Source: a virus
IMG/VR virus record: IMGVR_UViG_3300044997_000693
Location: 1-64,000 of that record
DNA length: 64,000 bases
Direction: 5' to 3' (one strand)
Numbering within the stretch: position 1 is the first letter of the stretch; every line of letters starts with the position of its first letter. Below, in pieces: positions 1-64,000 of the stretch. Below the pieces are notes generated by a model. That model did not search any database, was not told the DNA's origin, and saw only the letters and a list, made by a program, of their open reading frames with translations. A program made the translations under genes and the position numbers.

Positions 1-1
1 A

Positions 2-1843
2 TTTTTCGACATTGAGGTAGCGTTTGACCCTGAGCGTGGGTTTTCCCCTGTGGAGGATCCGTTCAATCCCATCACAGCCATATCAGTGTATTTGACCTGG
101 ATAGATCAACTGGTCACACTGGTGGTACCACCCAATCACATGAGTCGGGACACTGCAGAGGAAATTGCGAGCAAGTTTTCGAACACAGTGTTGTTTGAGC
201 GCGAACAACACATGCTCGACGCATTTCTTGATCTCATACAAGATGCCGATGCACTGTCGGGCTGGAACAGCGAAGGCTATGACATACCCTATACTGTGAA
301 CCGTGTGACTCGTGTGCTGAGCCGAGACGATAGTCGACGCTTTTGTCTCTGGGACCAGTATCCCAAAAAGCGCATATTCGAACGCTTTGGTGCCGAAAAC
401 GAAACCTATGATCTGGTGGGCCGAGTGCACATGGACTATATGCAACTGTATCGCAAGTACACCTATGAAGAGCGACACAGCTACAGCTTGGATGCCATTG
501 GCGAGTACGAACTCAACGAATGCAAAACCGCATTCGAAGGCACTTTGGATCAGTTGTACAATCAAAACTTCCGCACATTTATTGAATACAATCGCCAGGA
601 CACCATGCTGTTGGCCAAGCTGGACCAGAAGTTGAGATTTCTAGACCTGGCCAACGAACTGGCTCATGCCAACACTGTGTTGCTACAGACCACCATGGGT
701 GCTGTGGCTGTGACCGAACAGGCCATCATCAACGAAGCACACGAACGCGGCATGGTAGTGCCCAATCGCAAGCAACGACTCACTGACGATGACACCCAGG
801 CCGCCGGTGCCTATGTGGCTGTGCCCAAAAAAGGCATACACGAGTGGGTGGGATCAGTGGACATCAACAGTTTGTATCCCTCAGCCATTCGTGCACTCAA
901 CATGGGACCCGAAACCATTGTGGGTCAACTGAGACCCATCATGACTGACCGACTCATTGCTGATCGCATGCGGTCGGGGGCCAGCTTTGCTGCTGCTTGG
1001 GAGGGCTTGTTTGGCAGCTTGGAATATACCGCAGTGATGGAACAGCAGCGTGGTACTGAAATCACCATTGACTGGAGTTCAGGCAACGAGTCGGTGCATT
1101 CAGCAGCAGAAATCTGGCGCATGATATTTGACTCTAACCAGCCTTGGATGCTCACTGCCAATGGCACCATAGTGACCTATGAAGTTAAAGGAGTGGTTGC
1201 CGGTCTGTTGGAACGCTGGTACTCCGAGCGAAAAGACCTGCAGGCACGAAAGAAACAGGCACAGAACAAAAAAGAAGAAACCTTCTGGGACAAGCGTCAG
1301 CTGGTGAAAAAAATTAACTTGAACAGTCTATATGGGGCAATTTTGAATCCCGGCTGCAGATTTTTCGATCACAGGATTGGACAAAGTACTACCCTGACCG
1401 GTCGTGCCATTGCTCGGCACATGAATGCCTACATCAACGAGTGCATCACAGGCCAATACGATCATCAAGGTGCAGCCATCATCTATGGTGACAGTGTCAC
1501 AGGTGACACCAAAATCCGAACAGACGACGGGGAAACAACCATCGAAGAATTATTTACACAATGTCTAGACCATAGCATCATCGGAACCAAAGAATACGGA
1601 ACACAATGCTTTGCCAAAGTTGTTGGATTTAACTCGTTTGAAGATCATCCGGTCATGAGTGAGATTTCTTATGTCATGCGGCATAAAACCAAAAAGAAAA
1701 TCTTTAAAATAGTTCTCGAAAATGGCAAAGAAATCAAAGTCACTCAAGACCACAGTGTCATGGTAGATCGTGACGGATTTTTAATCGAAGTCAAGCCAAC
1801 CGAAATATTGCCCACGGATTTGATTATCTGTTTACAGACATAA
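2..1843 (+). CDS. DNA polymerase family B, N-terminal part fused to split-intein N half (5' partial)
   Basis: Replicative T4 gp43-like DNA polymerase; the frame is open to the window edge, so the true start lies upstream and the GTG at 50 is not a start. Visible motifs in order: ExoI FFDIE, ExoII around ALSGWNSEGYD, ExoIII YNRQD, polymerase motif A DINSLYPS, motif B KKINLNSLYG, then IIYGD, the first half of motif C. From nt 1493 the reading continues not into TDS but into a 116-residue intein N domain: block A SVTGDTKI with Ser at position 1, and block B TQDHSVMV. The host protein is therefore incomplete without trans-splicing to the product of 2797-3780. The split-intein assignment rests on these blocks; splicing itself is inferred. 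Confidence 0.95.
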   Translation, partial: FFDIEVAFDPERGFSPVEDPFNPITAISVYLTWIDQLVTLVVPPNHMSRDTAEEIASKFSNTVLFEREQHMLDAFLDLIQDADALSGWNSEGYDIPYTVNRVTRVLSRDDSRRFCLWDQYPKKRIFERFGAENETYDLVGRVHMDYMQLYRKYTYEERHSYSLDAIGEYELNECKTAFEGTLDQLYNQNFRTFIEYNRQDTMLLAKLDQKLRFLDLANELAHANTVLLQTTMGAVAVTEQAIINEAHERGMVVPNRKQRLTDDDTQAAGAYVAVPKKGIHEWVGSVDINSLYPSAIRALNMGPETIVGQLRPIMTDRLIADRMRSGASFAAAWEGLFGSLEYTAVMEQQRGTEITIDWSSGNESVHSAAEIWRMIFDSNQPWMLTANGTIVTYEVKGVVAGLLERWYSERKDLQARKKQAQNKKEETFWDKRQLVKKINLNSLYGAILNPGCRFFDHRIGQSTTLTGRAIARHMNAYINECITGQYDHQGAAIIYGDSVTGDTKIRTDDGETTIEELFTQCLDHSIIGTKEYGTQCFAKVVGFNSFEDHPVMSEISYVMRHKTKKKIFKIVLENGKEIKVTQDHSVMVDRDGFLIEVKPTEILPTDLIICLQT

Positions 1844-1846
1844 ATA
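1839..1846 (+). promoter_or_regulatory. T4-late-like -10 box ahead of endonuclease
   Basis: CATAAATA, one base from the T4 late consensus TATAAATA. It overlaps the stop codon of the intein N half and sits 25 nt before the endonuclease ATG, which has its own Shine-Dalgarno CAGGAG near 1856. Functional only if the phage has a gp55-like late sigma factor, which is not visible here. Confidence 0.3.
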
Positions 1847-1870
1847 GTATGGTCACAGGAGTATTGCCAT

Positions 1871-2821
1871 ATGATCACATGTCTAGAATGCGGGGCGCAG
1901 GAAAAACGACTGCAATGGACCCACTTTAAATTTAAATGCACCGGCAGATTTCGCAACGGTAAAGAATACATGGCAGCATATCCGGGTGCAAAAGTGGTTG
2001 ATGCATCTGTGGCAGCCAAAACTGCAGTGACTTTAAAAAATTTGATATCGAAATATGGAGAAAAAGAAGGCACTGCGCGATGGGAACAATACAAGCAAAA
2101 GCAAGCGTATTCAAATTCCTTTGAATACAAACAACAAAAGCACGGATGGACGAAAGAAGAGTTCGATCGATTTAATTCTTCTCGTGCAGTTACTTTGATT
2201 AACATGATTTCAAAGTATGGCGAGATTGACGGGATCAAAAGATGGGAAGACTATTGTGAAAGACAAGCATACACAAACACCAAAGAATATTTCTTAGAAA
2301 AATACGGAATAGAATTTGGCTTGGAAAAATACAAACAGATTAACAAAGAAAAAGCAGTCAATGACCCCAAAATACTAGCTCATAAACTTGAGATCACAAT
2401 CGATGATGCGGTTGATATAATCTTGACAAGACAATCTCGATTCTTCTCTAGCAATCTCGAACTGGAATTTGTCAATGAGCTAGAGCAGTTAGTGGGAACA
2501 CTGGAATATACTAATCTTGTCAGACCGTTCGGTAAATGGTCTCAACTGCTTGACACATATGTTGTGTTTGACATCAAACACAAAAATTGTATAATAGAGT
2601 TCAATGGAGATTATTGGCATGCCAATCCAAAATTATTTTTGCCTGATGCCGTGATACGAGGCAAAAAAGCCAGAGATATCTGGGAACGAGATAGATTAAA
2701 ACTACAAACAGCAAGAGATTTGGGTTTTTGCACTTTTGTAGTATGGGAGTCTGCTTTTAAAGCAAATAGGATTGAAACTATTAGAACGGTTGCAGAATGG
2801 ATATTGAAAGAACAAGAGTAA
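1871..2821 (+). CDS. Free-standing Vsr-like homing endonuclease between split-intein halves
   Basis: 316-aa endonuclease that would cut the intein-less polymerase gene and drive homing of the locus. The N-terminus (residues 1-40) has a CLEC...H...C pattern followed by EYMAAYPGA, like MucR/Ros-type DNA-binding modules. Two internal repeats of an ISKYGE...RWE..Y motif follow (about residues 55-75 and 115-135). The C-terminal catalytic domain shows IIEFNGDYWHANP, then W..D..K....A..LGF..FVVWES, the layout of the Vsr-like family described for fractured, split-intein genes (Dassa and colleagues, 2009). It starts 27 nt after the intein N stop and its 3' end overlaps the intein C half by 25 nt in another frame. 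AT-richer than the polymerase, as expected for a mobile insert. Confidence 0.9.
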   Translation: MITCLECGAQEKRLQWTHFKFKCTGRFRNGKEYMAAYPGAKVVDASVAAKTAVTLKNLISKYGEKEGTARWEQYKQKQAYSNSFEYKQQKHGWTKEEFDRFNSSRAVTLINMISKYGEIDGIKRWEDYCERQAYTNTKEYFLEKYGIEFGLEKYKQINKEKAVNDPKILAHKLEITIDDAVDIILTRQSRFFSSNLELEFVNELEQLVGTLEYTNLVRPFGKWSQLLDTYVVFDIKHKNCIIEFNGDYWHANPKLFLPDAVIRGKKARDIWERDRLKLQTARDLGFCTFVVWESAFKANRIETIRTVAEWILKEQE

Positions 2822-3780
2822 AATCTATAGAATGTCTAGGCGAGATCGACGACTACGTCTACGACATAAGCATTGACAAACAAGATCCATTCTTTTTTGC
2901 CAATGATGTGTTGGTACACAATACCGATTCTTGCTATTTCTCGGCTTGGCCTGCCATAAAGAACGAAGTTTCCGCTGGCACAATGACCTGGTCAAAAGAA
3001 ACCTGCATTCAGCTGTATGACAGCATAGCCGAACAGGTCAACGCCAGCTTTCCGGCATTCATGGAACAGGCGTTTCACTGTCCTAGAGATTCTGGCGAGC
3101 TAATCCGGGCTGGTCGAGAGCTGGTGGCAGACCGCAGTCTCTTTATTACCAAAAAACGCTATGCTGTCAACATCATTGACCTAGAAAACACCCGCCTGGA
3201 TGTGGGCGGGCGGCCTGGCAAGACCAAGGCCATGGGACTGGACCTCAAACGATCTGACACTCCCCGGGTGATCCAGGACTTTTTGCTGGAGATACTGGAA
3301 CGAGTGTTGTCGGGCGCCGATCGCGAAGGCATTGTGGAGCGTATTAGAGAATTCAAGTATGAGTTTGCCGAACGCCCGGGTTGGGAAAAAGGCTCGCCCA
3401 AACGTGTCAATAATCTAACCCGGTACAGCAAAGAAGAAGCTAGACTGGGCCGGGCCAACATGCCCGGGCATGTGCGAGCCGCCATCAACTGGAATAACAT
3501 GCGGCGCATGAACAACGATAACTACAGCATGCAAATTGTTGACGGTATGAAAACCATTGTGTGCAAACTCAAGTCCAATCCCCTGGGCTGGACCAGCATC
3601 GGCTATCCCACAGACGAAATGCATTTACCTCAGTGGTTTAAAGAACTGCCATTCGATCATGCCGAAATGGAGGCCACTGTAGTGGACCAAAAAATTGACA
3701 ATCTGTTGGGCGTGTTGGACTGGGACCTGGCCGCAGCCACCAACACCGAAAATACTTTCCAAACATTATTTGAGTGGTGA
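2797..3780 (+). CDS. Split-intein C half fused to DNA polymerase family B C-terminal part
   Basis: Residues 1-42 form the intein C domain: block F VYDISIDKQDPFFFANDV and block G LVHN with terminal His-Asn. Residue 43 is Thr, beginning TDSCYF, so ligation to the upstream half restores IIYGD-TDS, the catalytic motif C of family B polymerases. Downstream is the KKRY motif and thumb domain. The C-terminus ends NTFQTLFEW, a hydrophobic tail like the clamp-binding tail of T4 gp43 and compatible with the gp45-like clamp encoded at 4794. The ATG at 2797 lies inside the endonuclease gene. Neither half could polymerise alone because the two aspartates of motif C are on different proteins. Confidence 0.94.
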   Translation: MDIERTRVKSIECLGEIDDYVYDISIDKQDPFFFANDVLVHNTDSCYFSAWPAIKNEVSAGTMTWSKETCIQLYDSIAEQVNASFPAFMEQAFHCPRDSGELIRAGRELVADRSLFITKKRYAVNIIDLENTRLDVGGRPGKTKAMGLDLKRSDTPRVIQDFLLEILERVLSGADREGIVERIREFKYEFAERPGWEKGSPKRVNNLTRYSKEEARLGRANMPGHVRAAINWNNMRRMNNDNYSMQIVDGMKTIVCKLKSNPLGWTSIGYPTDEMHLPQWFKELPFDHAEMEATVVDQKIDNLLGVLDWDLAAATNTENTFQTLFEW

Positions 3781-3781
3781 T

Positions 3782-4762
3782 ATGAACTTGACCGAATTGA
3801 TACGTTTAAATAATCGCCTGGACGAGTTGACCATGCGAGACCTTCAACAGGAATCAAGTGTTAGATTTGAGTTGATTAGTGATCAAATTAATGTGCCCCA
3901 GGCCGGTGTTGATGCAGGTTTTCAACATCGGCTTGAAGAAAAAAATTACACATTGCAATCAGTATTTGCCAGCATTGAAGAAGACTTGTTGGATCTAAAG
4001 TCAGAAGTTCGGCAATTGATCTCCACCCACGAACAAGCATGGCTACATCGCAATTACACCGAATATAAAAAACGATACCTGGAAACCAACTATGCACAAA
4101 CAGAAGAATATCTAGGTTTGCACCGTAACAGGCCGATTCGTCAGGATGCAGACACAGAATCGGCACTAAAGAGTCGAGTGGCCAACTACTGCGATTGGAA
4201 ACATCCGGCCATGATCATACATCCAATGCTGGAGCCATTTACACACGCAATGACTGCCAGTGATCCGTTGTATCTAGTGGATGAAAGTGATCACTTGTTA
4301 GCGCCCACACTGGAACAGTTCAATCCGGTGTATCGCAACAGATTACGCCCGTATGTGATCAAAGAATCATTTGAACAGCCAATCTTGACAAGATTGCCTG
4401 ACCAACAAATTGGTTTTTGTTTGATCTATAATTATTTGGATTATCGTCCGTTTGCATTGATAAAAATATACCTTGAGGAACTGTATCAAAAATTATTGCC
4501 CGGGGGTGTTGTGGCCATGACATTCAACGACTGTGATCGTTATCGGGCTCTGCAGGCAGTTGAACAAGGTATCACTGGTTACACCCCAGGATCATTGGTC
4601 AGAAGCTGGGCCAGTTATCTAGGGTTTGAAGAAGTATTTTGTCACGACGCCGGGGGACCCAGTGTGTGGATAGAATTTCAAAAGCCCGGTGCTGCAACAT
4701 CGTTGCGCGGCGGCCAAAGTCTAGCAAAAATATTACCTAAGCCCATTGCAAACTCTAAATAA
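3782..4762 (+). CDS. Methyltransferase-like protein with N-terminal helical region
   Basis: 326 aa, starting 2 nt after the polymerase stop. Residues 1-120 are charged and probably helical. The C-terminal half resembles the second part of a class I methyltransferase-type Rossmann fold (LPGGVVAMTFNDCDR, then an LVRSWASYLGFEEV segment and a final beta hairpin SVWIEFQ). No clear GxGxG SAM loop is seen, so activity is doubtful. Located between polymerase and clamp, it could be replication-associated, but nothing in the sequence proves a role. Confidence 0.5.
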   Translation: MNLTELIRLNNRLDELTMRDLQQESSVRFELISDQINVPQAGVDAGFQHRLEEKNYTLQSVFASIEEDLLDLKSEVRQLISTHEQAWLHRNYTEYKKRYLETNYAQTEEYLGLHRNRPIRQDADTESALKSRVANYCDWKHPAMIIHPMLEPFTHAMTASDPLYLVDESDHLLAPTLEQFNPVYRNRLRPYVIKESFEQPILTRLPDQQIGFCLIYNYLDYRPFALIKIYLEELYQKLLPGGVVAMTFNDCDRYRALQAVEQGITGYTPGSLVRSWASYLGFEEVFCHDAGGPSVWIEFQKPGAATSLRGGQSLAKILPKPIANSK

Positions 4763-4793
4763 ATCTGTTACAATCAAACACAAGGAGAATTAC

Positions 4794-5516
4794 ATGAAAG
4801 ATCATTTACTAGACCTGGTAGAACACACATTAAAACTGGGCTGTATCAGCTTGGTCAAAATCACCGGTGACGACAAGTCAACAGACATCTTTGGCATTGC
4901 CGAAGATCGTAGTGTGGTGGTCGAAGGGCAGTATGCCAATCCAGTGCCCGAGTTCATGGGTCTATTTGGCATGCCCAACTTGGCAAAACTTAATATTCTT
5001 TTGAATTTGTCCGAGTACAAGGAAGGTGCAGATCTCAGTGTCACCCGGAAAGCCACCGGTGAACCCGACGGCATTAGTTTTCAAAATGCCACAGGAGATT
5101 TTAAAAATACCTATCGTTTTATGGCCAGTGAGATTGTGACAGAAAAGGCCAAGACTGTCAAATTCAAAGGTGTCAACTGGCATGTTGAGTTTGAACCCAC
5201 TGTGACTGCCATCCAGCGACTCAAAATGCAAGCACAGGCCAATGCCGAAGAAGTGAACTTTCAAGCTCGAACCGAAAATGGCGATTTAAAGTTTTTCTTT
5301 GGTGACCACAGCACACACGCCGGTAACTTTGTGTTTCACTCCGGTGTGAGTGGTACACTCAAACGCACATGGTCATGGCCCGTGAAAACTTTTATTTCCA
5401 TCATGGACTTGGTGGGCGACAAGGTTGTGAAAATTTCCGACGAAGGTGCGGCACAGATCACAGTGGATTCCGGACTGGCTACCTACAACTATATCCTCCC
5501 AGCTCAAAGCAAGTGA
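4794..5516 (+). CDS. Sliding clamp (T4 gp45-like DNA polymerase processivity factor)
   Basis: 240 aa, close to the 228 aa of T4 gp45. ATG 4794 is preceded by AAGGAG at the right distance; the open frame upstream of it has no support. The protein opens with a helix and then beta-rich segments (FGIAEDRSVVVEGQ, ADLSVTRKATG), and ends with LATYNYILPAQSK. Position right after the polymerase matches T4-type replication modules. Its role is to tether the polymerase and, in T4, to take part in late transcription. Identity is by size, pattern and location rather than by a diagnostic motif. Confidence 0.75.
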   Translation: MKDHLLDLVEHTLKLGCISLVKITGDDKSTDIFGIAEDRSVVVEGQYANPVPEFMGLFGMPNLAKLNILLNLSEYKEGADLSVTRKATGEPDGISFQNATGDFKNTYRFMASEIVTEKAKTVKFKGVNWHVEFEPTVTAIQRLKMQAQANAEEVNFQARTENGDLKFFFGDHSTHAGNFVFHSGVSGTLKRTWSWPVKTFISIMDLVGDKVVKISDEGAAQITVDSGLATYNYILPAQSK

Positions 5517-5525
5517 GAAAAACCA

Positions 5526-5786
5526 ATGAAATCGCTACGACAACGAATCTATGACTGGTTGTTTAGAGAAGACCATTTGTCTCTTAAACCAATGCCGATC
5601 GTCGATGACACAGACGGCGACGGGCTCACGATTCAGATAAGGTCTGCCATTGGTGGGCGTATTATAAGTTTCAAGCATTATGACCAAACTTTGGATCGCA
5701 GGTACTACAAAACATACATTGTGCCCGAAGGTCAAGACTTTGAACGCGAACTGGGTCGCATGATCACTTTGGAAAGTATGAGATGA
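5526..5786 (+). CDS. Hypothetical protein, 86 aa
   Basis: Small protein opening MKSLRQRIYDWLFRE with an acidic stretch VDDTDGDG and a basic, tyrosine-rich middle. It follows the clamp gene by 9 nt. Its TGA overlaps the next ATG. Family not recognised; likely a single small domain of mixed beta strands. Confidence 0.65.
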   Translation: MKSLRQRIYDWLFREDHLSLKPMPIVDDTDGDGLTIQIRSAIGGRIISFKHYDQTLDRRYYKTYIVPEGQDFERELGRMITLESMR

Positions 5787-5887
5787 CTGACTTGACAAGC
5801 GCTCAACACAACTTCACAACCATTGGTAGTTTTTACACCGATCCTGCATACAAGCAACGTAATCATTTAACAGGTGACCAGCCTTGA
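5783..5887 (+). CDS. Mini-ORF, 34 aa
   Basis: ATG 5783 overlaps the previous stop (ATGA), and its own TGA overlaps the next ATG (TGATG). The translational-coupling geometry on both sides supports expression. Peptide MTDLTSAQHNF... ends HLTGDQP; no motif. Without the coupling it would not be called. Confidence 0.5.
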   Translation: MTDLTSAQHNFTTIGSFYTDPAYKQRNHLTGDQP

Positions 5888-6486
5888 TGAATCTTGCTGA
5901 TATCCGAGGGCTAATATGTATCGATTGCTGGGACAATCCTGATCATGACAGCTATTATAACACAGTCAACAATACTATTAATTTTAAACAATTTGATAGT
6001 ATTGTGGTGGCCAGCTATGAAACAGCTCTGGATTCCGAAGATGTTGCACTGAGTAGCACATTACTTGCGTACAGTTATTATAACTTTACTCCCGAAGTTC
6101 TGCTGCCAATTCTTAAAGAAACAAGAAATAGAAAAACAAGCAAACATATTCAACAGCATTTGGGCAAAAACAGTTTTTTATTACTTGATGACATATCATT
6201 CAACATCCATGTTAACCACCTTGTTCCCCATATAAAAGACTGGCTAGTAATTGGGGGTAGTTGGGGACAGTGTACTCATCATCGACCATTGGGTTTTAAC
6301 AAAATGCTTGGGCTGCCTTATAATTTTTATGCCGCGCCCTGGTCCATGTACAGCATGAACCCCGGTAAGAATTTTTCCGTGACAGCAAATGATTTTGCAA
6401 CAGATCGTTTACCTTGGATCGATCACGGAAACGATCTTTATCAACTTCAAAATGCTTATTCTTCAAGTGCTGATCGATCACCGTGA
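5887..6486 (+). CDS. Hypothetical protein, 199 aa
   Basis: Start ATG 5887 rather than the TTG at 5884. Contains ICIDCWD near the N-terminus, a central FLLLDDISF segment and LVIGGSWGQCTHHRPLG near residue 120, giving an alternating alpha/beta look with Cys and His in loops. Upstream of and coupled to dpdA (GTG 6483 overlaps its stop). Related small proteins were not recognised. Function unknown. Confidence 0.6.
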   Translation: MNLADIRGLICIDCWDNPDHDSYYNTVNNTINFKQFDSIVVASYETALDSEDVALSSTLLAYSYYNFTPEVLLPILKETRNRKTSKHIQQHLGKNSFLLLDDISFNIHVNHLVPHIKDWLVIGGSWGQCTHHRPLGFNKMLGLPYNFYAAPWSMYSMNPGKNFSVTANDFATDRLPWIDHGNDLYQLQNAYSSSADRSP

Positions 6487-8204
6487 TACAAGATAATCTA
6501 ACTGCCAAACAGACCGACTATGCGGTGTTCTTGCCTGCAATCTCAGGCTTCTATGCCACTTTTATAGGCAAGCAGCGGGATCCTGTAAACGGTCCCTATG
6601 TGGATTCCGCCCGTATGCCAGCTGGTCTCAAAGACATGGAACAGATGAACTGGCTCAACAGTGCCAAGAGTCTGTTTCCATACCGGTGGAGCCTGTATTC
6701 GGGCGGTCACGCCAATCTGGATCTTAACAAGCAAGACTGGAGTGAGGACATGGTGCGTAATCGCGAACCTGGCACAGTGATACTGGGCGATTCGGGCGGA
6801 TTCCAGATTGCCAAGGGTCTATGGGAGGGTGAATGGCGCGACCCAACTAGTCCAGAGGTTGTGGCCAAAATGGCCGAATTTCGAGCTCGAGGCATCGAGC
6901 ATGTGCCAGATCTCGGGCCCGATGGCCGTGCCCGACACGACAAAAATGGTCGTACCCGGTATATCAAGATTGATCATGCAAAAAACTATCAAAACTTGTT
7001 AGATGCTGCACAGAAAAAACGTGAAGCAGTGCTCAAATGGTTAGATGGTATTGCCACTTATGGAATGACACTTGATATTCCGACCTGGGTCATACATGAC
7101 AAAAAGGCCAGTGATGCTTGTGGTATCACCACCCTAGATGAAGCAGTAGCGGCTACCCGGTATAACAACGACTATTATATACAGCATCGCAAAGGTGCCA
7201 AACACGGTGGCATGAAAGTGCTAAACGTTCTGCAAGGTGCCAATCATGCCGATGCTGATCGTTGGTATGAAACAATGAAACACTATTGTGATTCTAACTT
7301 GTATCCAGACACACACTTTGATGGATGGAGTATGGGTGGTCAAAACATGTGCGATATTCACTTGGTGCTGCGTAGACTTGTGGCACTGCGTCACGATGGC
7401 CTGTTACAGGAAGGCATTCACGATTGGATGCACTTCTTAGGCACAAGCAAACTGGAGTGGGCAGTGCTGCTCACCGACATTCAACGAGCTGTAAGAAAAT
7501 ATGTGAATCCTGCTTTTACTATCAGTTTTGATTGTGCTAGTCCGTTTTTGGCAACTGCAAATGGGCAGGTCTACCATCACATTGACCTTCCGCACAACAA
7601 AAAATGGTGCTATAGAATGAGTCCTATTGTGGACGATAAAAAGTACAGCACTGATACACGCCCGTTTGGCCCTGCTGTGGTGGCCGACGGTCTAATCGAT
7701 CACTTTGACGAAAGCCCGATCAGTCTACAACTGCAAATGAAAGATATCTGTCGCTACCGACCCGGTGATCTAAACAAGGTCGGCAAAGAAGGCAAGACTT
7801 CCTGGGATTCGTTCAGCTATGCCTTGCTCATGGGACACAATGTTTGGATGCACATTGAAGCGGTACAACGTGCCAATCGTGAATATGATAACGGAACCTG
7901 GCCTGCTATGATGTGGAACCAAAATGGCGATCATGCCCGATTCCGAGACATTGTAGATGCCATATTTGCCACCGCAGACCGTGGCAAAGCCGAGGCCATT
8001 ATCGAACATTATGACCGTTATTGGATGGACATTGTGGGCACACGCGGATTCAAGGGCAAAAAGGCCAAAAACGCACACAGCCAATTCACTGCTTTGTTCG
8101 AAACAGCCGACGACGCAGGGGATGCTAGCATACAATTAGACGAACAATTTAGCCTGGCCCAACAGGACCAATTGGATCAACTCGAACATGATCAAATTAA
8201 ATGA
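6483..8204 (+). CDS. dpdA: DpdA-type DNA 7-deazaguanine transglycosylase (TGT-like)
   Basis: 573 aa with the tRNA-guanine transglycosylase fold. GDSGGFQ near residue 101 matches the active-site Asp and substrate loop of TGT. SFDCASPFLATANG around residue 350 matches the TGT segment holding the nucleophilic Asp. The CxCxxC zinc site of tRNA-acting TGT is not seen, and the protein is much longer than TGT (about 380 aa), as in phage DpdA enzymes that exchange guanine in DNA for preQ0-type bases. GTG start overlaps the upstream stop; the stop overlaps the next ATG. folE, queD and queE elsewhere in the window make the precursor, so the role is probably genome modification against restriction. Confidence 0.85.
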   Translation: MIQDNLTAKQTDYAVFLPAISGFYATFIGKQRDPVNGPYVDSARMPAGLKDMEQMNWLNSAKSLFPYRWSLYSGGHANLDLNKQDWSEDMVRNREPGTVILGDSGGFQIAKGLWEGEWRDPTSPEVVAKMAEFRARGIEHVPDLGPDGRARHDKNGRTRYIKIDHAKNYQNLLDAAQKKREAVLKWLDGIATYGMTLDIPTWVIHDKKASDACGITTLDEAVAATRYNNDYYIQHRKGAKHGGMKVLNVLQGANHADADRWYETMKHYCDSNLYPDTHFDGWSMGGQNMCDIHLVLRRLVALRHDGLLQEGIHDWMHFLGTSKLEWAVLLTDIQRAVRKYVNPAFTISFDCASPFLATANGQVYHHIDLPHNKKWCYRMSPIVDDKKYSTDTRPFGPAVVADGLIDHFDESPISLQLQMKDICRYRPGDLNKVGKEGKTSWDSFSYALLMGHNVWMHIEAVQRANREYDNGTWPAMMWNQNGDHARFRDIVDAIFATADRGKAEAIIEHYDRYWMDIVGTRGFKGKKAKNAHSQFTALFETADDAGDASIQLDEQFSLAQQDQLDQLEHDQIK

Positions 8205-8743
8205 ACAGACCTGAACACAACAATGTTAAATTCTTTGTAGGAACTGAAGTAGAACATACTCCTGCATACGGTAGAAAAACTCTGTTTGTAATAGGAGTTC
8301 AAGACTATTATGAAATTTTACGTATTGTAAAAGACACTTGGCCGTTGCTGGACGAAACCCAGCATATCAGACATGTGTATTTTGGTGCCAATCAGAGTTT
8401 CCCGCCACTTGCTGTGAATGATGGTGCAGATTGGGCTCCGTGGGAGCGCATGATTCATTCAGTATTGGATGAAGATATCTTGTGTACCTTGGATCTTGAC
8501 GTTGCCTGTGTAGAGGGCCTGTTGCAAAGTGGATTGACTGAACATCACAATTTTATTCCTATGATTTCGGTCAAACTGCCCTACATTCGACAGTTTGGCT
8601 ACAACGCCACACTCAAGATCGACGACCGAGATTTTGCTGCCACAAATCCCGGAGTATGGTGTCACAGTCTACACAGTCTACAAAAACGTTCAGTGTTTAC
8701 TGACTGGTCTAAATACACCCAAGATGAAGTAATCAATGGATAA
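8201..8743 (+). CDS. Conserved hypothetical protein coupled to dpdA
   Basis: 180 aa, overlapping dpdA by 4 nt. Opens with FFVGTEVEHTPAYGRKTLFVIG, has a conserved-looking DLDVACVEGLL segment and ends FAATNPGVWCHSLHSL...TDWSKYT. Mixed alpha/beta; no catalytic motif identified. Direct translational coupling to dpdA suggests a part in the same DNA modification pathway, for instance base tailoring or recognition; this is inference from position only. Confidence 0.7.
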   Translation: MNRPEHNNVKFFVGTEVEHTPAYGRKTLFVIGVQDYYEILRIVKDTWPLLDETQHIRHVYFGANQSFPPLAVNDGADWAPWERMIHSVLDEDILCTLDLDVACVEGLLQSGLTEHHNFIPMISVKLPYIRQFGYNATLKIDDRDFAATNPGVWCHSLHSLQKRSVFTDWSKYTQDEVING

Positions 8744-8773
8744 GCGACAAAAAGAAAACGGTTTCAATGAGTG

Positions 8774-8801
8774 TTGACAGCAGTGTGAAAAAGTGTAAAA
8801 T
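8774..8801 (+). promoter_or_regulatory. Sigma70-like promoter
   Basis: TTGACA at 8774-8779, 16-nt spacer, TAAAAT at 8796-8801. The -10 region carries AGTGTAAAAT, a half-site of the palindrome seen at the rpoZ promoter. It would serve the gene at 8875, with a leader of about 65 nt that shows nothing else. Confidence 0.7.
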
Positions 8802-8874
8802 CAAAGGACAAGCCTTGATCAGACACAAGACAATTGGCATCTCTAACTCAACGTAAAACAGGACCCAAATCAAA

Positions 8875-9318
8875 ATGACTCAAGAAGAACGCGAAACAGT
8901 AGAAAGACGAAAATCTGCCGCAACTAGAATGATATTTGTACAATTCCAAAAGGAAGGCATCCATTGCTACCCAGCTGCTGCCACTGACCCCAAATTAAAT
9001 ACCAACGATGAATACAATGTTGCATTCCTTGCTAGCCCTCATCGTCATATCTTCTGGTTTAAAGTTTGGATTGATGTCTGGCACTCAAATAGAGATTTAG
9101 AGTTTATACAATTTAAACGCTGGTTAGAAAGTTTCTACAGCCAAGGCATTTTACAGTTGGATTTTAAAAGCGTAGAAATGCTGGCAGATGATTTGTATGT
9201 GCAAATAGCCGAACGATATCCAGATAGGGCAGTATGGATTGAAATTTCAGAAGATAACGAAAACGGTTGTTTGATTAAATATGATTTAACTCGTCCAGCA
9301 CAGAATATTAAGATTTAA
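8875..9318 (+). CDS. Putative T-fold protein (distantly QueD/QueF-like)
   Basis: 147 aa. The middle reads SPHRHIFWFKVWIDV, then a segment EFIQFKRWLESFY, and near the end WIEISEDNENG. This order (His-x-His strand, acidic/basic loop before a helix, and a late strand with Glu) resembles PTPS/QueD and QueF T-fold enzymes, but the QueD HGH is HRH here and the catalytic Cys is not clear. It could be a T-fold enzyme working on a 7-deazaguanine intermediate; structural prediction would settle this. It has its own promoter. Confidence 0.5.
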   Translation: MTQEERETVERRKSAATRMIFVQFQKEGIHCYPAAATDPKLNTNDEYNVAFLASPHRHIFWFKVWIDVWHSNRDLEFIQFKRWLESFYSQGILQLDFKSVEMLADDLYVQIAERYPDRAVWIEISEDNENGCLIKYDLTRPAQNIKI

Positions 9319-9345
9319 TAGTTTTGTACAATTCAAGGAAATAAT

Positions 9346-9576
9346 ATGGCTAAAACCCAGTATCGCGCAAATCCCAAAGCACTACAGATCCTAGAGGATT
9401 TGTCAAATTATCTAGAGTTCTGTAAGATCTATGGCTATCGTTACAACGAAGCTGACCTTTACAACTTCAAGAGCTATGCCTGGCAACAGTACAACAAGTT
9501 TAGTCAGGGCAAAAATGCCAAGAACATGTGGTATGAGGACAGCCGCAGATTATCTGGACACAGACACAATCAATGA
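9346..9576 (+). CDS. Hypothetical protein, 76 aa
   Basis: Good Shine-Dalgarno (AAGGAA) before ATG 9346. Rich in Tyr and Asn, with short amphipathic helices (YLEFCKIYGYRYNEADLYNF). No family recognised. Confidence 0.6.
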   Translation: MAKTQYRANPKALQILEDLSNYLEFCKIYGYRYNEADLYNFKSYAWQQYNKFSQGKNAKNMWYEDSRRLSGHRHNQ

Positions 9577-9598
9577 TTAATATATTTGCAGAACAAGT

Positions 9599-10801
9599 AT
9601 GAGAAAACTATTTTACATGGGTTTAGAGTCGTATGAGGCTCGCTATACTCTACAACTGACCGAGTGGAATCGCCGTGTGTTTGACCGTCGTGGACTGGAT
9701 GTAGTGTATGTGCCAGGGTCGACTTTAAACAACAGTCAGAAGATTGTGGTAGGTCAAGTGTTGGATGCACATGGTCGTAGTTATTTTTCAATGAGTCAAA
9801 TGATGAATCTGGTGCGACTCATGCAACAGGGCGATGTTACTGGTGAAGACGTTATCTACTTTGAGGATATGTTTACTCCTGGTATCGAGAGCTTGCCCTA
9901 CATCATGAACCAGATTCCTGCAGACCAACGTCCTCGAGTGTATGTGCGTTGTCTGGCACAGAGCATTGATCCTGATGACTTTGTTCATGTATGGGGCATG
10001 GCCAAGTGGATGGGTCTCTATGAACAAATGGTCAATGAGTTTGTGACTGCGGTGTTGGCCACCAGTGAGGAAATGGTGGCTCACATGCGTATTGCCGGCT
10101 GGACTGCGCCAATCTACAACATTTCAGGACTGGCCTTTGACAAGGCAGAGGTGCTGGAACGTGTCGGCGGCGCCGAAAACATCAAGCCGTTTGACCAACG
10201 CCGAATGCGGGTGGGTTTTGCTGCTCGTTTCGACCAGGAGAAACAGCCCGGTTTCTTTATGGACCTGATTGACATGTACCATGCGCAGGGTCGTGTCCGA
10301 GACGTTGAGTTTGCTGTGTTCCAGGGCGGCCCGTTGCGCAGCAACAATCCCGAATACATTGATCGTGCTCGTCGGTTGGAATCCGAAGGTAAATTAAAAA
10401 TTTACGACAATCTCGGCAAGAACGAATACTATGATCTCCTTAACAATACTCGTGTGCTGTTTAATTGTGCTCTTCAGGACTGGGTCTCCAACACAGTCAG
10501 TGAGGCAGACACACTTGGCTGTAATGTGCTGTATCCTGCTTATCGCAGTTTCCCTGAGACCTTTGCTGATGACCCCAACAGGCTTTACGTTCCTTGGTCA
10601 ATAGACGATGCCTACCACAAGTTAGAAAACTTGTTGCAGGTGCTACATCACAACCAGGGTCTGATTTCAGACTGGAACAACGGTACTGTGGATCGTGTGG
10701 TAGACATCATTACCGGCTCGGGCGAACAATGGAATCGTGCCGGTTCAAGATATCGTGACCATGTTGGTCAAGCCAAGTATCCGGTAAGAAAAGTCGAGTA
10801 A
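9599..10801 (+). CDS. Glycosyltransferase, GT-B fold (family 4-like)
   Basis: 400 aa. The C-terminal domain begins RVGFAARFDQEKQPGFFMDLI, the typical start of the second Rossmann domain of GT4-type enzymes, followed by a KIYDNLGKNEYYDLLNNTRVLFNCALQDWVSNTVSEA segment with the acidic donor-binding E of such families. Probably transfers an NDP-activated sugar to a phage or cell-surface acceptor. Its stop overlaps the next ATG by 1 nt. Donor sugar cannot be read from sequence. Confidence 0.75.
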   Translation: MRKLFYMGLESYEARYTLQLTEWNRRVFDRRGLDVVYVPGSTLNNSQKIVVGQVLDAHGRSYFSMSQMMNLVRLMQQGDVTGEDVIYFEDMFTPGIESLPYIMNQIPADQRPRVYVRCLAQSIDPDDFVHVWGMAKWMGLYEQMVNEFVTAVLATSEEMVAHMRIAGWTAPIYNISGLAFDKAEVLERVGGAENIKPFDQRRMRVGFAARFDQEKQPGFFMDLIDMYHAQGRVRDVEFAVFQGGPLRSNNPEYIDRARRLESEGKLKIYDNLGKNEYYDLLNNTRVLFNCALQDWVSNTVSEADTLGCNVLYPAYRSFPETFADDPNRLYVPWSIDDAYHKLENLLQVLHHNQGLISDWNNGTVDRVVDIITGSGEQWNRAGSRYRDHVGQAKYPVRKVE

Positions 10802-11541
10802 TGCCTATCAAATTGTTAATAACTGGGGGTTGTAGTTTTGCAATGCCTGACAATAATTCTCCTATCAAATGGCCCGTACAATTGGCAGACAAGTTAAATG
10901 TTCCAGTTATAAACACAGCTCATCGGTCTCAAGGAAACGGACTAATCAGCAGAAAGATTATCTATCAAGTCAGTGAGACTCTGAAAACAGTTGATGCCTC
11001 GGAAATACTGGTTGGTATTATGTGGAGTGGACCGGATCGTCAGGATTTTTATATCAACAACAAAGAAACTCGCAATCATCCTGATTATCTCTATACCAGT
11101 CTATCGCCCACCACTGATAAAAACTGGCTGATTCTGAATGCACATTGGGAAAATCATTACGCCAAGTCTTACTACAGCACATTTCACAATGATATCGGAG
11201 CATTAATTTACACCTATGAGCATATACTAAGAGTTCAATGGTTTTTGAAGTTGCATAACATTTCATACTTTATGACCACATACATGGACACTGTGTTTTA
11301 TAATCATCACAGATTTTATCAAAATAAAATTTTAAGACATGCTGAATCCGCACATCTATATAACCAAATCGATCATGATCAATTTTTGTCTGTGAATGGA
11401 CAGTACGAATGGGCAGTAGACACAGGATTATCATTTTTTCCATACGGCAAAAGCATTGATGATCATCCTACTACAGAACACAATCAAAAATTTGTTGATG
11501 AAATTATTATTCCATTTTTATCAAAGAAAAATTATATATGA
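10801..11541 (+). CDS. SGNH/GDSL-like protein (1 of 6)
   Basis: 246 aa. Block I-like GGCSF at residues 9-13 supplies the candidate nucleophilic Ser, and DDHPTTEHNQKF near residue 220 has the D..H arrangement of block V. Other GDSL blocks are weak. Such proteins commonly add or remove acyl groups on glycans. It lies between a glycosyltransferase and galE, overlapping both, so glycan acylation or deacylation is the best guess. Confidence 0.65.
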   Translation: MPIKLLITGGCSFAMPDNNSPIKWPVQLADKLNVPVINTAHRSQGNGLISRKIIYQVSETLKTVDASEILVGIMWSGPDRQDFYINNKETRNHPDYLYTSLSPTTDKNWLILNAHWENHYAKSYYSTFHNDIGALIYTYEHILRVQWFLKLHNISYFMTTYMDTVFYNHHRFYQNKILRHAESAHLYNQIDHDQFLSVNGQYEWAVDTGLSFFPYGKSIDDHPTTEHNQKFVDEIIIPFLSKKNYI

Positions 11542-12488
11542 GAATAATTGTAACCGGTGCCGCCGGATTCATTGGTGGCCAAACAGTGCTCAAATTGCTA
11601 GATGCCGGCCACACGGTCTATGCCATTGATCGAATCATACCCAGTGAGCTGCTGCGTACATCTGGGGCCAATTGGCTCACCGGCGACTTCAGTGGCGAAG
11701 TTGCATTGGAATCAATCAATTCTCACAGGCCAGCAGCTATCATTCACTGCGCCGGCACCAGTCTGGTTGGGCCTAGTCTGGCCAATCCCGAAGAGTATTA
11801 CAACAACAACTATGTCAAGACCAAACGACTGCTGGACTATTTGATACAGAATAAAATCAACTCTAGGTTGATTTTTAGTTCAAGTGCTGCGGTCTATGGC
11901 AATCCTGTAATGACACCGGTACGAGAAGTGGATCCTACAGAACCCATCAGTCCCTACGGTCAAAGCAAATTGATGACCGATTGGCTGTTGCAAAGTTATC
12001 AACAGGCCTATGGACTAGACTTTGTTTCGTTTCGCTACTTCAATGCCTGCGGTGCCGACAGTCAAGGTCGACATGGACAAGCACCCGGGGCCACGCACCT
12101 TGTTGCCCGCATATTGGAAAGTGTGCGGAATGGTCAAGAATTTGTCATGCATGGCGACAATTATCCTACCAAAGACGGTACCTGTATTCGTGACTACGTC
12201 CATGTGGAAGATCTGGCTTCTGCTCACATCATGGCTCTCGATCCTGCTGTCAAATCAGACATATATAATCTTGGTACCAACCAAGGTTATAGTAATTTAC
12301 AAGTTGTACAAGCAGCATCTGCTGTGCTGAATCGAGACATAGCCTGGCAGCCAGGTCCAAAACGCAGTGGAGATCCGGCACAACTGGTGGCAGATCCTAC
12401 CCGGTTTATGATTGCTAGTCGGTGGCAGCCACAATTTGGATTGACGGATATCATTCAACATGCATGGGCTTGGTATGAAACTGCTTGA
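11538..12488 (+). CDS. galE: UDP-glucose 4-epimerase-like SDR
   Basis: 316 aa extended short-chain dehydrogenase. GAAGFIG NAD-binding loop at the N-terminus, catalytic Ser in SSSAAVYG, YGQSK (Tyr-x3-Lys) near residue 147, then RYFNACGAD, GRHG and a KDGTCIRDYVHVEDLA segment characteristic of GalE. Interconverts UDP-Glc/GlcNAc and UDP-Gal/GalNAc for glycan synthesis. Overlaps neighbours on both sides. Confidence 0.88.
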   Translation: MRIIVTGAAGFIGGQTVLKLLDAGHTVYAIDRIIPSELLRTSGANWLTGDFSGEVALESINSHRPAAIIHCAGTSLVGPSLANPEEYYNNNYVKTKRLLDYLIQNKINSRLIFSSSAAVYGNPVMTPVREVDPTEPISPYGQSKLMTDWLLQSYQQAYGLDFVSFRYFNACGADSQGRHGQAPGATHLVARILESVRNGQEFVMHGDNYPTKDGTCIRDYVHVEDLASAHIMALDPAVKSDIYNLGTNQGYSNLQVVQAASAVLNRDIAWQPGPKRSGDPAQLVADPTRFMIASRWQPQFGLTDIIQHAWAWYETA

Positions 12489-13428
12489 ATTGAAACTGTT
12501 TGACTTACTTGATGTTGTCTGCATTGATCCCGCTAAATTTATAGATTATCAAACATTCGAGATTAACTACGACTATTTCAAACAGTATAAAAATCAGTTA
12601 GTAGTTATAGATTTTTCGTCAGAGAATCAGCTTATGTTTGAAAATCACGTGTGCGATCAGTTGAGTAAAACAGATATAAATTTTTTACTACTCACTTATA
12701 ATCATACACAACATCAACGTTTTGCTCGAATGATTTACTTTCCATACTGGTCACTGTGGCAGTTAGAACAAGGTCGACCTACGCCCACATATAAATTTTC
12801 TAGCAAAACATACTTTTTGGGCTGTATGAGTGGTCAGCCAAGACCACATCGTATTGTCAATTACTTACAGTTAGTAAAGAAAAGTTATAGAGACAATATC
12901 TCTATAACTTTTCTTAAAAAACCAGTAATTGCCAGACAAGATGATTTGATATTAACTGCGGATGAAAGAATACAATGGAATACAGCCAAAGAATCTTTGC
13001 AAGTCGGAGATGGGCAGACACCTTGGTATAAGTTGCCACAGCTCATTGATTCATACTTGCATCTGGTGTCAGAGACCACTGCGTCAAAACACGGTGTTTT
13101 TACTACAGAAAAAACTTGGATACCCATTGCAGCCGGAGTGCCTTTTGTTATGTTGGGTAATCCTGGAACTATGAGTTTTTTAAAACAGCAAGGAGTTGAT
13201 ACCTACGACGATGTTATAGATCACAATTATTATGACAGCGAACCAAGTACCAGAACCAGAATAGTTAAACTTCACGCAGTGATTGATGATTTGGTATCTC
13301 AAGGCATTGACAAAATTTATGATAAGTTAGTAGATCGCACTGTAAATAATCAAACAAAATTTTACAATGGTGAATTTAATCACCATCATTTAGAAGCATT
13401 GACCAACGCAATCAACAAATACAAATAA
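12475..13428 (+). CDS. Glycosyltransferase-like protein, TEKTW family (1 of 4)
   Basis: 317 aa; ATG 12475 chosen because it sits close behind a GCTTGG sequence and gives a 14-nt overlap with galE. Signature C-terminal part: VFTTEKTWIPIAAGVPFVML, then LKQQGVDTYDDVID..YYD. The same TEKT-x(4-8)-G-x-PF ... G-x-x-T(F/Y)D pattern occurs at 38596-39606 (complement) and 55364-56389. It resembles proteins found in T4-like phage and bacterial glycan clusters that are loosely annotated as glycosyltransferases. Activity not proven. Confidence 0.6.
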   Translation: MKLLELKLFDLLDVVCIDPAKFIDYQTFEINYDYFKQYKNQLVVIDFSSENQLMFENHVCDQLSKTDINFLLLTYNHTQHQRFARMIYFPYWSLWQLEQGRPTPTYKFSSKTYFLGCMSGQPRPHRIVNYLQLVKKSYRDNISITFLKKPVIARQDDLILTADERIQWNTAKESLQVGDGQTPWYKLPQLIDSYLHLVSETTASKHGVFTTEKTWIPIAAGVPFVMLGNPGTMSFLKQQGVDTYDDVIDHNYYDSEPSTRTRIVKLHAVIDDLVSQGIDKIYDKLVDRTVNNQTKFYNGEFNHHHLEALTNAINKYK

Positions 13429-14597
13429 TGTATCAATTTGCCGAACTAGTTCATTGGATGCAAAATCGGGATGATATGAAAATATTACCTGCACAAGTAG
13501 ATATTGACTTGACCAATGTATGCAATCAAGACTGCTACTATTGTAATTCTGCAGATTTTAGGGCAGCAATGCCGGTTCAAAAAAAATACACAGAATACAT
13601 TGGTCTATTGGACAAATTGGCCAGTTGGAGAGCTCACACACCCAACAGTTACGGTACAACACACACCATTACCTATCCCGGCGGAGGTGAACCCACTGTA
13701 TTAGTCAGTTACGAAAAGGTTATCGAACACACAATAGACCTGGGATTCCTGGGTAGTATTACTACCAATGGTAGTAATTTAAATAGTCTATTAGATACTA
13801 TTCATGTAGATAAATTACGCAAACTTGCTTGGATTGGAATCGACATTGATGCAGGTACCGAACCGTTATACGAACAAATACGTCGGAGTCTAACTGCCAA
13901 GAGTTTGTTTACTAAGGTGTGCGACAATGCTCGCGGGCTTATTCAAGCCGGAGTCAATGTAGATTTTAAATGTCTGATTAATCCATTGAACGACACAGAC
14001 GAAGCAATCAACGATTTGTTTAAATTGGTCAAAGAGCTAGGGGGCCGTATGTTGTATTTTCGCCCGGTGATCATTGATAATCGGGCCTATCCCATCACAG
14101 GGGCCACCATTGCCAGATTAGAGAAGTACAGTCAGATATACAAACTACCTTACTGGGCCAACCAAAACAAAACACTATCACGCAACTACAAGAAGTGTCA
14201 TCAGATGTTTCATTTTCCTGTATTTTGTGCCGATGGCAAGATCTACATCTGCTGTGAGGGCAAAGGCAATCCGCAGTTTGAACTTGGTAGCTGGGACTCT
14301 GGTGATTTCAGAGACATATGGCTAAGTGAGCGTCACTATGAAATATATAACAAAACTCGCGTGGAGTTTTGTCAGCCTTGTAGACCCAATATCAGTAACA
14401 TACAAATACAAAACATTTTAGACAACCCCAAACTAAAGGGTAACACAAACTGGTTTTATCCAGATAATTTGGGAATTGTTGAATATGCCAAACATTTTTG
14501 CGTTGTTAACGGACCAACTGACAAACATCTAAATGTCAATGGACATAAAAAATTAGCCAAGGTTTTTAAAAATTATTACCATGAACTACGATACTGA
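13428..14597 (+). CDS. Radical SAM enzyme with SPASM-like C-terminus
   Basis: 389 aa. CNQDCYYC at residues 28-35 is the CX3CX2C motif for the 4Fe-4S/SAM cluster; TYPGGGEPT follows as the SAM-binding motif. The C-terminal region has further cysteines (CHQMF, FCADGKIYICCEG, FCQPC), as in SPASM/twitch domains that bind auxiliary clusters. Substrate unknown; the glycan context would fit sugar chemistry, but peptide modification is equally possible. The phage ferredoxin at 17291 could supply electrons. Confidence 0.8.
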   Translation: MYQFAELVHWMQNRDDMKILPAQVDIDLTNVCNQDCYYCNSADFRAAMPVQKKYTEYIGLLDKLASWRAHTPNSYGTTHTITYPGGGEPTVLVSYEKVIEHTIDLGFLGSITTNGSNLNSLLDTIHVDKLRKLAWIGIDIDAGTEPLYEQIRRSLTAKSLFTKVCDNARGLIQAGVNVDFKCLINPLNDTDEAINDLFKLVKELGGRMLYFRPVIIDNRAYPITGATIARLEKYSQIYKLPYWANQNKTLSRNYKKCHQMFHFPVFCADGKIYICCEGKGNPQFELGSWDSGDFRDIWLSERHYEIYNKTRVEFCQPCRPNISNIQIQNILDNPKLKGNTNWFYPDNLGIVEYAKHFCVVNGPTDKHLNVNGHKKLAKVFKNYYHELRY

Positions 14598-15381
14598 CAA
14601 CTGGATTTTAATTAAATATCCTCCGGGCGCAGGAGGCAAATTTATTGCCTCCTGCTTGATGTTGTTTGACAATGTTGCAAAATGGTCAAAAAATACAACA
14701 ACACAAAAAGAAACAGTTACCTGGTATAAAAATTCTTTGCCTGTTGCCGACGAGATATGGTTTCAAAAAGAAGTAGATACCCCCTGGGTGTTGCCTGCTA
14801 GTAGGCTTTGGCCTCGTGGTGCAGATCTAACAAATTCAGAATTTTGGAAAAAATTCAACGACAACATTGATCCATGGATTCAACAATGCTTCAACGACAA
14901 CAAATTCATAGTTGATTTTTGGCACAAACAACAAAGACCACCGTGGTGGTCACATGCTACTTGGGTTAATATTGTAGTAGATGATGTTCAATTATACAAA
15001 GATTTATTGTTTTCAAAAGTCTTTCACTACGATAAACAAACAAAAAGACTTACATGGTTAAGCCAAGCGCCGGGACTAGGTCGGCCAACAACATTGATCT
15101 ATAAGTCCGTATTTCAAAACCAGTGGCATTGGAGTGACGTTGAAAGCAGAGATCAATGTTATAACGATATTATTATAAAAATTCCTGGGTTCAACTGGAA
15201 TTTTTCGTTGATTGATTCGGAAAATTGCATTGCTCTTAGCGACATGTTCGATGTTGACAAACTAGAGACATTTTTGTTAAAATTTGAAAATATACTTAAA
15301 TCCGAGTTAGATACCGATCAATTTCGAGAACTCCATCAAAGTTGGGTCAATGCTACCAATCAAACAATGAAGCTAAAATGA
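14581..15381 (+). CDS. P-loop-like protein, possible sulfotransferase relative
   Basis: 266 aa. ILIKYPPGAGGKFIAS at residues 9-24 looks like a phosphate-binding loop of the type at the N-terminus of sulfotransferase or kinase folds. Many Trp residues. No second motif confirms either family. Overlaps the radical SAM gene by 17 nt and the next gene by 4 nt, so it belongs to the same operon. Confidence 0.5.
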   Translation: MNYDTDNWILIKYPPGAGGKFIASCLMLFDNVAKWSKNTTTQKETVTWYKNSLPVADEIWFQKEVDTPWVLPASRLWPRGADLTNSEFWKKFNDNIDPWIQQCFNDNKFIVDFWHKQQRPPWWSHATWVNIVVDDVQLYKDLLFSKVFHYDKQTKRLTWLSQAPGLGRPTTLIYKSVFQNQWHWSDVESRDQCYNDIIIKIPGFNWNFSLIDSENCIALSDMFDVDKLETFLLKFENILKSELDTDQFRELHQSWVNATNQTMKLK

Positions 15382-15734
15382 ATTTTTTTCCAGTTATTGA
15401 ATTAGTAGACCGATTGGTCATTGCAAAAATCAAATGGCATAGGACTCGGCTAAATGCAGAAGAACTTGATTGGTACCAACAACAGGCAAAACATCTCGAC
15501 CTAGAAAAAATTTCATCTCACATTGCAGAGTTAGAAACTATTCACAATGCGATTTGGGAACTCGAGGCTGCACTTAAATCTAATCAAGAGCAAAATCTCA
15601 GTTTAGAAGAAATTGGCCGCAGAGCCATTGATATTCGTAACCTAAATAACCGGCGGGTCAGACTCAAGAATCAAGCAGCAGAACTACTAGACTGCAATGT
15701 AAGAGAAATTAAAAAAGATCATTTAAGCCAATGA
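15378..15734 (+). CDS. DUF6165-like coiled-coil protein
   Basis: 118 aa, mostly charged heptad-like helix: VIELVDRLVIAKIKW, HIAELETIHNAIWELEAAL, IDIRNLNNRRVRLKNQ. The pattern of a long helix with HN..LW..E and a later R..N..R..LK resembles DUF6165 proteins from bacterial surface-polysaccharide clusters. Overlaps both neighbours by 4 nt. Function unknown. Confidence 0.55.
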   Translation: MNFFPVIELVDRLVIAKIKWHRTRLNAEELDWYQQQAKHLDLEKISSHIAELETIHNAIWELEAALKSNQEQNLSLEEIGRRAIDIRNLNNRRVRLKNQAAELLDCNVREIKKDHLSQ

Positions 15735-16339
15735 CATTTGACGATATCAAGCGATTTGAAATGGCACTTGCAGAATACACCGGTGCTCCGTATGCTGTCA
15801 TGACCGATTGCTGCACTCATGCCATTGAAATGTGCTTGCGATACGACAGGATCCAGGAGTGCAGTTTTACTCCTTATACCTATTTGAGCATACCGATGAC
15901 CATGCACAAGCTAGGTATCAAGTATAGCTATTTTCCAGACTCGTTGCCGCACAGGCAACAATGGATTGGGGAGTACAAGTTTGAAGGCACACGAGTCTGG
16001 GATTCAGCACGTAGATTAGAAAAAGACATGTATCGTCCGGGACAGATACAATGTTTGAGTTTTGGGCATACCAAGCCTTTACATATAGGCCGTGGTGGTG
16101 CTATACTGTTGGATGACAAGACAGCATATGATGCTATAATTTGTATGCGGTATGATGGACGCGATCTAAATATCAAACCCTGGGAACAACAAAAGGAATT
16201 CCGAGTTGGCTATCATTATAAACCCACCCCCGAAGAAGCCGTAAAAGGTATCTCTTTGTTGAATGCCCTGAAAGAACATTGCCCAGAACCTAAATTTGTT
16301 CAGTATCCAGATTTAAGAACAATCACAATCAAGGACTAA
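15731..16339 (+). CDS. Short DegT/DnrJ/EryC1/StrS-like PLP protein
   Basis: 202 aa, about half the usual 370-400 aa. Residues 1-70 match the start of the large domain (ALAEYTGAPYAVMTDCCTHAIEM). SFGHTKPLHIGRGGAIL holds the Schiff-base Lys and the following glycine-rich turn. The C-terminal small domain is largely missing, so this is either a minimal sugar aminotransferase or a non-catalytic relative. A full-length family member lies at 60512. Confidence 0.7.
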   Translation: MTFDDIKRFEMALAEYTGAPYAVMTDCCTHAIEMCLRYDRIQECSFTPYTYLSIPMTMHKLGIKYSYFPDSLPHRQQWIGEYKFEGTRVWDSARRLEKDMYRPGQIQCLSFGHTKPLHIGRGGAILLDDKTAYDAIICMRYDGRDLNIKPWEQQKEFRVGYHYKPTPEEAVKGISLLNALKEHCPEPKFVQYPDLRTITIKD

Positions 16340-16340
16340 T

Positions 16341-17042
16341 ATGACAGATAACAGCGTGACCCTATCACAAGTAATTCGCAAACGCTTGATAGATGCAGAC
16401 AAACGCTTCTGGGCAGGCGACAACATCAGTGAGTTTATCACCGACGAAGAAAAGAGCATGCTGGTAGACGAACTTACAACCCGGTTCGAGGGTGTGCTTG
16501 ACAGTTTAATTATTGATCGACACACTGACCCGAACTCACAAGGAACCGCACATCGTCTAGCTAAGATGTATGTTTACGAAATTATGGCTGGTCGGTATGA
16601 GGAGAGTCCAAGTCCGACGGCTTTCCCAAATGATACAGACGGAGCATACGACGGGATGTTGGTGGTGCGTAGCGAACTCAAGAGCATGTGTTCGCATCAT
16701 CACCAGCCTGTTACAGGTGTGGCTTATATTGGAATTATTGCTGGCCCCCGACTTATCGGCCTGTCTAAATATACACGTATTGCTCAGTGGTGTGCCCGGC
16801 GCGGAACACTACAAGAGGAACTCTGCATGGACATTGCAAGAGAAATCCAACGAGTCACAAACGCCCAAGATGTGGGTGTTTACCTAGAGGCAGAACACGG
16901 CTGCTGCACCAACAGAGGCATAATGGCACACTCGAGTCTAACACAAACTACTGTGTTGCGAGGTTCGTTCAAGACCGATGCTAGTACCAAAAAAGAGTTT
17001 TTTGACAATATCAAACTACAACAGGAATTCGCACCGAGATAG
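16341..17042 (+). CDS. folE: GTP cyclohydrolase I
   Basis: 233 aa. MCSHHHQPVTG around residue 114 is the FolE zinc/active-site motif (Cys-x-His-His), and EAEHGCCTNRGI near residue 185 supplies the second conserved Cys and His region. Converts GTP to dihydroneopterin triphosphate, the first step of preQ0 and folate synthesis. With queD, queE and dpdA in the window it most likely serves 7-deazaguanine DNA modification. ATG follows the previous stop by 1 nt. Confidence 0.9.
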   Translation: MTDNSVTLSQVIRKRLIDADKRFWAGDNISEFITDEEKSMLVDELTTRFEGVLDSLIIDRHTDPNSQGTAHRLAKMYVYEIMAGRYEESPSPTAFPNDTDGAYDGMLVVRSELKSMCSHHHQPVTGVAYIGIIAGPRLIGLSKYTRIAQWCARRGTLQEELCMDIAREIQRVTNAQDVGVYLEAEHGCCTNRGIMAHSSLTQTTVLRGSFKTDASTKKEFFDNIKLQQEFAPR

Positions 17043-17069
17043 GACTGTACACAAATTAAGGAAAATACA

Positions 17070-17294
17070 ATGACAGATATAAACAAGTTGGCCTCCGTGA
17101 TCATTGATCGAGCAAAAAATCTTCAAGAATTCATTGTTTTTCGCGACATGAATGATATTGTTTTTTCCGGTGATCCGATTCCCTATTCGATTCGACACAA
17201 CGTAGGAGAGTTGGCGGAAATCAGTGTTCCGGCCATCAGTCAGGATGAAGCCGAACAGCGTGTCACTGACTGGCTCAAGGAACAACGAGCATGA
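17070..17294 (+). CDS. Hypothetical protein, 74 aa
   Basis: Shine-Dalgarno AAGGAA ahead of ATG 17070. Small acidic protein (SQDEAEQRVTDWLKEQ at the C-terminus) whose stop overlaps the ferredoxin ATG. No family recognised; coupling suggests co-expression with the ferredoxin. Confidence 0.6.
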   Translation: MTDINKLASVIIDRAKNLQEFIVFRDMNDIVFSGDPIPYSIRHNVGELAEISVPAISQDEAEQRVTDWLKEQRA

Positions 17295-17617
17295 CTTATG
17301 TTGTAACTGAAGGATGTATTCTTTGCAAACACACCGACTGTGTAGATGTTTGCCCAGTGGATTGTTTTTTTGAAGGTCCAAACTTTTTGGTCATTGACCC
17401 AGATGGCTGTATTGACTGTGCAGTATGTGTTCCAGAATGTCCCGAAAATGCCATATATGCCGACAATGATGTGCCAGACGATCAGCAAGAATTTATCAAA
17501 CTCAATGCCGATTTGGCCCGAATATGGAAGCCCATTACCAAAGCCAAAGAATCCATGCCCGAAGCCGAAAAATGGGCCGGTGTTGCCAATAAACTACAGT
17601 ATTTAAAACGAGATTGA
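17291..17617 (+). CDS. fdxA: 7Fe ferredoxin (3Fe-4S/4Fe-4S, FdxA type)
   Basis: 108 aa. First cluster region CILCKHTDCVDVCPVDCF and second CIDCAVCVPECP match the proteobacterial FdxA seven-iron ferredoxins, including their typical 40-residue helical C-terminal extension ending GVANKLQYLKRD. Electron carrier; plausible donor for the three radical SAM enzymes of the window, including QueE. Strong resemblance to host-type FdxA suggests capture from a proteobacterium. Confidence 0.92.
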   Translation: MTYVVTEGCILCKHTDCVDVCPVDCFFEGPNFLVIDPDGCIDCAVCVPECPENAIYADNDVPDDQQEFIKLNADLARIWKPITKAKESMPEAEKWAGVANKLQYLKRD

Positions 17618-17642
17618 CCCAAAAATAGTCACCGGTTATAAT
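17614..17642 (+). promoter_or_regulatory. Sigma70-like promoter
   Basis: TTGACC at 17614-17619, 17-nt spacer, TATAAT at 17637-17642. Starts at the end of fdxA and would drive the lipoprotein gene at 17675. Confidence 0.75.
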
Positions 17643-17674
17643 AGCGGCACGATTGTTTATTACCGGATGAATAC

Positions 17675-20293
17675 ATGAAGAAACAACAGCTAACCGGCTA
17701 TGCCTATAGAGCCATTTCTTTGGTCACTGCTGCCTTGCTCGCAGCCTGTGGCGGTGGTGGCGGTGGTGGATATGGTGGCGGTGTCCGCAGTGACACCAAC
17801 AGTGGTTGGTCCAATACCAACGGCGCAATTCCCAGCGCCGAAACATTGTCCAAATATGGATTTACCGCCGGCTCTCGCGCCACTGTTCCCTTTGCCACTC
17901 CTGTTCATGTCAGCACATTTAATCCATACACCAGTGACTCTACCAAAACTTCAGTAAGCCAGCAATACATAGTAAACAACCTAGTCGGTGATGGTACCGA
18001 CAGTATGATTGTGACCGGGCGCATGAGTCAACCTGCCACCAGTAGCGAATGGGTCGACAGTAGCATACAGTTGTTCACTTGGAAAAATGGCAGTTTTGTC
18101 AACAATACTGCCAGTTGGTTTGCTGCTGGCAGCAACTCTATTTTGGGAACAGACCCCAATGTTCAATTTGCGGACTTTTTTAAGTCTGGAAAAATCGATA
18201 TGCTGATCAGTGCTTCCACTGACATGAACTACTACGGACCAACTGGATCCAGTCAGGCCTGGTTTTTTCGAAATACCGGAAGTCAATTTAGTCGTAGCAC
18301 CATAGAACTTGGTGCCCAGGTATGGGGACACGGTACCACGATTGCCGACCTGACCCAGTCTGGATGGCAAGATGCTATCATCACCGATTACGGCCCAAAC
18401 ACTACATTTTTGATGAATAATCGTGTCAACGGATTTACAGTGTATCAGGCTCGGGGCAACAACGATCTGTTTTGGGGTACCAGCAGTATTGCAGCCGCAG
18501 ATTTTTTAAACAACGGGTCGACACAGCTGGTGGCCGTCGACAGCCGGGCATGTGTTGGCAACACAGGATGGAATGGATGTGGTGCCAGCACTACCAAAAT
18601 GTACACCTGGGCAATAGATCCGGCCACCAATAAACTCAGTATCAATTGGGCACGAGATTTGCCCACCCCAATACTGGGCAACAGCAGCCATAACTATTTG
18701 GTCATAAACCATGATTTTAACAGCAGTGGTAACCAAAGTTTAATCCTGTTTAGTCGGCCCGATACCAGTGGTTTTATAAAGCAGTCAGCCATACAGTTTT
18801 TGCAAAATGACGGTGCAGGTAATTTCACCGATGTAACTGCCACCATGCTAAAAGGTTACAACACCAACACATACGGCACTTATCATCCGCAATTTATAGA
18901 CCTAGGCAACGGTTTTAAAAGCATGATTGTAAGTGGATCTGATTGGTCTGGCGCAAACAACAGCACTCAATTCTTGATCAAACAAAGCGCCACCGGTCCA
19001 TATGTGGCAGCATTCCAAAATATCATCACCGACTTTGTCAGTCAAGCCAATCTGATTGTTGGTTCAGGCAACAACGGCAATCAAGTGGCTGTGGTCAAGG
19101 ATGCCAATAAAAATCTATATCTTGTGACAACCGTGCAATATCAGACCGATGCCTACAGTCCAAGGAGAATGTCAACATATCTGAGTTTGGTAGGTGCCAA
19201 CATCACAACTACAACAGCACAGTCAGCATTTAATGCAGTCAAGGTCACGTGGCCCTGGATGAGTTCAGCACAGGTGAATCAAGTCCTGGCAGCCACGTCC
19301 AGTAACTACCTGACCGATGCTGGACCCGGGCTGGTATTAAATCCAGATCAGCTAATGAATCCAGTTGGCTCGTTGAGAGTGGCCACTCAATCAGGTATTA
19401 CAGCACTGACCGGCGGCATATCTGGTGTTGACATGTCCAGTCTGAATCAGATGCAGGCGTTTGATTCGTTGGGGCGCAACTACAATTTGAATTTCGGCAG
19501 CAACAACTCGGCCGGGCCCAACAGTTTTACATTCAATACCGAGCATGCAGACCAATACAATCTATCAAGTCATACCGAGTATATGCTGAATGCCAATATC
19601 AATACTGTATATAACCGGCAAGGTATGGCCATGCGCTTGGGTGCCGAAACGCGGAATCCGTCCAACACTGTCGGGGTACCTTTGCTACCCAAAGAATTTG
19701 GAGACCAGTCTGGCAATAGTATGCATCTAGGACCAACCGCGCCTGCCCAATGGAGCATTGGTCTTCCTGAATTTTACAAGAAGGACAATTTTTCCATTGG
19801 CTTTCAATACACCAGTCTCAGCACAAATCCCTGGTTAAATTTTACCGGATCATTTGGCTCAGTCAGCAGTAGCAGTACCCTGGAGCAGGTGACGACTTAT
19901 CAAAAGGATGGCTTCAGTGTACAAGGCGCACTTATGATGACCACTACTAATTTTAAACCAGGAATTATAACCGATGTGAGTCCAATCCTGGGCGGATGGG
20001 CCGAAACTGGTTATCGATACAACGAGTTGGGGTTTGGTGATCTTGGCATTTATGCAGGCATCAAGCCAGTGGTATTGAGCGGCAACGTAACGGCCAATAT
20101 GCCAACCGGAGTTGACAACTCCGGCAATGCAATCTACACCAGCACCAAGATGAATGTGGTGGGACAAACCACTACATATATACGTGCTCTGTACACCGGA
20201 GTCATTGACCGACACAACGCCTACCGGCTGTCAGGAATAGTCACAGAAACAGGACAATACCGAGCACTGGCCGAATATAGATACACATTTTAA
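17675..20293 (+). CDS. Large outer-membrane-type lipoprotein with FG-GAP-like repeats and beta-barrel end
   Basis: 872 aa. Signal sequence with lipobox ALLAAC followed by a run of Gly, so Cys would be lipidated. Residues about 120-480 contain repeated D-x-(N/S)-x-(N/D)-G-x-x-(D/S) style strands (FLNNGSTQLVAVDS, DFNSSGNQSLILFS) typical of FG-GAP/VCBS propellers. The last 150 residues alternate hydrophobic and polar residues and end RALAEYRYTF with a terminal Phe, as in outer-membrane barrels and autotransporters. Unusual for a phage: a possible surface-conversion or superinfection-exclusion factor. Own promoter upstream and hairpin downstream make it a single-gene unit. Confidence 0.75.
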   Translation: MKKQQLTGYAYRAISLVTAALLAACGGGGGGGYGGGVRSDTNSGWSNTNGAIPSAETLSKYGFTAGSRATVPFATPVHVSTFNPYTSDSTKTSVSQQYIVNNLVGDGTDSMIVTGRMSQPATSSEWVDSSIQLFTWKNGSFVNNTASWFAAGSNSILGTDPNVQFADFFKSGKIDMLISASTDMNYYGPTGSSQAWFFRNTGSQFSRSTIELGAQVWGHGTTIADLTQSGWQDAIITDYGPNTTFLMNNRVNGFTVYQARGNNDLFWGTSSIAAADFLNNGSTQLVAVDSRACVGNTGWNGCGASTTKMYTWAIDPATNKLSINWARDLPTPILGNSSHNYLVINHDFNSSGNQSLILFSRPDTSGFIKQSAIQFLQNDGAGNFTDVTATMLKGYNTNTYGTYHPQFIDLGNGFKSMIVSGSDWSGANNSTQFLIKQSATGPYVAAFQNIITDFVSQANLIVGSGNNGNQVAVVKDANKNLYLVTTVQYQTDAYSPRRMSTYLSLVGANITTTTAQSAFNAVKVTWPWMSSAQVNQVLAATSSNYLTDAGPGLVLNPDQLMNPVGSLRVATQSGITALTGGISGVDMSSLNQMQAFDSLGRNYNLNFGSNNSAGPNSFTFNTEHADQYNLSSHTEYMLNANINTVYNRQGMAMRLGAETRNPSNTVGVPLLPKEFGDQSGNSMHLGPTAPAQWSIGLPEFYKKDNFSIGFQYTSLSTNPWLNFTGSFGSVSSSSTLEQVTTYQKDGFSVQGALMMTTTNFKPGIITDVSPILGGWAETGYRYNELGFGDLGIYAGIKPVVLSGNVTANMPTGVDNSGNAIYTSTKMNVVGQTTTYIRALYTGVIDRHNAYRLSGIVTETGQYRALAEYRYTF

Positions 20294-20314
20294 TTGGCCG
20301 TGCTGCACAGCCAA
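20294..20314 (+). terminator. Hairpin after lipoprotein gene
   Basis: TTGGC/GCCAA plus GTG/CAC around a CTG loop, one mismatch. No clear T run follows, so termination is uncertain. Confidence 0.4.
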
Positions 20315-20348
20315 TAAATAAATTTATCGCACGAAAGGACACAGATAT

Positions 20349-20609
20349 ATGGCAAGCTCTCGCACAGTAAACCTAACGAATACCCAAGACCGCACTTTTC
20401 AAATTCAATTAAAAAATGATTCTGTAGTTGAATTCAAGTTTTCGCCAATTTCTGCCACCGGAGATCAACTGTGGCAGATGTTTGCCACAGTCGAAGCCCT
20501 TGATACACTAGAACAATTGATCAAGTCCGAACCCGAAACAGTTGTTGCAGTGGATGGGGGTACACCGACTAAATCAGCTAGAAAATCAGCACCAGCTAAG
20601 AAAAAATAA
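20349..20609 (+). CDS. Hypothetical protein with basic tail, 86 aa
   Basis: Shine-Dalgarno GAAAGGA upstream. Folded-looking N-terminal 65 residues, then TKSARKSAPAKKK, a Lys/Ala-rich tail like nucleic-acid-binding tails. No family recognised. Confidence 0.6.
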   Translation: MASSRTVNLTNTQDRTFQIQLKNDSVVEFKFSPISATGDQLWQMFATVEALDTLEQLIKSEPETVVAVDGGTPTKSARKSAPAKKK

Positions 20610-20635
20610 CCCCGGCGGTCTTGGCTTCATCCCGC

Positions 20636-20664
20636 TTGACAAACTCTGCCGCCTGTTTTACAAT
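20636..20664 (+). promoter_or_regulatory. Sigma70-like promoter of queD
   Basis: TTGACA at 20636-20641, 17-nt spacer, TACAAT at 20659-20664. It supports starting queD at 20683 rather than further upstream. Confidence 0.75.
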
Positions 20665-20682
20665 CTAATACAGGAGAATACA

Positions 20683-21132
20683 ATGCCAAAATTTTACTCA
20701 ACAAAACGCTACGGACACAACATTGGTCTGTCAGCGGTATTTCGTCAGCCCAATGCTGATCATAGTCACTGTCATTTGCTGCATGGTTATAGTTTAGCGT
20801 TCACATTTACATTTAGTTGTGACACACTGGACAATAAGAACTGGGCAGTGGACTTTGGCGGGCTCAAACCGCTCAAGGCCTGGCTGGAAGATCACTTTGA
20901 TCACAAGTTGGTTTTGGATAAAGCAGACCCGCACCTGGCCAAGTTCCAAGAACTGGAAGCATTGGGTCTAGCTGACATTAGACTATTTGATGGTGTGGGT
21001 GCAGAAAAGTTTGCCGAACATGCTTTCAATTTTGCTGATCGATTGATCAGAGAAAAAACCAACAATCGTTGCCATTGTGTCAGGACAGAATGTGCAGAAC
21101 ACGGCGCCAACTCGGCCATCTACGAAGGTTAA
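20683..21132 (+). CDS. queD: 6-carboxy-tetrahydropterin synthase
   Basis: 149 aa; ATG 20683 sits behind CAGGAG and the promoter at 20636. Zinc ligands and active site in HSHCHLLHGYS (residues 27-37), DFGGLK near 64 and the late RTECAEHG segment match the PTPS/QueD family. Converts dihydroneopterin triphosphate to 6-carboxy-tetrahydropterin, the second preQ0 step after FolE. Confidence 0.9.
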   Translation: MPKFYSTKRYGHNIGLSAVFRQPNADHSHCHLLHGYSLAFTFTFSCDTLDNKNWAVDFGGLKPLKAWLEDHFDHKLVLDKADPHLAKFQELEALGLADIRLFDGVGAEKFAEHAFNFADRLIREKTNNRCHCVRTECAEHGANSAIYEG

Positions 21133-21157
21133 TGATTTGTTGTGTCAACAAATCATT
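21131..21157 (+). repeat. Perfect 12-bp inverted repeat after queD
   Basis: AATGATTTGTTG - TGT - CAACAAATCATT. It begins inside the queD stop codon. There is no T tract behind it, so it is more likely an RNA-stabilising or processing hairpin than an intrinsic terminator. Confidence 0.8.
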
Positions 21158-21175
21158 GTCAGAGTAAACGGCGCA

Positions 21176-21183
21176 TATAAATA
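21176..21183 (+). promoter_or_regulatory. T4-late-like -10 box
   Basis: Exact TATAAATA. The next gene's ATG is at 21192, 8 nt further, with no Shine-Dalgarno between, so the transcript would be almost leaderless. Confidence 0.45.
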
Positions 21184-21191
21184 TTCACACC

Positions 21192-22025
21192 ATGTCACAC
21201 GAATACAAAATAGCAATTATATTGCCCACACGAGGTCGTGTCAGGGCGCTAACAACCAGCCTTATTGGACTACTTGAAAAAGCTGCTGATCTAGCCAGCA
21301 TACAGGTGTTGTTGGGACTGGACAACGACGACACTGTGGGTATTGAACATTTTCAACAATCATTGCAGCCTCAGCTGGACGCCCTGTCAGTGTCGTACAC
21401 TGCCATGACATTTAATCCCCTTGGATATAGTCGACTCAACGAATACATCAACACTCTGAGCCGGGCATCAGATGCAGACTGGATATTTTTCTGGAACGAT
21501 GATGCCATAATGCAAAGCCACAACTGGGATTTGGAAATTGTCAAATATACCGGAAAATTCAAGCTGTTGGCTGTTCATACACACAACGACCACCCCTACA
21601 GCATATTCCCTATAGTGCCCACGACGTGGCTGGATCTCATTGGTCATTTGAGTTTACACAGCATGACTGATGCTTGGTTGAGTCAAATTGCCTATCTGGT
21701 TAACATTTGGGAGCGTATCGATGTTCATGTGTTACACGACCGCGCTGACCTAACTGGTAACAATCTAGACGCCACATACAAGCAAAGAAAACTGCTAGAG
21801 GGCAATCCCAGAGATCCGAGAGATTTCCACAATCCTGACCTGACCAGGCTGCGCTATCAAGAATGTGACATAATCAACAATTATTTGAAAAGTCAGGGAC
21901 TGGACGCAACCTGGTGGGAGCGTGTCAAGGCCGGTGAACAAGAACCTTGGGAAACTTTACGGGCCAATGACCCCAATAACCAAATGCGACAATATGTTGT
22001 GAAGGTTAAACAATTAACTCTATGA
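21192..22025 (+). CDS. Glycosyltransferase, GT-A fold (family 2-like)
   Basis: 277 aa. IAIILPTRGR at the N-terminus is the usual first strand of GT2 enzymes; LGLDNDD and WIFFWNDDAIM provide acidic motifs for the nucleotide-sugar and metal. Shorter than many GT2 proteins. Overlaps the following dehydratase gene by 4 nt, so it belongs to the sugar operon 21192-25052. Confidence 0.65.
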   Translation: MSHEYKIAIILPTRGRVRALTTSLIGLLEKAADLASIQVLLGLDNDDTVGIEHFQQSLQPQLDALSVSYTAMTFNPLGYSRLNEYINTLSRASDADWIFFWNDDAIMQSHNWDLEIVKYTGKFKLLAVHTHNDHPYSIFPIVPTTWLDLIGHLSLHSMTDAWLSQIAYLVNIWERIDVHVLHDRADLTGNNLDATYKQRKLLEGNPRDPRDFHNPDLTRLRYQECDIINNYLKSQGLDATWWERVKAGEQEPWETLRANDPNNQMRQYVVKVKQLTL

Positions 22026-23062
22026 AAAAAACCATACTAGTAACCGGAGGTGCTGGATTCATTGGCCACCACATGATTCGTCGCCTGCTCAAGCACGAAG
22101 AATACACCATCATCAGTATGGATCGATTGGATTTTTCCGGCAATCTAAATCGACTGTCGGAACTGAGTCAGGAATTCGGAACCGACACCATGCGCCGGTT
22201 GCGAGTAATTTATCATGACCTACGTGCTGAAATTAATCCACAGTTGGCAGCACAAATTGGCCCAGTGGACACTGTTATTCACATGGCAGCAGGAAGTCAT
22301 GTCACTCGTAGTATCGAAAATCCCATGTTGTTTGTACAAGACAATGTGGTTGGCACCTGTAACTTGCTGGATTATGCTCGACGTTACTTGCCCAATCTAG
22401 AAAAATTCATCAACTTTGGCACCGACGAAGTGTTTGGATCAGCACCCAGCGGCGTAGAATATCAGGAATACGATCGCTACAACAGTCGCAGCCCATATTC
22501 GGCCACCAAAGCCGGCGCAGAAGAACTGTGTGTGGCCTACGAAAATACCTTTGGCATGCCCATCTATTGCACACACACTATGAATGTGTTTGGCGAACGT
22601 CAGCTGCCTGAAAAATTCATCGGCATTGCCATGCGCAAGATCTTGGCCGGCGAACCAGTGACCATTCACTGTGATGAAGAAACAGGAACAAAAAGTGGTC
22701 TACGCCACTGGGTACACGCAGCCGATGTTGCCGATGCTGCCATGTTTATCATGGCCCTGCCACATCGAGGATTTCCGTTGGCCGATGATTTTGGCGGTGC
22801 TACTTGTCCCAAGTTCAACATTGTGGGTCAGCAAGAAGTATCAAATTTTGACGTGGCACAGAAGATTGCCAACATCCTGGGTCGAGAATTAAAGTCGGTC
22901 ATGGTAGGCTACGACACACAACGACCCGGGCACGACTTCCGTTACGCACTCAGTGGAGAATACATGAAAAAGCTAGGCTGGGAACCCAAGTACAGTTTTG
23001 ATACCAGAATTGAACAGATGGTGCGTTGGACTTTAAAGAATGATCGCTGGTTAAAATTATGA
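22022..23062 (+). CDS. NDP-sugar 4,6-dehydratase (RmlB-like SDR)
   Basis: 346 aa. GGAGFIG NAD loop, TDEVFGS near residue 138 (Thr-Asp-Glu, the dehydratase signature), and YSATKAGAE with Tyr-x3-Lys. The Asp-Glu pair separates dehydratases such as RmlB from epimerases. Makes a 4-keto-6-deoxy sugar nucleotide, the entry point for deoxysugars; the adjacent C-methyltransferase and the aminotransferases would act afterwards. Confidence 0.85.
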   Translation: MKKTILVTGGAGFIGHHMIRRLLKHEEYTIISMDRLDFSGNLNRLSELSQEFGTDTMRRLRVIYHDLRAEINPQLAAQIGPVDTVIHMAAGSHVTRSIENPMLFVQDNVVGTCNLLDYARRYLPNLEKFINFGTDEVFGSAPSGVEYQEYDRYNSRSPYSATKAGAEELCVAYENTFGMPIYCTHTMNVFGERQLPEKFIGIAMRKILAGEPVTIHCDEETGTKSGLRHWVHAADVADAAMFIMALPHRGFPLADDFGGATCPKFNIVGQQEVSNFDVAQKIANILGRELKSVMVGYDTQRPGHDFRYALSGEYMKKLGWEPKYSFDTRIEQMVRWTLKNDRWLKL

Positions 23063-24288
23063 ATCATCTAACGGAAAACACCTGTTGCTTGGCCTGCGGG
23101 TCTCAAAATATCCATCTTGTACTGGACTTGGGACAACAGCCATTGGCCAACAGCTACAAAAATTCTGCTGATGCACCAGAAGATCGTTATCCACTAGCAG
23201 TTAAACTTTGCCATGATTGTTGTCATCTACAGCTGAGTCACACAGTGGATCCTGCGATTATCTATCGAAACTACCTGTATGCCACTGGCACCAATCAAAC
23301 CATACAGGACTATTGCAAATGGTTTGCCGACTTTTGTTTAGAATGCTGTACCGGAGTCAGCAATGTTCTAGACATCGGCTGCAATGACGGAACTCAACTC
23401 AATTATTTTAAAAAAGCAAGAAGTCATTTACAACCAATAAACACCTACGGAATTGACCCTGCTGAGAACCTTTACCTGCGCAGTAGTGCCAGTCATTCAG
23501 TCATTTGCGATTTCTTTGGGGCCGCGGCCGTTGCTGAATTAAAGAAAGTCAACTACGACATTATCATAGCTCAAAATGTCTGTGCCCACAGCCCAGATCC
23601 CTATGGGTTTATAACATCATGTGCTGAACTGATGACCGACAACACTGTGTTGTTCATTCAAACCAGTCAGGCCGACATGGTGTTGAACAACGAATTTGAC
23701 ACAATCTATCACGAGCATGTGAACTTTTTTAATGTCAATTCCATGAGTCGGCTGGCTCAACGTGCTGGCTTACATTTGGTTGACACTGTCAAAGCTCCCA
23801 TACACGGAAACAGTTACATTTTTATATTGAGCCGAGCTGCTGTCAATAGGAATCGTGTGAAAAATATCATTGACCTCGAAGCAGCCTATGGACTGATGAA
23901 CCCGGACACCTATAGTCGTTGGCAATCTACTGTACAGGCCAACATGGATCAATTGATCAGCACTGTTGACCAATATCGTGCCGCTGGGTACACCCTGGTG
24001 GGCTACGGAGCCGCAGCCAAGGGCAATACCTTGTTGAACTTTGGACGTATACAATTGGAGTTCATCATCGACGACAACCCACTCAAACAAGGTAAGTTCA
24101 CGCCCGGTACGGGCTGCGCCATTGTCAGCATAGATCACTTGAACAGGTTCAATGCCGACGATAAATTGTTGTTTGTACCGTTGGCCTGGAATTTTTTCAA
24201 AGAAATACAATCAAAGATTCAACAGGCCCGGAACAACAGCAAGGACCGGTTCCTGAGATATTTCCCTCAAGTAGAAGTTACACAGTGA
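23059..24288 (+). CDS. NDP-hexose C-methyltransferase-like protein
   Basis: 409 aa, three-part layout of the TylC3/TcaB9 family: N-terminal zinc-binding segment with CCLACG and later CHDCCHLQ, a central SAM-binding domain with NVLDIGCNDG near residue 110, and a C-terminal domain starting LVGYGAAAKGNTLLNF. Transfers a methyl to a sugar carbon, usually on a 4-keto-deoxysugar such as that made by the preceding gene. Overlaps both neighbours. Confidence 0.85.
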   Translation: MNHLTENTCCLACGSQNIHLVLDLGQQPLANSYKNSADAPEDRYPLAVKLCHDCCHLQLSHTVDPAIIYRNYLYATGTNQTIQDYCKWFADFCLECCTGVSNVLDIGCNDGTQLNYFKKARSHLQPINTYGIDPAENLYLRSSASHSVICDFFGAAAVAELKKVNYDIIIAQNVCAHSPDPYGFITSCAELMTDNTVLFIQTSQADMVLNNEFDTIYHEHVNFFNVNSMSRLAQRAGLHLVDTVKAPIHGNSYIFILSRAAVNRNRVKNIIDLEAAYGLMNPDTYSRWQSTVQANMDQLISTVDQYRAAGYTLVGYGAAAKGNTLLNFGRIQLEFIIDDNPLKQGKFTPGTGCAIVSIDHLNRFNADDKLLFVPLAWNFFKEIQSKIQQARNNSKDRFLRYFPQVEVTQ

Positions 24289-25052
24289 AAAATTATCTAG
24301 TAAAAGGTCTACATCGCATTGGCAGCACCAAATGGTGGCCGGGTCGTGACCGAGCCGACGAGGGCGACTTGTATTCATATTATGAAAAAATGGCACAGCT
24401 CAGTGAAGCCAGTTTTTTTCACAACCTTCAAGGCGATTGGGAACTAATTCGACTAGAGTCCACAGCCGCGGATGTCAACCATGTGTTCCGTCAGCAGTTC
24501 CGTGCCATATGGGAACTCTGGAGCGGCGAGCCCTGTAATATTTACTACTGTGGCAGTGATGTTCAGGTGTTGAAACCTGTAGAAGTGTTTGGCCGGTATC
24601 AACACTTTTTGATGTTCAATTACACAGATCCAAAAAGCCTTGACGAGCACGAACATTTTTTAAATGCCGACATACGCTATTATCCTGCTGAAATGGATCG
24701 CACTATGTTTTCGCAGGCCTTAAAGGATATTGAACATGCAACCGAATGGAACAATGATCAAAAACTATATAATCGCATGGTTTGGTCACAAGGGTTAACG
24801 CCCGAAGAGGTCATTGATCCACGCATGGCCTATCAAGGACCGTGGTTGCCTGGAGGCGTAGAGCAAAAACAATTCACCGACAGGTGGAACGGTTGCCCGC
24901 TAGAGGAATCCAGTCTAGTGCATTGGCACGGCAGTCGTAATGCTGCGGCCAAATTGGCATTGATGCAAAGTATCAATGACCAACTGGGTATACCCACTGT
25001 TCCGGTAAAGGCTAGACCAACAAAGACCATAGATATCTCACATTTGCCTTGA
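24285..25052 (+). CDS. Putative GT-A glycosyltransferase (paralogue of 37234-37875)
   Basis: 255 aa; GTG start overlaps the upstream stop. Shares with the gene at 37234 the start (MKNYLVKGLHRI / KNYLVRSLYRV), the GDWEL / GEWEL strand, W..EPCNI, and a central acidic motif (GSDVQVLKPVEVF here, DMDILACGPIDFF there) that fits a DxD-type metal site. Likely transfers a sugar; donor unknown. Last gene of the 21192 operon. Confidence 0.6.
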   Translation: MKNYLVKGLHRIGSTKWWPGRDRADEGDLYSYYEKMAQLSEASFFHNLQGDWELIRLESTAADVNHVFRQQFRAIWELWSGEPCNIYYCGSDVQVLKPVEVFGRYQHFLMFNYTDPKSLDEHEHFLNADIRYYPAEMDRTMFSQALKDIEHATEWNNDQKLYNRMVWSQGLTPEEVIDPRMAYQGPWLPGGVEQKQFTDRWNGCPLEESSLVHWHGSRNAAAKLALMQSINDQLGIPTVPVKARPTKTIDISHLP

Positions 25053-25077
25053 CAATGCTGACTACACATGTTAGAAT
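25049..25077 (+). promoter_or_regulatory. Sigma70-like promoter, predicted leaderless start
   Basis: TTGACA at 25049-25054, 17-nt spacer, TAGAAT at 25072-25077. The ATG of the next gene lies 6 nt after the -10 box, so transcription should begin at or next to the A of that ATG. Confidence 0.75.
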
Positions 25078-25083
25078 GGCAGC

Positions 25084-25617
25084 ATGAAAAAAGTATACTA
25101 TACCTGGCAAGACATCGAAAATCAAACACAAGAGATCCTGCGCCAACTACACCGTGACGCCTGGCAACCCGATTATGTAGTAGGGATTGTACGTGGCGGT
25201 CTTGTTCCGGCAACACTGATCAGTCAATATTTGGGTGTTCCGATGCACACATTAAATGTCAGTTTGCGTGACGGCAATACCGGGCCAGAAAGTAACTTTT
25301 GGATGGCCGAGGATGCATTTGGTTATCCTGTATACGATGCCACGTGCTCCAGCGACGGAAGAAAAAACATATTGATTGTAGACGATATCAATGACTCGGG
25401 TGCCACACTGAACTGGATCAAACAAGATTGGCCCAGTGGGTGTTTGCCCGACGACAATCGATGGGATCACATATGGAACCACAATGTTCGAGTGGCTGTG
25501 CTGGTTGACAACTCGGCCAGCGCCAGCAAATTAAATGTCAGGTACAATGCAGTTGATTTAAATAAATCTGACGAAGATGTCTGGATAATTTTTCCTTGGG
25601 AGGCATGGTGGCGATGA
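25084..25617 (+). CDS. Phosphoribosyltransferase (type I)
   Basis: 177 aa. VGIVRGGLVPATLI near residue 34 and ILIVDDINDSGATL near residue 95 are the PPi loop and the PRPP-binding motif (two acidic residues then DxGxT). Similar to xanthine-guanine type enzymes, but the base specificity region is not diagnostic. Possible roles are purine salvage or a step in modified-base metabolism. No Shine-Dalgarno; see the leaderless promoter. Confidence 0.8.
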   Translation: MKKVYYTWQDIENQTQEILRQLHRDAWQPDYVVGIVRGGLVPATLISQYLGVPMHTLNVSLRDGNTGPESNFWMAEDAFGYPVYDATCSSDGRKNILIVDDINDSGATLNWIKQDWPSGCLPDDNRWDHIWNHNVRVAVLVDNSASASKLNVRYNAVDLNKSDEDVWIIFPWEAWWR

Positions 25618-25820
25618 AAATACACTATAGAAAACTCAATTTGTTAGAAAAAATGAACGACGCCATTGCTGCCAGCAAGGAACCCATTGATCATTTTGAA
25701 CTTACTCCGGAAGAATTCAATCAACACTTTAGCAGTTTTGATAAATCATTTCAACGAGACAACAGTGTGCAGTACATGTTTAGAGGCATTGTAATAAAGG
25801 TCAGCGATGAACAAAATTAA
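25614..25820 (+). CDS. Hypothetical protein, 68 aa
   Basis: ATG 25614 overlaps the upstream stop (ATGA). Opens MKIHYRKLNLLEKMNDAIA and has an acidic middle FELTPEEFNQHF. It overlaps queE by 14 nt. No known family. Confidence 0.6.
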   Translation: MKIHYRKLNLLEKMNDAIAASKEPIDHFELTPEEFNQHFSSFDKSFQRDNSVQYMFRGIVIKVSDEQN

Positions 25821-26664
25821 AATTGCAGAATTATTCTATTCAATTCAAGGCGAGGGAAGATACATGGGAGTCCCCAGTGTGTTTCTTAGAACGTTCGGTT
25901 GCAATTTTTCTTGCAGGGGATTTGGTATGCCCAGGGGAGAACTAAGCACAGAATCCGACGAACTGGCCCAGGTGGCGCACCTATACAACAAGTATGAAGA
26001 ACTTCCTTTAGTTTCCACGGGTTGCGACAGCTATGCCAGCTGGCACCCCAGCTTTAAAGATTTATCGCCAATGATGACCACAGATGCCATTGTTGATCGT
26101 ATTATGCAGATACTGCCACACGGTGAGTGGCGAGATGAACATCTGGTCATCACCGGAGGCGAACCCTTGTTGGGTTGGCAACGTGCTTATCCTGATCTAT
26201 TAGATCATCCTCGAATGTCAGGATTAAAAGAAATTACATTTGAAACAAACGGTACTCAAGCAATAACCAGTGAGTTTGGAAGTTATTTACACACCTGGGC
26301 GCATCATCATAATCAAAACTTTTGGAGAGAAATCACATTCAGTGTCAGTGCCAAACTTCCATGCAGTGGAGAAAAGTGGGAAGAAGCCATTCTTCCAGAA
26401 ACGGTTTGTTCATATGAAGAGCTGGGCACAGCTTATTTGAAGTTTGTTATTGCCACAGAACAAGATTTTGCCGATGCAGAATGTGCCATTGCAGCATATC
26501 GTTCTGCAGGGTTTGAGGGAAACATTTATTTGATGCCAGTAGGAGGTGTTGAAAGTGTCTATGTCCTCAATAATCGTCGCGTTGCAGAACTGGCCATGAA
26601 GAATGGATTGCGGTACAGTGATAGATTGCAAGTTCCGTTGTTCAAGAATGAGTGGGGTACTTAA
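25807..26664 (+). CDS. queE: 7-carboxy-7-deazaguanine synthase, variant cluster loop
   Basis: 285 aa radical SAM enzyme. SIQGEGRYMGVPSVFLR opens the protein exactly as QueE enzymes do. TGGEPLL near residue 115 is the SAM-binding GGE motif. The cluster cysteines are spaced unusually: GCNFSC gives C32 and C36, but residue 39 is Phe; the third Cys is probably C73 in TGCDSYASWH, which resembles the normal WCDT segment. Makes CDG from 6-carboxy-tetrahydropterin, the step after QueD. The 36-residue insertion is discussed in the findings. Confidence 0.85.
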   Translation: MNKIKIAELFYSIQGEGRYMGVPSVFLRTFGCNFSCRGFGMPRGELSTESDELAQVAHLYNKYEELPLVSTGCDSYASWHPSFKDLSPMMTTDAIVDRIMQILPHGEWRDEHLVITGGEPLLGWQRAYPDLLDHPRMSGLKEITFETNGTQAITSEFGSYLHTWAHHHNQNFWREITFSVSAKLPCSGEKWEEAILPETVCSYEELGTAYLKFVIATEQDFADAECAIAAYRSAGFEGNIYLMPVGGVESVYVLNNRRVAELAMKNGLRYSDRLQVPLFKNEWGT

Positions 26665-26909
26665 TGCCATTGGATTCGCAAGTCCAACAATCTCCGCCCA
26701 CAGAGGATTGGGGACTCAATCGAGCCAAGGGGTGGAAACTAAAGTTATGTTGGCTACCAAAGAAATGTTTTCTTAGTGGAAAACCTCTTTGGGGCAAAGT
26801 AGCTTACCACGGTGAGAATTGGATTACCGGACCGGGTGAACCTGTTGTAGATCATTATTGGATTGAAAAAGTAGAATTTATATTTTGGAATTTGAAAGGT
26901 AAAAAATGA
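26664..26909 (+). CDS. Hypothetical protein between queE and nadE, 81 aa
   Basis: ATG 26664 shares one base with the queE stop (TAATG). Trp-rich, with a WKLKLCWLPKKCFLSGKPLW segment and a late WIEKVEFIFWNL. Looks like a small beta-sheet domain. No function known; its coupling in both directions ties it to the queE-nadE operon. Confidence 0.6.
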   Translation: MPLDSQVQQSPPTEDWGLNRAKGWKLKLCWLPKKCFLSGKPLWGKVAYHGENWITGPGEPVVDHYWIEKVEFIFWNLKGKK

Positions 26910-27691
26910 CTAAATTTACACCCGACGACTGTCTGACAACGACCCTGTTGCAGGATCGCATCACCGAGTGGATCGGCAATTATGCCCAGCAAGCTGGCAT
27001 GCGATCTTTGGTAGTGGGCATCAGTGGTGGTATTGACTCAGCTGTGGTCAGTGCGCTGTGTGCCAGGACTGGGCTCAACACCTTTGCAGTTACCATGCCG
27101 ATCAGGCAACGCCCCGAACTACATGACCTCAGCCTACGCCAGGGCGCTTGGTTAAAACAGCATTTCGGCAATGTGTATCACGAAGTTGTTGATCTGACTG
27201 CAACCTTTGATGAATTTGAAAAACAATTGGCCACATATCCCAACTTGTTGGGACTTGCCAACAGTCGTAGCCGACTGCGTATGGTCACCCTGTATCAGAT
27301 TGCTCAAAGTGTCAATGGGCTTGTGGTTGGTACCGGCAACAAGGTCGAAGATTTTGGTGTAGGTTTCTTTACCAAATACGGCGACGGTGGAGTAGACATC
27401 AGTCCCATCGGCGACTGTTACAAAACTGAAGTATGGGCAATGGGTCGTGAGCTGGGCATACTCAAAGAGATCATTGAAGCGGAACCCACCGATGGACTCT
27501 GGGATGACGGCCGAACAGATCAGGACCAATTAGGCGGCTTGAGTTATGCCGAATTGGAACTGGCCATGGCGCAAGATCTTGGCGAGGTGCCTGTGGTCAG
27601 CATTGCTCAACAGCACAATCTTGACAGCTATCGCCAGATTCGCAGTCGTAGTTTACATAAAATGAATCCTATTCCGGTATTCAAAAAATAA
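26906..27691 (+). CDS. nadE: NH3-dependent NAD+ synthetase
   Basis: 261 aa. SGGIDSA P-loop for ATP near residue 39, then a GTGNKVED segment, a KYGDGGVDISPIGDCYKT segment and PTDGLW...DGRTDQDQLGG, which together are diagnostic for NadE. Lacks the nitrilase domain, so ammonia is the amide donor. Converts deamido-NAD to NAD+, perhaps to restore NAD pools depleted by host defences or to feed the NAD-dependent sugar enzymes of the window. ATG overlaps the previous stop. Confidence 0.92.
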   Translation: MTKFTPDDCLTTTLLQDRITEWIGNYAQQAGMRSLVVGISGGIDSAVVSALCARTGLNTFAVTMPIRQRPELHDLSLRQGAWLKQHFGNVYHEVVDLTATFDEFEKQLATYPNLLGLANSRSRLRMVTLYQIAQSVNGLVVGTGNKVEDFGVGFFTKYGDGGVDISPIGDCYKTEVWAMGRELGILKEIIEAEPTDGLWDDGRTDQDQLGGLSYAELELAMAQDLGEVPVVSIAQQHNLDSYRQIRSRSLHKMNPIPVFKK

Positions 27692-27775
27692 AAATTTTTA
27701 TCTCGACTCAAAATCTTGATAAATTATTCTGTAGGAAATCATATCTCTACACCATCATTTATAACAAGGATCAAC

Positions 27776-29014
27776 ATGAAAAAAATTGGATTCATAGGAA
27801 TTGGAAAATTAGGGCTTGATTGTGCCGAAGTGTTTGCAGAAAAGCACCAAGTTTGGGGATATGACATTTGTCCACGTACCAGCGACAGTGTAAAAGTCTG
27901 TGGTATCGAAGAATTAATTCAAAACAGCGAATGGATTTTTATTGCTGTTCCCACTCCACATGCCGAAGGCTACGATGGATCAGTTCCGTCAAGTCACATG
28001 ACTCCGCGAGATTTTGGGCACGATGCTGTGATCGATGCTATCAATAACATAAACCGGTATGCCAAAGATTCTAAAAAGGTCGTGCTGATCAGCACAGTAT
28101 TGCCTGGAACAACTCGCAACAAGTTTGTTCCATTACTGGATAAAAAGCATCAATTTGTTTATAACCCGTATTTGATTGCCATGGGCTCGGTCAAGTGGGA
28201 CATGGTCAATCCTGAAATGATCATGCTGGGCACCGAAGATGGCAGCTTGACTGGTGTTGCTGGGGAACTGCACGACCTGTATGAAACTATCATGCAGAAT
28301 AATCCGCGTTATGAAATTGGTACCTGGGACGAATGCGAGGCCATCAAGATTTTTTATAATACATTTATTAGTGCCAAAGTTGGACTGGTAAACATGATAC
28401 AGGACTTTGCCATGAAGATTGGCAATATCAATGTGGATGTTGTGACCAATGCCTTGGCTCGCAGCACCATGCGTATCATGGGTCCCAAGTACATGACAGC
28501 AGGCATGGGCGATGCAGGTGCTTGCCACCCCCGAGACAACATTGCCCTGCGTTGGTTGGCGGAAGAATACAACGTCGGCTATGACCTGTTTGACACTGTG
28601 ATGCATGCCAGAGAAATACAGGCCAAGAACTTGGCCCTGTTCCTGGTTGATCAAGCACAACGACACAGTCTGCCAATTGTGATTCACGGCAAGGCCTACA
28701 AACCCGATGTTGAATACTGTATCGGAAGTTACAGCACTTTGGTAGGATTTTATATTCGAGAAGCCGGATTACCAGTGGTCTATGTTGACCCATTGGCCGA
28801 TGATCGCACCAATTGTCTTGACACCATTGACGGTCCTGCAGTATTTTTATGGGCACATAACAGAAAGGTCACTTACGAATATACCGGTAACACACCCGAC
28901 ACGCAACCGTATTGCAAAATTGAATCTGGCAGTATCATAGTTGACCCATGGCGCAAGTTGCCTGTTGACATGCCCGGCGTTGCTGTGTTGCATTACGGTA
29001 ACACAAGAACTTGA
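27776..29014 (+). CDS. UDP-glucose/GDP-mannose dehydrogenase family
   Basis: 412 aa; ATG 27776 has an AAGGA Shine-Dalgarno. GFIGIGKLGLD is the NAD-binding loop; ISTVLPGTT matches the family; GDAGACHPRDN supplies the catalytic Cys. Oxidises the C6 of a UDP-hexose to the uronate. The C-terminal domain is present but shorter than in bacterial UGDH (about 440 aa). Supplies an acidic sugar for glycan synthesis. Confidence 0.82.
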   Translation: MKKIGFIGIGKLGLDCAEVFAEKHQVWGYDICPRTSDSVKVCGIEELIQNSEWIFIAVPTPHAEGYDGSVPSSHMTPRDFGHDAVIDAINNINRYAKDSKKVVLISTVLPGTTRNKFVPLLDKKHQFVYNPYLIAMGSVKWDMVNPEMIMLGTEDGSLTGVAGELHDLYETIMQNNPRYEIGTWDECEAIKIFYNTFISAKVGLVNMIQDFAMKIGNINVDVVTNALARSTMRIMGPKYMTAGMGDAGACHPRDNIALRWLAEEYNVGYDLFDTVMHAREIQAKNLALFLVDQAQRHSLPIVIHGKAYKPDVEYCIGSYSTLVGFYIREAGLPVVYVDPLADDRTNCLDTIDGPAVFLWAHNRKVTYEYTGNTPDTQPYCKIESGSIIVDPWRKLPVDMPGVAVLHYGNTRT

Positions 29015-29025
29015 CAAGAAATACA

Positions 29026-29418
29026 ATGGGACTATTTGATCGCTTTAAAAAGAAACAGCCAGAAGTCAAAGTCAAAGACCAACCCAGGCCCAAGAAAACA
29101 GAAAAAACTGCCAAAGAGTTGGCCACAGAGAAGGGCGAGCCGTATGTGACTATTCTCAGCATGGAAGTTGATCCTGCCAACATGCAAAATGGTGCGTTTG
29201 AGCTGGATTGGAATGATAAGTTTGTGGCCAATCTCGTTCGCGCCGGTTATCAAATGAGTCCCAAGGATACTGACAGTGACATTGTGGATCGTTGGTTTAC
29301 AGCTGTGTGCCGCAATGTTGTACTCGAAACCTATGAACAATACCAAGCCATGAATCCCGAACGTGATCGAGTGGTCAAGTCGCGCAATATCGGAAACGGA
29401 AGGAGCGAAGTGTCATGA
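29026..29418 (+). CDS. Conserved phage hypothetical protein, 130 aa
   Basis: Opens MGLFDRFKKKQPEVK, a basic amphipathic start common in T4-like phage proteins, then a charged linker and a folded part (LELDW-like strand, DIVDRWFTAVCRNV helix). The ATG at 29026 is preferred over an in-frame start 15 nt upstream. Overlaps the next gene by 4 nt. Function unknown. Confidence 0.65.
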   Translation: MGLFDRFKKKQPEVKVKDQPRPKKTEKTAKELATEKGEPYVTILSMEVDPANMQNGAFELDWNDKFVANLVRAGYQMSPKDTDSDIVDRWFTAVCRNVVLETYEQYQAMNPERDRVVKSRNIGNGRSEVS

Positions 29419-30068
29419 TCTTGGCCATCGGCGACAGCAACCTATATCCATCATGTACCGAAACAGATCAACAACCGGTTGATCTTACCAATATGGGTCC
29501 GGTGTTTAGCAAACAAATGAAGCAAGACTTCAAGTGCTGGAGTAAAAATGGTGCCAGTAACTATTGGATCGAGTCTCACATTGAATACTTTTTAGCCGAT
29601 TCTCGATGGAAATCTGATACAATGTTGTTTGTTGGTTGGACCAGCTTTGAACGGGAAGAATGGCCTTGGTTGTACAGCAACATATCTGTGTGCGGCGGCC
29701 CAGATTTTGGCATGCCCGAATCAATGAAGGCCAAATTCAATCAATGGAAAGCCGGGTTGACCGGCGAGTACTATCGTCAAATGACTCAGTTGTGGCATGA
29801 TAGAATCTATGCCCTGCATTTGCAACTGCGTGAACGCGAGATACCGCACCTGTTCTGGACCACCTATAACAATTTTAATACCATTGTCGATCAACACAAT
29901 TGGCACGGAAACTTTTTTCAACCTTATGACCAAAATGGTTGTATGAGTCGTTACCTAGAGTCCAACGGTATTCGTGCAATTGACAATGATCCGTTTCATT
30001 ATGGACCAGATGCACATGCAATGTGGGCCACAGCACTGAGCACCTATGCCAAAAATAATGCGCTATGA
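29415..30068 (+). CDS. SGNH/GDSL-like protein (2 of 6)
   Basis: 217 aa. AIGDSNLYPS holds the block I Ser; DPFHYGPDAHAMWA near the C-terminus gives D..H. Shares FEREEWPW and HW..N...PYD segments with the next gene, so the two are tandem paralogues. Probably a glycan acyl-esterase or transferase; substrate unknown. Confidence 0.7.
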   Translation: MILAIGDSNLYPSCTETDQQPVDLTNMGPVFSKQMKQDFKCWSKNGASNYWIESHIEYFLADSRWKSDTMLFVGWTSFEREEWPWLYSNISVCGGPDFGMPESMKAKFNQWKAGLTGEYYRQMTQLWHDRIYALHLQLREREIPHLFWTTYNNFNTIVDQHNWHGNFFQPYDQNGCMSRYLESNGIRAIDNDPFHYGPDAHAMWATALSTYAKNNAL

Positions 30069-30769
30069 TTTTGTACGTCAACGGTGACAGTCACACTGCT
30101 GCTGCCGAGGCAGTAAATTCTCATGCATTTGCCGAAGATGACCCTGCATTGTATTATTTAGGACGACTGCCGCATCCGGATAATCTGCAGGTTTCTTGGG
30201 GTAAATTGCTGAGCATGGCTCTTAATTCTGGGTTTCAATGCGAAGCCGAAAGCGCCAGCTCAAACATCAGAATATTAAGAACCACCAGAGCCTGGCTTGC
30301 TGCACGAAAGAATAGTCTAGAACGCAAGTTGGTTATTATTCAATGGTCAACTTGGGAGCGGGAAGAATGGCTATACAATGGTACTTATTATCAAGTCAAC
30401 GGCAGTGGCATTGACCAAGTGCCTGCTATTGCTCAAGAAAGATATCGTAACTACGTGATCGGCCTCGATTGGCAGCAAAAAACTCAGTCAGCACACGATG
30501 AAATCTGGAAGTTTCATCAAGAACTCGTGTCTCAAGATATCCCTCATGTGTTCTTCAATGGCAATAATGATTTCAGTTCAATTGTCGATCGACGTGATTG
30601 GGGACTCAATTATATTGGTCCATATGATTCCAACAGCACATACCATGCTCGACTACAGGCCGCAGGAATTGAAACAGTCATGCCCGATTCATACCATTAT
30701 GGACGTGACGGGCACAGTTGGTGGTTTAAATACTTGCTCGGGTATTTAATAACAAACAAATTTGTATGA
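30065..30769 (+). CDS. SGNH/GDSL-like protein (3 of 6)
   Basis: 234 aa. NGDSHTAA block I, STWEREEW, and DSYHYGRDGHSWW block V. Tandem paralogue of 29415-30068, overlapping it by 4 nt and the next gene by 4 nt. Divergence outside the shared motifs suggests an old duplication. Confidence 0.7.
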   Translation: MILYVNGDSHTAAAEAVNSHAFAEDDPALYYLGRLPHPDNLQVSWGKLLSMALNSGFQCEAESASSNIRILRTTRAWLAARKNSLERKLVIIQWSTWEREEWLYNGTYYQVNGSGIDQVPAIAQERYRNYVIGLDWQQKTQSAHDEIWKFHQELVSQDIPHVFFNGNNDFSSIVDRRDWGLNYIGPYDSNSTYHARLQAAGIETVMPDSYHYGRDGHSWWFKYLLGYLITNKFV

Positions 30770-31542
30770 TATTTAAAACCCGAAACATCAAAAAGCAGCA
30801 CAGCACCGTTTATAATTTTGGTATTAAGAATCTAATCGTTAGTGGATGCAGCTTTACTTACAACTCCTCTGACGCATCGGCGCTCACCTGGCCATATTTT
30901 CTTAGAGACCTTGGCGGTTTTGAACAGGTATTAGATTGTTCCCTTCCAGGAGCAGGCAACAGTCATGTGTCGGATTCTTTAATTTGGGCATTAGAAATGG
31001 ACCAACCGGATCCGACAGATAGTTTGGTGATAGTGATGTGGTCCGGGTATGATAGAGATGATTATATCTGTCCTAAAGAAAATATAAACAACTATTCAGA
31101 TCAATTTTATTACAGTAAAAATGTAATGTCGTCAATCACCGGTGGCAATCATGCAGAATCTTGTGGAAATAGTATTTCAGATGGACTAAAAAAATTATCA
31201 ATAACAAAAAACAACGAATCAAGAGCAATTGAAAACTATCTACACATTGCAAAAACCTATCAATATTTGAACTCTCTAAATTATAACTTTTTATTTTTAA
31301 ATTTTATAAATCCTACAGAACCGATAGGTGGAACCAACACATTTGATATAAAAAAATATTTGCCAAATCCGGCAAAACAAACACTGGATTCAATGATGAC
31401 CAAAATTGATGATCTGTATCATTTTTCTATTAGATATAATCTATTGCTGGGCGATAACTTTCACCCTAACCAATACGGGCATTTGAGATGGACCAGAACG
31501 GTATTAATACCGCACTTAAAAACTGTTATTCAATTGACTTAG
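30766..31542 (+). CDS. SGNH/GDSL-like protein (4 of 6)
   Basis: 258 aa. VSGCSFTYNSSD block I and GDNFHPNQYGHLRW block V. Uses GCSF instead of GDS, like the proteins at 10801 and 37890. The middle is AT-rich and repeats Asn/Tyr/Lys codons more than its neighbours, which may indicate separate acquisition. Confidence 0.7.
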   Translation: MIFKTRNIKKQHSTVYNFGIKNLIVSGCSFTYNSSDASALTWPYFLRDLGGFEQVLDCSLPGAGNSHVSDSLIWALEMDQPDPTDSLVIVMWSGYDRDDYICPKENINNYSDQFYYSKNVMSSITGGNHAESCGNSISDGLKKLSITKNNESRAIENYLHIAKTYQYLNSLNYNFLFLNFINPTEPIGGTNTFDIKKYLPNPAKQTLDSMMTKIDDLYHFSIRYNLLLGDNFHPNQYGHLRWTRTVLIPHLKTVIQLT

Positions 31543-31562
31543 AAATAGTTTGCTGCTATAAT
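31534..31562 (+). promoter_or_regulatory. Sigma70-like promoter, predicted leaderless start
   Basis: TTGACT at 31534-31539, 17-nt spacer, TATAAT at 31557-31562, then 6 nt, then the ATG of the 5' nuclease gene. It overlaps the end of the upstream SGNH gene. Confidence 0.8.
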
Positions 31563-31568
31563 AGCGGT

Positions 31569-32570
31569 ATGAAATATGTTCTAATAGACACAGCCAATAT
31601 GTTCTTTCGAGCCCGACACGGTGCTTTTCGTGCCAGCGACACATGGGAAAAGATTGGATTTGCACTGCATGTGACCTTGATGAGTGCCAACAAAGTGGCT
31701 CGACGCTTTGAAGCAGACCATGTGGTGTTTGCCTTGGAGGGCAGAAGCTGGCGCAAGGATCGCTACAAGCCCTACAAAAATAACCGTGCTGTGGCCCGTG
31801 CTGCTCTTACCGAAGCCCAAGCCGAAGAAGACAAATTGTTTTGGGAAACTTATGATAGCTTGACTAAATACCTGGGCGAAAAGACCAATTGCTCGGTAAT
31901 TAGATGTCCAACAGCCGAGGGCGACGACATCATTGCTCGCTGGATCGCACTACACCCCCAAGACGAACATGTTATTATCAGCAGCGACACTGACTTTGTA
32001 CAACTTGTGGCTGCCAATGTCAAACAATACAACGGCATCACAGACGAACTAATCACCACGGAAGGCACCTATGATGCCAATGGCAATGCTGTCATTGATA
32101 AAAAAACTAAACAGCCCAAGGCTAGACCGGACCCGGCCTGGCTGTTGTTTGAAAAGTGCATGCGTGGCGACAGCTCAGACAACGTGTTCAGTGCATATCC
32201 GGGAGTTCGTGAACGAGGCACAAAGAACAAAGTTGGTCTCCGTGAAGCCTATGCCGATCGAGACCGACGAGGCTACAATTGGAACAATCTCATGCTGCAA
32301 CGCTGGACTGATCCTGACGGTGTAGAACATCGAGTACTGGATGACTACGAACGCAATAGACAATTGATCGATTTAACAGCACAGCCCGAAGAGATCAAAG
32401 CCACTGTGGATACTGCCATCTGTGAACAAATCAGTCACAAAGACATTGGCCAAGTGGGTGTGCGTTTTATGCAGTTTTGTGGCAAATATGAATTGAACAA
32501 ATGCAGTGAATCAGCAGACAGTTTTGGCCGTTGGATGAGTAAAACATACAAAGGCATATTGAATAGTTAA
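31569..32570 (+). CDS. 5'-3' exonuclease / RNase H (T4 Rnh-like, FEN family)
   Basis: 333 aa, close to T4 RNase H (305 aa). Metal-binding acidic residues in VLIDTANMFFR (residue 6 on), AEGDDIIARW, ISSDTDFVQL and RGDSSDNVF are in the FEN-family order. Removes RNA primers and 5' flaps during replication. ATG 31569 must be the start, because the first catalytic Asp is only about five residues in. There is no Shine-Dalgarno; the mRNA is predicted to be leaderless. Confidence 0.9.
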   Translation: MKYVLIDTANMFFRARHGAFRASDTWEKIGFALHVTLMSANKVARRFEADHVVFALEGRSWRKDRYKPYKNNRAVARAALTEAQAEEDKLFWETYDSLTKYLGEKTNCSVIRCPTAEGDDIIARWIALHPQDEHVIISSDTDFVQLVAANVKQYNGITDELITTEGTYDANGNAVIDKKTKQPKARPDPAWLLFEKCMRGDSSDNVFSAYPGVRERGTKNKVGLREAYADRDRRGYNWNNLMLQRWTDPDGVEHRVLDDYERNRQLIDLTAQPEEIKATVDTAICEQISHKDIGQVGVRFMQFCGKYELNKCSESADSFGRWMSKTYKGILNS

Positions 32571-32585
32571 AAAGGAGTCACCGAT

Positions 32586-33044
32586 ATGACATTGATAGCA
32601 AAGCCCGTGGTAGACAAACAATTTTGGATCTTGCAAGAAAACAACCAAAAGGTCGGCAACATCGAAGCCTGTGCAGGCGGTTACCAGGTAAAGATCAACA
32701 ATCAGGTCGTACAATACAAAACCATAAAGTCAGCAGCCCGAACAGCCAATATCAAATTCGAACCGGCCATTAAGATCACCAAGCCCAAGACCGATGTAGA
32801 TCATATTCATGGATATCCGGTGACCGGCCGTGTGTACAATCCCATGTGGGACGTTAGTCAACACCTGCCGGTGTACACCAAAACAGCCAAAAGCAAAAGT
32901 TGGTTCAGCGCCGGCTGGTATAACATTCGCAAGGGTCGAAACTGGCAAACAGTGCTGGCACCCAAGCTGATTGTGTTGCAGAGATATCCGTATCAGGGTC
33001 CATACCACACAGAACAAGCGGCACATGACAATTCATCTCAGTAA
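32586..33044 (+). CDS. Conserved phage hypothetical protein, 152 aa
   Basis: Shine-Dalgarno AAAGGAG before ATG 32586. C-terminal half NPMWDVSQHLPVYTK, WFSAGWYNIRKGRNW, LIVLQRYPYQGPY is of a kind shared among T4-like phages of aquatic bacteria, to my recollection. No catalytic motif. Stop overlaps the next small gene by 20 nt. Confidence 0.7.
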   Translation: MTLIAKPVVDKQFWILQENNQKVGNIEACAGGYQVKINNQVVQYKTIKSAARTANIKFEPAIKITKPKTDVDHIHGYPVTGRVYNPMWDVSQHLPVYTKTAKSKSWFSAGWYNIRKGRNWQTVLAPKLIVLQRYPYQGPYHTEQAAHDNSSQ

Positions 33045-33234
33045 GTTCATTGAGCGGGTTCAAGGTCAGCAGGCACGCGGTGCCCGAGACTTTATTATGA
33101 GCATGAAAGATGCTCAGGATCTACATGCCGATATCACTAGATTATTGCTGGAACTTCGAGCATTGCACGAACAAACAGTTCCGACTCTACAACAAGAAAC
33201 AATTACCGTGAAAATAGACGGTGGCACATTCTAA
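33025..33234 (+). CDS. Hypothetical protein, 69 aa
   Basis: ATG 33025 lies inside the previous gene. Helical peptide MTIHLSKFIERVQGQ with a Leu-rich heptad (LLLELRALHEQ) and a final short strand. Probably a small coiled-coil protein. Confidence 0.55.
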   Translation: MTIHLSKFIERVQGQQARGARDFIMSMKDAQDLHADITRLLLELRALHEQTVPTLQQETITVKIDGGTF

Positions 33235-33279
33235 AACTACTTATATTTCTGGATAAATAAAATATAGGAGTTTAACGAA

Positions 33280-33567
33280 ATGAGCCGCCCAAAACCCAAC
33301 ATACTGATCGAGCAAACCAACAAGTCCACCTACAAGAGCGAACAGGTCTTGGCCTCTGAAGGCGTGTGGGCAGTATTTTATGACGCCAGGCCCATCAACC
33401 TTAAAACCACAAACATGCTGGTGCAATACCCTGGGCCCAAGTATAAAAAGGTTTCATTCAGCAATCCCGGGCATGCTATAAATCTGGCTCTCAAACTCAA
33501 CACACAATTCAAAACTGAAAAGTTCACTGTGGTGTTGCTGAAGTCGGGCGATCAAATTTATCCTTGA
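33280..33567 (+). CDS. Conserved phage hypothetical protein, 95 aa
   Basis: TAGGAG ahead of ATG 33280; a GATAAATA box lies at about 33251. Sequence has SEGVWAVFYDARPINLK and YPGPKYKKVSFSNPGHA, the look of a small beta domain. No function known. Confidence 0.65.
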   Translation: MSRPKPNILIEQTNKSTYKSEQVLASEGVWAVFYDARPINLKTTNMLVQYPGPKYKKVSFSNPGHAINLALKLNTQFKTEKFTVVLLKSGDQIYP

Positions 33568-33568
33568 T

Positions 33569-33940
33569 GTGCGCGACAAGAAAAAACTCACCAAAGAGTT
33601 GATTGCGCTGCTTGACCAAGAAATCCGTGTTGATCTAAAATCTGCCATGACCACTTGGTGGTATAACATTCGTCGCACCGGTGGCATGCGATTGACCAGC
33701 ACAGGATACTCAGCACTGGCCAAGGATTTAGACCTTGAACACTACTCGTACAACGTTGACAACCCGCAGATGTTTAACAAACAGCTTATGTTAACACTGG
33801 ACCGTAAAATGCAAATGCCCTATTATATTCAAGCGGTCAAAGGCGTACCTAAAAAAATCATATTTTTCGGCAGCCGGGAAGCAGTGATGGTGAATCTTTA
33901 CGGAAATTTATCGCAATTTCTTGACAACTATGAATTGTGA
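33569..33940 (+). CDS. Conserved phage hypothetical protein, 123 aa
   Basis: GTG start 1 nt after the upstream stop. Basic N-terminus RDKKKLTKELIALLDQ, then TGGMRLTSTGYSAL and KKIIFFGSREAVMVNLYG. T4-like phages carry similar small proteins with an MRLT..G motif, to my recollection. Function unknown. Confidence 0.65.
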   Translation: MRDKKKLTKELIALLDQEIRVDLKSAMTTWWYNIRRTGGMRLTSTGYSALAKDLDLEHYSYNVDNPQMFNKQLMLTLDRKMQMPYYIQAVKGVPKKIIFFGSREAVMVNLYGNLSQFLDNYEL

Positions 33941-33949
33941 TGTTATACT
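33921..33949 (+). promoter_or_regulatory. Sigma70-like promoter of tRNA gene
   Basis: TTGACA at 33921-33926, 17-nt spacer, TATACT at 33944-33949; the tRNA begins 9 nt later. Confidence 0.75.
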
Positions 33950-33958
33950 GTGCATCAA

Positions 33959-34035
33959 GGGCCTGTAGCTCAGTTGGTCAGAGCAGTGGACTCATAATCC
34001 ATTGGTCCCTGGCTCAAATCCAGGTGGGCCCACCA
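33959..34035 (+). tRNA. tRNA with CAT anticodon (elongator Met or Ile2)
   Basis: 77 nt with encoded CCA. Acceptor GGGCCTG/TGGGCCC, D arm with GCTC...GAGC, anticodon arm GTGGA-CTCATAA-TCCAT, T arm CCTGG-CTCAAAT-CCAGG. Whether C34 is modified to lysidine (Ile) cannot be read; the TTGGTC variable region slightly recalls bacterial Ile-CAT tRNAs. Confidence 0.95.
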
Positions 34036-34108
34036 AACATGATAAATAATACAGTTGCAGAACACCCAAAGTCTGCAATCGAATTAAATTCAAAGAAAGC
34101 AATAGCAC

Positions 34109-34324
34109 ATGATAGTAGGCAAAGTAAAATGGTTCAATGATGCCAAGGGATTTGGATTCATTACACCCGATGACGGCAGCGAGGATGTATTTGCGCATTT
34201 TTCGGCCATCAACATCAATGGATTTAAAACATTGAAGGAAAATCAACTGGTGACATTTGAGCTGGTCAACGGTCCCAAAGGTCGTCAAGCGTCAAATATT
34301 GAAGTCAAAACATCATCATTTTAA
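34109..34324 (+). CDS. cspA: Cold-shock-domain protein
   Basis: 71 aa, normal family length. RNA-binding motifs KGFGFI (RNP1) and DVFAHF (RNP2), preceded by VKWFNDA. Single-stranded nucleic acid chaperone; in the phage it may aid translation or resist host RNA structure. Weak Shine-Dalgarno, with a GATAAATA box at about 34040. Confidence 0.93.
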
Positions 34325-34363
34325 CAATGATAATAAGTAAGTTATTAACAAAGGAGTTTTAAA

Positions 34364-34660
34364 ATGGCAACAATAAATACCAATGTGCAGATCCTAGCTA
34401 CAGCACAAAGTCAAGCGACCTGGGGTCGAGCACTGTCAACTGAAGAATCAGCAGCTCTTCGAGCCAAACGAGGATCAATGTGGTCCCAGGGAAAATTTCA
34501 AGCTCGAGTGCCAAGTGAAACAGGTACCTTCGCATATGCATGGGAGACGTTGGACGCTGCGGCCGAATATGTTGCCTATTGCAACACATTTACACCGCCG
34601 CCGGCTTCAGCCACTGCTTCGGCACTACCAGAGCCAACAGAGCCAACAGAGTCAGTTTAA
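34364..34660 (+). CDS. Hypothetical protein, 98 aa
   Basis: Shine-Dalgarno AAAGGAG. Alanine-rich body TWGRALSTEESAALRAKRGS and a proline/threonine tail with EPTEPTE repeats. No family recognised. Confidence 0.6.
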   Translation: MATINTNVQILATAQSQATWGRALSTEESAALRAKRGSMWSQGKFQARVPSETGTFAYAWETLDAAAEYVAYCNTFTPPPASATASALPEPTEPTESV

Positions 34661-34664
34661 ATTT

Positions 34665-34688
34665 TATCTTTGGTCTGTATCAAAGATA
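34665..34688 (+). repeat. 8-bp inverted repeat upstream of tmRNA
   Basis: TATCTTTG - 8 nt - CAAAGATA, perfect. Flanked by T residues on the left and A residues on the right, so it could act as a weak terminator for either strand. Confidence 0.6.
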
Positions 34689-34762
34689 GAAAAATATAAA
34701 CTCAAACAGTTTAGTAGTGACAAGACTAGACAAAGTATGCCACACTACAGAATAGTAGTTTA

Positions 34763-35050
34763 AGGCCTGAATAGAAAGAAGTTCTGGACTCGGCTATCGT
34801 AGGCCGACATCTCCACCAACAGCACATTAGAAATAGTGTGTTGTTGTTGGGGATGAAAGGATTCGACAGGGCAACAAGTATTGACAGGATCTACTCGGCA
34901 AAAGTAAGAAGCCGCAGAGTCAGGAATTCCTGGCCGAAGACAACAAAACAAGTAAATGCAACAGCATCTACGAGCGAAGTAGTTGTTTCTGGAAAGAATG
35001 TCAAGTTCTCTGCCAGAACAGTGAAAGCTCAATCTTTCGCGGTCTAATCA
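34763..35050 (+). ncRNA. ssrA: Circularly permuted (two-piece) tmRNA
   Basis: Acceptor piece first: GGAC, T-stem TCGGC, T-loop, GCCGA, CATCTCC, ACCA, ending at 34818. Coding piece begins at 34849 with GGGGATGAAAGGATTCGAC, the normal tmRNA 5' consensus. GGGGATG pairs with CATCTCC along all seven positions (one G-U), closing the tRNA-like acceptor across the break. The intervening 34817-34846 forms a 10-bp hairpin, probably removed in processing. The tag frame ends at TAA 35047 with ...KAQSFAV; where it resumes is uncertain. Left boundary is approximate. Frees stalled ribosomes and tags unfinished proteins. Confidence 0.88.
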
Positions 35051-35089
35051 CCGGCGTAGGGTAGTTATACCTAGTAACAGAAACTAACA

Positions 35090-35118
35090 GGGCCTGCACT
35101 GCAGGCCCTTTATCTTAT
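35090..35118 (+). terminator. Intrinsic terminator after tmRNA
   Basis: GGGCCTGC / GCAGGCCC stem with a 3-nt loop, followed by TTTATCTT. Confidence 0.85.
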
Positions 35119-35131
35119 TAACAACAGCCAA

Positions 35132-35899
35132 ATGAAGAAAGTGATTGTATGTGGGGACAGCTGGATGACTCCATCAATAGATTATCCCAACACTCATTTC
35201 TCTGAGCGATTGGCCAACAGATTAAATTGGAAGTTAGAGATATATGCTCGAGGTGGCATGAGCAATAATGGTATTTGTCTTCAGATCGAAAGCGCCATTA
35301 AAGAAAATCCAGATTTTATTTTACTAGACACAGCACCAAACGATCGCATTGAACTGCCCATCGGTAAACACTGCGTCGACGGACAGAAAAACTTTGATGT
35401 GAGGGACATTGTCTATAATCATCCTCAATCAACCAGTTCATTAAATCCAAACTTTAATAAATCTCCCAGATTGATAATTGATACCATCTATTCTTTTTTA
35501 GACCATTCGTATAATTTTGCAAAATACAAAACTCTGGTGCCGGACCTAGATTTAAAAAGAGCAATTATCAAACAATGGTTTAATAGTATTTACAACGACG
35601 AATGGAAATTAAAAACAGACAAATGGTGTTTATACGCTGCCCTGCATCAGTTGCACAACTCAAAAATTCCTTATTTGATAGTGATTGATCCTATCCAAGC
35701 AGTTGACATCTGCCCGTGGATCGACGAAAAAACATATCTACATCAAAAAATTTTCAATGATATATCTAGATTCAATTGTGATCTGGTCAAAGCTGTTGGA
35801 CAGGTAGATCCAGGATATCACACCTTGCCAGAAGCACAACACAAAATTGCCGACCTTGTTCTAGCACATCTTGAAGTTTATGCACGTCAATTGTTCTAA
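35132..35899 (+). CDS. SGNH/GDSL-like protein (5 of 6)
   Basis: 255 aa. VCGDSWMTPS near the N-terminus holds the block I GDS. The C-terminal block V is weak (PGYHTLPEAQHKIADL), with the aspartate less clear than in the other copies. First gene after the tmRNA terminator, no strong promoter seen; its ATG lies 23 nt past the hairpin. Confidence 0.65.
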   Translation: MKKVIVCGDSWMTPSIDYPNTHFSERLANRLNWKLEIYARGGMSNNGICLQIESAIKENPDFILLDTAPNDRIELPIGKHCVDGQKNFDVRDIVYNHPQSTSSLNPNFNKSPRLIIDTIYSFLDHSYNFAKYKTLVPDLDLKRAIIKQWFNSIYNDEWKLKTDKWCLYAALHQLHNSKIPYLIVIDPIQAVDICPWIDEKTYLHQKIFNDISRFNCDLVKAVGQVDPGYHTLPEAQHKIADLVLAHLEVYARQLF

Positions 35900-36024
35900 A
35901 ACTCTATGAAAGTATAAAAATCAACGGCCACTGCTGCTACCACTAAGTAATAGGCTGGGTTTGGTCCAATATTTTATTAACAGAGAAAGTAGAAAGAGTC
36001 TTTTTCTTTTTGGCAATGCACTGG
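35900..36024. other. Non-coding gap
   Basis: No convincing ORF or tRNA. It holds AT-rich sequence and a T-rich run near 36000 directly before the promoter at 36025. Nothing else recognised. Confidence 0.5.
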
Positions 36025-36053
36025 TTGACAACTCATAAATAACCCTATAAAAT
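36025..36053 (+). promoter_or_regulatory. Sigma70-like promoter
   Basis: TTGACA at 36025-36030, 17-nt spacer, TAAAAT at 36048-36053; the ATG of a 34-aa ORF follows after 7 nt. A CATAAATA box lies within the spacer. Confidence 0.7.
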
Positions 36054-36060
36054 AGCTGCT

Positions 36061-36165
36061 ATGATAAACAATAACTTGCATCTTTCTACAGCAAACATTC
36101 CAACAGTTGGCCGGGCCATTCAATGGGTGCATAACTGTAAAGATTTAAAAGCAAGGCTTGAATAA
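36061..36165 (+). CDS. Mini-ORF, 34 aa, between promoter and terminator
   Basis: ATG 36061 coincides with the predicted transcription start and the frame ends at TAA 36165, 27 nt before a terminator. The peptide has a short amphipathic helix (GRAIQWVHNCKDLKARLE). Either a tiny leaderless gene or a small RNA of about 160 nt; coding status is uncertain. Confidence 0.45.
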   Translation: MINNNLHLSTANIPTVGRAIQWVHNCKDLKARLE

Positions 36166-36191
36166 CAGCAAATTTCGATCGTATTCAACAG

Positions 36192-36222
36192 CCCCGAAAC
36201 TGAACATTCCGGGGTTTTTTAT
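36192..36222 (+). terminator. Intrinsic terminator
   Basis: CCCCG...CGGGG stem with additional AA/TT pairs, followed by six T residues. Confidence 0.8.
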
Positions 36223-36239
36223 TTGTCAAAAGGAAAACA

Positions 36240-36407
36240 ATGAACTATATCAAAATGCAAAAGGATTGTCCAACTGACACAGGTGACAACCTGTTTTTGT
36301 CCGAAGAGCTCAAAACACAATTGATTCAAGACAAGATTCAACGAGCAATTCAAACAAGTGAACTACTAAGACAGCTACACGCCTATCAACAGTCCGACGA
36401 CCAATGA
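36240..36407 (+). CDS. Hypothetical protein, 55 aa
   Basis: Shine-Dalgarno AAAAGGA before ATG 36240; TGA overlaps the next ATG (ATGA). Largely helical (ELKTQLIQDKIQRAIQTSELLRQ segment read as amphipathic). No family known. Confidence 0.6.
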   Translation: MNYIKMQKDCPTDTGDNLFLSEELKTQLIQDKIQRAIQTSELLRQLHAYQQSDDQ

Positions 36408-36718
36408 AAAAATTAGTGCGTGATGGTCGAGTGGCTGTGTTGGTAAGATCCAGACATGGCGGTGGTTGGTACAGCTGGCATCGCATTGAAGAGCTGTTGT
36501 ACGATCCCACAGTTGTGGAGTGGTTGGAACAGGGCAAAATAACAAGTATTCAATCGTACCTGGCTTTGAAATACCAAGACGAGTATATTAGTGGTCAACT
36601 GGATCTAGATGGCTTGGAAGTGCAATGGGTACCGGCGGGTGTTCGATTCCGTATAAATGAATATGATGGAACCGAAAACATTGTACTGGAATCCCAAGAA
36701 CGCTGGTTAACAGCATAG
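36404..36718 (+). CDS. Conserved phage hypothetical protein, 104 aa
   Basis: Coupled to the 55-aa gene. RDGRVAVLVRSRHGGGWYSWH and a long middle helix (DPTVVEWLEQGKI), then LEVQWVPAGVRFRINEYDG. Reminds me of small conserved T4-like phage proteins; function unknown. Confidence 0.65.
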   Translation: MKKLVRDGRVAVLVRSRHGGGWYSWHRIEELLYDPTVVEWLEQGKITSIQSYLALKYQDEYISGQLDLDGLEVQWVPAGVRFRINEYDGTENIVLESQERWLTA

Positions 36719-36843
36719 TGTAGACAAAGGAGGCCACGGTCAAGATCAGTATTCGGGGTGCAAATCTCTGGCAGGCTGCCAAATTGTGTCAACGCAGCTG
36801 CTGGCTCATGCATTATATGTATATCTAGTCAATGGAGATCAGC

Positions 36844-36996
36844 ATGTCACACTGGGATAGGGTTCTGCAAGTACGAGAGTTGCGCGACAGAAGGTTGTCG
36901 GCACAGGAAATTTCAAAACGACTGTGCATGACAGTGGAGTATGTACACCAAATCCTAGCCGAATTATCCGGTCGTTCAATATTTGAAAACGATTAA
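36844..36996 (+). CDS. Small helix-turn-helix-like protein, 50 aa
   Basis: ATG 36844 behind GGAGATCAGC. LSAQEISKRLCMTVEYVHQIL has the layout of a helix-turn-helix. The gene at 44932 encodes a similar HTH segment and has the same GGAGATCAGCATG leader, so the two are probably paralogues. Candidate regulators too small to classify. Confidence 0.55.
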   Translation: MSHWDRVLQVRELRDRRLSAQEISKRLCMTVEYVHQILAELSGRSIFEND

Positions 36997-37123
36997 AAAT
37001 AGTAAATACAGTCAATGCAGATTGAGTCAGTTGAATTTCAAGACAGAAATTCCGTTGACTAATAATGTAGTGACTTCACTACAAGCCGCTGGCTGATTCA
37101 GCAGAGAGCCTCTATAAAGTTAT

Positions 37124-37199
37124 CGCAGGGAGAATCCGATCGCCCGCATGGTCTCATAAGCCATTGCCATCCTTGGTTCAAATCCAAGCCCCGCAACCA
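37124..37199 (+). tRNA. Initiator-like tRNA-Met (CAT), atypical
   Basis: CGCAGGG 5' end against CCCCGCA-ACCA 3' end: C1 opposite A72 is the bacterial initiator hallmark, and the 3' end matches E. coli tRNA-fMet. Anticodon arm ATGGT-CTCATAA-GCCAT, T arm CTTGG-TTCAAAT-CCAAG. Oddities: a 4:69 A-C mismatch, a short poorly paired D arm, and no three G-C pairs in the anticodon stem. It may be decayed. Confidence 0.6.
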
Positions 37200-37233
37200 A
37201 TAATACTAAATAGACGATCACAAGGCAAATTCA

Positions 37234-37875
37234 ATGAGTATAAAAAATTATCTAGTACGAAGTTTATACCGAGTCAACACCCGGGTCGCAGGAATAAAAC
37301 CGTCTGACTATACTGCATATAAAAAAATGCATGAATTAACTCTCACCAGTTTAAAAAAATACATCGGTGGCGAATGGGAGCTGGTGTTGTTTGAAGGCGA
37401 AGTAGACAAAGGTCAACAAATGATGAAAGATGTTTTTATAAAAACTCATCGCTTGTGGTCGCAAGAACCATGCAATATACTTTTTGTTGACATGGACATT
37501 TTAGCGTGTGGACCGATTGATTTTTTTAATCAATATAAACATTTTACCATGTTTGCAAAAATAAGAGAAGACTTTTACAACTGCGGTTTGCGTTATTTCC
37601 CCCACACCATGGATCCGGCACTTTGGGATATAGGGTTTGAATTATATAAAGATTGGAACGACGATGCAGAATGGGATCGTGACCAACTTGTTTATTCTAA
37701 AATGCTTTGTAGTCAAAATGATTTTGTTTTTACTCAAATACCAATAAATGTCTGGTTTGAGACATTTGAGTTCCATCCCGAGTTTCTTACTCAATATAAA
37801 TTATTGCATTTTCACAGTGCCAAAGGACCCAGACCGGTTTTTGCATTGATTAAAAAATATTCAACCGGCGTTTGA
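37234..37875 (+). CDS. Putative GT-A glycosyltransferase (paralogue of 24285-25052)
   Basis: 213 aa. Contains FVDMDILACGPIDFF (DMD as DxD metal site) and W..EPCNI as in the paralogue; C-terminal segment HFHSAKGPRPVFAL may correspond to the late His of family 8-like enzymes. AT-richer than the paralogue. Convergent with the minus-strand SGNH gene. Confidence 0.6.
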   Translation: MSIKNYLVRSLYRVNTRVAGIKPSDYTAYKKMHELTLTSLKKYIGGEWELVLFEGEVDKGQQMMKDVFIKTHRLWSQEPCNILFVDMDILACGPIDFFNQYKHFTMFAKIREDFYNCGLRYFPHTMDPALWDIGFELYKDWNDDAEWDRDQLVYSKMLCSQNDFVFTQIPINVWFETFEFHPEFLTQYKLLHFHSAKGPRPVFALIKKYSTGV

Positions 37876-37889
37876 GCAGCAGGTCGCTG

Positions 37890-38588
37890 TTAAATTTTAG
37901 ATAAAAACATATCTGCAATGCGTTGGTGTGTTTTTTCACCATAGTGTTGTAAATCTCTAGCTTTGTCACGTACATGAATATTCGCTGCTTGTCGTTGAAT
38001 GTATTTGATGCCGCGCTCGCTGCATAGTTGTTTGATAGCTAGAGTATTTTTCAAATAGTTCATATCACTGTTGGAATCATTACTGTGCCAGTGTCGCATG
38101 AAATCGTTGACCATTGGAAAAGCATGAGGCCAAACACTGAGATCAAATATCTCATTGTCGCCTGTGTGCAATTCAAATCTGGTTTTCTCTGGAGATAAAA
38201 AAAGTACCAAACTTGGTTTCAGTTGTTCAATCCAATAGTATGCCAGTCGAAACGCAGTATCATTAGAAGATCCACCGACTGAAATATTGTAATTTTTAAG
38301 ATTTAGTGAAGTACTAACTATATGTGCCCAGGTCGATTCGACCGGCAATCCCACACCCAGTGTATGACTACATCCAACAAACAGTATATTTGACCCGGGC
38401 GAATCAAACTCATCTGCACGGAATCCGTGGCTGTTAAATTTGTATTTGATGGGTCGATCAACCCAGTTATATCTCTCTAGTTCTACTAGATTTGTTTTTA
38501 GGTTTTTTTGATACCGGTGTTCTGAGTCCGTTCCGTTCCAATCGAATTCTTGATTGGCCAAAGCTAAATTGGAGTGCCTAGGTATCAT
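37890..38588 (-). CDS. SGNH/GDSL-like protein (6 of 6), minus strand
   Basis: 232 aa. FVGCSHTLGVGLPVESTW gives block I with Ser, GGSSND resembles the block III Asn region, and the C-terminal RDLQHYGEKTHQRIA gives D and H. Shares a minus-strand unit with the next gene, 7 nt apart. Likely acts on glycan acyl groups. Confidence 0.7.
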   Translation of the reverse strand: MIPRHSNLALANQEFDWNGTDSEHRYQKNLKTNLVELERYNWVDRPIKYKFNSHGFRADEFDSPGSNILFVGCSHTLGVGLPVESTWAHIVSTSLNLKNYNISVGGSSNDTAFRLAYYWIEQLKPSLVLFLSPEKTRFELHTGDNEIFDLSVWPHAFPMVNDFMRHWHSNDSNSDMNYLKNTLAIKQLCSERGIKYIQRQAANIHVRDKARDLQHYGEKTHQRIADMFLSKI

Positions 38589-38595
38589 GGATTAT

Positions 38596-39606
38596 TTAAC
38601 CGGTCACAGCCAGCTGCAGCACCTGCTTGATGGGATTCATCCAGTCAGTTGACAAAAAATGCTGTTGATTGTGTGTCAACACCGACTGTAATTTCAGCAT
38701 AACTGACGCAGGGTCCAACTCACACAGTTGTTCGACCTGCTGCCAGGCCAGCGTAAAACGTTCATGTTCGTCTTCGATCACATCATAGCTTTCGTCAATT
38801 ACAGCATCAAAAGTTTGAAAGCCCAGACTACGCAGATTCCGTAAAAAATACTGCCCGGTAAACGCCACAAAAGGTCTACCAGCTACAAAAGTTTTGGCAG
38901 TTTTTTCAGTGAAGTGACTGTACTGGTTGGTGCACAGTGTTTCAGCCACTATGCTATAAAAGGTTTTGTTGTAGATTTCGACCGGCAATAGCGCACTGAT
39001 CCAGGCCGATCTTCCATGTATGTCTACCCGAACTTGATGTGTGGTGGTTTGGGCTCGATCAACATTGCAAGACCAAATACCTTGATTGACTTGATTTTTA
39101 AAGTAACTGTAGATAAAGCAGTCCTGATATGCACTGGAGTTGTACAATCTCTCAATTTGATTTCTGTGTGATTTGCTTGTGCCCAACAAGCAATCAAATC
39201 TTTTTGGTCGATCCAGCCCTAAATACAGTTGTGATTGTAATTTTTTTGCCCACACCTGGGTTGCATAGTAGTTGTCAGGTTGACCAAACCAACTGACAAG
39301 TGGAAACAGATTGGCTGCAGCAAAGTTGGCAACCGTTGGTGAAAAAATTATAATTCTAGTGTCACTGTGTGCGCTGACAAATTGATAAAAATCTCCAACA
39401 GGCTCTTCAATTATTACCAGCAATTGTCGAGTTTTCATTAATAATTTTTCAATCACACGGGCATGTGCTGAATAATCACAATCAAAAAATGCTATCGAAA
39501 TCAAATCACAATCATTGGGTATTTGATCAATTTGTTGATATTGGTTATATGCTGTCAGGGGTGGTGTAACTGCATGATAAGAAAACTGATCTAAAAAAAT
39601 TTTCAT
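38596..39606 (-). CDS. Glycosyltransferase-like protein, TEKT family (2 of 4), minus strand
   Basis: 336 aa. Conserved C-terminal segment HFTEKTAKTFVAGRPFVAF, then LRSLGFQTFDAVIDESYD and DEHERF. First gene of a two-gene minus-strand unit with an exact TATAAATA box 42 nt upstream. Same family as 12475-13428 and 55364-56389; role presumed in glycan assembly. Confidence 0.6.
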   Translation of the reverse strand: MKIFLDQFSYHAVTPPLTAYNQYQQIDQIPNDCDLISIAFFDCDYSAHARVIEKLLMKTRQLLVIIEEPVGDFYQFVSAHSDTRIIIFSPTVANFAAANLFPLVSWFGQPDNYYATQVWAKKLQSQLYLGLDRPKRFDCLLGTSKSHRNQIERLYNSSAYQDCFIYSYFKNQVNQGIWSCNVDRAQTTTHQVRVDIHGRSAWISALLPVEIYNKTFYSIVAETLCTNQYSHFTEKTAKTFVAGRPFVAFTGQYFLRNLRSLGFQTFDAVIDESYDVIEDEHERFTLAWQQVEQLCELDPASVMLKLQSVLTHNQQHFLSTDWMNPIKQVLQLAVTG

Positions 39607-39647
39607 ACTGTTTTTAAATAGTTCATGCTGTGGTGGATGTCACCGCA

Positions 39648-39655
39648 TATTTATA
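39648..39655 (-). promoter_or_regulatory. T4-late-like -10 box, minus strand
   Basis: Exact TATAAATA on the minus strand ahead of the glycan gene that starts at 39606. It lies back to back with the rpoZ promoter. Confidence 0.5.
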
Positions 39656-39660
39656 CCAGC

Positions 39661-39689
39661 TTGACAATCATGATTTTTTAGTGTAAAAT
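39661..39689 (+). promoter_or_regulatory. Sigma70-like promoter of rpoZ
   Basis: TTGACA at 39661-39666, 17-nt spacer, TAAAAT at 39684-39689. Confidence 0.82.
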
Positions 39690-39703
39690 ACACATTTACA
39701 CTA
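39679..39703 (+). promoter_or_regulatory. Operator-like palindrome over rpoZ -10 box
   Basis: TAGTGTAAA - 7 nt - TTTACACTA, perfect 9-bp arms, covering the -10 element and the transcription start. An inner GTGTA-AAA-TACAC matches the palindrome at the ahpC promoter. Confidence 0.75.
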
Positions 39704-39713
39704 GGAGACCCCA

Positions 39714-39956
39714 ATGAAACCAATTACCAACAGTCGCGGCGACCAGATTAATCTTGAAAAATGTGTCATCAATGCCGGCAATCGTTATGACCTGATTATT
39801 GCTGCATCACAACGACTGCGCGAACTCAAACGCCGGGCTCAAGAAACCGGGGCATATGTCACCGCAGTCGATGCTTTGTTGGAACTGCAACAGGGCCGAG
39901 TTGACGTGCCGCAATATCTAGCCAAGGTAAAAACACCACAACGAAAAAGACCTTGA
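39714..39956 (+). CDS. rpoZ: RNA polymerase omega subunit-like protein
   Basis: 80 aa, within the 70-90 aa range of bacterial omega. NAGNRYDLIIAASQRLRELKRR matches the conserved NRF-x-L-v-l-A-A-x-R-A-R region that wraps the beta' tail, and AVDALLELQQGRV matches the second conserved helix (TAL-x-E-i-x-x-G). The tail is basic (TPQRKRP). It may replace host omega in RNA polymerase and bias it toward phage promoters. Good Shine-Dalgarno and its own regulated promoter. Confidence 0.75.
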   Translation: MKPITNSRGDQINLEKCVINAGNRYDLIIAASQRLRELKRRAQETGAYVTAVDALLELQQGRVDVPQYLAKVKTPQRKRP

Positions 39957-39962
39957 CAAATA

Positions 39963-40394
39963 CTATTTGTAAAGGTAATTGACGGTGTCGGTATTTTCTC
40001 TCAATTCTCTAGCACCGTTTTTCAAATGAAAGCGACGAGCCATTTCAGTCTTGGGACTCAAAGTCACATAGGTTTGAATTTCAGGAAACTCTGCTTCAAT
40101 TGACCGTTGAGCAGACACGATAAGTTCTCGCCCGGCACCGGCTGCGTAGCTCCAGATGGTATAAAACACCGCAGTTGTTGCGTGACTGATTGATGTGACC
40201 AGATCATCCACTGCCGAAGGAACTGTTTCTAAAAATTTAACACAGGTAACGGCCAATGTACGATTGCCATCCTTCAACAGGTAGATTCGACTGTTTGAGT
40301 TCACACGGTCCGACAAGGGTATTTCTGGTCGTACAGGATCGTCCTTGACAAGGGCCTCGAGATCGTCTGAAATGGAAGTAATTGTGTGTAACAT
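39963..40394 (-). CDS. GNAT-type acyltransferase-like protein, minus strand
   Basis: 143 aa. RIYLLKDGNRTLAVTCVKFL resembles early GNAT strands and FHLKNGARELREN the last strand-turn; the middle has a TLSPKTEMARRF segment as in acyltransferase-like domains of malonyl-CoA decarboxylase. The acetyl-CoA binding R-x-x-G-x-G/A is not clear. Convergent with rpoZ. Confidence 0.5.
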   Translation of the reverse strand: MLHTITSISDDLEALVKDDPVRPEIPLSDRVNSNSRIYLLKDGNRTLAVTCVKFLETVPSAVDDLVTSISHATTAVFYTIWSYAAGAGRELIVSAQRSIEAEFPEIQTYVTLSPKTEMARRFHLKNGARELRENTDTVNYLYK

Positions 40395-40470
40395 TATATA
40401 CGCCGTTAATGTTGTTGATAAAATTATTTATCAAAGTCCGTGGATTGGTATAAATTATAGTGTTGATACT

Positions 40471-40560
40471 GGAGAGTTGGGTGAGCGGCTGAAACCAACG
40501 GTCTACTAAACCGTCATAGTGGCGACATTATCGTGGGTTCGAATCCCACACTCTCCGCCA
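40471..40560 (+). tRNA. tRNA-Ser with anticodon ACT
   Basis: 90 nt, class II with long variable arm and encoded GCCA (discriminator G as in serine tRNAs). Acceptor GGAGAGT/ACTCTCC, anticodon arm ACGGT-CTACTAA-ACCGT, T arm GTGGG-TTCGAAT-CCCAC. Position 34 is A, giving anticodon ACT for AGT codons, where bacteria normally have GCT. Confidence 0.93.
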
Positions 40561-40574
40561 AGCTATAACAATTG

Positions 40575-41051
40575 ATGAAACCATTTGATATTGAAGCAGT
40601 AAACAGCTTCATACAAGCACAGAGCAAAGAAACTAGAATCTATATCGGTGTTGATTCCGAGCGTGTGAGAGAAAACAACACCTGGTATGCTGTGTACACT
40701 GCCGCTGTTGTGGTTCACATAGACGGTAAACATGGTTGTCGCTTGTTCGGCGAAGTCACCAAAGAACGTGACTGGGATCAACGGGCCGATCGCCCCAATA
40801 CCCGACTCATGAACGAAGTGTACAAGGTATCTGAACTGTACCTGCGCTTGGCTAGTGTGCTGGAGGATCGACTGGTAGAAGTGCATCTGGACATCAATTC
40901 GGCCGATAAACATGTCAGTTCTAATGTGGTGGCTCAGGCCATTGGCTATATTCGTGGCACCTGCAACATCACGCCCAAAATCAAACCCGAAGCCTTTGCA
41001 GCCACCAACGCAGCAGATCGCTTGAGAAACCTAAAAATAGCCAACGAGTAA
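40575..41051 (+). CDS. RNase H-fold protein, DUF458/YkuK-like
   Basis: 158 aa. IYIGVDSERV opens the fold with the first acidic residue, HLDINSADKHVSSNVVAQAIGYIRG carries the second acidic motif, and IKPEAFAATNAADRL closes the domain, as in DUF458. The nuclease activity of this family is not established. Starts 14 nt after tRNA-Ser; ATG 40575 preferred over the TTG before it. Confidence 0.75.
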   Translation: MKPFDIEAVNSFIQAQSKETRIYIGVDSERVRENNTWYAVYTAAVVVHIDGKHGCRLFGEVTKERDWDQRADRPNTRLMNEVYKVSELYLRLASVLEDRLVEVHLDINSADKHVSSNVVAQAIGYIRGTCNITPKIKPEAFAATNAADRLRNLKIANE

Positions 41052-41085
41052 ATACATGACCGTGTATTAATCAGGAATACAAAGG

Positions 41086-41110
41086 AAGGGCCTTCGGGCC
41101 CTTTGTTATT
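41086..41110 (+). terminator. Intrinsic terminator
   Basis: AAGGGCC-TTCG-GGCCCTT stem with a stable TTCG tetraloop, followed by TGTTATT. Confidence 0.88.
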
Positions 41111-41154
41111 GAAAAAACCTACAAGCGTTATTAAAATAATTATCGAAAAATCTA

Positions 41155-41182
41155 TTGATTTTGGGTTTTAATAGTGTATAAT
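41155..41182 (+). promoter_or_regulatory. Promoter of ahpC
   Basis: TTGATT at 41155-41160, 16-nt spacer, TATAAT at 41177-41182. Confidence 0.72.
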
Positions 41183-41188
41183 ATACAC
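41174..41188 (+). promoter_or_regulatory. Operator-like palindrome over ahpC -10 box
   Basis: GTGTATA-A-TATACAC, a perfect 7-bp arm palindrome centred on the -10 element. Similar to the rpoZ site and consistent with repression by a dimeric regulator. Confidence 0.65.
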
Positions 41189-41233
41189 ATACAACGAGGA
41201 GTTGTTGGTTTTCAACACACAAAGGAGAATCAA

Positions 41234-41782
41234 ATGAAAACAGTTGGTGATAAATTAGAAAAATTTGCTGTTACTGGCGTTAAGCCCGGACAACCAGAAG
41301 ATGCTTTCTTCGACATTACAGATGAGAGCTTTGCTGGCAAGTGGAAAGTTATCGTTTACTATCCAAAAGATTTCACGTTTGTTTGCCCCACAGAGATCGT
41401 AGCCTATGACAAATTGGCACAGGACTTTGAAGATCGTGATGCTGTATTGCTCACAGGTTCAACAGACAATGAATTCTGTAAAGTTGCATGGCAAAAGGCA
41501 CACCCAGATCTACAAAAGATCACTCACACACAATTTGCTGACACGCAGCGTGGTGAGTCAAGTTTGATTGAACAACTTGGTGTATTCTACGCTCCAGCAG
41601 GTGCAGCATTACGTGCTACATTCATCGTTGACCCAGACAACGTTATCCAACATGTTACTGTAAACAACTTGAACGTTGGTCGTAGCCCAGAAGAAACACT
41701 TCGTGTTCTTGATTCGATTCAGTCGGGAGAACTTTGTGCCTGTAATCGCCAAATCGGTGGCGAAACATTAGGTAAGGTTTAA
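41234..41782 (+). CDS. ahpC: 2-Cys peroxiredoxin
   Basis: 182 aa. FTFVCPTEI holds the peroxidatic Cys with its Thr and Pro partners; RATFIVDP carries the conserved Arg; GELCACN near the C-terminus supplies resolving Cys residues, as in AhpC proteins reduced by AhpD. Detoxifies H2O2 and organic peroxides. Shine-Dalgarno AAAGGAG. The normal partner ahpD lies downstream of an inserted endonuclease. Confidence 0.93.
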   Translation: MKTVGDKLEKFAVTGVKPGQPEDAFFDITDESFAGKWKVIVYYPKDFTFVCPTEIVAYDKLAQDFEDRDAVLLTGSTDNEFCKVAWQKAHPDLQKITHTQFADTQRGESSLIEQLGVFYAPAGAALRATFIVDPDNVIQHVTVNNLNVGRSPEETLRVLDSIQSGELCACNRQIGGETLGKV

Positions 41783-42688
41783 ATGGAGGAGTTGGTGATA
41801 AATAATAGTGTAGTTCGCGGGGCTGGAACCCCCAACTACTCTAATGCTTACAAGGAGCAATCAGCAATAATATTTATCGCCAACCGATATACTTTCATCT
41901 ACTTTTCTATAATAGAGAACGCAAGATTAAGAGTATTACCAAAAGACCAATACAAAGAAACACACCATATTATTCCTCGTTCGATGGGCGGGGATGATTC
42001 TTCTGACAATCTAGTAGACCTAACAGCCAAGGAACATTTTATCTGCCATAAACTTTTAGTAAGAATGACGTCAGGCGAATCTAAAGGTAAGATGGCATTT
42101 GCGGTAGTGTTAATGTCCGGCAAGAGAAGTAGTAGAATATATTCTTCTACTAAAAAACTTTTAGCAGAACGAATGAGTGAATTACATACAGGAAAGATTC
42201 CTATCACCGACGGTGTAGTCGATAAAACTATATTCAAAGGCGAGTCTTTACCAGACGGATTTTACCAAGGATTCTCTCCTGCTACTATTAAAAAGCACGG
42301 AGATGGAAACAAAGGTAAAAAATGGATCACTAACGGCGTTGTATCATATCAAATAAAAGATGATATATTGCCAGAAGGTTTCTATTGGGGGCAAGCAGAA
42401 TACCATAAGAAAAAGAATAGTGAGGCATTGAGTGGTGAAGGAAATCCAATGTTTGGAAAGTTAGGCAAACATCATCCAGCATTCGGAAACAAGCACACAG
42501 AAGAAATGTTAAAACATCTTTCTCTTTCTAAACAAGGAAGTAAGAATCCTATGTATGGTAAACTACCCCATAATGCTAAATCCATTGAAGTGAATGGTGT
42601 TTTATATAAATCTGTTAAAGAAGCAAGAGAGAAAACAGGATTGTCAAGAGGAAAAATAGAAAAACTTTACAAAGGAATAATATCATGA
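41783..42688 (+). CDS. HNH homing endonuclease with NUMOD domains
   Basis: 301 aa, free-standing, inserted between ahpC and ahpD. Residues about 33-90 form the HNH domain (YTFIYFSIIENAR, HHIIPRSMGG, DNLVDLTAKEH). Repeats of EGNPMFGKLGKHHPAFG type are NUMOD3 DNA-binding modules, and VNGVLYKSVKEAREKTGLSR is a NUMOD1-like helix-turn-helix. The start is uncertain: ATG 41783 directly follows the ahpC stop, but a GATAAATA box at 41800 and an AAGGAG at 41852 suggest a later, non-ATG start is possible. AT-rich. Confidence 0.88.
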   Translation: MEELVINNSVVRGAGTPNYSNAYKEQSAIIFIANRYTFIYFSIIENARLRVLPKDQYKETHHIIPRSMGGDDSSDNLVDLTAKEHFICHKLLVRMTSGESKGKMAFAVVLMSGKRSSRIYSSTKKLLAERMSELHTGKIPITDGVVDKTIFKGESLPDGFYQGFSPATIKKHGDGNKGKKWITNGVVSYQIKDDILPEGFYWGQAEYHKKKNSEALSGEGNPMFGKLGKHHPAFGNKHTEEMLKHLSLSKQGSKNPMYGKLPHNAKSIEVNGVLYKSVKEAREKTGLSRGKIEKLYKGIIS

Positions 42689-43203
42689 GTTGGGTTGATC
42701 AAATCAAAGAAGCGTTACCAGAATACGCAAAAGATATTAAGTTGAATTTAGATTCAGTTATTAAAAGAAGTACTCTACCAGATGAAGTTGCCAACGCCTG
42801 TGCGTTAGCGGCAGCATTTGCTACAGGGAACGGTAAATTAGTTACATTTGTAAGTAGTAACTTTACAGAGGATCAAGCCGTTGTTCGTGATGCTGCACTA
42901 TCGGCGGCCAGTCTGATGGCAATGACAAACAGTTGGTATCCATATGTTGAAATGACAGAGGACCCCAATCTAAAAGGATTGCCTGCCCAACTCAGAATGA
43001 ATGTTATCGCAAGTCATGGCGGAACTACCAAGACAAACTTTGAAGCATTCAGCCTTGCCGCAAGTATTGTTGGCAAATGCCATTTCTGCGTGAAAGCCCA
43101 TTACGATGGACTGAAGGCATTGGGCTATACTGTTGAGCAGTTGAGAGACATTGGTAGAATCGCGGCTGTGATGAACAGTGTAGCGAAAGTGCTAAATAGC
43201 TAA
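42685..43203 (+). CDS. ahpD: AhpD-like alkyl hydroperoxidase / peroxiredoxin reductase
   Basis: 172 aa. GKCHFCVKAHYDGLKALG holds the CxxC redox pair and downstream His of AhpD. Reduces AhpC and has weak peroxidase activity of its own. ATG overlaps the HNH stop, so its translation now depends on the inserted endonuclease or on an internal AAAGGAA site. The ahpC-ahpD order is the usual bacterial operon order. Confidence 0.88.
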   Translation: MSWVDQIKEALPEYAKDIKLNLDSVIKRSTLPDEVANACALAAAFATGNGKLVTFVSSNFTEDQAVVRDAALSAASLMAMTNSWYPYVEMTEDPNLKGLPAQLRMNVIASHGGTTKTNFEAFSLAASIVGKCHFCVKAHYDGLKALGYTVEQLRDIGRIAAVMNSVAKVLNS

Positions 43204-43206
43204 ATA

Positions 43207-43292
43207 TTCACGGGGAGTAGCCAACCTGAGAAGGTTCTGTGTATCGTCAACACGACGCAAGTCCGGTACACAGACTAAGAGGCAAGACCATT
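43207..43292 (+). promoter_or_regulatory. yybP-ykoY (Mn2+) riboswitch
   Basis: Contains GGGGAGTAGCC, then a hairpin (AACCTGAGAAGGTT), CTGTGTATCGTCAACACGA, CCGGTACACAG, and AGGCAAGACC. These are the conserved blocks of the yybP-ykoY family: GGGGAGUAG loop, GUCAACA-like loop, CCGG and GCAAGACC. It sits directly ahead of a TerC-family gene, the commonest target of this class. Expected to turn expression on when Mn2+ is high. Confidence 0.9.
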
Positions 43293-43314
43293 TTAACTTT
43301 AAAAAGGAACTAAA

Positions 43315-43989
43315 ATGGAATTACTCTCACTACAATTTTTATGGGCTCTTGTAGCCATCATCTTAATAGATGTCGTTTTAGGCGGTGAAAACGCACTCGT
43401 CATAGCAATGGCATCAAAGCAACTACCAGAACACTTACGCAAACGTGCTATGATTTGGGGTACATTTGGGGCCGTAGGTGTTCGTTTTTTATGTGTAGCC
43501 ACACTAACATACTTGTTAATGATACCCGGATTGAGACTAGTAGGCGGGTTAATGTTGATTTACATCGCGTGGAAATTGACATCAAATGAGCAAGATCACA
43601 GCAATGTAAAAACAGCCGCAACATTCTGGGGTGCTATGTGCACGATCGTAATGGCCGATGCTGTTATGGGTCTAGACAATGCTTTAGCTATCGCAGGTGC
43701 TGCCGGAGGTAACTGGATTTTAATCATTACAGGATTATTAGTTAGTGTACCAATAATATTGTTTGGTAGCACTATGGTTGCTAAACTTATGGAGAAGTAT
43801 CCGGGATCAATTTACCTTGGTGCTTTTGTTCTGTATTATGTGGCAGGTAACATGATTATACATGAACCTTTCGTTGATGCATGGATTGATCCTCTACATG
43901 ATTTTGTAGAAAAGATCTTGCCATTGGTTGGTGCGTTGATACTAACTGCCAAGCAATACTACAGGACAGAGATACGTAGAAAAAAATAA
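43315..43989 (+). CDS. TerC-family (YkoY/YjbE-like) integral membrane protein, putative Mn2+ exporter
   Basis: 224 aa with about seven hydrophobic helices. DVVLGGENALVIAMAS and the later MADAVMGLDNALAIAGAA are the duplicated acidic membrane motifs of the TerC family, the likely metal site. The riboswitch upstream supports manganese efflux. It shares its region with ahpC and ahpD, where Mn balance and peroxide defence are linked. A terminator follows at once. Confidence 0.88.
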   Translation: MELLSLQFLWALVAIILIDVVLGGENALVIAMASKQLPEHLRKRAMIWGTFGAVGVRFLCVATLTYLLMIPGLRLVGGLMLIYIAWKLTSNEQDHSNVKTAATFWGAMCTIVMADAVMGLDNALAIAGAAGGNWILIITGLLVSVPIILFGSTMVAKLMEKYPGSIYLGAFVLYYVAGNMIIHEPFVDAWIDPLHDFVEKILPLVGALILTAKQYYRTEIRRKK

Positions 43990-43995
43990 TAAAAG

Positions 43996-44020
43996 CCCTA
44001 CCTAGTGTAGGGTTTTCTTT
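43996..44020 (+). terminator. Intrinsic terminator
   Basis: CCCTAC-CTAGT-GTAGGG stem followed by TTTTCTTT. Confidence 0.9.
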
Positions 44021-44083
44021 TATCAAGGAACTGATCTCCTGTTGATGTTGCAAAAATGCCACATTGAGAGTTGTTTTCTTTGG

Positions 44084-44113
44084 TTGACCAAAATACATAT
44101 TTTCGATTATAAT
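44084..44113 (+). promoter_or_regulatory. Sigma70-like promoter
   Basis: TTGACC at 44084-44089, 18-nt spacer, TATAAT at 44108-44113. Drives the run of small overlapping genes 44141-45096. Confidence 0.75.
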
Positions 44114-44140
44114 ACTAGTATTGCAAAAAGGAGTTTTCAA

Positions 44141-44425
44141 ATGACTACGGCAATTTATCAAGCACTAACCGAGCAAGAAAAGCGTGAAGTTGGCATGTAC
44201 GGTTGCACCCAAGCGCAGATGCGTGAAGCAGTGGAGCAGAGCATGACCTATCGCTTTTCGGGCCCGGCCATGATGGTTGCCAGCCTCATAAGCGACTGTC
44301 AAGAAATGGTGGCCTACGGTCCCTATGATGGCGACACCCTGGCCAATATCTTGGAAGATCAGCGTCAGTGCCTGAATCGTGCCAAGTGGATTTTATTTGA
44401 ATATGTTATGGAAAACTCAAAATGA
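44141..44425 (+). CDS. Hypothetical protein, 94 aa
   Basis: AAAGGAG before ATG 44141. Helical: ALTEQEKREVGMYG, QMREAVEQSM, MVASLISDCQEMV, LEDQRQCLNRAKW. First of five genes joined by 4-nt ATGA overlaps. No family known. Confidence 0.7.
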   Translation: MTTAIYQALTEQEKREVGMYGCTQAQMREAVEQSMTYRFSGPAMMVASLISDCQEMVAYGPYDGDTLANILEDQRQCLNRAKWILFEYVMENSK

Positions 44426-44628
44426 ACAAAGCTCATGGTTCTCCTTATGATCGTGGTTCGGCCGATGCGTACTATCAGAGGCCGCCACGACCACACTATT
44501 ACAACCGTTACATGTACGATAATCGTATCGAATCCGAACTGATGACAGCACAGGAAATTACGGAATACAATTTGGGATATAATGAACAAGTGGCATCGGG
44601 TGATTTCAAAAATTGGGGCGATCTATGA
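44422..44628 (+). CDS. Conserved phage hypothetical protein, 68 aa
   Basis: Opens with HGSPYDRGSADAYYQRPPRPHY, a Tyr/Pro-rich start I associate with small proteins of many T4-like phages, and ends GDFKNWGDL. Function unknown. Overlaps both neighbours by 4 nt. Confidence 0.7.
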   Translation: MNKAHGSPYDRGSADAYYQRPPRPHYYNRYMYDNRIESELMTAQEITEYNLGYNEQVASGDFKNWGDL

Positions 44629-44810
44629 TTCAAGGATTCGATCATGTGGGAACCGAGCACCGGTGCTCGGTATGCAGTTGTGAATTCACAGATGACCAAG
44701 GTGGGATACAGGGTTACTTTGGCATCATACCTGTGGCTTTTTGCCCCACTTGTTATTCATGCATGTATGACATGGTTCAACAAGACATAAAGTTTGGGGA
44801 ACAAATATGA
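44625..44810 (+). CDS. Zinc-ribbon-like protein, 61 aa
   Basis: CSVCSCEF and FCPTCYSC give two Cys pairs about 25 residues apart, as in a zinc ribbon. Starts at ATG 44625 (ATGA overlap) rather than further upstream. Possibly nucleic-acid binding. Confidence 0.65.
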   Translation: MIQGFDHVGTEHRCSVCSCEFTDDQGGIQGYFGIIPVAFCPTCYSCMYDMVQQDIKFGEQI

Positions 44811-44935
44811 TTCGCATTGTGCACAACAGGTTGCTGGGCGGTTGGTACATTGTGCGTGGCACACACCAGACCCCCATCAGTGGTAGATTTGATAGCAAAA
44901 CAGCCGCACAGGCGTGGTTGAGGAGATCAGCATGA
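44807..44935 (+). CDS. Small phage protein, 42 aa
   Basis: ATG 44807 and TGA 44935 both overlap neighbouring genes by 4 nt. GGWYIVRGTHQTPISGRFDSK followed by TAAQAWLRR reads as a single beta-beta-alpha unit. Confidence 0.6.
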   Translation: MIRIVHNRLLGGWYIVRGTHQTPISGRFDSKTAAQAWLRRSA

Positions 44936-45096
44936 GCGACATGGAATATGACATCCAAGAACTGTTTATCGAAGGTTATACAGCCCAAGAAATTGCACAA
45001 CAACTGGACTTGTCTGAGTTCACAGTGTGTGAGGTTTTGGCCAGCTTTGGTGTGAGCGTGGAGTATTTCAGCCCGTATGCCACAGTCAACAGTTGA
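44932..45096 (+). CDS. Small helix-turn-helix-like protein, 54 aa
   Basis: GYTAQEIAQQLDLSEFTVCEVL is a clear HTH pattern. Leader GGAGATCAGCATG is identical to that of the 50-aa HTH gene at 36844, and the two proteins are similar in size. Candidate DNA-binding regulator. Confidence 0.62.
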   Translation: MSDMEYDIQELFIEGYTAQEIAQQLDLSEFTVCEVLASFGVSVEYFSPYATVNS

Positions 45097-45160
45097 CCGG
45101 TAATGCTTGTTCAAGGCATTTAAAATTCAGTGTCTGGTGTCGGTGATAAGTAAATGTGTT

Positions 45161-45234
45161 GCCCTTGTAGTTAAATGGTATAACAGTTGCCTTGTAAGCA
45201 TCAATCGGTGGTTCGATTCCATCCTGGGGCACCA
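45161..45234 (+). tRNA. tRNA-Thr (TGT)
   Basis: 74 nt with encoded CCA. Acceptor GCCCTTG/CTGGGGC (one T-T mismatch), anticodon arm GTTGC-CTTGTAA-GCATC (one mismatch), T arm GGTGG-TTCGATT-CCATC. Decodes ACA/ACG. Confidence 0.9.
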
Positions 45235-45241
45235 AAATTAT

Positions 45242-45276
45242 TCCCCAATAGCTCAGTCGGTAGAGTAGCAGACTTA
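45242..45276 (+). pseudogene. 5' half of a tRNA, broken in the anticodon arm
   Basis: TCCCCAATAGCTCAGTCGGTAGAGT and the following GCAGACT form a normal acceptor strand, D arm (GCTC/GAGT) and 5' anticodon strand. The match to tRNA stops at the anticodon loop, where the endonuclease unit begins. No matching 3' half follows directly. Its acceptor strand would pair perfectly with TTGGGGA at the 3' end of the tRNA at 46056. Confidence 0.7.
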
Positions 45277-45290
45277 GAGAGCAAGTTTTA

Positions 45291-45298
45291 TATAAATA
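45291..45298 (+). promoter_or_regulatory. T4-late-like -10 box of endonuclease gene
   Basis: Exact TATAAATA, followed by a GGAGG Shine-Dalgarno at 45307 and ATG 45319. T4 intron endonucleases are known to use late promoters. Confidence 0.55.
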
Positions 45299-45318
45299 AA
45301 CGTATGGAGGAATCTAAT

Positions 45319-45945
45319 ATGTTTATTTGTAAATACTGCGACAAGGAATGTAAGAACAGTAATTCACTAAGGAATCACGAAAGATTATGTAAAAACAATC
45401 CAAATAGACAATTTACGCCTTTTCATTGTCAAAAGTTTCAGAATTCTTCTAGTAAGAGAGGAAATCAGTATACTAAAGCAAAGAAATTAGGTTTAGATAT
45501 TCCGCAGATTAGTGATTCAACTAGAGAAAAACTCAAAAAAGCTTATTCTTCTAGAACAAGTGAGTGGCACAAAGAAAATGGGAAAAAGATTTCTGAAACG
45601 ATTAATAAAAAAGTTAAAGAAGGAACATGGCATACTTCACTGGCAAAACATATGCACATTGAGTATAATGGCATTGATTTACACGGGTCGTGGGAGTTGG
45701 CTTATGCGAAATATCTTGATGCTAATAACATTCGTTGGATTAGAAATAAAGACTCATTTACTTATGTCTATGACGGTAAAGAAAGAAAATACACACCTGA
45801 CTTTTATCTAATCGATTCAGATGAATATATAGAAATAAAAGGATACAAGACTAAAAAAGATGAAGCAAAATGGTCTCAATTTCCTAAACATAGAAAATTA
45901 ATAATTCTAATGCGAAAAGAATTTAAAGATTTGAAATTAATTTAA
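45319..45945 (+). CDS. PD-(D/E)XK homing endonuclease with zinc finger
   Basis: 208 aa; ATG 45319 chosen for its GGAGG. N-terminal zinc finger CKYCDKECKNSNSLRNHERLC, basic middle, then ELAYAKYLDANNIRW and the catalytic YTPDFYLIDSDEYIEIKG (PD...E-x-K). Same nuclease class as I-Ssp6803I, which resides in a tRNA intron. It sits immediately behind a tRNA half and ends 5 nt before tRNA-Asn, so its target is probably a tRNA gene. Strongly AT-rich and lysine-rich compared with neighbours. Confidence 0.88.
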   Translation: MFICKYCDKECKNSNSLRNHERLCKNNPNRQFTPFHCQKFQNSSSKRGNQYTKAKKLGLDIPQISDSTREKLKKAYSSRTSEWHKENGKKISETINKKVKEGTWHTSLAKHMHIEYNGIDLHGSWELAYAKYLDANNIRWIRNKDSFTYVYDGKERKYTPDFYLIDSDEYIEIKGYKTKKDEAKWSQFPKHRKLIILMRKEFKDLKLI

Positions 45946-45950
45946 TACAT

Positions 45951-46029
45951 TCCGCAGAATTCGAGCATGGTGCACGGACTTGACTGTTAATCAATGATTA
46001 GCTGGGATCGTTACCCAGATGCGGAGCCA
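45951..46029 (+). tRNA. tRNA-Asn (GTT), atypical
   Basis: TCCGCAG...ATGCGGA-GCCA acceptor (six pairs), D stem TTCG/CGGA, anticodon loop CTGTTAA on a TTGA/TCAA stem, T stem CTGGG/CCCAG. T loop ATCGTTA lacks the normal TTC start. Functional state is uncertain. Confidence 0.65.
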
Positions 46030-46055
46030 TTTCAACTGAATTAGATTAAATTTAA

Positions 46056-46132
46056 TCTTCGATAGCTCAGTTGGTAGCAGCAGCGGACTCATAATCCGTC
46101 GGTCCGTGGTTCGAGCCCACGTTGGGGAGCCA
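46056..46132 (+). tRNA. tRNA with CAT anticodon (elongator Met or Ile2)
   Basis: 77 nt with CCA. Anticodon arm GCGGA-CTCATAA-TCCGT, T arm CGTGG-TTCGAGC-CCACG. The acceptor TCTTCGA/TTGGGGA relies on three G-U pairs and the D arm has a C-C mismatch, so the 5' half looks replaced or drifted. The tRNA half at 45242 would fit its 3' acceptor strand better. Confidence 0.85.
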
Positions 46133-46172
46133 ACTACATGAAAAATTCAAATGCCCGAAAAGTCTGCTCTGT

Positions 46173-46205
46173 CACTGGCCAATATGCTCATAACACTGCG
46201 CCGTA
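46173..46205 (+). repeat. 33-nt repeat, copy 1
   Basis: Shares ACTG, AATATGCTCATAAC and CCGTA blocks with 47653-47685. The few differences are all transitions. Lies just upstream of a hairpin. Confidence 0.6.
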
Positions 46206-46227
46206 GCCGGCTTCGCTGCCGGCTCTT
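46205..46227 (+). terminator. Hairpin, probable terminator of tRNA cluster
   Basis: AGCCGGC-TTCGCT-GCCGGCT, 7-bp GC-rich stem; short T-containing tail CTTGTCCTTT. Confidence 0.65.
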
Positions 46228-46255
46228 GTCCTTTAAATGACTTAGAAGAAAATCA

Positions 46256-46417
46256 ATGACAAAAGTAAAATTTTATGAGCAGGTCATGCGTAGTCTTGGC
46301 AAAGTTGTAACCTGGAGAATTTTAGTTACTATTACTAATTTTTTTGGTGGATGGATTGCGTCGGGCAATCCCAGGGTAGGACTAGGTGTAGTTAGTTTTG
46401 CGCTGGTAACCATATAA
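46256..46417 (+). CDS. Short DUF2061-like membrane protein, 53 aa
   Basis: RSLGKVVTWRILVTITNFFGGWI followed by SGNPRVGLGVVSFALVTI matches the first membrane part of DUF2061 proteins, which usually continue with a second helix and a YYLHER...K-x-x-W end. Here a stop falls early, so it is a truncated or minimal form. Confidence 0.6.
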   Translation: MTKVKFYEQVMRSLGKVVTWRILVTITNFFGGWIASGNPRVGLGVVSFALVTI

Positions 46418-46425
46418 GGAACGAT

Positions 46426-46593
46426 ATGTCAAAACTATCAGACACACTCAAAGCTGCACTAAATAAAAAAAGTGGTATCCATCATCCAGATGGTAGTGAT
46501 GCTGGAACTGCTGTAGAAAAGAAAACTAAGAAATCAGGCACTCCGGTGATTGGTAAAAAACCACCAACTCGTAGTGCCGGACGTGGCAGATAA
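46426..46593 (+). CDS. Small basic protein, 55 aa
   Basis: AAGGAACG before ATG 46426. SKLSDTLKAALNKKSG, a histidine pair, KKTKKSGTPVIGKKPPTRS and a final AGRGR: disordered, Lys/Arg-rich. Similar short proteins occur in betaproteobacteria to my recollection. Nucleic-acid binding is plausible. Confidence 0.6.
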   Translation: MSKLSDTLKAALNKKSGIHHPDGSDAGTAVEKKTKKSGTPVIGKKPPTRSAGRGR

Positions 46594-46601
46594 ACTATAC
46601 T

Positions 46602-47588
46602 ATGTTACAAACTTTATCCCCGACTACTGAATTAAACTTAACGTTTGATCGATCTAACTTACAAATTCTTAAACCCTATTTTGATATTAACTTTGCTACT
46701 GCGCCTTTAAATGAAAAAATAATTTTTTTTAACAATTTAAAAACGGTTTGTCAAACTAGTCTAGGTTTGGCGCATTGTATGCAACATCATCTGGCTGCTA
46801 GAACTGCTGTGCAGTTAAGTGCTGCAACACACACGTTGGTTAATACGACCAACTTTTCTGATGTAATTGGGTGTTACAGTATAGTAAAGCGTAGTGATAA
46901 ATTAATATTAGACCAACACTTGCTCAATGGCACTAAGAGATGGTTTAGTAATATTCATATAGCCGACTTTGGTGTTTTACAAATTTCCGATGGCGAGAAA
47001 ATTAAATTAGTTTATCTTGATCTTAAACAAGTTTTGCATGAAATCAAACACGACTCATTTACTCCAATAGGCATGGAGATAGCACGAGCCGGCGATCTTG
47101 TGGTGGATCGCCATCAGGTTCCTGACATTGACATACTAGGTTATGCTGGCACCCAGCAGTTTTTCCAACAAAGCAATTTTACCAGTTATTGTTTTTTAAC
47201 TAATCATTATGCTTTAACCAAATCACTCTTTTTAGACATCAAGCAATACGCAGAAAAAAATCAATGTGGCGCAGAATTTGATTTAAAAAAATTAGAAATA
47301 GATGTTTGCAGTTTAGAAATGCAGTGGCAAGACAATCTTAAATCTTTAGCGCAAACTGAACTTACTAACGAATTTTGGAATCGCCGAAACACGCAATATG
47401 CATTCAGTAAAAAAACTTTAATATCTGTAATACAATTTGTTTTGGAGATTGGAGTCACGTATTTTGTAGATGCCAATAGTCCGTATAGCCAACGATTTAG
47501 AGATGCTATTACTTACTGTAGTCATATGCATCCACTGTATCGGTTTGGGCAGCATTTTCACTTGCTTGATCTTACCGCCGATAAATAA
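46602..47588 (+). CDS. Acyl-CoA-dehydrogenase-fold flavoprotein
   Basis: 328 aa, slightly short for the fold. LNGTKRWFSNIHIADFGVLQI matches the middle beta domain, PIGMEIARAGDL plus VDRHQVP matches the conserved turn before the C-terminal helices, and SPYSQRFRDA matches the end of ACAD monooxygenase-type proteins. The glycan setting recalls sugar N-oxygenases of this fold (KijD3/DnmZ type), but no residue proves it. Confidence 0.65.
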   Translation: MLQTLSPTTELNLTFDRSNLQILKPYFDINFATAPLNEKIIFFNNLKTVCQTSLGLAHCMQHHLAARTAVQLSAATHTLVNTTNFSDVIGCYSIVKRSDKLILDQHLLNGTKRWFSNIHIADFGVLQISDGEKIKLVYLDLKQVLHEIKHDSFTPIGMEIARAGDLVVDRHQVPDIDILGYAGTQQFFQQSNFTSYCFLTNHYALTKSLFLDIKQYAEKNQCGAEFDLKKLEIDVCSLEMQWQDNLKSLAQTELTNEFWNRRNTQYAFSKKTLISVIQFVLEIGVTYFVDANSPYSQRFRDAITYCSHMHPLYRFGQHFHLLDLTADK

Positions 47589-47652
47589 TTTCTGCAACGC
47601 CGGGTAGTTCCGACGGTCGGTATCAAAGCGACGCCTAGGGTTTATGCCCTTT

Positions 47653-47685
47653 TACTGACTAATATGCTCATAACGCCGCACCGTA
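47653..47685 (+). repeat. 33-nt repeat, copy 2
   Basis: Second copy of the element at 46173-46205, in the 146-nt gap between the ACAD-like gene and the Bug-type gene; preceded by an AGGG-TTTATG-CCCT hairpin. Confidence 0.6.
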
Positions 47686-47734
47686 TGTAAATCATCTACT
47701 AGCTCCTGTCTACCAATTAACCCAGGAAACAACT

Positions 47735-48628
47735 ATGAAATATCTCTTGTCATTTTTTTTACTAGTAGCATCTGCTGTCAGTTCAGCTGTCGAAACAATA
47801 AAAATTTATTCACCATACAGTCCTACACACAGTGGTACTCCGGCCATGCTGAGAATTATCGAACAGGCCAATGTTTCACAAAACATTTATCGATTTGTGT
47901 TGGAATTCCGTCCCGGTGGTAATCAGCTGATTGCGATCAAGAGCATGGACCCTGAAAACAGCTTGGCCGTTATTGCTCCATCGTTTGTTGAACATGCAGT
48001 ATCCGGAGCATTGAATCGCAACGACTACATACCTGTTCATTCACTGGGCAACGCCTGTTGGGCAGTGATTGCCAACAAACCATTAACTGATGCCAAAGAG
48101 TTTGTGGTGGGAGGTGTAGCATTTGGCAATGCCACCCATCTTACTGCTCTTGCTCTGGGAGAAAAATACGGGTTTAATAGTAGATATATTGTTTTCAAAT
48201 CCAATAACGATGCCTTGATCAACCTGGCCGGCGGCAATGGAATAGAATTAGTCGTGGACCGATTCGAAGCCTATCAGGCCTTGGTCACAAAAAATAAAAA
48301 CATACAAGTGGTTGCTGTCAGCTGCCCAGAACGACTACCACAAATTCCAAAAGTAAAAACGTTACAAGAACTCGGCATTGCTGCCCCTTATATTTTTAAT
48401 ATAACTGTGTCCCATGCCAGCATGAATGCGGCCAGAAGGCAAGCCATATCAATGATTTTAAATGATGCCACAGTAAAAGTAGGCAAAAATGAAATTTTCA
48501 GATTATCTGCAATGAGGCCTCCGGTGTTTGACAAAAAAAGTGATCTGAATTTTTTTACAGATTCTATCGAACTGGTTTCTAAATTACAATCGCAATTCAA
48601 AACTCAAATCAACTCTGATAAACAGTGA
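47735..48628 (+). CDS. Periplasmic Bug/TctC-type solute-binding protein
   Basis: 297 aa with signal peptide MKYLLSFFLLVASAVSSA. EFRPGGNQLIAIKSM resembles the carboxylate-binding loop of TctC/Bug proteins, and FVVGGVAFGN...TALALGEKYG matches their interdomain region. Bug proteins are most abundant in Burkholderiales. Without a transporter nearby it may bind a substrate for export to the envelope, or modify uptake in infected cells. Host-type gene captured by a phage. Confidence 0.75.
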   Translation: MKYLLSFFLLVASAVSSAVETIKIYSPYSPTHSGTPAMLRIIEQANVSQNIYRFVLEFRPGGNQLIAIKSMDPENSLAVIAPSFVEHAVSGALNRNDYIPVHSLGNACWAVIANKPLTDAKEFVVGGVAFGNATHLTALALGEKYGFNSRYIVFKSNNDALINLAGGNGIELVVDRFEAYQALVTKNKNIQVVAVSCPERLPQIPKVKTLQELGIAAPYIFNITVSHASMNAARRQAISMILNDATVKVGKNEIFRLSAMRPPVFDKKSDLNFFTDSIELVSKLQSQFKTQINSDKQ

Positions 48629-49773
48629 CTTATCTATACCACAACAAAGGGGTTTACACCTGCAACGGTAAACCTTTTTTTAATAAACTGGAAGCCATAC
48701 TAGAAGCCAACCGGTCGGGTCAACACATAGATTGGGACTATCACAATGCCGTCTTTGGACAAACTCGCTGGGATCTTGACCCACCGGTTGAGCTAGAAGA
48801 ATTGTATCGCCAACGAGCACTGCAACTTCGCGAAGCTTATGATCATCTTGTTTTGTTCTATTCTGGCGGTGTGGATTCGTGGTACATACTTCGAACCTTT
48901 ATTAAAAACAATATCAAACTGGACGAAATCTATATGTTTGGTGCGTTCGAAGCTGAAGAAAAAATGTATGGCACGTGGGGATACGATACCAGTCCCGGTT
49001 ACTATACCAGAGAAATTCAGCAGGCTTTACCACAACTACGACAACTAGTGGCCAAACACAATATCAAGATCAATGTTTATGACTGGACTAAAAATATATT
49101 AGAGGCAGCCAACCACCCAGACTGGTTTTGGCATGCTGGAGTGCGCTTTGATCCCACCTGCATGGTTCGTAGCAAGTTCCACAAAATATTCCGCGAACAT
49201 AATGAACTGTTGCACCGAGGCAAACGAGTTGGATTTGTTTATGGAGTAGATAAACCTCGCTTATTAAGAGACGACACAAATATTTATTTTGCGTTCTTGG
49301 ATGTTATCATGACCACAGGCACGATGCCCACCAACGATATTCTTGGAGAATATTGGGAAAATGATGAATACTTTTACTGGAGCCCAAATCTTCCTGAGCT
49401 AGCAGTCAAACAAAGTCATGTGGTTGTAAATTGGTTACAAGCCAACAATAAAACTCATCTTATCAAACACATGAACAATATTGCCGACTTTCATGATGAA
49501 AACTATTACCGAGAAGTTAATTTCAGCATTTATCCCGAATGGAATCACAATACCTGGCAAATCAAAAAGCCCACCAAGGCTGTATGGAACGAAATGAGCC
49601 GTTGGTTTATCGAAGGCGAATTTGAGGCCAAAATCAAATGGATGAATAGCCTGCACGAATTGGAAAGAATATGTGGCAAACAATGGTTCAACGGAAATAC
49701 TGTGTACGATGGGCTCAGAGGTCACCTGAGCCCTTTGTATAAAATAGCGACTTACGCCCAGGTTGACCCATGA
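48625..49773 (+). CDS. PP-loop ATPase (asparagine-synthase / QueC-like fold)
   Basis: 382 aa; GTG start overlaps the upstream stop. LVLFYSGGVDSWYILRTF near residue 75 is the SGGxDS pyrophosphatase loop of N-type ATP-pyrophosphatases. Zinc cysteines of QueC are not seen and it is longer than QueC, so it is not the missing preQ0 enzyme on this evidence. Probably adenylates a carboxyl or carbonyl group for amidation; substrate unknown. Confidence 0.72.
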   Translation: MTYLYHNKGVYTCNGKPFFNKLEAILEANRSGQHIDWDYHNAVFGQTRWDLDPPVELEELYRQRALQLREAYDHLVLFYSGGVDSWYILRTFIKNNIKLDEIYMFGAFEAEEKMYGTWGYDTSPGYYTREIQQALPQLRQLVAKHNIKINVYDWTKNILEAANHPDWFWHAGVRFDPTCMVRSKFHKIFREHNELLHRGKRVGFVYGVDKPRLLRDDTNIYFAFLDVIMTTGTMPTNDILGEYWENDEYFYWSPNLPELAVKQSHVVVNWLQANNKTHLIKHMNNIADFHDENYYREVNFSIYPEWNHNTWQIKKPTKAVWNEMSRWFIEGEFEAKIKWMNSLHELERICGKQWFNGNTVYDGLRGHLSPLYKIATYAQVDP

Positions 49774-49792
49774 TGCCGCATTCGGCTATAAT
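49763..49792 (+). promoter_or_regulatory. Sigma70-like promoter, predicted leaderless start
   Basis: TTGACC at 49763-49768, 18-nt spacer, TATAAT at 49787-49792, 6 nt, ATG 49799. Lies at the end of the PP-loop gene. Confidence 0.8.
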
Positions 49793-49798
49793 ACCGGT

Positions 49799-50032
49799 AT
49801 GAAACTACAAATCAACGAACTGTTGCAATGGACCGGTGCTGTGTTTATCATAGCCGGATACAGTCTAAATTCTGTAGGGCCCGGTGCCTATCCTTACAAT
49901 ATCATTGCCTTCTTTGTGGGCACTGTTCTGTTTATGACCTGGAGTATCCGTGTTGCAAATCGCCCACAGTTCGTAGTTAATGCAGTGGCACTGGCGATCG
50001 GGCTGGCAGGGCTGATCAAAGCATTTGGTTGA
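49799..50032 (+). CDS. Small membrane protein, 77 aa
   Basis: Three hydrophobic stretches: WTGAVFIIAGYSL, YNIIAFFVGTVLFMTWSI, VVNAVALAIGLAGLI. Layout like small bacterial CBU_0592-type membrane proteins. No Shine-Dalgarno; leaderless start predicted. Confidence 0.7.
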   Translation: MKLQINELLQWTGAVFIIAGYSLNSVGPGAYPYNIIAFFVGTVLFMTWSIRVANRPQFVVNAVALAIGLAGLIKAFG

Positions 50033-50057
50033 CCAAAAAATCCCGTTTTGCTATACT
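50029..50057 (+). promoter_or_regulatory. Sigma70-like promoter
   Basis: TTGACC at 50029-50034, 17-nt spacer, TATACT at 50052-50057. An ATG lies 6 nt further (50064), but the likely gene starts at 50087 behind AAAAGGAG. Confidence 0.75.
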
Positions 50058-50086
50058 ACTTGTATGGAAACTAAAAAGGAGCGGGG

Positions 50087-50296
50087 ATGGCCCATATTGT
50101 TTTCGAACACAATCAAAAATATGGCCCACGTAAGGGACTCGAAGGACCGTTTCATTACCCCAGTGGTACTGTCCTGTATTACGATCCCCAAGCAGGAGAG
50201 TATTACGACCCGCGCACTGATTTCTATGTGGATCGTGCAGATGTGGCTGTTTTGCAACAGCAGATCATTGATAGATTGACGCAGAAGTCTGCATAA
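50087..50296 (+). CDS. Conserved phage hypothetical protein, 69 aa
   Basis: Strong Shine-Dalgarno. Tyr/Asp-rich: PFHYPSGTVLYYDPQAGEYYD, DFYVDRADVAV, then a short helix. Function unknown. Confidence 0.7.
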   Translation: MAHIVFEHNQKYGPRKGLEGPFHYPSGTVLYYDPQAGEYYDPRTDFYVDRADVAVLQQQIIDRLTQKSA

Positions 50297-50335
50297 CATA
50301 CAATATACTTTTAACTGCAACCCAAGGACACAGCC

Positions 50336-51424
50336 ATGTCAGAAACAAGAACAGTCACTTCAGTGCAGGCTCGCAAGAGCCTGCTGATAGCATTTAAACG
50401 CCAACGCCCATTGTTTCTTTGGGGGCCGCCGGGCATTGGCAAAAGCGAGTTGATTGCAGACATTACCAAGGAACTGGGGGGTCACATGATCGACCTGCGC
50501 CTGGGACAAATGGAGCCCACCGACATTCGTGGTATTCCGTTTTATAATCGAGACCTGGGCAAGATGGACTGGGCTCCGCCGGTTGATTTGCCCGACGAGG
50601 AACTGGCCGGCCGGTATCCTATCGTTGTGTTGTTCATGGACGAGCTGAATTCGGCAGCTCCTAGTGTGCAGGCCGCAGCTTATCAGCTGATTCTCAATCG
50701 TCGAGTAGGCAAGTATGTGTTGCCAGACAATGTTGTGCTGGTTGCCGCGGGCAATAGAGAAAGCGACAAAGGTGTCACTTATCGTATGCCCACACCATTG
50801 GCCAACCGTTTCATTCACCAAGAGATGAGAGTTGATTTTTCCAGCTACCAACAGTGGGCTGTTAAAAACAACATTCACAAAGATGTGGTAGGTTACTTGA
50901 GCTTTGCCAAGCAGGACCTGTACGATTTTGATGCCAAGAGTTCTAGTCGTGCCTTTGCCACACCGCGCACTTGGACCTTTGTGAGTGAATTGTTGCAGGA
51001 TGACAGCAGTGACGAAGACACACTCACCAATTTGATCGCTGGTACTATCGGCGAAGGACTTGCTGTCAAGTTCATGGCACACCGCAGGATTTCGGGTCGC
51101 ATGCCTCGGCCCGAAGACATCTTGAGTGGCAAAGAGAAGGAACTTGATGTCAAAGAAGTATCGGCCATGTACAGTTTGGTGATCTCCATGTGCTACGAGC
51201 TCAAAAGTGCAATCGAGCGCAAGGTAACAGACAAACAGTTTCACGAAATGAGTGACAACTTCTTTGCCTACATGATGAAGAACTTTGAGACCGAGCTGGT
51301 TGTGATGGGTGCTAGAATTGCACTGACCACATACAACTTGCCGTTCCAGCCGACCAAGCTGAAGAACTTTGACGAGTTCCATCAGCGTTATGGCAAGTAT
51401 ATCTTGCAGGCCAGCGACAAGTAA
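50336..51424 (+). CDS. MoxR-family AAA+ ATPase
   Basis: 362 aa. Walker A GPPGIGKSE at residue 31, Walker B VLFMDELNSA, sensor 1 AAGNRE and the arginine-finger region TPLANRFIH. MoxR ATPases act as chaperones together with VWA-domain partners; the VWA gene at 52656 is the obvious partner. A stable terminator follows. Confidence 0.88.
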   Translation: MSETRTVTSVQARKSLLIAFKRQRPLFLWGPPGIGKSELIADITKELGGHMIDLRLGQMEPTDIRGIPFYNRDLGKMDWAPPVDLPDEELAGRYPIVVLFMDELNSAAPSVQAAAYQLILNRRVGKYVLPDNVVLVAAGNRESDKGVTYRMPTPLANRFIHQEMRVDFSSYQQWAVKNNIHKDVVGYLSFAKQDLYDFDAKSSSRAFATPRTWTFVSELLQDDSSDEDTLTNLIAGTIGEGLAVKFMAHRRISGRMPRPEDILSGKEKELDVKEVSAMYSLVISMCYELKSAIERKVTDKQFHEMSDNFFAYMMKNFETELVVMGARIALTTYNLPFQPTKLKNFDEFHQRYGKYILQASDK

Positions 51425-51435
51425 AATGAGTTAGG

Positions 51436-51488
51436 AGGGCGGTGTTGTAGTATAACACCGGCTGTGTTTGCACCGCCCTTCGACTTTT
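51436..51488 (+). terminator. Terminator with alternative hairpin
   Basis: Outer stem AGGGCGGTG/CACCGCCCT (9 bp, 26-nt loop) followed by TCGACTTTTT. Inside it GGTGTT/AACACC can form a competing 6-bp hairpin using part of the same arm. Confidence 0.75.
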
Positions 51489-51496
51489 TGTAATAT

Positions 51497-51697
51497 GTGA
51501 AACTGGCACCAATTTACTTTTCAAGGCACTGCTCGACGAGTCATCGAACTGTTCAACAGTGCCAACGTGAATTGGGCGCACAGAGATACCGTTGGGATTT
51601 TGACAGTGGCGATTGGCAACTAGCTGTCTGTATCAAAGCCAACCAACCTGCTGCCTTTTACATGTTGAAGTTTGGCAATAAGGATAACACAATTTGA
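51497..51697 (+). pseudogene. Possibly frameshifted small phage gene
   Basis: From GTG 51497 the frame runs 66 aa. Its second half (YRWDFDSGDWQLAVCIKANQ and onward) looks protein-like, but the first half does not. The protein-like N-terminal reading (NWHQFTFQGTARRVIELFN) is in another frame that has an ATG-TGA at its start and changes frame near the AGAGA at about 51586. A 2-nt indel plus an early stop would explain this. Alternatively the 66-aa reading is intact. Confidence 0.4.
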
Positions 51698-51948
51698 AAT
51701 ACCGACTTGAGGACACAGTGCCAAATAAATATTTTAAATACATCGTTGCTATAGAATCAATGATAGATTTTCATTTGTCTAGGCAGTGGATGAGCAAAAC
51801 ATATGGCCACAGTGAAGATTTAAAAAAAAACCAACACAATTCTAATTCGCATTGGGCATTTACAATCAGCTGGCGCAAGCATCACATTTATCTTCAAGGC
51901 GATGAGGAATTAGCTTGGTTTAAAATACGCCACGGTGATCCACTATAA
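51694..51948 (+). CDS. Hypothetical protein, 84 aa
   Basis: TTG start overlapping the upstream stop. Sequence KYIVAIESMIDFHLSRQWMSK, SHWAFTISWRKHHIYLQGDEE and AWFKIRHGD; small alpha/beta domain, Trp and His rich. No family known. Confidence 0.6.
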   Translation: MKYRLEDTVPNKYFKYIVAIESMIDFHLSRQWMSKTYGHSEDLKKNQHNSNSHWAFTISWRKHHIYLQGDEELAWFKIRHGDPL

Positions 51949-52010
51949 GTAAAACAATCAATGTTTAATGAAAAAATATTATGTATCGGCAATGAGAAAA
52001 ATTCAAAGAC

Positions 52011-52148
52011 ATGGGTCGGCCATACAGATATCATTATGATGATCAAGTTCATTTAGATTTTTATAACAAGGCTCGACAAAGCTGGTTTATGTTAAAATAC
52101 TTGAATCTTCGGCAGTTGACCAAAAACTCATCAGGTTCTATATTATAG
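52011..52148 (+). CDS. Mini-ORF, 45 aa
   Basis: ATG 52011 to TAG 52148. Peptide RPYRYHYDDQVHLDFYNKAR followed by a WFMLKYLNLRQL helix looks protein-like, but there is no clear Shine-Dalgarno and the next promoter lies inside its end. Confidence 0.35.
   Translation: MGRPYRYHYDDQVHLDFYNKARQSWFMLKYLNLRQLTKNSSGSIL
52116..52144 (+). promoter_or_regulatory. Sigma70-like promoter
   Basis: TTGACC at 52116-52121, 17-nt spacer, TATATT at 52139-52144. Serves the SprT-like gene at 52169. Confidence 0.68.
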
Positions 52149-52168
52149 TCTCAACGTCGGAGAATACA

Positions 52169-52603
52169 ATGCAGTATCAAATTGTATGTCACAGCAAGAG
52201 TCGACTGACACTGATCGAATCCATAGTACCGGTGTTGATCGCTGAACTTCGACTCACTAGATCTCGTTTCAACTTGATTATTCGAATCGAACGTGGATTA
52301 ATTAAACGCGATGGTGTACGCGGCAGGGTCGGCCCGGCGGAGATTGACTCAAAATTCATTGTGATGGAGTTGGATTCAAAATTAGATGATGAAAAATTGA
52401 TCGAAGTGCTGTGTCACGAAATGGTGCATGTCAAACAGTTTGCACTGGGGCAAGCACAGGTCCGATACCGTGGCAAAAAACCCACATTCCACTGGATGGG
52501 GCGACCGGTCAAGGTCTGCTACTGGGATCAGCCCTGGGAACAAGAAGCCTGGCGCAGAGAACGAGTGCTGGCCAGCAGAATTTACAAGATCATCACTGGT
52601 TGA
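52169..52603 (+). CDS. SprT-like zinc metallopeptidase
   Basis: 144 aa. LCHEMVHVKQFALG near residue 80 is the HExxH zinc site, followed by a Trp/Arg-rich end (WEQEAWRRER) whose Glu may be the third ligand. Size and layout match minimal SprT/Wss1-like proteases. Might cleave DNA-crosslinked or host proteins; target unknown. Shine-Dalgarno CGGAG. Confidence 0.78.
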   Translation: MQYQIVCHSKSRLTLIESIVPVLIAELRLTRSRFNLIIRIERGLIKRDGVRGRVGPAEIDSKFIVMELDSKLDDEKLIEVLCHEMVHVKQFALGQAQVRYRGKKPTFHWMGRPVKVCYWDQPWEQEAWRRERVLASRIYKIITG

Positions 52604-52628
52604 CCACAAAAGAGTATTATTATATAAT
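52600..52628 (+). promoter_or_regulatory. Sigma70-like promoter
   Basis: TTGACC at 52600-52605, 17-nt spacer, TATAAT at 52623-52628. Serves the VWA gene; begins within the SprT-like stop region. Confidence 0.8.
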
Positions 52629-52655
52629 ACTAAGTACAATTAATAAAAGGATTGT

Positions 52656-53942
52656 ATGAACGCAGCCACCAGCACCAACAATACAAAAGAATCCAACAAG
52701 TTCAAAAACTTGTTGGGTGCAACGGACCCTAAATTAGATCGCGAAGTTCGCGAACGATTGATCACAGCTCGTGTGGGCTTGTTGTTGCGAGCCAGTTTCT
52801 TTGGCAATTTGGCCACTCGACTAAAATTGGTCAATGCGGACGAATGGTGTGCCACTGCCGCAACCGACGGACGTAATTTTTACTACAACAGCAGATTTGT
52901 TGACATGCTCAAGCCCAAGGAGATTGAATTCTTGTTTGGACATGAAGTATTGCATTGTGTGTACGATCACTTTGGTCGTCGAGGCGATCGCGACCCCCAG
53001 CTGTTCAACATTGCCAACGACTACTGTGTCAACGCCGACTTGAAAAAACATCGTGTGGGCGAGTTTATTACCACAGTGCCCTGCCTGTATGATGCCAAAT
53101 ACGAAGGCATGAGTTCAGAAGAGATCTACGACATCCTGTACGAAAATGCCGAAAAGATCAATATCGACCAGCTGGTCGACAAATTACTCGACGAGCACAT
53201 GGACGAGGAAGATGGCGCGGGCGGCGGCGCGGGCAACGAAGACAAAGAAGGTTCCAGTCGCCCAAAGCTCACTGCAGAGGAGAAACAAAAGATTCGTGAT
53301 GAGATCAAAGAAGCTGTGCTGTCAGCTGCTGCTGCCTGCGATGGTGCTGGCAACTTGCCGGCCGGTGTTAAACGCATAATTCAAAACATGACTGCGCCCA
53401 AAATGAACTGGCGCGAACTGCTGCGCATGCAATTGGAGAGCACTATCAAGAGTGACTATACCTGGATGCGTGCCAGCCGGCGTGGCTGGCACATGGATGC
53501 TGTGATGCCAGGCAGGAAGATCGAGCCTATGATTGACATTGCCATCAGTATTGATGCATCAGGTTCAATGGAGGGGGCTATCTTGAAAGATGTGCTGGGC
53601 GAAGTGTCCGGAATCATGGAACAATTTCCCAATTATCGCATACATGTGGTGTCGTTTGATACCGAAGTGTACAATCCGCAACAGTTTGACAGTGAGAATC
53701 TAGATGATATTACCAAATACGAAGTTGTAGGTGGCGGCGGCACTGACTTTGATTGTGTTTTTCGCTATTTCAAAGACAATGAAATTGAGCCCAAACGTCA
53801 TATCATGTTCACCGACGGATTTCCATATGGATCCTGGGGTGATTCCGAATACTGCGACACAGTTTTTATTATCCACGGTAGCACCAGCATTATACCTCCG
53901 TTTGGACAATTTGCATATTACGAAGAAGAGCGGAGCCGCTGA
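52656..53942 (+). CDS. VWA-domain protein with metallopeptidase-like N-terminus (MoxR partner)
   Basis: 428 aa. FLFGHEVLHCVYDHFGRR near residue 91 contains HExxH, as in VWA-like DUF2201 proteins. An acidic/Gly-rich linker (DEEDGAGGGAG) follows near residue 185. The C-terminal VWA domain has IAISIDASGSM, the MIDAS DxSxS. Pairs with the MoxR ATPase at 50336; such pairs remodel or load metal or protein cofactors. In phages the target is unknown. Confidence 0.85.
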   Translation: MNAATSTNNTKESNKFKNLLGATDPKLDREVRERLITARVGLLLRASFFGNLATRLKLVNADEWCATAATDGRNFYYNSRFVDMLKPKEIEFLFGHEVLHCVYDHFGRRGDRDPQLFNIANDYCVNADLKKHRVGEFITTVPCLYDAKYEGMSSEEIYDILYENAEKINIDQLVDKLLDEHMDEEDGAGGGAGNEDKEGSSRPKLTAEEKQKIRDEIKEAVLSAAAACDGAGNLPAGVKRIIQNMTAPKMNWRELLRMQLESTIKSDYTWMRASRRGWHMDAVMPGRKIEPMIDIAISIDASGSMEGAILKDVLGEVSGIMEQFPNYRIHVVSFDTEVYNPQQFDSENLDDITKYEVVGGGGTDFDCVFRYFKDNEIEPKRHIMFTDGFPYGSWGDSEYCDTVFIIHGSTSIIPPFGQFAYYEEERSR

Positions 53943-54056
53943 TGGAACAGACAAGCAACTTTGCCGTGATTTCCCATAACATTTTTGTTGAATAATAATA
54001 TTATTTGAGCCGAAACTCCGGGATACCCCAGGGATTACCCTGTATCAGTTTTGCCA

Positions 54057-54082
54057 AAACACCCCGGTCCGGGGTGTTTTTG
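54057..54082 (+). terminator. Intrinsic terminator
   Basis: AAAACACCCCG-GTC-CGGGGTGTTTTT, a near-perfect stem with its own T tract. The rest of 53943-54127 is non-coding. Confidence 0.92.
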
Positions 54083-54127
54083 TTTGTGAAAATAAATCAA
54101 CAGCAAATATTGGTGTTAAATATCTAT

Positions 54128-54337
54128 ATGGAAAACAACACAATTACCATTGCCGATCTTGACACGATCAAGAATATTATCAATCTTGCTGCCACACGTG
54201 GTGCATTCCGCGGCGAAGAACTCAGCATGGTGGGCACTGTCTATGACAAGCTCACAAAATTTTTAGAAGTAGCAATTCAACAGGCAAAATCCCAAGAAGC
54301 TGCCGACACCAAACCCAGTAAACCCCAAGGAGAGTAA
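54128..54337 (+). CDS. Conserved phage hypothetical protein, 69 aa
   Basis: ATG 54128 preferred because upstream codons run through the terminator. Acidic helical protein: ITIADLDTIKNIINLAATRG, FRGEELSMVGTVYDKL, and a disordered tail. Function unknown; first gene of the 54128-58258 run. Confidence 0.7.
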   Translation: MENNTITIADLDTIKNIINLAATRGAFRGEELSMVGTVYDKLTKFLEVAIQQAKSQEAADTKPSKPQGE

Positions 54338-54338
54338 A

Positions 54339-55085
54339 ATGGCATTTATGAAACATGTAGGAAAACACGGAGACCGCAAGGTTTGTATTTTATTTCGACA
54401 GGTACCTGGCGAGGATCACATGTGCCTGTGCATTTATCCTGAAGTGTTGCCGGCGCACTGGCAAGATAGCATTCAACGTGCCTTGGAAAGTGAAGTGGCA
54501 CAGCAAAGTGAAGAACTTGCCGATGCACTGCATCGTAGTTTTTTACCCGACGGTCGCCCTGCGTTGGAAACCCTGCACCAGGAGCGTATGATTAAAAAGC
54601 TACGCACTAGCGATGTTATTGTGACTCCGACCAACGAAGCTAAAATTCGCTTGGATGAGCTCAACAAGATGTTGAACGAAATGAAACAAGGCGAGGCTGC
54701 CATCAAGAAGATGGCCGAAAACGATGCCAGTCGTGGCCTGGTTGCGCCCGAAGTCAAGCGCAGAGCCGAAGCCGAATACAAAGCTGGCCAATCTGCCAAA
54801 AGTGATCCGGCCTATGTTATGCCGCCTGCCCTCAAGGCCGGACAAGATCGCCCACTGAGTGATCGCGACATTGCGGCCAACATGTTGGAACAGGCCAAGG
54901 CCATGGAACAAAATGCTCGTGCCATGATCGCCGAAGCTGCTCGTATGAAAAAGGATGCAGAACGCATGGATCCCACTGTCACTGCCAGAGTCTCTGCTCC
55001 GGCAACTGAATCTTTTGAGTCACCCAAACGCCGAACTCGTGGTCCCAACAAACCAAAGGCTGTGACAGCAGATGCAGCACAATAA
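54339..55085 (+). CDS. Conserved T4-like phage protein with coiled coil, 248 aa
   Basis: GGAGAG before ATG. N-terminal part MKHVGKHGDRKVCILFRQ and EDHMCLCIYPEVLPAHWQDS resembles a protein I associate with T4-like phages. Middle LRTSDVIVTPTNEAKIRLDE, then a long Ala/Glu/Lys coiled coil (about residues 165-220) and a basic tail. May be structural or assembly-related, by resemblance only. Confidence 0.65.
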   Translation: MAFMKHVGKHGDRKVCILFRQVPGEDHMCLCIYPEVLPAHWQDSIQRALESEVAQQSEELADALHRSFLPDGRPALETLHQERMIKKLRTSDVIVTPTNEAKIRLDELNKMLNEMKQGEAAIKKMAENDASRGLVAPEVKRRAEAEYKAGQSAKSDPAYVMPPALKAGQDRPLSDRDIAANMLEQAKAMEQNARAMIAEAARMKKDAERMDPTVTARVSAPATESFESPKRRTRGPNKPKAVTADAAQ

Positions 55086-55377
55086 TGATGATTTTATAAG
55101 CCAATGGGAACTGATTCTTGCTGATGTAAACAAAACTGATGTGCCACTGGAGTGCATTAAAAAAGTACTGATCAAGCTGAACGGCGGCAAGCAGAAAACC
55201 ATCAACATTCATACACTGCTTCGACAAGGTCTGGATTGGGAAGAAATTGAAAGCATGCTGACTCGCTACTTCAGTGAAAATGACAGCCAAATCCGAGATG
55301 TAGATTTTGTAGTGGATGTCGCAGCAGTGGCCAATCTTGTTCAACCCGAAACGGACAAACTACTTGGAAAACTCTAA
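55072..55377 (+). CDS. Hypothetical protein, 101 aa
   Basis: Overlaps the previous gene by 14 nt. VPLECIKKVLIKLNGGKQKT, INIHTLLRQGLDWEEIESM; helical. Tail VDVAAVANLVQPETDKLLGKL. No family known. Confidence 0.65.
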   Translation: MQHNNDDFISQWELILADVNKTDVPLECIKKVLIKLNGGKQKTINIHTLLRQGLDWEEIESMLTRYFSENDSQIRDVDFVVDVAAVANLVQPETDKLLGKL

Positions 55378-56389
55378 TCAATTTTTTGCTGCTGGTGAAC
55401 AAGCGTTGGGTGCCTGTAGTTCCCAGCATTGTGATAAAACTTGGGCTAAACTGTATGCCCGAGCGGTGGGCCAGGATCGAATCTTTGACAAAACCAAATG
55501 GAATTGGCCAATCAATGCCGAAACTGTCATGAGCGAATTGAAGAAAGGACCATTGGTTGTGTTGATGGCACAAGATCCTTTTAACAATCATGAACAGGAC
55601 ACAGTTGAACAACTGTCAAAAATAACTGATGATTTTGTTGTGTTGAGTGGCAATGCTAGATATTTTTTGCAACCAACCCGGCATATCTGTTATTTTCCTT
55701 ACTGGTATCTCTGCCAAAAAAACCTACACCGTCCTGTGTTGGCCGACGATCATCCTAGACGATTTGCTATATCTTCATTGAATGGCAAGTCCAAATATCA
55801 TCGCATAGAAAATTATATAAAACTGCGACAACGGCCCTACTTTGATCAATTGTTGTTTTCCATGAACAACAATTTTGATTTGGCAGAATGCCGATTGGAG
55901 ACACAAATTGAATTTTGGAACGATCAGATCGTCGAACAGTTTCAATCATTGCTGTCGACCCAAGAATTAAATCAAGGTCACTATCAAGATCATTCAATTA
56001 ACCACCCGGCCTATAGCAACAGCTATGTCAATTATGTAACTGAAACATCTATAAGAACCAAAGAGATTTTTTGCAGTGAAAAAACTTGGAAACCTTTCAT
56101 GTCGGGACAGTTTGGTATTTGGTTGTCAAATCCGGGTCATGTAGAATTTTTAAGGTTTACAGGTCTAGATGTGTTTGATGATGTTTTTGATAATCATCAT
56201 TATGATGTCGAAAGCAACTTAAATCAACGAATCGATCTAATTCATGCCACAATTGACCACATCATGTCTATTGACCTTGACAAGGTATATCAGGCCACAT
56301 TGTCCAGAAGACAGGCCAACATAGATCGATTTTACAGCGACATGTTTGAAGCTGTATTGACCAAGCAATGTGAAGATTATCAATTATGA
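55364..56389 (+). CDS. Glycosyltransferase-like protein, TEKTW family (3 of 4)
   Basis: About 341 aa. TTG 55364 is chosen because the ATG at 55316 would overlap the previous gene by 62 nt; the start is uncertain. FCSEKTWKPFMSGQFGIWLSNPG, then LRFTGLDVFDDVFDNHHYD and LNQRIDLIHA match the family at 12475. Overlaps thyX by 4 nt, an odd pairing of glycan and nucleotide genes. Confidence 0.6.
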   Translation: MENSNQFFAAGEQALGACSSQHCDKTWAKLYARAVGQDRIFDKTKWNWPINAETVMSELKKGPLVVLMAQDPFNNHEQDTVEQLSKITDDFVVLSGNARYFLQPTRHICYFPYWYLCQKNLHRPVLADDHPRRFAISSLNGKSKYHRIENYIKLRQRPYFDQLLFSMNNNFDLAECRLETQIEFWNDQIVEQFQSLLSTQELNQGHYQDHSINHPAYSNSYVNYVTETSIRTKEIFCSEKTWKPFMSGQFGIWLSNPGHVEFLRFTGLDVFDDVFDNHHYDVESNLNQRIDLIHATIDHIMSIDLDKVYQATLSRRQANIDRFYSDMFEAVLTKQCEDYQL

Positions 56390-57054
56390 AAGCGACCTTG
56401 ATCTCGTCGAGTCAACCCAGCGCAGAGCTGGCAAGTCAGGGCATCAACACGGCCCAAGAATTAGTTGCTTACTGTGCCAGGGTCAGCAATCCGGCCAATC
56501 AAAACAACACAGACACCAGTGAAAAGCTGATCCGTTACCTTATCAAACATGCTCATTGGAGTCCACTTGAAATGGTATCGGCCTGTCTAGAAATCGAAAC
56601 CACACGTGATATAGCACGTCAGATCTTACGCCATCGTAGTTTCAGCTTCCAGGAATTCAGTCAACGATACGCTGTGGCCGACCTAGGTTTTGAATTCAAG
56701 GAAACCCGTTTACAAGACGTTAAGAATAGACAAAACAGCCTGGCCACAGATGATCCAGAATTAGATCGGTGGTGGCAAAGTCAGCAAGCATTTGTCAACA
56801 CTCATGTCAATATGATCTATAACAAGGCCATTGAGTTAGGTATTGCCAAAGAACAAGCCAGGGCTATCTTACCCGAAGGCATTACCATCAGCAGGCTGTA
56901 TATGCAAGGCACACTACGCAGTTGGCTACACTATATCGAGTTGCGAACTGGTCCCGAAACACAAAAAGAACATAGACTGGTAGCACAGGCCTGTGCGGCT
57001 GCATTGGCGCCTATTTTCCCAATGGTTAGTGAATTTGTATCGCACAATGCATAA
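56386..57054 (+). CDS. thyX: Flavin-dependent thymidylate synthase
   Basis: 222 aa. RHRSFSFQEFSQRY near residue 81 is the ThyX motif (RHRxxSxxxxSxRY); RSWLHYIELRT near residue 182 is the conserved C-terminal region. Makes dTMP from dUMP using FAD and methylenetetrahydrofolate, to supply phage DNA synthesis. Confidence 0.94.
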   Translation: MKATLISSSQPSAELASQGINTAQELVAYCARVSNPANQNNTDTSEKLIRYLIKHAHWSPLEMVSACLEIETTRDIARQILRHRSFSFQEFSQRYAVADLGFEFKETRLQDVKNRQNSLATDDPELDRWWQSQQAFVNTHVNMIYNKAIELGIAKEQARAILPEGITISRLYMQGTLRSWLHYIELRTGPETQKEHRLVAQACAAALAPIFPMVSEFVSHNA

Positions 57055-58258
57055 ATTACCTGCAAATTTTTGCATTGCTCCGTTTACACAAGTGACCACA
57101 CACCCCAGTGGAAGTTTTAGTCCGTGCCCGTATCTAGGAGGCACAGTATGGTCTACACAATATGCCACAATCCTTGAACGCTTTCAGGGACAAGATCTTG
57201 AACACTTGCGTTCGCAGTTCTTGTCAAACCAGCAGTCGCCGGTGTGTGAAAGGTGTTGGCACGAAGAACGCAACAATAAAAAAAGTTTAAGACTCAGACT
57301 TTACGATCCTGTGAACAAAACCAGCGATCATGCCATCATCAGCAACAGCTCAATTGTGCCAGACTTGACACACGGCCTGACAGACAAAAAATATCTTACA
57401 GACTTAAAAATTCTAACCATTAAAAATGGCAATATCTGTAATGCCAAATGTAGGGTGTGTCATCCTGGCGACAGTAGCCGATGGGCCGCAGAGGATGCTG
57501 TAAAGTTAAAACAAATACTGGGTAAAGAAATATACAATATAAACTCTGTCGAACGTAATTGGACTGACCAACAGTGCGATGAAATATTTGAAATCAGTAA
57601 AACTCTAGCGAGACTGGAATTGTTTGGTGGCGAACCGTTGTTCAACAAAAAAGTTCTCAAGTTGTTAGATCGCATCATTGATGCCGGCCACAGTGACAAG
57701 ATCAATTTGTATATAAATACAAACGGTAGCGTGAATTTAATACAGCAGGTACCACAAATCGCCAAATTTAAAGAAGTCGAAATTGGTGTCAGTATCGACG
57801 ACATTGGCAAAAGATTCAACTATCAACGTCATGGACTTGAATACGACCATGTTGTAGACAACATAAAGCAATGGCAACAACACTTTACCAATGCCAACAC
57901 TCCCTTGTATATAGACAGTATAACCACTGTGAGCATCTACAACGTGTGGTACTTGCCCGAAATCAAGGAGTCTGTAAAAAAGATTTTACCGCAACCACCT
58001 TTTTGGAATCTGTTGGTAAATCCTGATCATCTGTTTATTAAAAATTTACCCGATTATGTCAAACAACAGGTCGTTAAAAAACTCGGAGCGGATCCGGAAT
58101 TCGAAGAGATTATAAACGTATTGTCACAGGCAAGAGATTCCGCTGCTTGGATAAAATTTATCCAAGTAAGAAATGCTCTGGACACTATCCGAAGTGAAAA
58201 TTTTCAACAGATATTTCCAGAGTGGGCTGCAATGATTGATGCTGGTTCAAACGCATAA
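57047..58258 (+). CDS. Radical SAM enzyme, twitch type
   Basis: 403 aa; ATG 57047 overlaps the thyX stop. NICNAKCRVCHPGDSSRW contains CX3CX2C; LELFGGEPLF is the SAM-binding GGE motif. The N-terminal segment FCIAPFTQVTTHPSGSFSPCPY and CERCWHEE hold further cysteines for an auxiliary cluster. Substrate unknown. Confidence 0.82.
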   Translation: MHKLPANFCIAPFTQVTTHPSGSFSPCPYLGGTVWSTQYATILERFQGQDLEHLRSQFLSNQQSPVCERCWHEERNNKKSLRLRLYDPVNKTSDHAIISNSSIVPDLTHGLTDKKYLTDLKILTIKNGNICNAKCRVCHPGDSSRWAAEDAVKLKQILGKEIYNINSVERNWTDQQCDEIFEISKTLARLELFGGEPLFNKKVLKLLDRIIDAGHSDKINLYINTNGSVNLIQQVPQIAKFKEVEIGVSIDDIGKRFNYQRHGLEYDHVVDNIKQWQQHFTNANTPLYIDSITTVSIYNVWYLPEIKESVKKILPQPPFWNLLVNPDHLFIKNLPDYVKQQVVKKLGADPEFEEIINVLSQARDSAAWIKFIQVRNALDTIRSENFQQIFPEWAAMIDAGSNA

Positions 58259-58343
58259 CATTATATTAGAGAGAACCAACTCAAAAACTGACATTCGACG
58301 TAAATCATCTACAGAAGTGTCAGCAAAAAGAAGAGGCCGGCCA

Positions 58344-58372
58344 TTGACAAGGAAATATAAACCCATTATAGT
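58344..58372 (+). promoter_or_regulatory. Sigma70-like promoter
   Basis: TTGACA at 58344-58349, 17-nt spacer, TATAGT at 58367-58372. It lies in the 225-nt gap before the cytidylyltransferase gene; the rest of the gap shows no ORF. Confidence 0.65.
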
Positions 58373-58483
58373 TAGTGATGTCTAATATCCTTCAATGCAC
58401 TGTGCTGTAAACACTTTAGAAATAAAGTATTGAACAACTTTTTATGATAGAATAAATTGCAATACAATTGACATAACATACAT

Positions 58484-58960
58484 ATGAACATTTTCAATGA
58501 AGTAAAAAAACTTAAATCGGAAGGTAAGAGAATTGGGATTGTTTTTAGCGCATTTGACATGCTCCACGCAGGACATGTTGCCATGTTGAGTGAAGCCAAA
58601 AATCACTGTGACTACCTTATTTGCGGACTACAAACAGACCCCACTATTGACAGACCTAACACTAAAAATCGACCAATACAAAGTATTGTGGAGCGTCAGA
58701 TACAGTTGGCCGCATGTCGTTACGTGGATGAAGTTGTGGTGTATCAAACCGAACAAGATCTCTGTGACTTGCTGTTGATCCTGCCCGTGGATGTTCGTAT
58801 CCTGGGCATAGAGTACGAAGGCAAAAACTTTACAGGTTATAGTGAATGTCATGATCGCGGTATTGAAATTGTGTTCAACGGTAGAGATCATAGTTTCTCC
58901 AGTTCAAGCCTACGCAAACGTGTGGCACAGGCAGAAACAGAAAAAGGTATTGAAAAATGA
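58484..58960 (+). CDS. Cytidylyltransferase-like nucleotidyltransferase
   Basis: 158 aa. FSAFDMLHAGHVAML holds the HxGH nucleotide motif; FSSSSLRKR near the C-terminus corresponds to the ISSTxLR(K/R)R motif of TagD/HldE-type enzymes. Activates a sugar or polyol phosphate with CTP (or ATP). Confidence 0.85.
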   Translation: MNIFNEVKKLKSEGKRIGIVFSAFDMLHAGHVAMLSEAKNHCDYLICGLQTDPTIDRPNTKNRPIQSIVERQIQLAACRYVDEVVVYQTEQDLCDLLLILPVDVRILGIEYEGKNFTGYSECHDRGIEIVFNGRDHSFSSSSLRKRVAQAETEKGIEK

Positions 58961-59235
58961 GCAAAGGATCTAAACCTCGTCCATTTTCAGTAAGTCAAAC
59001 AGAGTTTGACAATCGCTGGGACACTATCTTTGGCAACAAAAAAGTTGCTGAATACACCTGTTATTGCTATAATTGCAACAAGGACAGACTGGATGAAAAC
59101 AGTCAGATACCTTATGTAATGACTAGAATGATTGTGTGTCCTACCTGTGGTAACAAGCGTTGCCCACACTCAACTGATCATAGATATGAATGTACCAGTT
59201 CCAACGAACCGGGACAACCCGGATCAAGATACTAA
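58957..59235 (+). CDS. Conserved phage zinc-ribbon protein, 92 aa
   Basis: Opens MSKGSKPRPFSVSQTEFDNRW and ends CPTCGNKRCPHSTDHRYECT then NEPGQPGSRY, a pattern I recall as very common among phages. Two CxxC pairs indicate zinc. Function unknown. Overlaps the previous gene by 4 nt. Confidence 0.8.
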   Translation: MSKGSKPRPFSVSQTEFDNRWDTIFGNKKVAEYTCYCYNCNKDRLDENSQIPYVMTRMIVCPTCGNKRCPHSTDHRYECTSSNEPGQPGSRY

Positions 59236-59245
59236 CGCCGTGGTC

Positions 59246-59605
59246 ATGAGCAACATGTTTGATGCTATAAATCAAATGCATCCTAGATATCGTTCGGCTG
59301 ACGCTGACAAATTATTCAAACCTACTGAGTATAAGGTCATTGATAACAAAGTCTTCAAATTGTCAGATGTAGTGGTACATACCTTTGCAATGGGCGATGC
59401 AGAAGATCCAGACTTGTATGCAGCACGACTTATGCTGGATTGGCAAAACAGCGAAGCCGGTGCTTGGGTAATGGAAAATGCTTTAGAACAACCATTCTGG
59501 CATCGACATGTAGATCCAATCATCTTTGGCTACAGATATTATATTGTTGCTCGCCTCAGAGATCAAGATCAAACTTATTGGGCATTAAAATGGCAAAAAT
59601 CTTAG
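59246..59605 (+). CDS. Conserved hypothetical protein, 119 aa
   Basis: ATG 59246 is used because it avoids a 47-nt overlap; ATG 59189 is the alternative. FKLSDVVVHTFAMGDAEDPD and a W...EQPFWHRHVDPIIFGYRY segment; mixed alpha/beta, His/Trp-rich. Its stop lies within the start of the next gene. Confidence 0.6.
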   Translation: MSNMFDAINQMHPRYRSADADKLFKPTEYKVIDNKVFKLSDVVVHTFAMGDAEDPDLYAARLMLDWQNSEAGAWVMENALEQPFWHRHVDPIIFGYRYYIVARLRDQDQTYWALKWQKS

Positions 59606-60558
59606 TAACAGGCGGCTTGGGATTTATCGGGCACAACATTGTTCAACGGCTGGAGCAGCAAGGACATGAAGTTGCCGTAACAGATATTCAAACCACTTAT
59701 GGCCTAATACCGCAGGCAGAACTGACTTATTTGGCGGTCGAGCGTCGTAAAAAAATCACAACAGATCGCGTGTATGCCATCGACATTGTCGATCGTGATG
59801 GTATTGACTGGCTGATGCAAATATTTAAACCAGATACCGTGTTGCATTTGGCCAGTTTTCCTCGTCAAAAAGTAGTCAATGCCAATCCGCAGGTGGGCAG
59901 TAGAACCATGAGTGAAGGCCTGCTTAACCTGCTGGAAGCAGCAAAAAATCATCAAGTGTGCCGCTTTGTCTACATCAGTAGCAGCATGGTCTATGGCAAT
60001 TTTGACAACAATGTGGTCGAGAACGCACCGTGCAACCCGCAAGGACAGTATGGTATTATGAAACTGGCCGGTGAATGGTTGGTCAAAGACTATGCACGCC
60101 AAATTGGCATGAGTTATGTGATTGTTCGCCCCAGTGCAGTTTACGGACCGCTGGATGCAGAAGATCGTGTGGTCAGCAAATTTATTTTAACTGCCATGCG
60201 CGGTGGCGTCATCAAGGTAAACGGTGCCGACGAAGCCCTGGACTTTACCTATGTTGATGATGCTGCTGATGGCATTGTGGCCGCTGCTGTGAGTGATCAT
60301 TTTAATAAAACATACAATATCACACGAGGTCAATCAAAGACCTTGCTGGAAGCTGCTGAATTGGCTGTGGCCATCGTGGGGTCGGGCAGCATAGAAGTTC
60401 GCGACAAGGACGTCAACTTCCCCAGTCGCGGAGCATTAAATATCAATGCAGCACAACAGGACTTGAGATTTGATCCTCAAGTTGACATAAAAGAAGGGTT
60501 TCAACGATACTATGCCTGGATTAACAATTCCCTTTACTGGGCTCCAAAAACAATATAA
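59590..60558 (+). CDS. NAD-dependent epimerase/dehydratase (extended SDR)
   Basis: 322 aa. ILVTGGLGFIGHNIV loop, YISSSMVYGN, YGIMKLAGE (Tyr-x3-Lys) and RPSAVYGP. Third SDR of the window; epimerase versus dehydratase is not decided because the Thr-Asp-Glu signature is absent. Acts on a nucleotide sugar. Confidence 0.82.
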   Translation: MAKILVTGGLGFIGHNIVQRLEQQGHEVAVTDIQTTYGLIPQAELTYLAVERRKKITTDRVYAIDIVDRDGIDWLMQIFKPDTVLHLASFPRQKVVNANPQVGSRTMSEGLLNLLEAAKNHQVCRFVYISSSMVYGNFDNNVVENAPCNPQGQYGIMKLAGEWLVKDYARQIGMSYVIVRPSAVYGPLDAEDRVVSKFILTAMRGGVIKVNGADEALDFTYVDDAADGIVAAAVSDHFNKTYNITRGQSKTLLEAAELAVAIVGSGSIEVRDKDVNFPSRGALNINAAQQDLRFDPQVDIKEGFQRYYAWINNSLYWAPKTI

Positions 60559-61630
60559 CACCCTGCGCACAGAGATCTTAGATGCGACCGACACAGTTCT
60601 TCGATCTGGGCAACTGATGCAGGGCAACTATACTGCTGAGTTTGAAAACTGGTTGTCCAAACGTAATCACAGCAAATATGCTGTAACCTGTCATTCGGGC
60701 ACTCAGGCCCTGGAAATAATTGCTGAATTCCATCGCACTCACTCTGCACTGCCTAATCCGCCCAGAGTGGTTGTTCCGGCAATGACCTATGTGGCCACTG
60801 CCAATGCATTTATCCGTGCTGGTTGGGAGATATACATCGCCGATACTGACAGTCACGGCCTGTTGGATATACAAAAGATACCACCGGACCTGAGTGTGCA
60901 GGCCATTGTGCTGGTCGGGCTGTATGGCGCAGCAGTTGATGCGGATCGTTTTTGGGCCACAGATTTAATAATCGAAGATGGTGCTCAGCATTGGTTAGGC
61001 AACGGTTCAACTCGTGTGGGCTCGGCCACTGCGTTGAGTTTTGATCCAATGAAGAACTTGAATGCCTACGGCAACGGTGGTGCCGTAGTGACCAACGATC
61101 ACAATCTGGCGTGGTTTGCCCAAGAGTGGATCAACAACGGCAAGCCCAAACATTCAGGCATCGGAACCAATAGTAGAATGAGTGAAATAGAAACAGCCCA
61201 ACTGTTGGTCAAGACACGTTATATAGATGCATGGCAACTGCGCCGTAAGAATATTGTGTCATATTGGTTAGAGCGTTTGAAAAAATCCGGTATTAGAACC
61301 TTGATTGACAGCAGCAACTTTGAAACACATTGTTATCATAAGTTTGTGATTGATGTAGACAATCGAGATGTACTGGCCAGTGATTTAACCATCAGAGGCA
61401 TTGAGACACGAATCCACTATCGAGCGCCACTGCACGAATTACCTGCCTACATCGGCTGCACTGTACCCGACCTACTAAGTGCAGCATCGGCTCTGGCACG
61501 TAGAGTGCTATCTCTTCCGCTATACCCCGAACTTACCGACTTGGAAGTCGAGTACGTCATTGATTCGTTGTTAGATTGTGCTTCAACAAAGCATAACTGG
61601 CCAACCAAGCCCAATCGTAGCTCTTTTTGA
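60512..61630 (+). CDS. DegT/DnrJ/EryC1/StrS sugar aminotransferase
   Basis: 372 aa, full length. IPFTGLQKQY start, VTCHSGTQALEI phosphate loop, VVVPAMTYVATANAF, IIEDGAQHWLG (Asp for the PLP nitrogen) and LSFDPMKNLNAYGNGGAVVT with the Schiff-base Lys. Aminates a keto-sugar nucleotide. ATG 60512 overlaps the previous gene by 47 nt; the 3' end overlaps the convergent gene by 74 nt. Confidence 0.85.
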   Translation: MPGLTIPFTGLQKQYNTLRTEILDATDTVLRSGQLMQGNYTAEFENWLSKRNHSKYAVTCHSGTQALEIIAEFHRTHSALPNPPRVVVPAMTYVATANAFIRAGWEIYIADTDSHGLLDIQKIPPDLSVQAIVLVGLYGAAVDADRFWATDLIIEDGAQHWLGNGSTRVGSATALSFDPMKNLNAYGNGGAVVTNDHNLAWFAQEWINNGKPKHSGIGTNSRMSEIETAQLLVKTRYIDAWQLRRKNIVSYWLERLKKSGIRTLIDSSNFETHCYHKFVIDVDNRDVLASDLTIRGIETRIHYRAPLHELPAYIGCTVPDLLSAASALARRVLSLPLYPELTDLEVEYVIDSLLDCASTKHNWPTKPNRSSF

Positions 61631-63362
61631 GTTCGGCAAAATCTCCACTCACTGCATCATAGTACTCAATAGCATCTTGAGCGCCTATGCTGCTCCACTG
61701 AGCGTTGGTGCCGACACCGTTGACACACCAACGATTGAGCCGATATTCATTTTCTACATCAGGCAAACTTGCTCGCAGCTTGATGCATTCACGAAAGGCT
61801 GTGCGCCAAGCGGACCAGGCCGTTTCGTTATAATGTGCAATGCCACTGACCACCGGAACAACTTCGTGCGCTTGGTCCAGGGTGAAATCCAAACCCGGCG
61901 CAGCATTGTTCAACACCAGATACTTGTTGTAGGCAATCATTGCTTGGTGCCCGTACTCCAGCCCATTGACTGGGTTTCGAGCATGAAAGATGTAATGTTT
62001 AGGTTGTTGTAGTCGATCAGGTTGCCACGACCAATCAAAGTTCTTGTCCACATGCAACTTGGCAAACACAGCAAAGAACCAAGGAGTTTGACTTAGTTCA
62101 GCGGCTGCACAATAAGCAGCCACACGCCCAGTAACTCCCGAACTGCGATGCAGTCGATTTGATAAATTGTAAGTGACCGTGTTGAGATGCGTAAAATTGG
62201 CATCGGCATTGGGTTCGCCGTTGTCAATAAACACAATGTCCAATGGTTGATCAACAGACACATGCCGCTGTGTGCGATCAATGTAGGGATAATCATATAT
62301 TTGCTGTTTTATGTAGGGCACCGCAGATTTTGGCACAATGACACGACTGGCACCGGTACTCAATGGCACAACAGTCTTGGTTTTTTCTCGCCATAACGGA
62401 ACTGTGGGTACTTCTACCATTGTGTTGTCTGTGCTGAATACGGCCAGCGGACCGGCCCAATCTAGAGTTTTAACTGCTTCCACATGAGTGTCCAATGTGT
62501 GCTGTATAACCGGCAAGGGTCTACGCGGAACCCCGGGTCCTACAAAGTTAATATCATACCAATCCAGCAATTCAAACTGTCCTATGCGTTTTCTAAAGCT
62601 GGGCACATGCATGTAGAAAGTATCGCCAAACTTTTCACCCGAGCTGGCAAATACATGCAACATGGTATTTTGCCACAGCTCTGGATGCCAGCTAAAATCA
62701 AATGCAGTGTAGTCGCAACAACTGCTGATGATCCAAATATATTCAGATTCAGAAGTATTGGCAATTCTGGTCAATATGTCCTTGTAGTTGTCAAAGTACC
62801 GGACCGTGGCAACAACCCCTGCTACCAGTCCAGCATGACCATCCATGTGATTAATTTCAACTATGGGAGTGGTCCCTGACTTGACACTACCTCTAACCTG
62901 ATCGCAAAACTTTAAATCCGTGGCACCTGGGCTAATGTACTGTGGTCCACCTGTGCGTTGATGTTGTGTACCAAACTGATATATGTATCCTGGCTCTGTG
63001 GGGTCCGGATGCCAGGACCAATCAAAACTATTGGTATCAAAATTGTCTGGCACTTTCCAGGAATACAAATCTGGCAGTCGCTTTAATGTCAAGTCTTTTC
63101 TATAGTTGGTGTCGGTGTAACCAAGGGCAGGCACTAGATACGTTCCGGCATCCTTTTGCCATTGGCTGGGCCATGCGTGACGTTGATGGCTTTCCCAGGG
63201 CACAGGTTCATATAAAAAATCAAAGTCTTGATAGTCAGTTAAATAGTTGATCCACCAGAAGTATCTAGTCCGACTCAGCTTCATGGCATGATCAATTGTA
63301 TCAGCCTGTTGCTCGTGGGCAAATTGATTGGGTTTGGTTCCAGAATAAAATACGTCAAACAT
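61557..63362 (-). CDS. Large repeat protein with three FD(W/F)SW modules, minus strand
   Basis: 601 aa. Three modules, each with FDWSWHP / FDFSWHP / FDWSWQP near residues 113, 220 and 443, preceded by a short W...S or FFAVF strand and followed by an aromatic HVF/IF strand. The spacing suggests repeated domains of about 110-220 residues. The motif appears in giant and T4-like phage proteins near glycan genes, to my recollection. Function unknown; a sugar-binding or glycosyltransferase-like role is possible. Its ATG overlaps the divergent gene's ATG. Confidence 0.7.
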   Translation of the reverse strand: MFDVFYSGTKPNQFAHEQQADTIDHAMKLSRTRYFWWINYLTDYQDFDFLYEPVPWESHQRHAWPSQWQKDAGTYLVPALGYTDTNYRKDLTLKRLPDLYSWKVPDNFDTNSFDWSWHPDPTEPGYIYQFGTQHQRTGGPQYISPGATDLKFCDQVRGSVKSGTTPIVEINHMDGHAGLVAGVVATVRYFDNYKDILTRIANTSESEYIWIISSCCDYTAFDFSWHPELWQNTMLHVFASSGEKFGDTFYMHVPSFRKRIGQFELLDWYDINFVGPGVPRRPLPVIQHTLDTHVEAVKTLDWAGPLAVFSTDNTMVEVPTVPLWREKTKTVVPLSTGASRVIVPKSAVPYIKQQIYDYPYIDRTQRHVSVDQPLDIVFIDNGEPNADANFTHLNTVTYNLSNRLHRSSGVTGRVAAYCAAAELSQTPWFFAVFAKLHVDKNFDWSWQPDRLQQPKHYIFHARNPVNGLEYGHQAMIAYNKYLVLNNAAPGLDFTLDQAHEVVPVVSGIAHYNETAWSAWRTAFRECIKLRASLPDVENEYRLNRWCVNGVGTNAQWSSIGAQDAIEYYDAVSGDFAELKKSYDWAWLASYALLKHNLTTNQ

Positions 63363-64000
63363 GATTAGAATAGATGAGATTTACAACCATACGTTTTGGC
63401 CATGGTTTAGAGACAATAGACCCGGAACTAGATTGTTTTTTTGCGATCCTCCGGGCAATACCGATCCAGATGTGTTATTTAACTTGGGCACAGACAGCAT
63501 AGTAGAAAACGATTATGTGTTTATGCACGATCAAGAACCTGTGCATTTAGATGTGTTTGAACCATTGTTTAGAGAAGTTAAAATACGAAATCTCGACATA
63601 GGGTGGCATTGTGAAGGCGTTGACCGTGTACAGGGTTTTCCAAATCCGCCGGGACATGTTGTAGTGAGCGAGCGAGGTTTTTACCTAGAACAACTTTGCC
63701 AACAGTATGGATGGACTCCGCACTATTATTTTTATCACGGTTGGGCTTGTTTAGATTGGTTTCGTGGGTATGACAAGACATTTTTAATTCCCAGAGCTCG
63801 AGAGCGAACACCTGCACACACATTTATGAGTCCAAATCGAATTGTAGGCGGCAAGCGTGATCACAGAGTGTTGTTCTTATACCATGTGTTCAAACATGGT
63901 TTGGAAAAAAATTATATTTCGGCGCCAAGAATATGCCCTTACGAAGGAGTGGATATTTCCAAAATTGCACTCAAGTATAGTAGCATATATTCTGACATCG
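63361..64000 (+). CDS. Glycosyltransferase-like protein, TEKT-family N-terminal part (3' partial)
   Basis: ATG 63361 opens a frame with no stop to the window end (213 residues visible). MHDQEPVHLDVF, then YHGWACLDWFRGYDKTFLIP, SPNRIVGGKRDHRVLFLYH and APRICPYEGVDI. This is the N-terminal half expected for proteins whose C-terminal half carries the TEKT motif, as at 12475, 38596 and 55364, so I count it as the fourth relative. The start codon overlaps that of the minus-strand neighbour. Confidence 0.65.
   Translation, partial: MIRIDEIYNHTFWPWFRDNRPGTRLFFCDPPGNTDPDVLFNLGTDSIVENDYVFMHDQEPVHLDVFEPLFREVKIRNLDIGWHCEGVDRVQGFPNPPGHVVVSERGFYLEQLCQQYGWTPHYYFYHGWACLDWFRGYDKTFLIPRARERTPAHTFMSPNRIVGGKRDHRVLFLYHVFKHGLEKNYISAPRICPYEGVDISKIALKYSSIYSDI

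What the first reader, a model, noticed from the sequence alone, without database searches (positions are those of the whole stretch)
1493..2925. DNA polymerase fractured at its catalytic YGD/TDS motif by a split intein with a free-standing Vsr-like endonuclease
The polymerase N part ends IIYGD and runs into a 116-aa intein N domain. A separate 316-aa endonuclease gene follows. A 42-aa intein C domain ending HN then precedes TDSCYF. Removing these restores IIYGD-TDS exactly. Fractured genes with split inteins and Vsr-like endonucleases were described from marine metagenomes (Dassa and colleagues, 2009). Here the whole arrangement is in one contig, at the most conserved polymerase site, with the endonuclease and intein C genes overlapping by 25 nt. 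Replication would depend wholly on trans-splicing.
Basis: partly seen in the sequence, partly recalled or inferred. Interest (0 to 1): 0.88.

Follow-up and report, generated by a model that had tools for sequence, protein, structure and literature searches.

The report
Phage DNA polymerase split by intein
A freshwater phage's DNA polymerase gene is broken in two at its active site by a mobile protein-splicing element that carries its own DNA-cutting enzyme; the arrangement is real and almost certainly works, but the same kind is already known from other phages, one of them shown to splice in the laboratory.

Summary
The PolB N-half runs to IIYGD and continues into a 116-aa intein N-fragment (1493-1840). 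A separate 316-aa gene follows (1871-2821). A 42-aa intein C-fragment ending HN (2797-2922) then leads into TDSCYF, with a 25-nt overlap. The joined flanks align without a gap over 2,342 nt to an uninterrupted relative. All key splicing residues are present (Ser1, NX RH, N3 DHS, HN, Thr+1), and the best solved relative is the split intein of Aeromonas phage Aes123 PolB (9HTH). The 316-aa protein carries a Vsr-like nuclease domain. What is added here is family-level evidence. In four pairs of viral contigs, cassettes 98-99.7% identical sit in polymerases only 72-84% identical. Intein presence changes at least 8-9 times on the polymerase tree. Five relatives lost most or all of the endonuclease but stay split and keep the IntC start inside the endonuclease's tail. 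The insertion point shifts by 6 nt between alleles. Trans-splicing and target cleavage are inferred for this phage, not shown.

The parts
2..1492 (+). PolB (T4 gp43-like) N-extein, 497 aa seen, ending IIYGD; 5' end missing because the record starts here
   Evidence: PHROG 262 DNA polymerase E 4e-129, matched from profile position 120; Pfam DNA_pol_B and exo1
1493..1843 (+). Intein N-fragment, 116 aa plus stop; Ser1 (SVTGDT), NX motif MRH, N3 motif VTQDHS
   Evidence: Pfam PF14890; PDB 9hth Aes123 PolB1 intein E 3.4e-15; NX motif as defined in PMC10189870
1857..1861 (+). AGGAG, likely ribosome-binding site of the endonuclease gene, 9 nt before its ATG
   Evidence: read from the sequence; inference
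1871..2821 (+). Free-standing putative homing endonuclease, 316 aa: N-terminal Cys/His motif, KYG..G..W repeats, C-terminal Vsr-like nuclease (invariant D234, E243, H250; near-invariant E197, D274)
   Evidence: alignment A1 of 33; AF2 pLDDT 92.7; Foldseek top hits Vsr 1cw0/1vsr, prob 1.00/0.99; weak sequence match to Vsr; PHROG 22677, unknown function
2797..2821 (+). 25-nt overlap: end of the endonuclease gene and start (ATG) of the IntC gene in another frame
   Evidence: the start codon 42 codons before the junction recurs in most T-allele relatives and in all five reduced-endonuclease loci
2797..2922 (+). Intein C-fragment, 42 aa, ending ...FFFANDVLVHN
   Evidence: Pfam PF14890 E 3.7e-5; conserved HN and Thr+1
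2923..3780 (+). PolB C-extein, TDSCYF... (Thr+1), 285 aa plus stop
   Evidence: PHROG 262 E 7.8e-47

Best explanation
A mobile split-intein cassette of about 1.43 kb sits in the PolB gene of a phage (probably a jumbo phage), between the codons of the catalytic YGD/TDS motif. It encodes IntN (fused to the polymerase N-half), a free-standing Vsr-like homing endonuclease, and IntC (fused to the C-half). Inferred working: the two precursors associate through IntN/IntC; Ser1 and Thr+1 carry out class-1 oxyester trans-splicing, giving a polymerase with an unbroken IIYGDTDSCYF active site; the endonuclease cuts uninterrupted PolB genes at this site and repair copies the whole cassette in. Shown here: anatomy, conserved splicing and nuclease residues, the clean empty site, recent horizontal movement of intact cassettes between relatives with only short stretches of flank, and loss of the endonuclease with the split kept. 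Inferred: splicing, cleavage, and need for splicing in replication.
For: Empty-site alignment without gaps. Junctions nearly always S1...HN/T+1 or S+1. IntN closest to 9HTH, the Aes123 split intein, which trans-splices in vitro (PMC11923092). NX His preceded by Arg, as in Ser1 inteins (PMC10189870). Endonuclease fold Vsr-like. Window PolB groups with the empty L168 (95.5% aa) and intein presence changes at least 8-9 times over 83 polymerases. Cassette vs polymerase nt identity: L143/L144 99.7 vs 79%; L120/L122 99.7 vs 76%; L093/L095 99.2 vs about 84%; L098/L100 97.9 vs 72%; flanking identity falls to background within a few to about 45 nt. Reduced-endonuclease derivatives keep IntN, IntC and the IntC start.
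Against: No splicing or cleavage was measured. Whether the phage has another replicative polymerase is unknown (partial record). The Foldseek E-value to Vsr is only 0.04 and the sequence E-value 0.02, so the nuclease class rests on agreement of several weak lines plus conserved residues. The window's own cassette has no near-identical donor in the sample (best intein match about 80% aa), so its own transfer is shown only by the empty sister gene.
Confidence: 0.92

Rival explanations
1. The halves act as a two-subunit polymerase held together by the intein fragments, without covalent splicing; splicing is vestigial.
For: PolB fissions without inteins appear to be tolerated: several relatives have a second break near aa 420 with no intein there, and Aes123 has a gp43A/gp43B split.
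Against: The break is inside the catalytic YGD/TDS motif, where an unspliced pair would leave 116 and 42 residues in the active site; Ser1, NX and N3 His, HN and +1 residues are conserved across relatives.
Confidence: 0.04
2. Broken or dying polymerase gene, or an assembly artefact.
For: The record ends inside the gene.
Against: Same layout in dozens of contigs; empty-site comparison exact; low dN/dS of both exteins against L168 (0.043 and 0.055).
Confidence: 0.01
3. The intervening DNA is removed at the RNA level (intron) or skipped by the ribosome.
For: Group I introns do occur in PolB of some relatives.
Against: No Rfam intron at this place in the window; the flanking sequences are intein domains with all motifs.
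Confidence: 0.01

Closest known systems
Aes123 PolB1 split intein, Aeromonas phage Aes123 (JN377899; also AS-gz and others)
   Same: PolB split at the catalytic motif; IntN, putative VSR endonuclease gene, IntC; Ser1 chemistry without catalytic cysteine; homologous intein and endonuclease (39% aa)
   Different: Aes123 inserts after YIDTD with Ser+1, the window after YGD with Thr+1 (two codons upstream); Aes123 PolB is also split into gp43A/gp43B; its trans-splicing has been shown (PMC11923092), the window's has not
Split PolB intein of Pseudomonas jumbo phage MIJ3/PA5oct (PMC6892783)
   Same: split PolB intein with an endonuclease gene between the halves
   Different: the endonuclease is annotated HNH and does not match the window's; insertion after YGDTD with Ser+1
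Klebsiella phage KP13-7 (OP617745), unannotated
   Same: YGD/TDS insertion, split, homologous endonuclease between the halves
   Different: 32% aa identity of the endonuclease
Salicola phage SCTP-2 PolB intein
   Same: same YGD/TDS site, homologous intein
   Different: one continuous ORF, not split; described as a mini-intein
Fractured genes of Dassa et al. 2009 and EDxHD endonucleases (I-Bth0305I)
   Same: gene broken by a split intein with a free-standing Vsr-like endonuclease between the halves
   Different: paper not held in the library; compared from general knowledge and from PMC12350094 and PMC3943268

Membership tests
Fractured gene with split intein and free-standing endonuclease | conserved enzyme gene broken in two by a split intein | tested here: met
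Fractured gene with split intein and free-standing endonuclease | separate endonuclease gene between the halves | tested here: met
   ORF 1871-2821 has its own start and stop
Fractured gene with split intein and free-standing endonuclease | halves joined by trans-splicing | not testable with these tools
   needs expression
Class 1 Ser1 (cysteine-independent) intein | Ser1, NX Arg/Lys-His, N3 His, terminal HN, Ser/Thr+1 | tested here: met
   S1, MRH, DHS, HN, T+1 in the window and relatives
Vsr/EDxHD homing endonuclease | Vsr-like fold with conserved acidic and His residues | tested here: met
   E197, D234, E243, H250, D274 invariant or nearly so; Foldseek top hits Vsr, prob 1.00/0.99 but E 0.04
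Vsr/EDxHD homing endonuclease | site-specific cleavage of the uninterrupted gene | not testable with these tools
   movement of cassettes fits it
Aes123 PolB1 intein allele | insertion after DTD with Ser+1 | tested here: not met
   window inserts after YGD with Thr+1; a sister allele, not the same one

The most novel reading that the evidence does not exclude
The split intein and its free-standing endonuclease form one self-contained mobile cassette that homes as a unit among freshwater phage polymerases. Losing the endonuclease leaves the gene permanently fractured, because the IntC start lies inside the endonuclease's tail, and the insertion point has slid by exactly two codons (YGD/TDS versus YGDTD/S) at least twice.
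Probability: 0.55. Interest if true: 0.5.

Novelty: new member of a known kind. Interest (0 to 1): 0.4.

Why it matters
It gives a natural series (empty site, full cassette, endonuclease-deleted cassette, shifted site, extra genes between the halves) in one gene of related phages. The series can test how split inteins spread and why they stay split. It also supplies dozens of new Ser1/Thr+1 split inteins that resemble the biotechnologically useful Aes123 intein.

Tried and rejected
Assembly break or pseudogene: rejected. RNA intron at this place: none found in the window. HNH class for the endonuclease, as annotated in MIJ3: not supported here, the fold search points to Vsr. Search for this endonuclease in cellular genomes: only 4 relatives. 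Distant-query scan with L163: 3 loci, little added. No identical-cassette donor for the window itself was found. Dassa 2009 could not be read.

Full report
Observation. The window is the first 64,000 bases of a 71,241-base virus record. The first-stage coordinates are exact. The PolB reading frame 2-1843 has no start because the record begins inside it. It reaches IIYGD at 1492 and continues as SVTGDTKIRTDDGE... for 116 residues. ORF 1871-2821 encodes 316 residues. ORF 2797-3780 begins with 42 intein residues ending FFFANDVLVHN and continues TDSCYF. The two last genes overlap by 25 nt.

Intein identity. Pfam Intein_splicing matches both halves, though below its curated cut-off for each half alone. 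The closest solved structure to IntN is 9HTH, the Aes123 PolB1 intein (E 3.4e-15). The residues expected of cysteine-independent class 1 inteins are present: Ser1, the NX motif Arg-His defined in PMC10189870, the N3 His, the terminal HN and Thr+1. Across relatives the junctions are nearly always Ser1 and HN followed by Thr or Ser.

Empty site. L168 and L008 carry PolB genes 95-96% identical in protein with no interruption. Joining the window's flanks gives an ungapped 2,342-nt alignment at 89.4% (L168) and a 2,343-nt one at 88.1% (L008).

Endonuclease. Thirty-three homologues align with invariant D234, E243, H250 and near-invariant E197, D274, compatible with the E-D-x-H-D pattern; the pattern itself is recalled, and the family is described in PMC3943268. 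AlphaFold gives pLDDT 92.7. The two best fold matches are Vsr endonucleases (probability 1.00 and 0.99, E 0.04), and sequence search also finds Vsr weakly. The N-terminal two thirds hold a Cys/His motif and repeated KYG..G..W segments, presumably DNA-binding.

Mobility. In a tree of 83 polymerases, intein presence needs 9 changes, at least 8 forced by well-supported branches. The window is sister to an empty gene. In four pairs the cassette is nearly identical while the polymerases are diverged: L143/L144 (99.7% vs 79%), L120/L122 (99.7% vs 76%), L093/L095 (99.2% vs about 84%), L098/L100 (97.9% vs 72%). Identity falls to background within a few to about 45 nt on either side. This is what double-strand-break homing with short co-conversion predicts. 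The cassette moves as a whole, intein halves and endonuclease together.

Decay. L007, L036, L010, L011 and L169 keep both intein fragments but lack most or all of the endonuclease. Each retains the part of its tail where the IntC start lies. L010 differs from L126 by a 792-nt deletion bounded by CTGGCA repeats in a cassette otherwise 99.2% identical; L169 shows a 762-nt deletion at CCAAAAT. In none of the five is the gene re-fused. In L141 and L136 other small genes lie between the halves.

Register. The window and most close relatives insert at YGD/TDS (Thr+1). Aes123, MIJ3 and others insert at YGDTD/S (Ser+1), 6 nt downstream. On the intein-plus-endonuclease tree the two states need 2 changes.

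Known relatives. Aes123 is annotated as gp43A, gp43B1 with N-intein, putative VSR endonuclease, gp43B2 with C-intein, and its intein trans-splices in vitro (PMC11923092). MIJ3 was published with a split PolB intein and an HNH-annotated endonuclease (PMC6892783). Hence: new member of a known kind.

Limits. The contig sample is the best-scoring part of larger hit lists and includes duplicates, so frequencies are not population estimates. The jumbo-phage and freshwater assignments are inferences: the first from relatives on contigs of about 340-360 kb, the second from general impression of the contig sources, which were not looked up. No splicing or cleavage was measured. The dependence of replication on splicing is inference. 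Dassa 2009 was not readable here.

Noticed in passing
L011, L122, L129, L158, L164 (PolB region); L239 (phage AS-gz): Some relatives' PolB is interrupted three ways: a gene fission near aa 420 (in the five contigs with ORFs between, some of them other endonuclease-like genes), a group I intron (RF00028) at the LNS/YG motif, and the split intein.
   Followed up: partly
window 34754-34961 (+): Rfam permuted tmRNA match (RF04321, E 7e-10) in a phage; ARAGORN does not call it.
   Followed up: no
L141:5900-6841; L136:5850-6488: Unrelated small ORFs lie between the endonuclease and IntC, so the fracture tolerates additional genes.
   Followed up: partly
window 56386-58258: ThyX thymidylate synthase and a twitch-domain radical SAM protein, overlapping by about 60 nt, in a region with nucleotide-sugar genes.
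   Followed up: no
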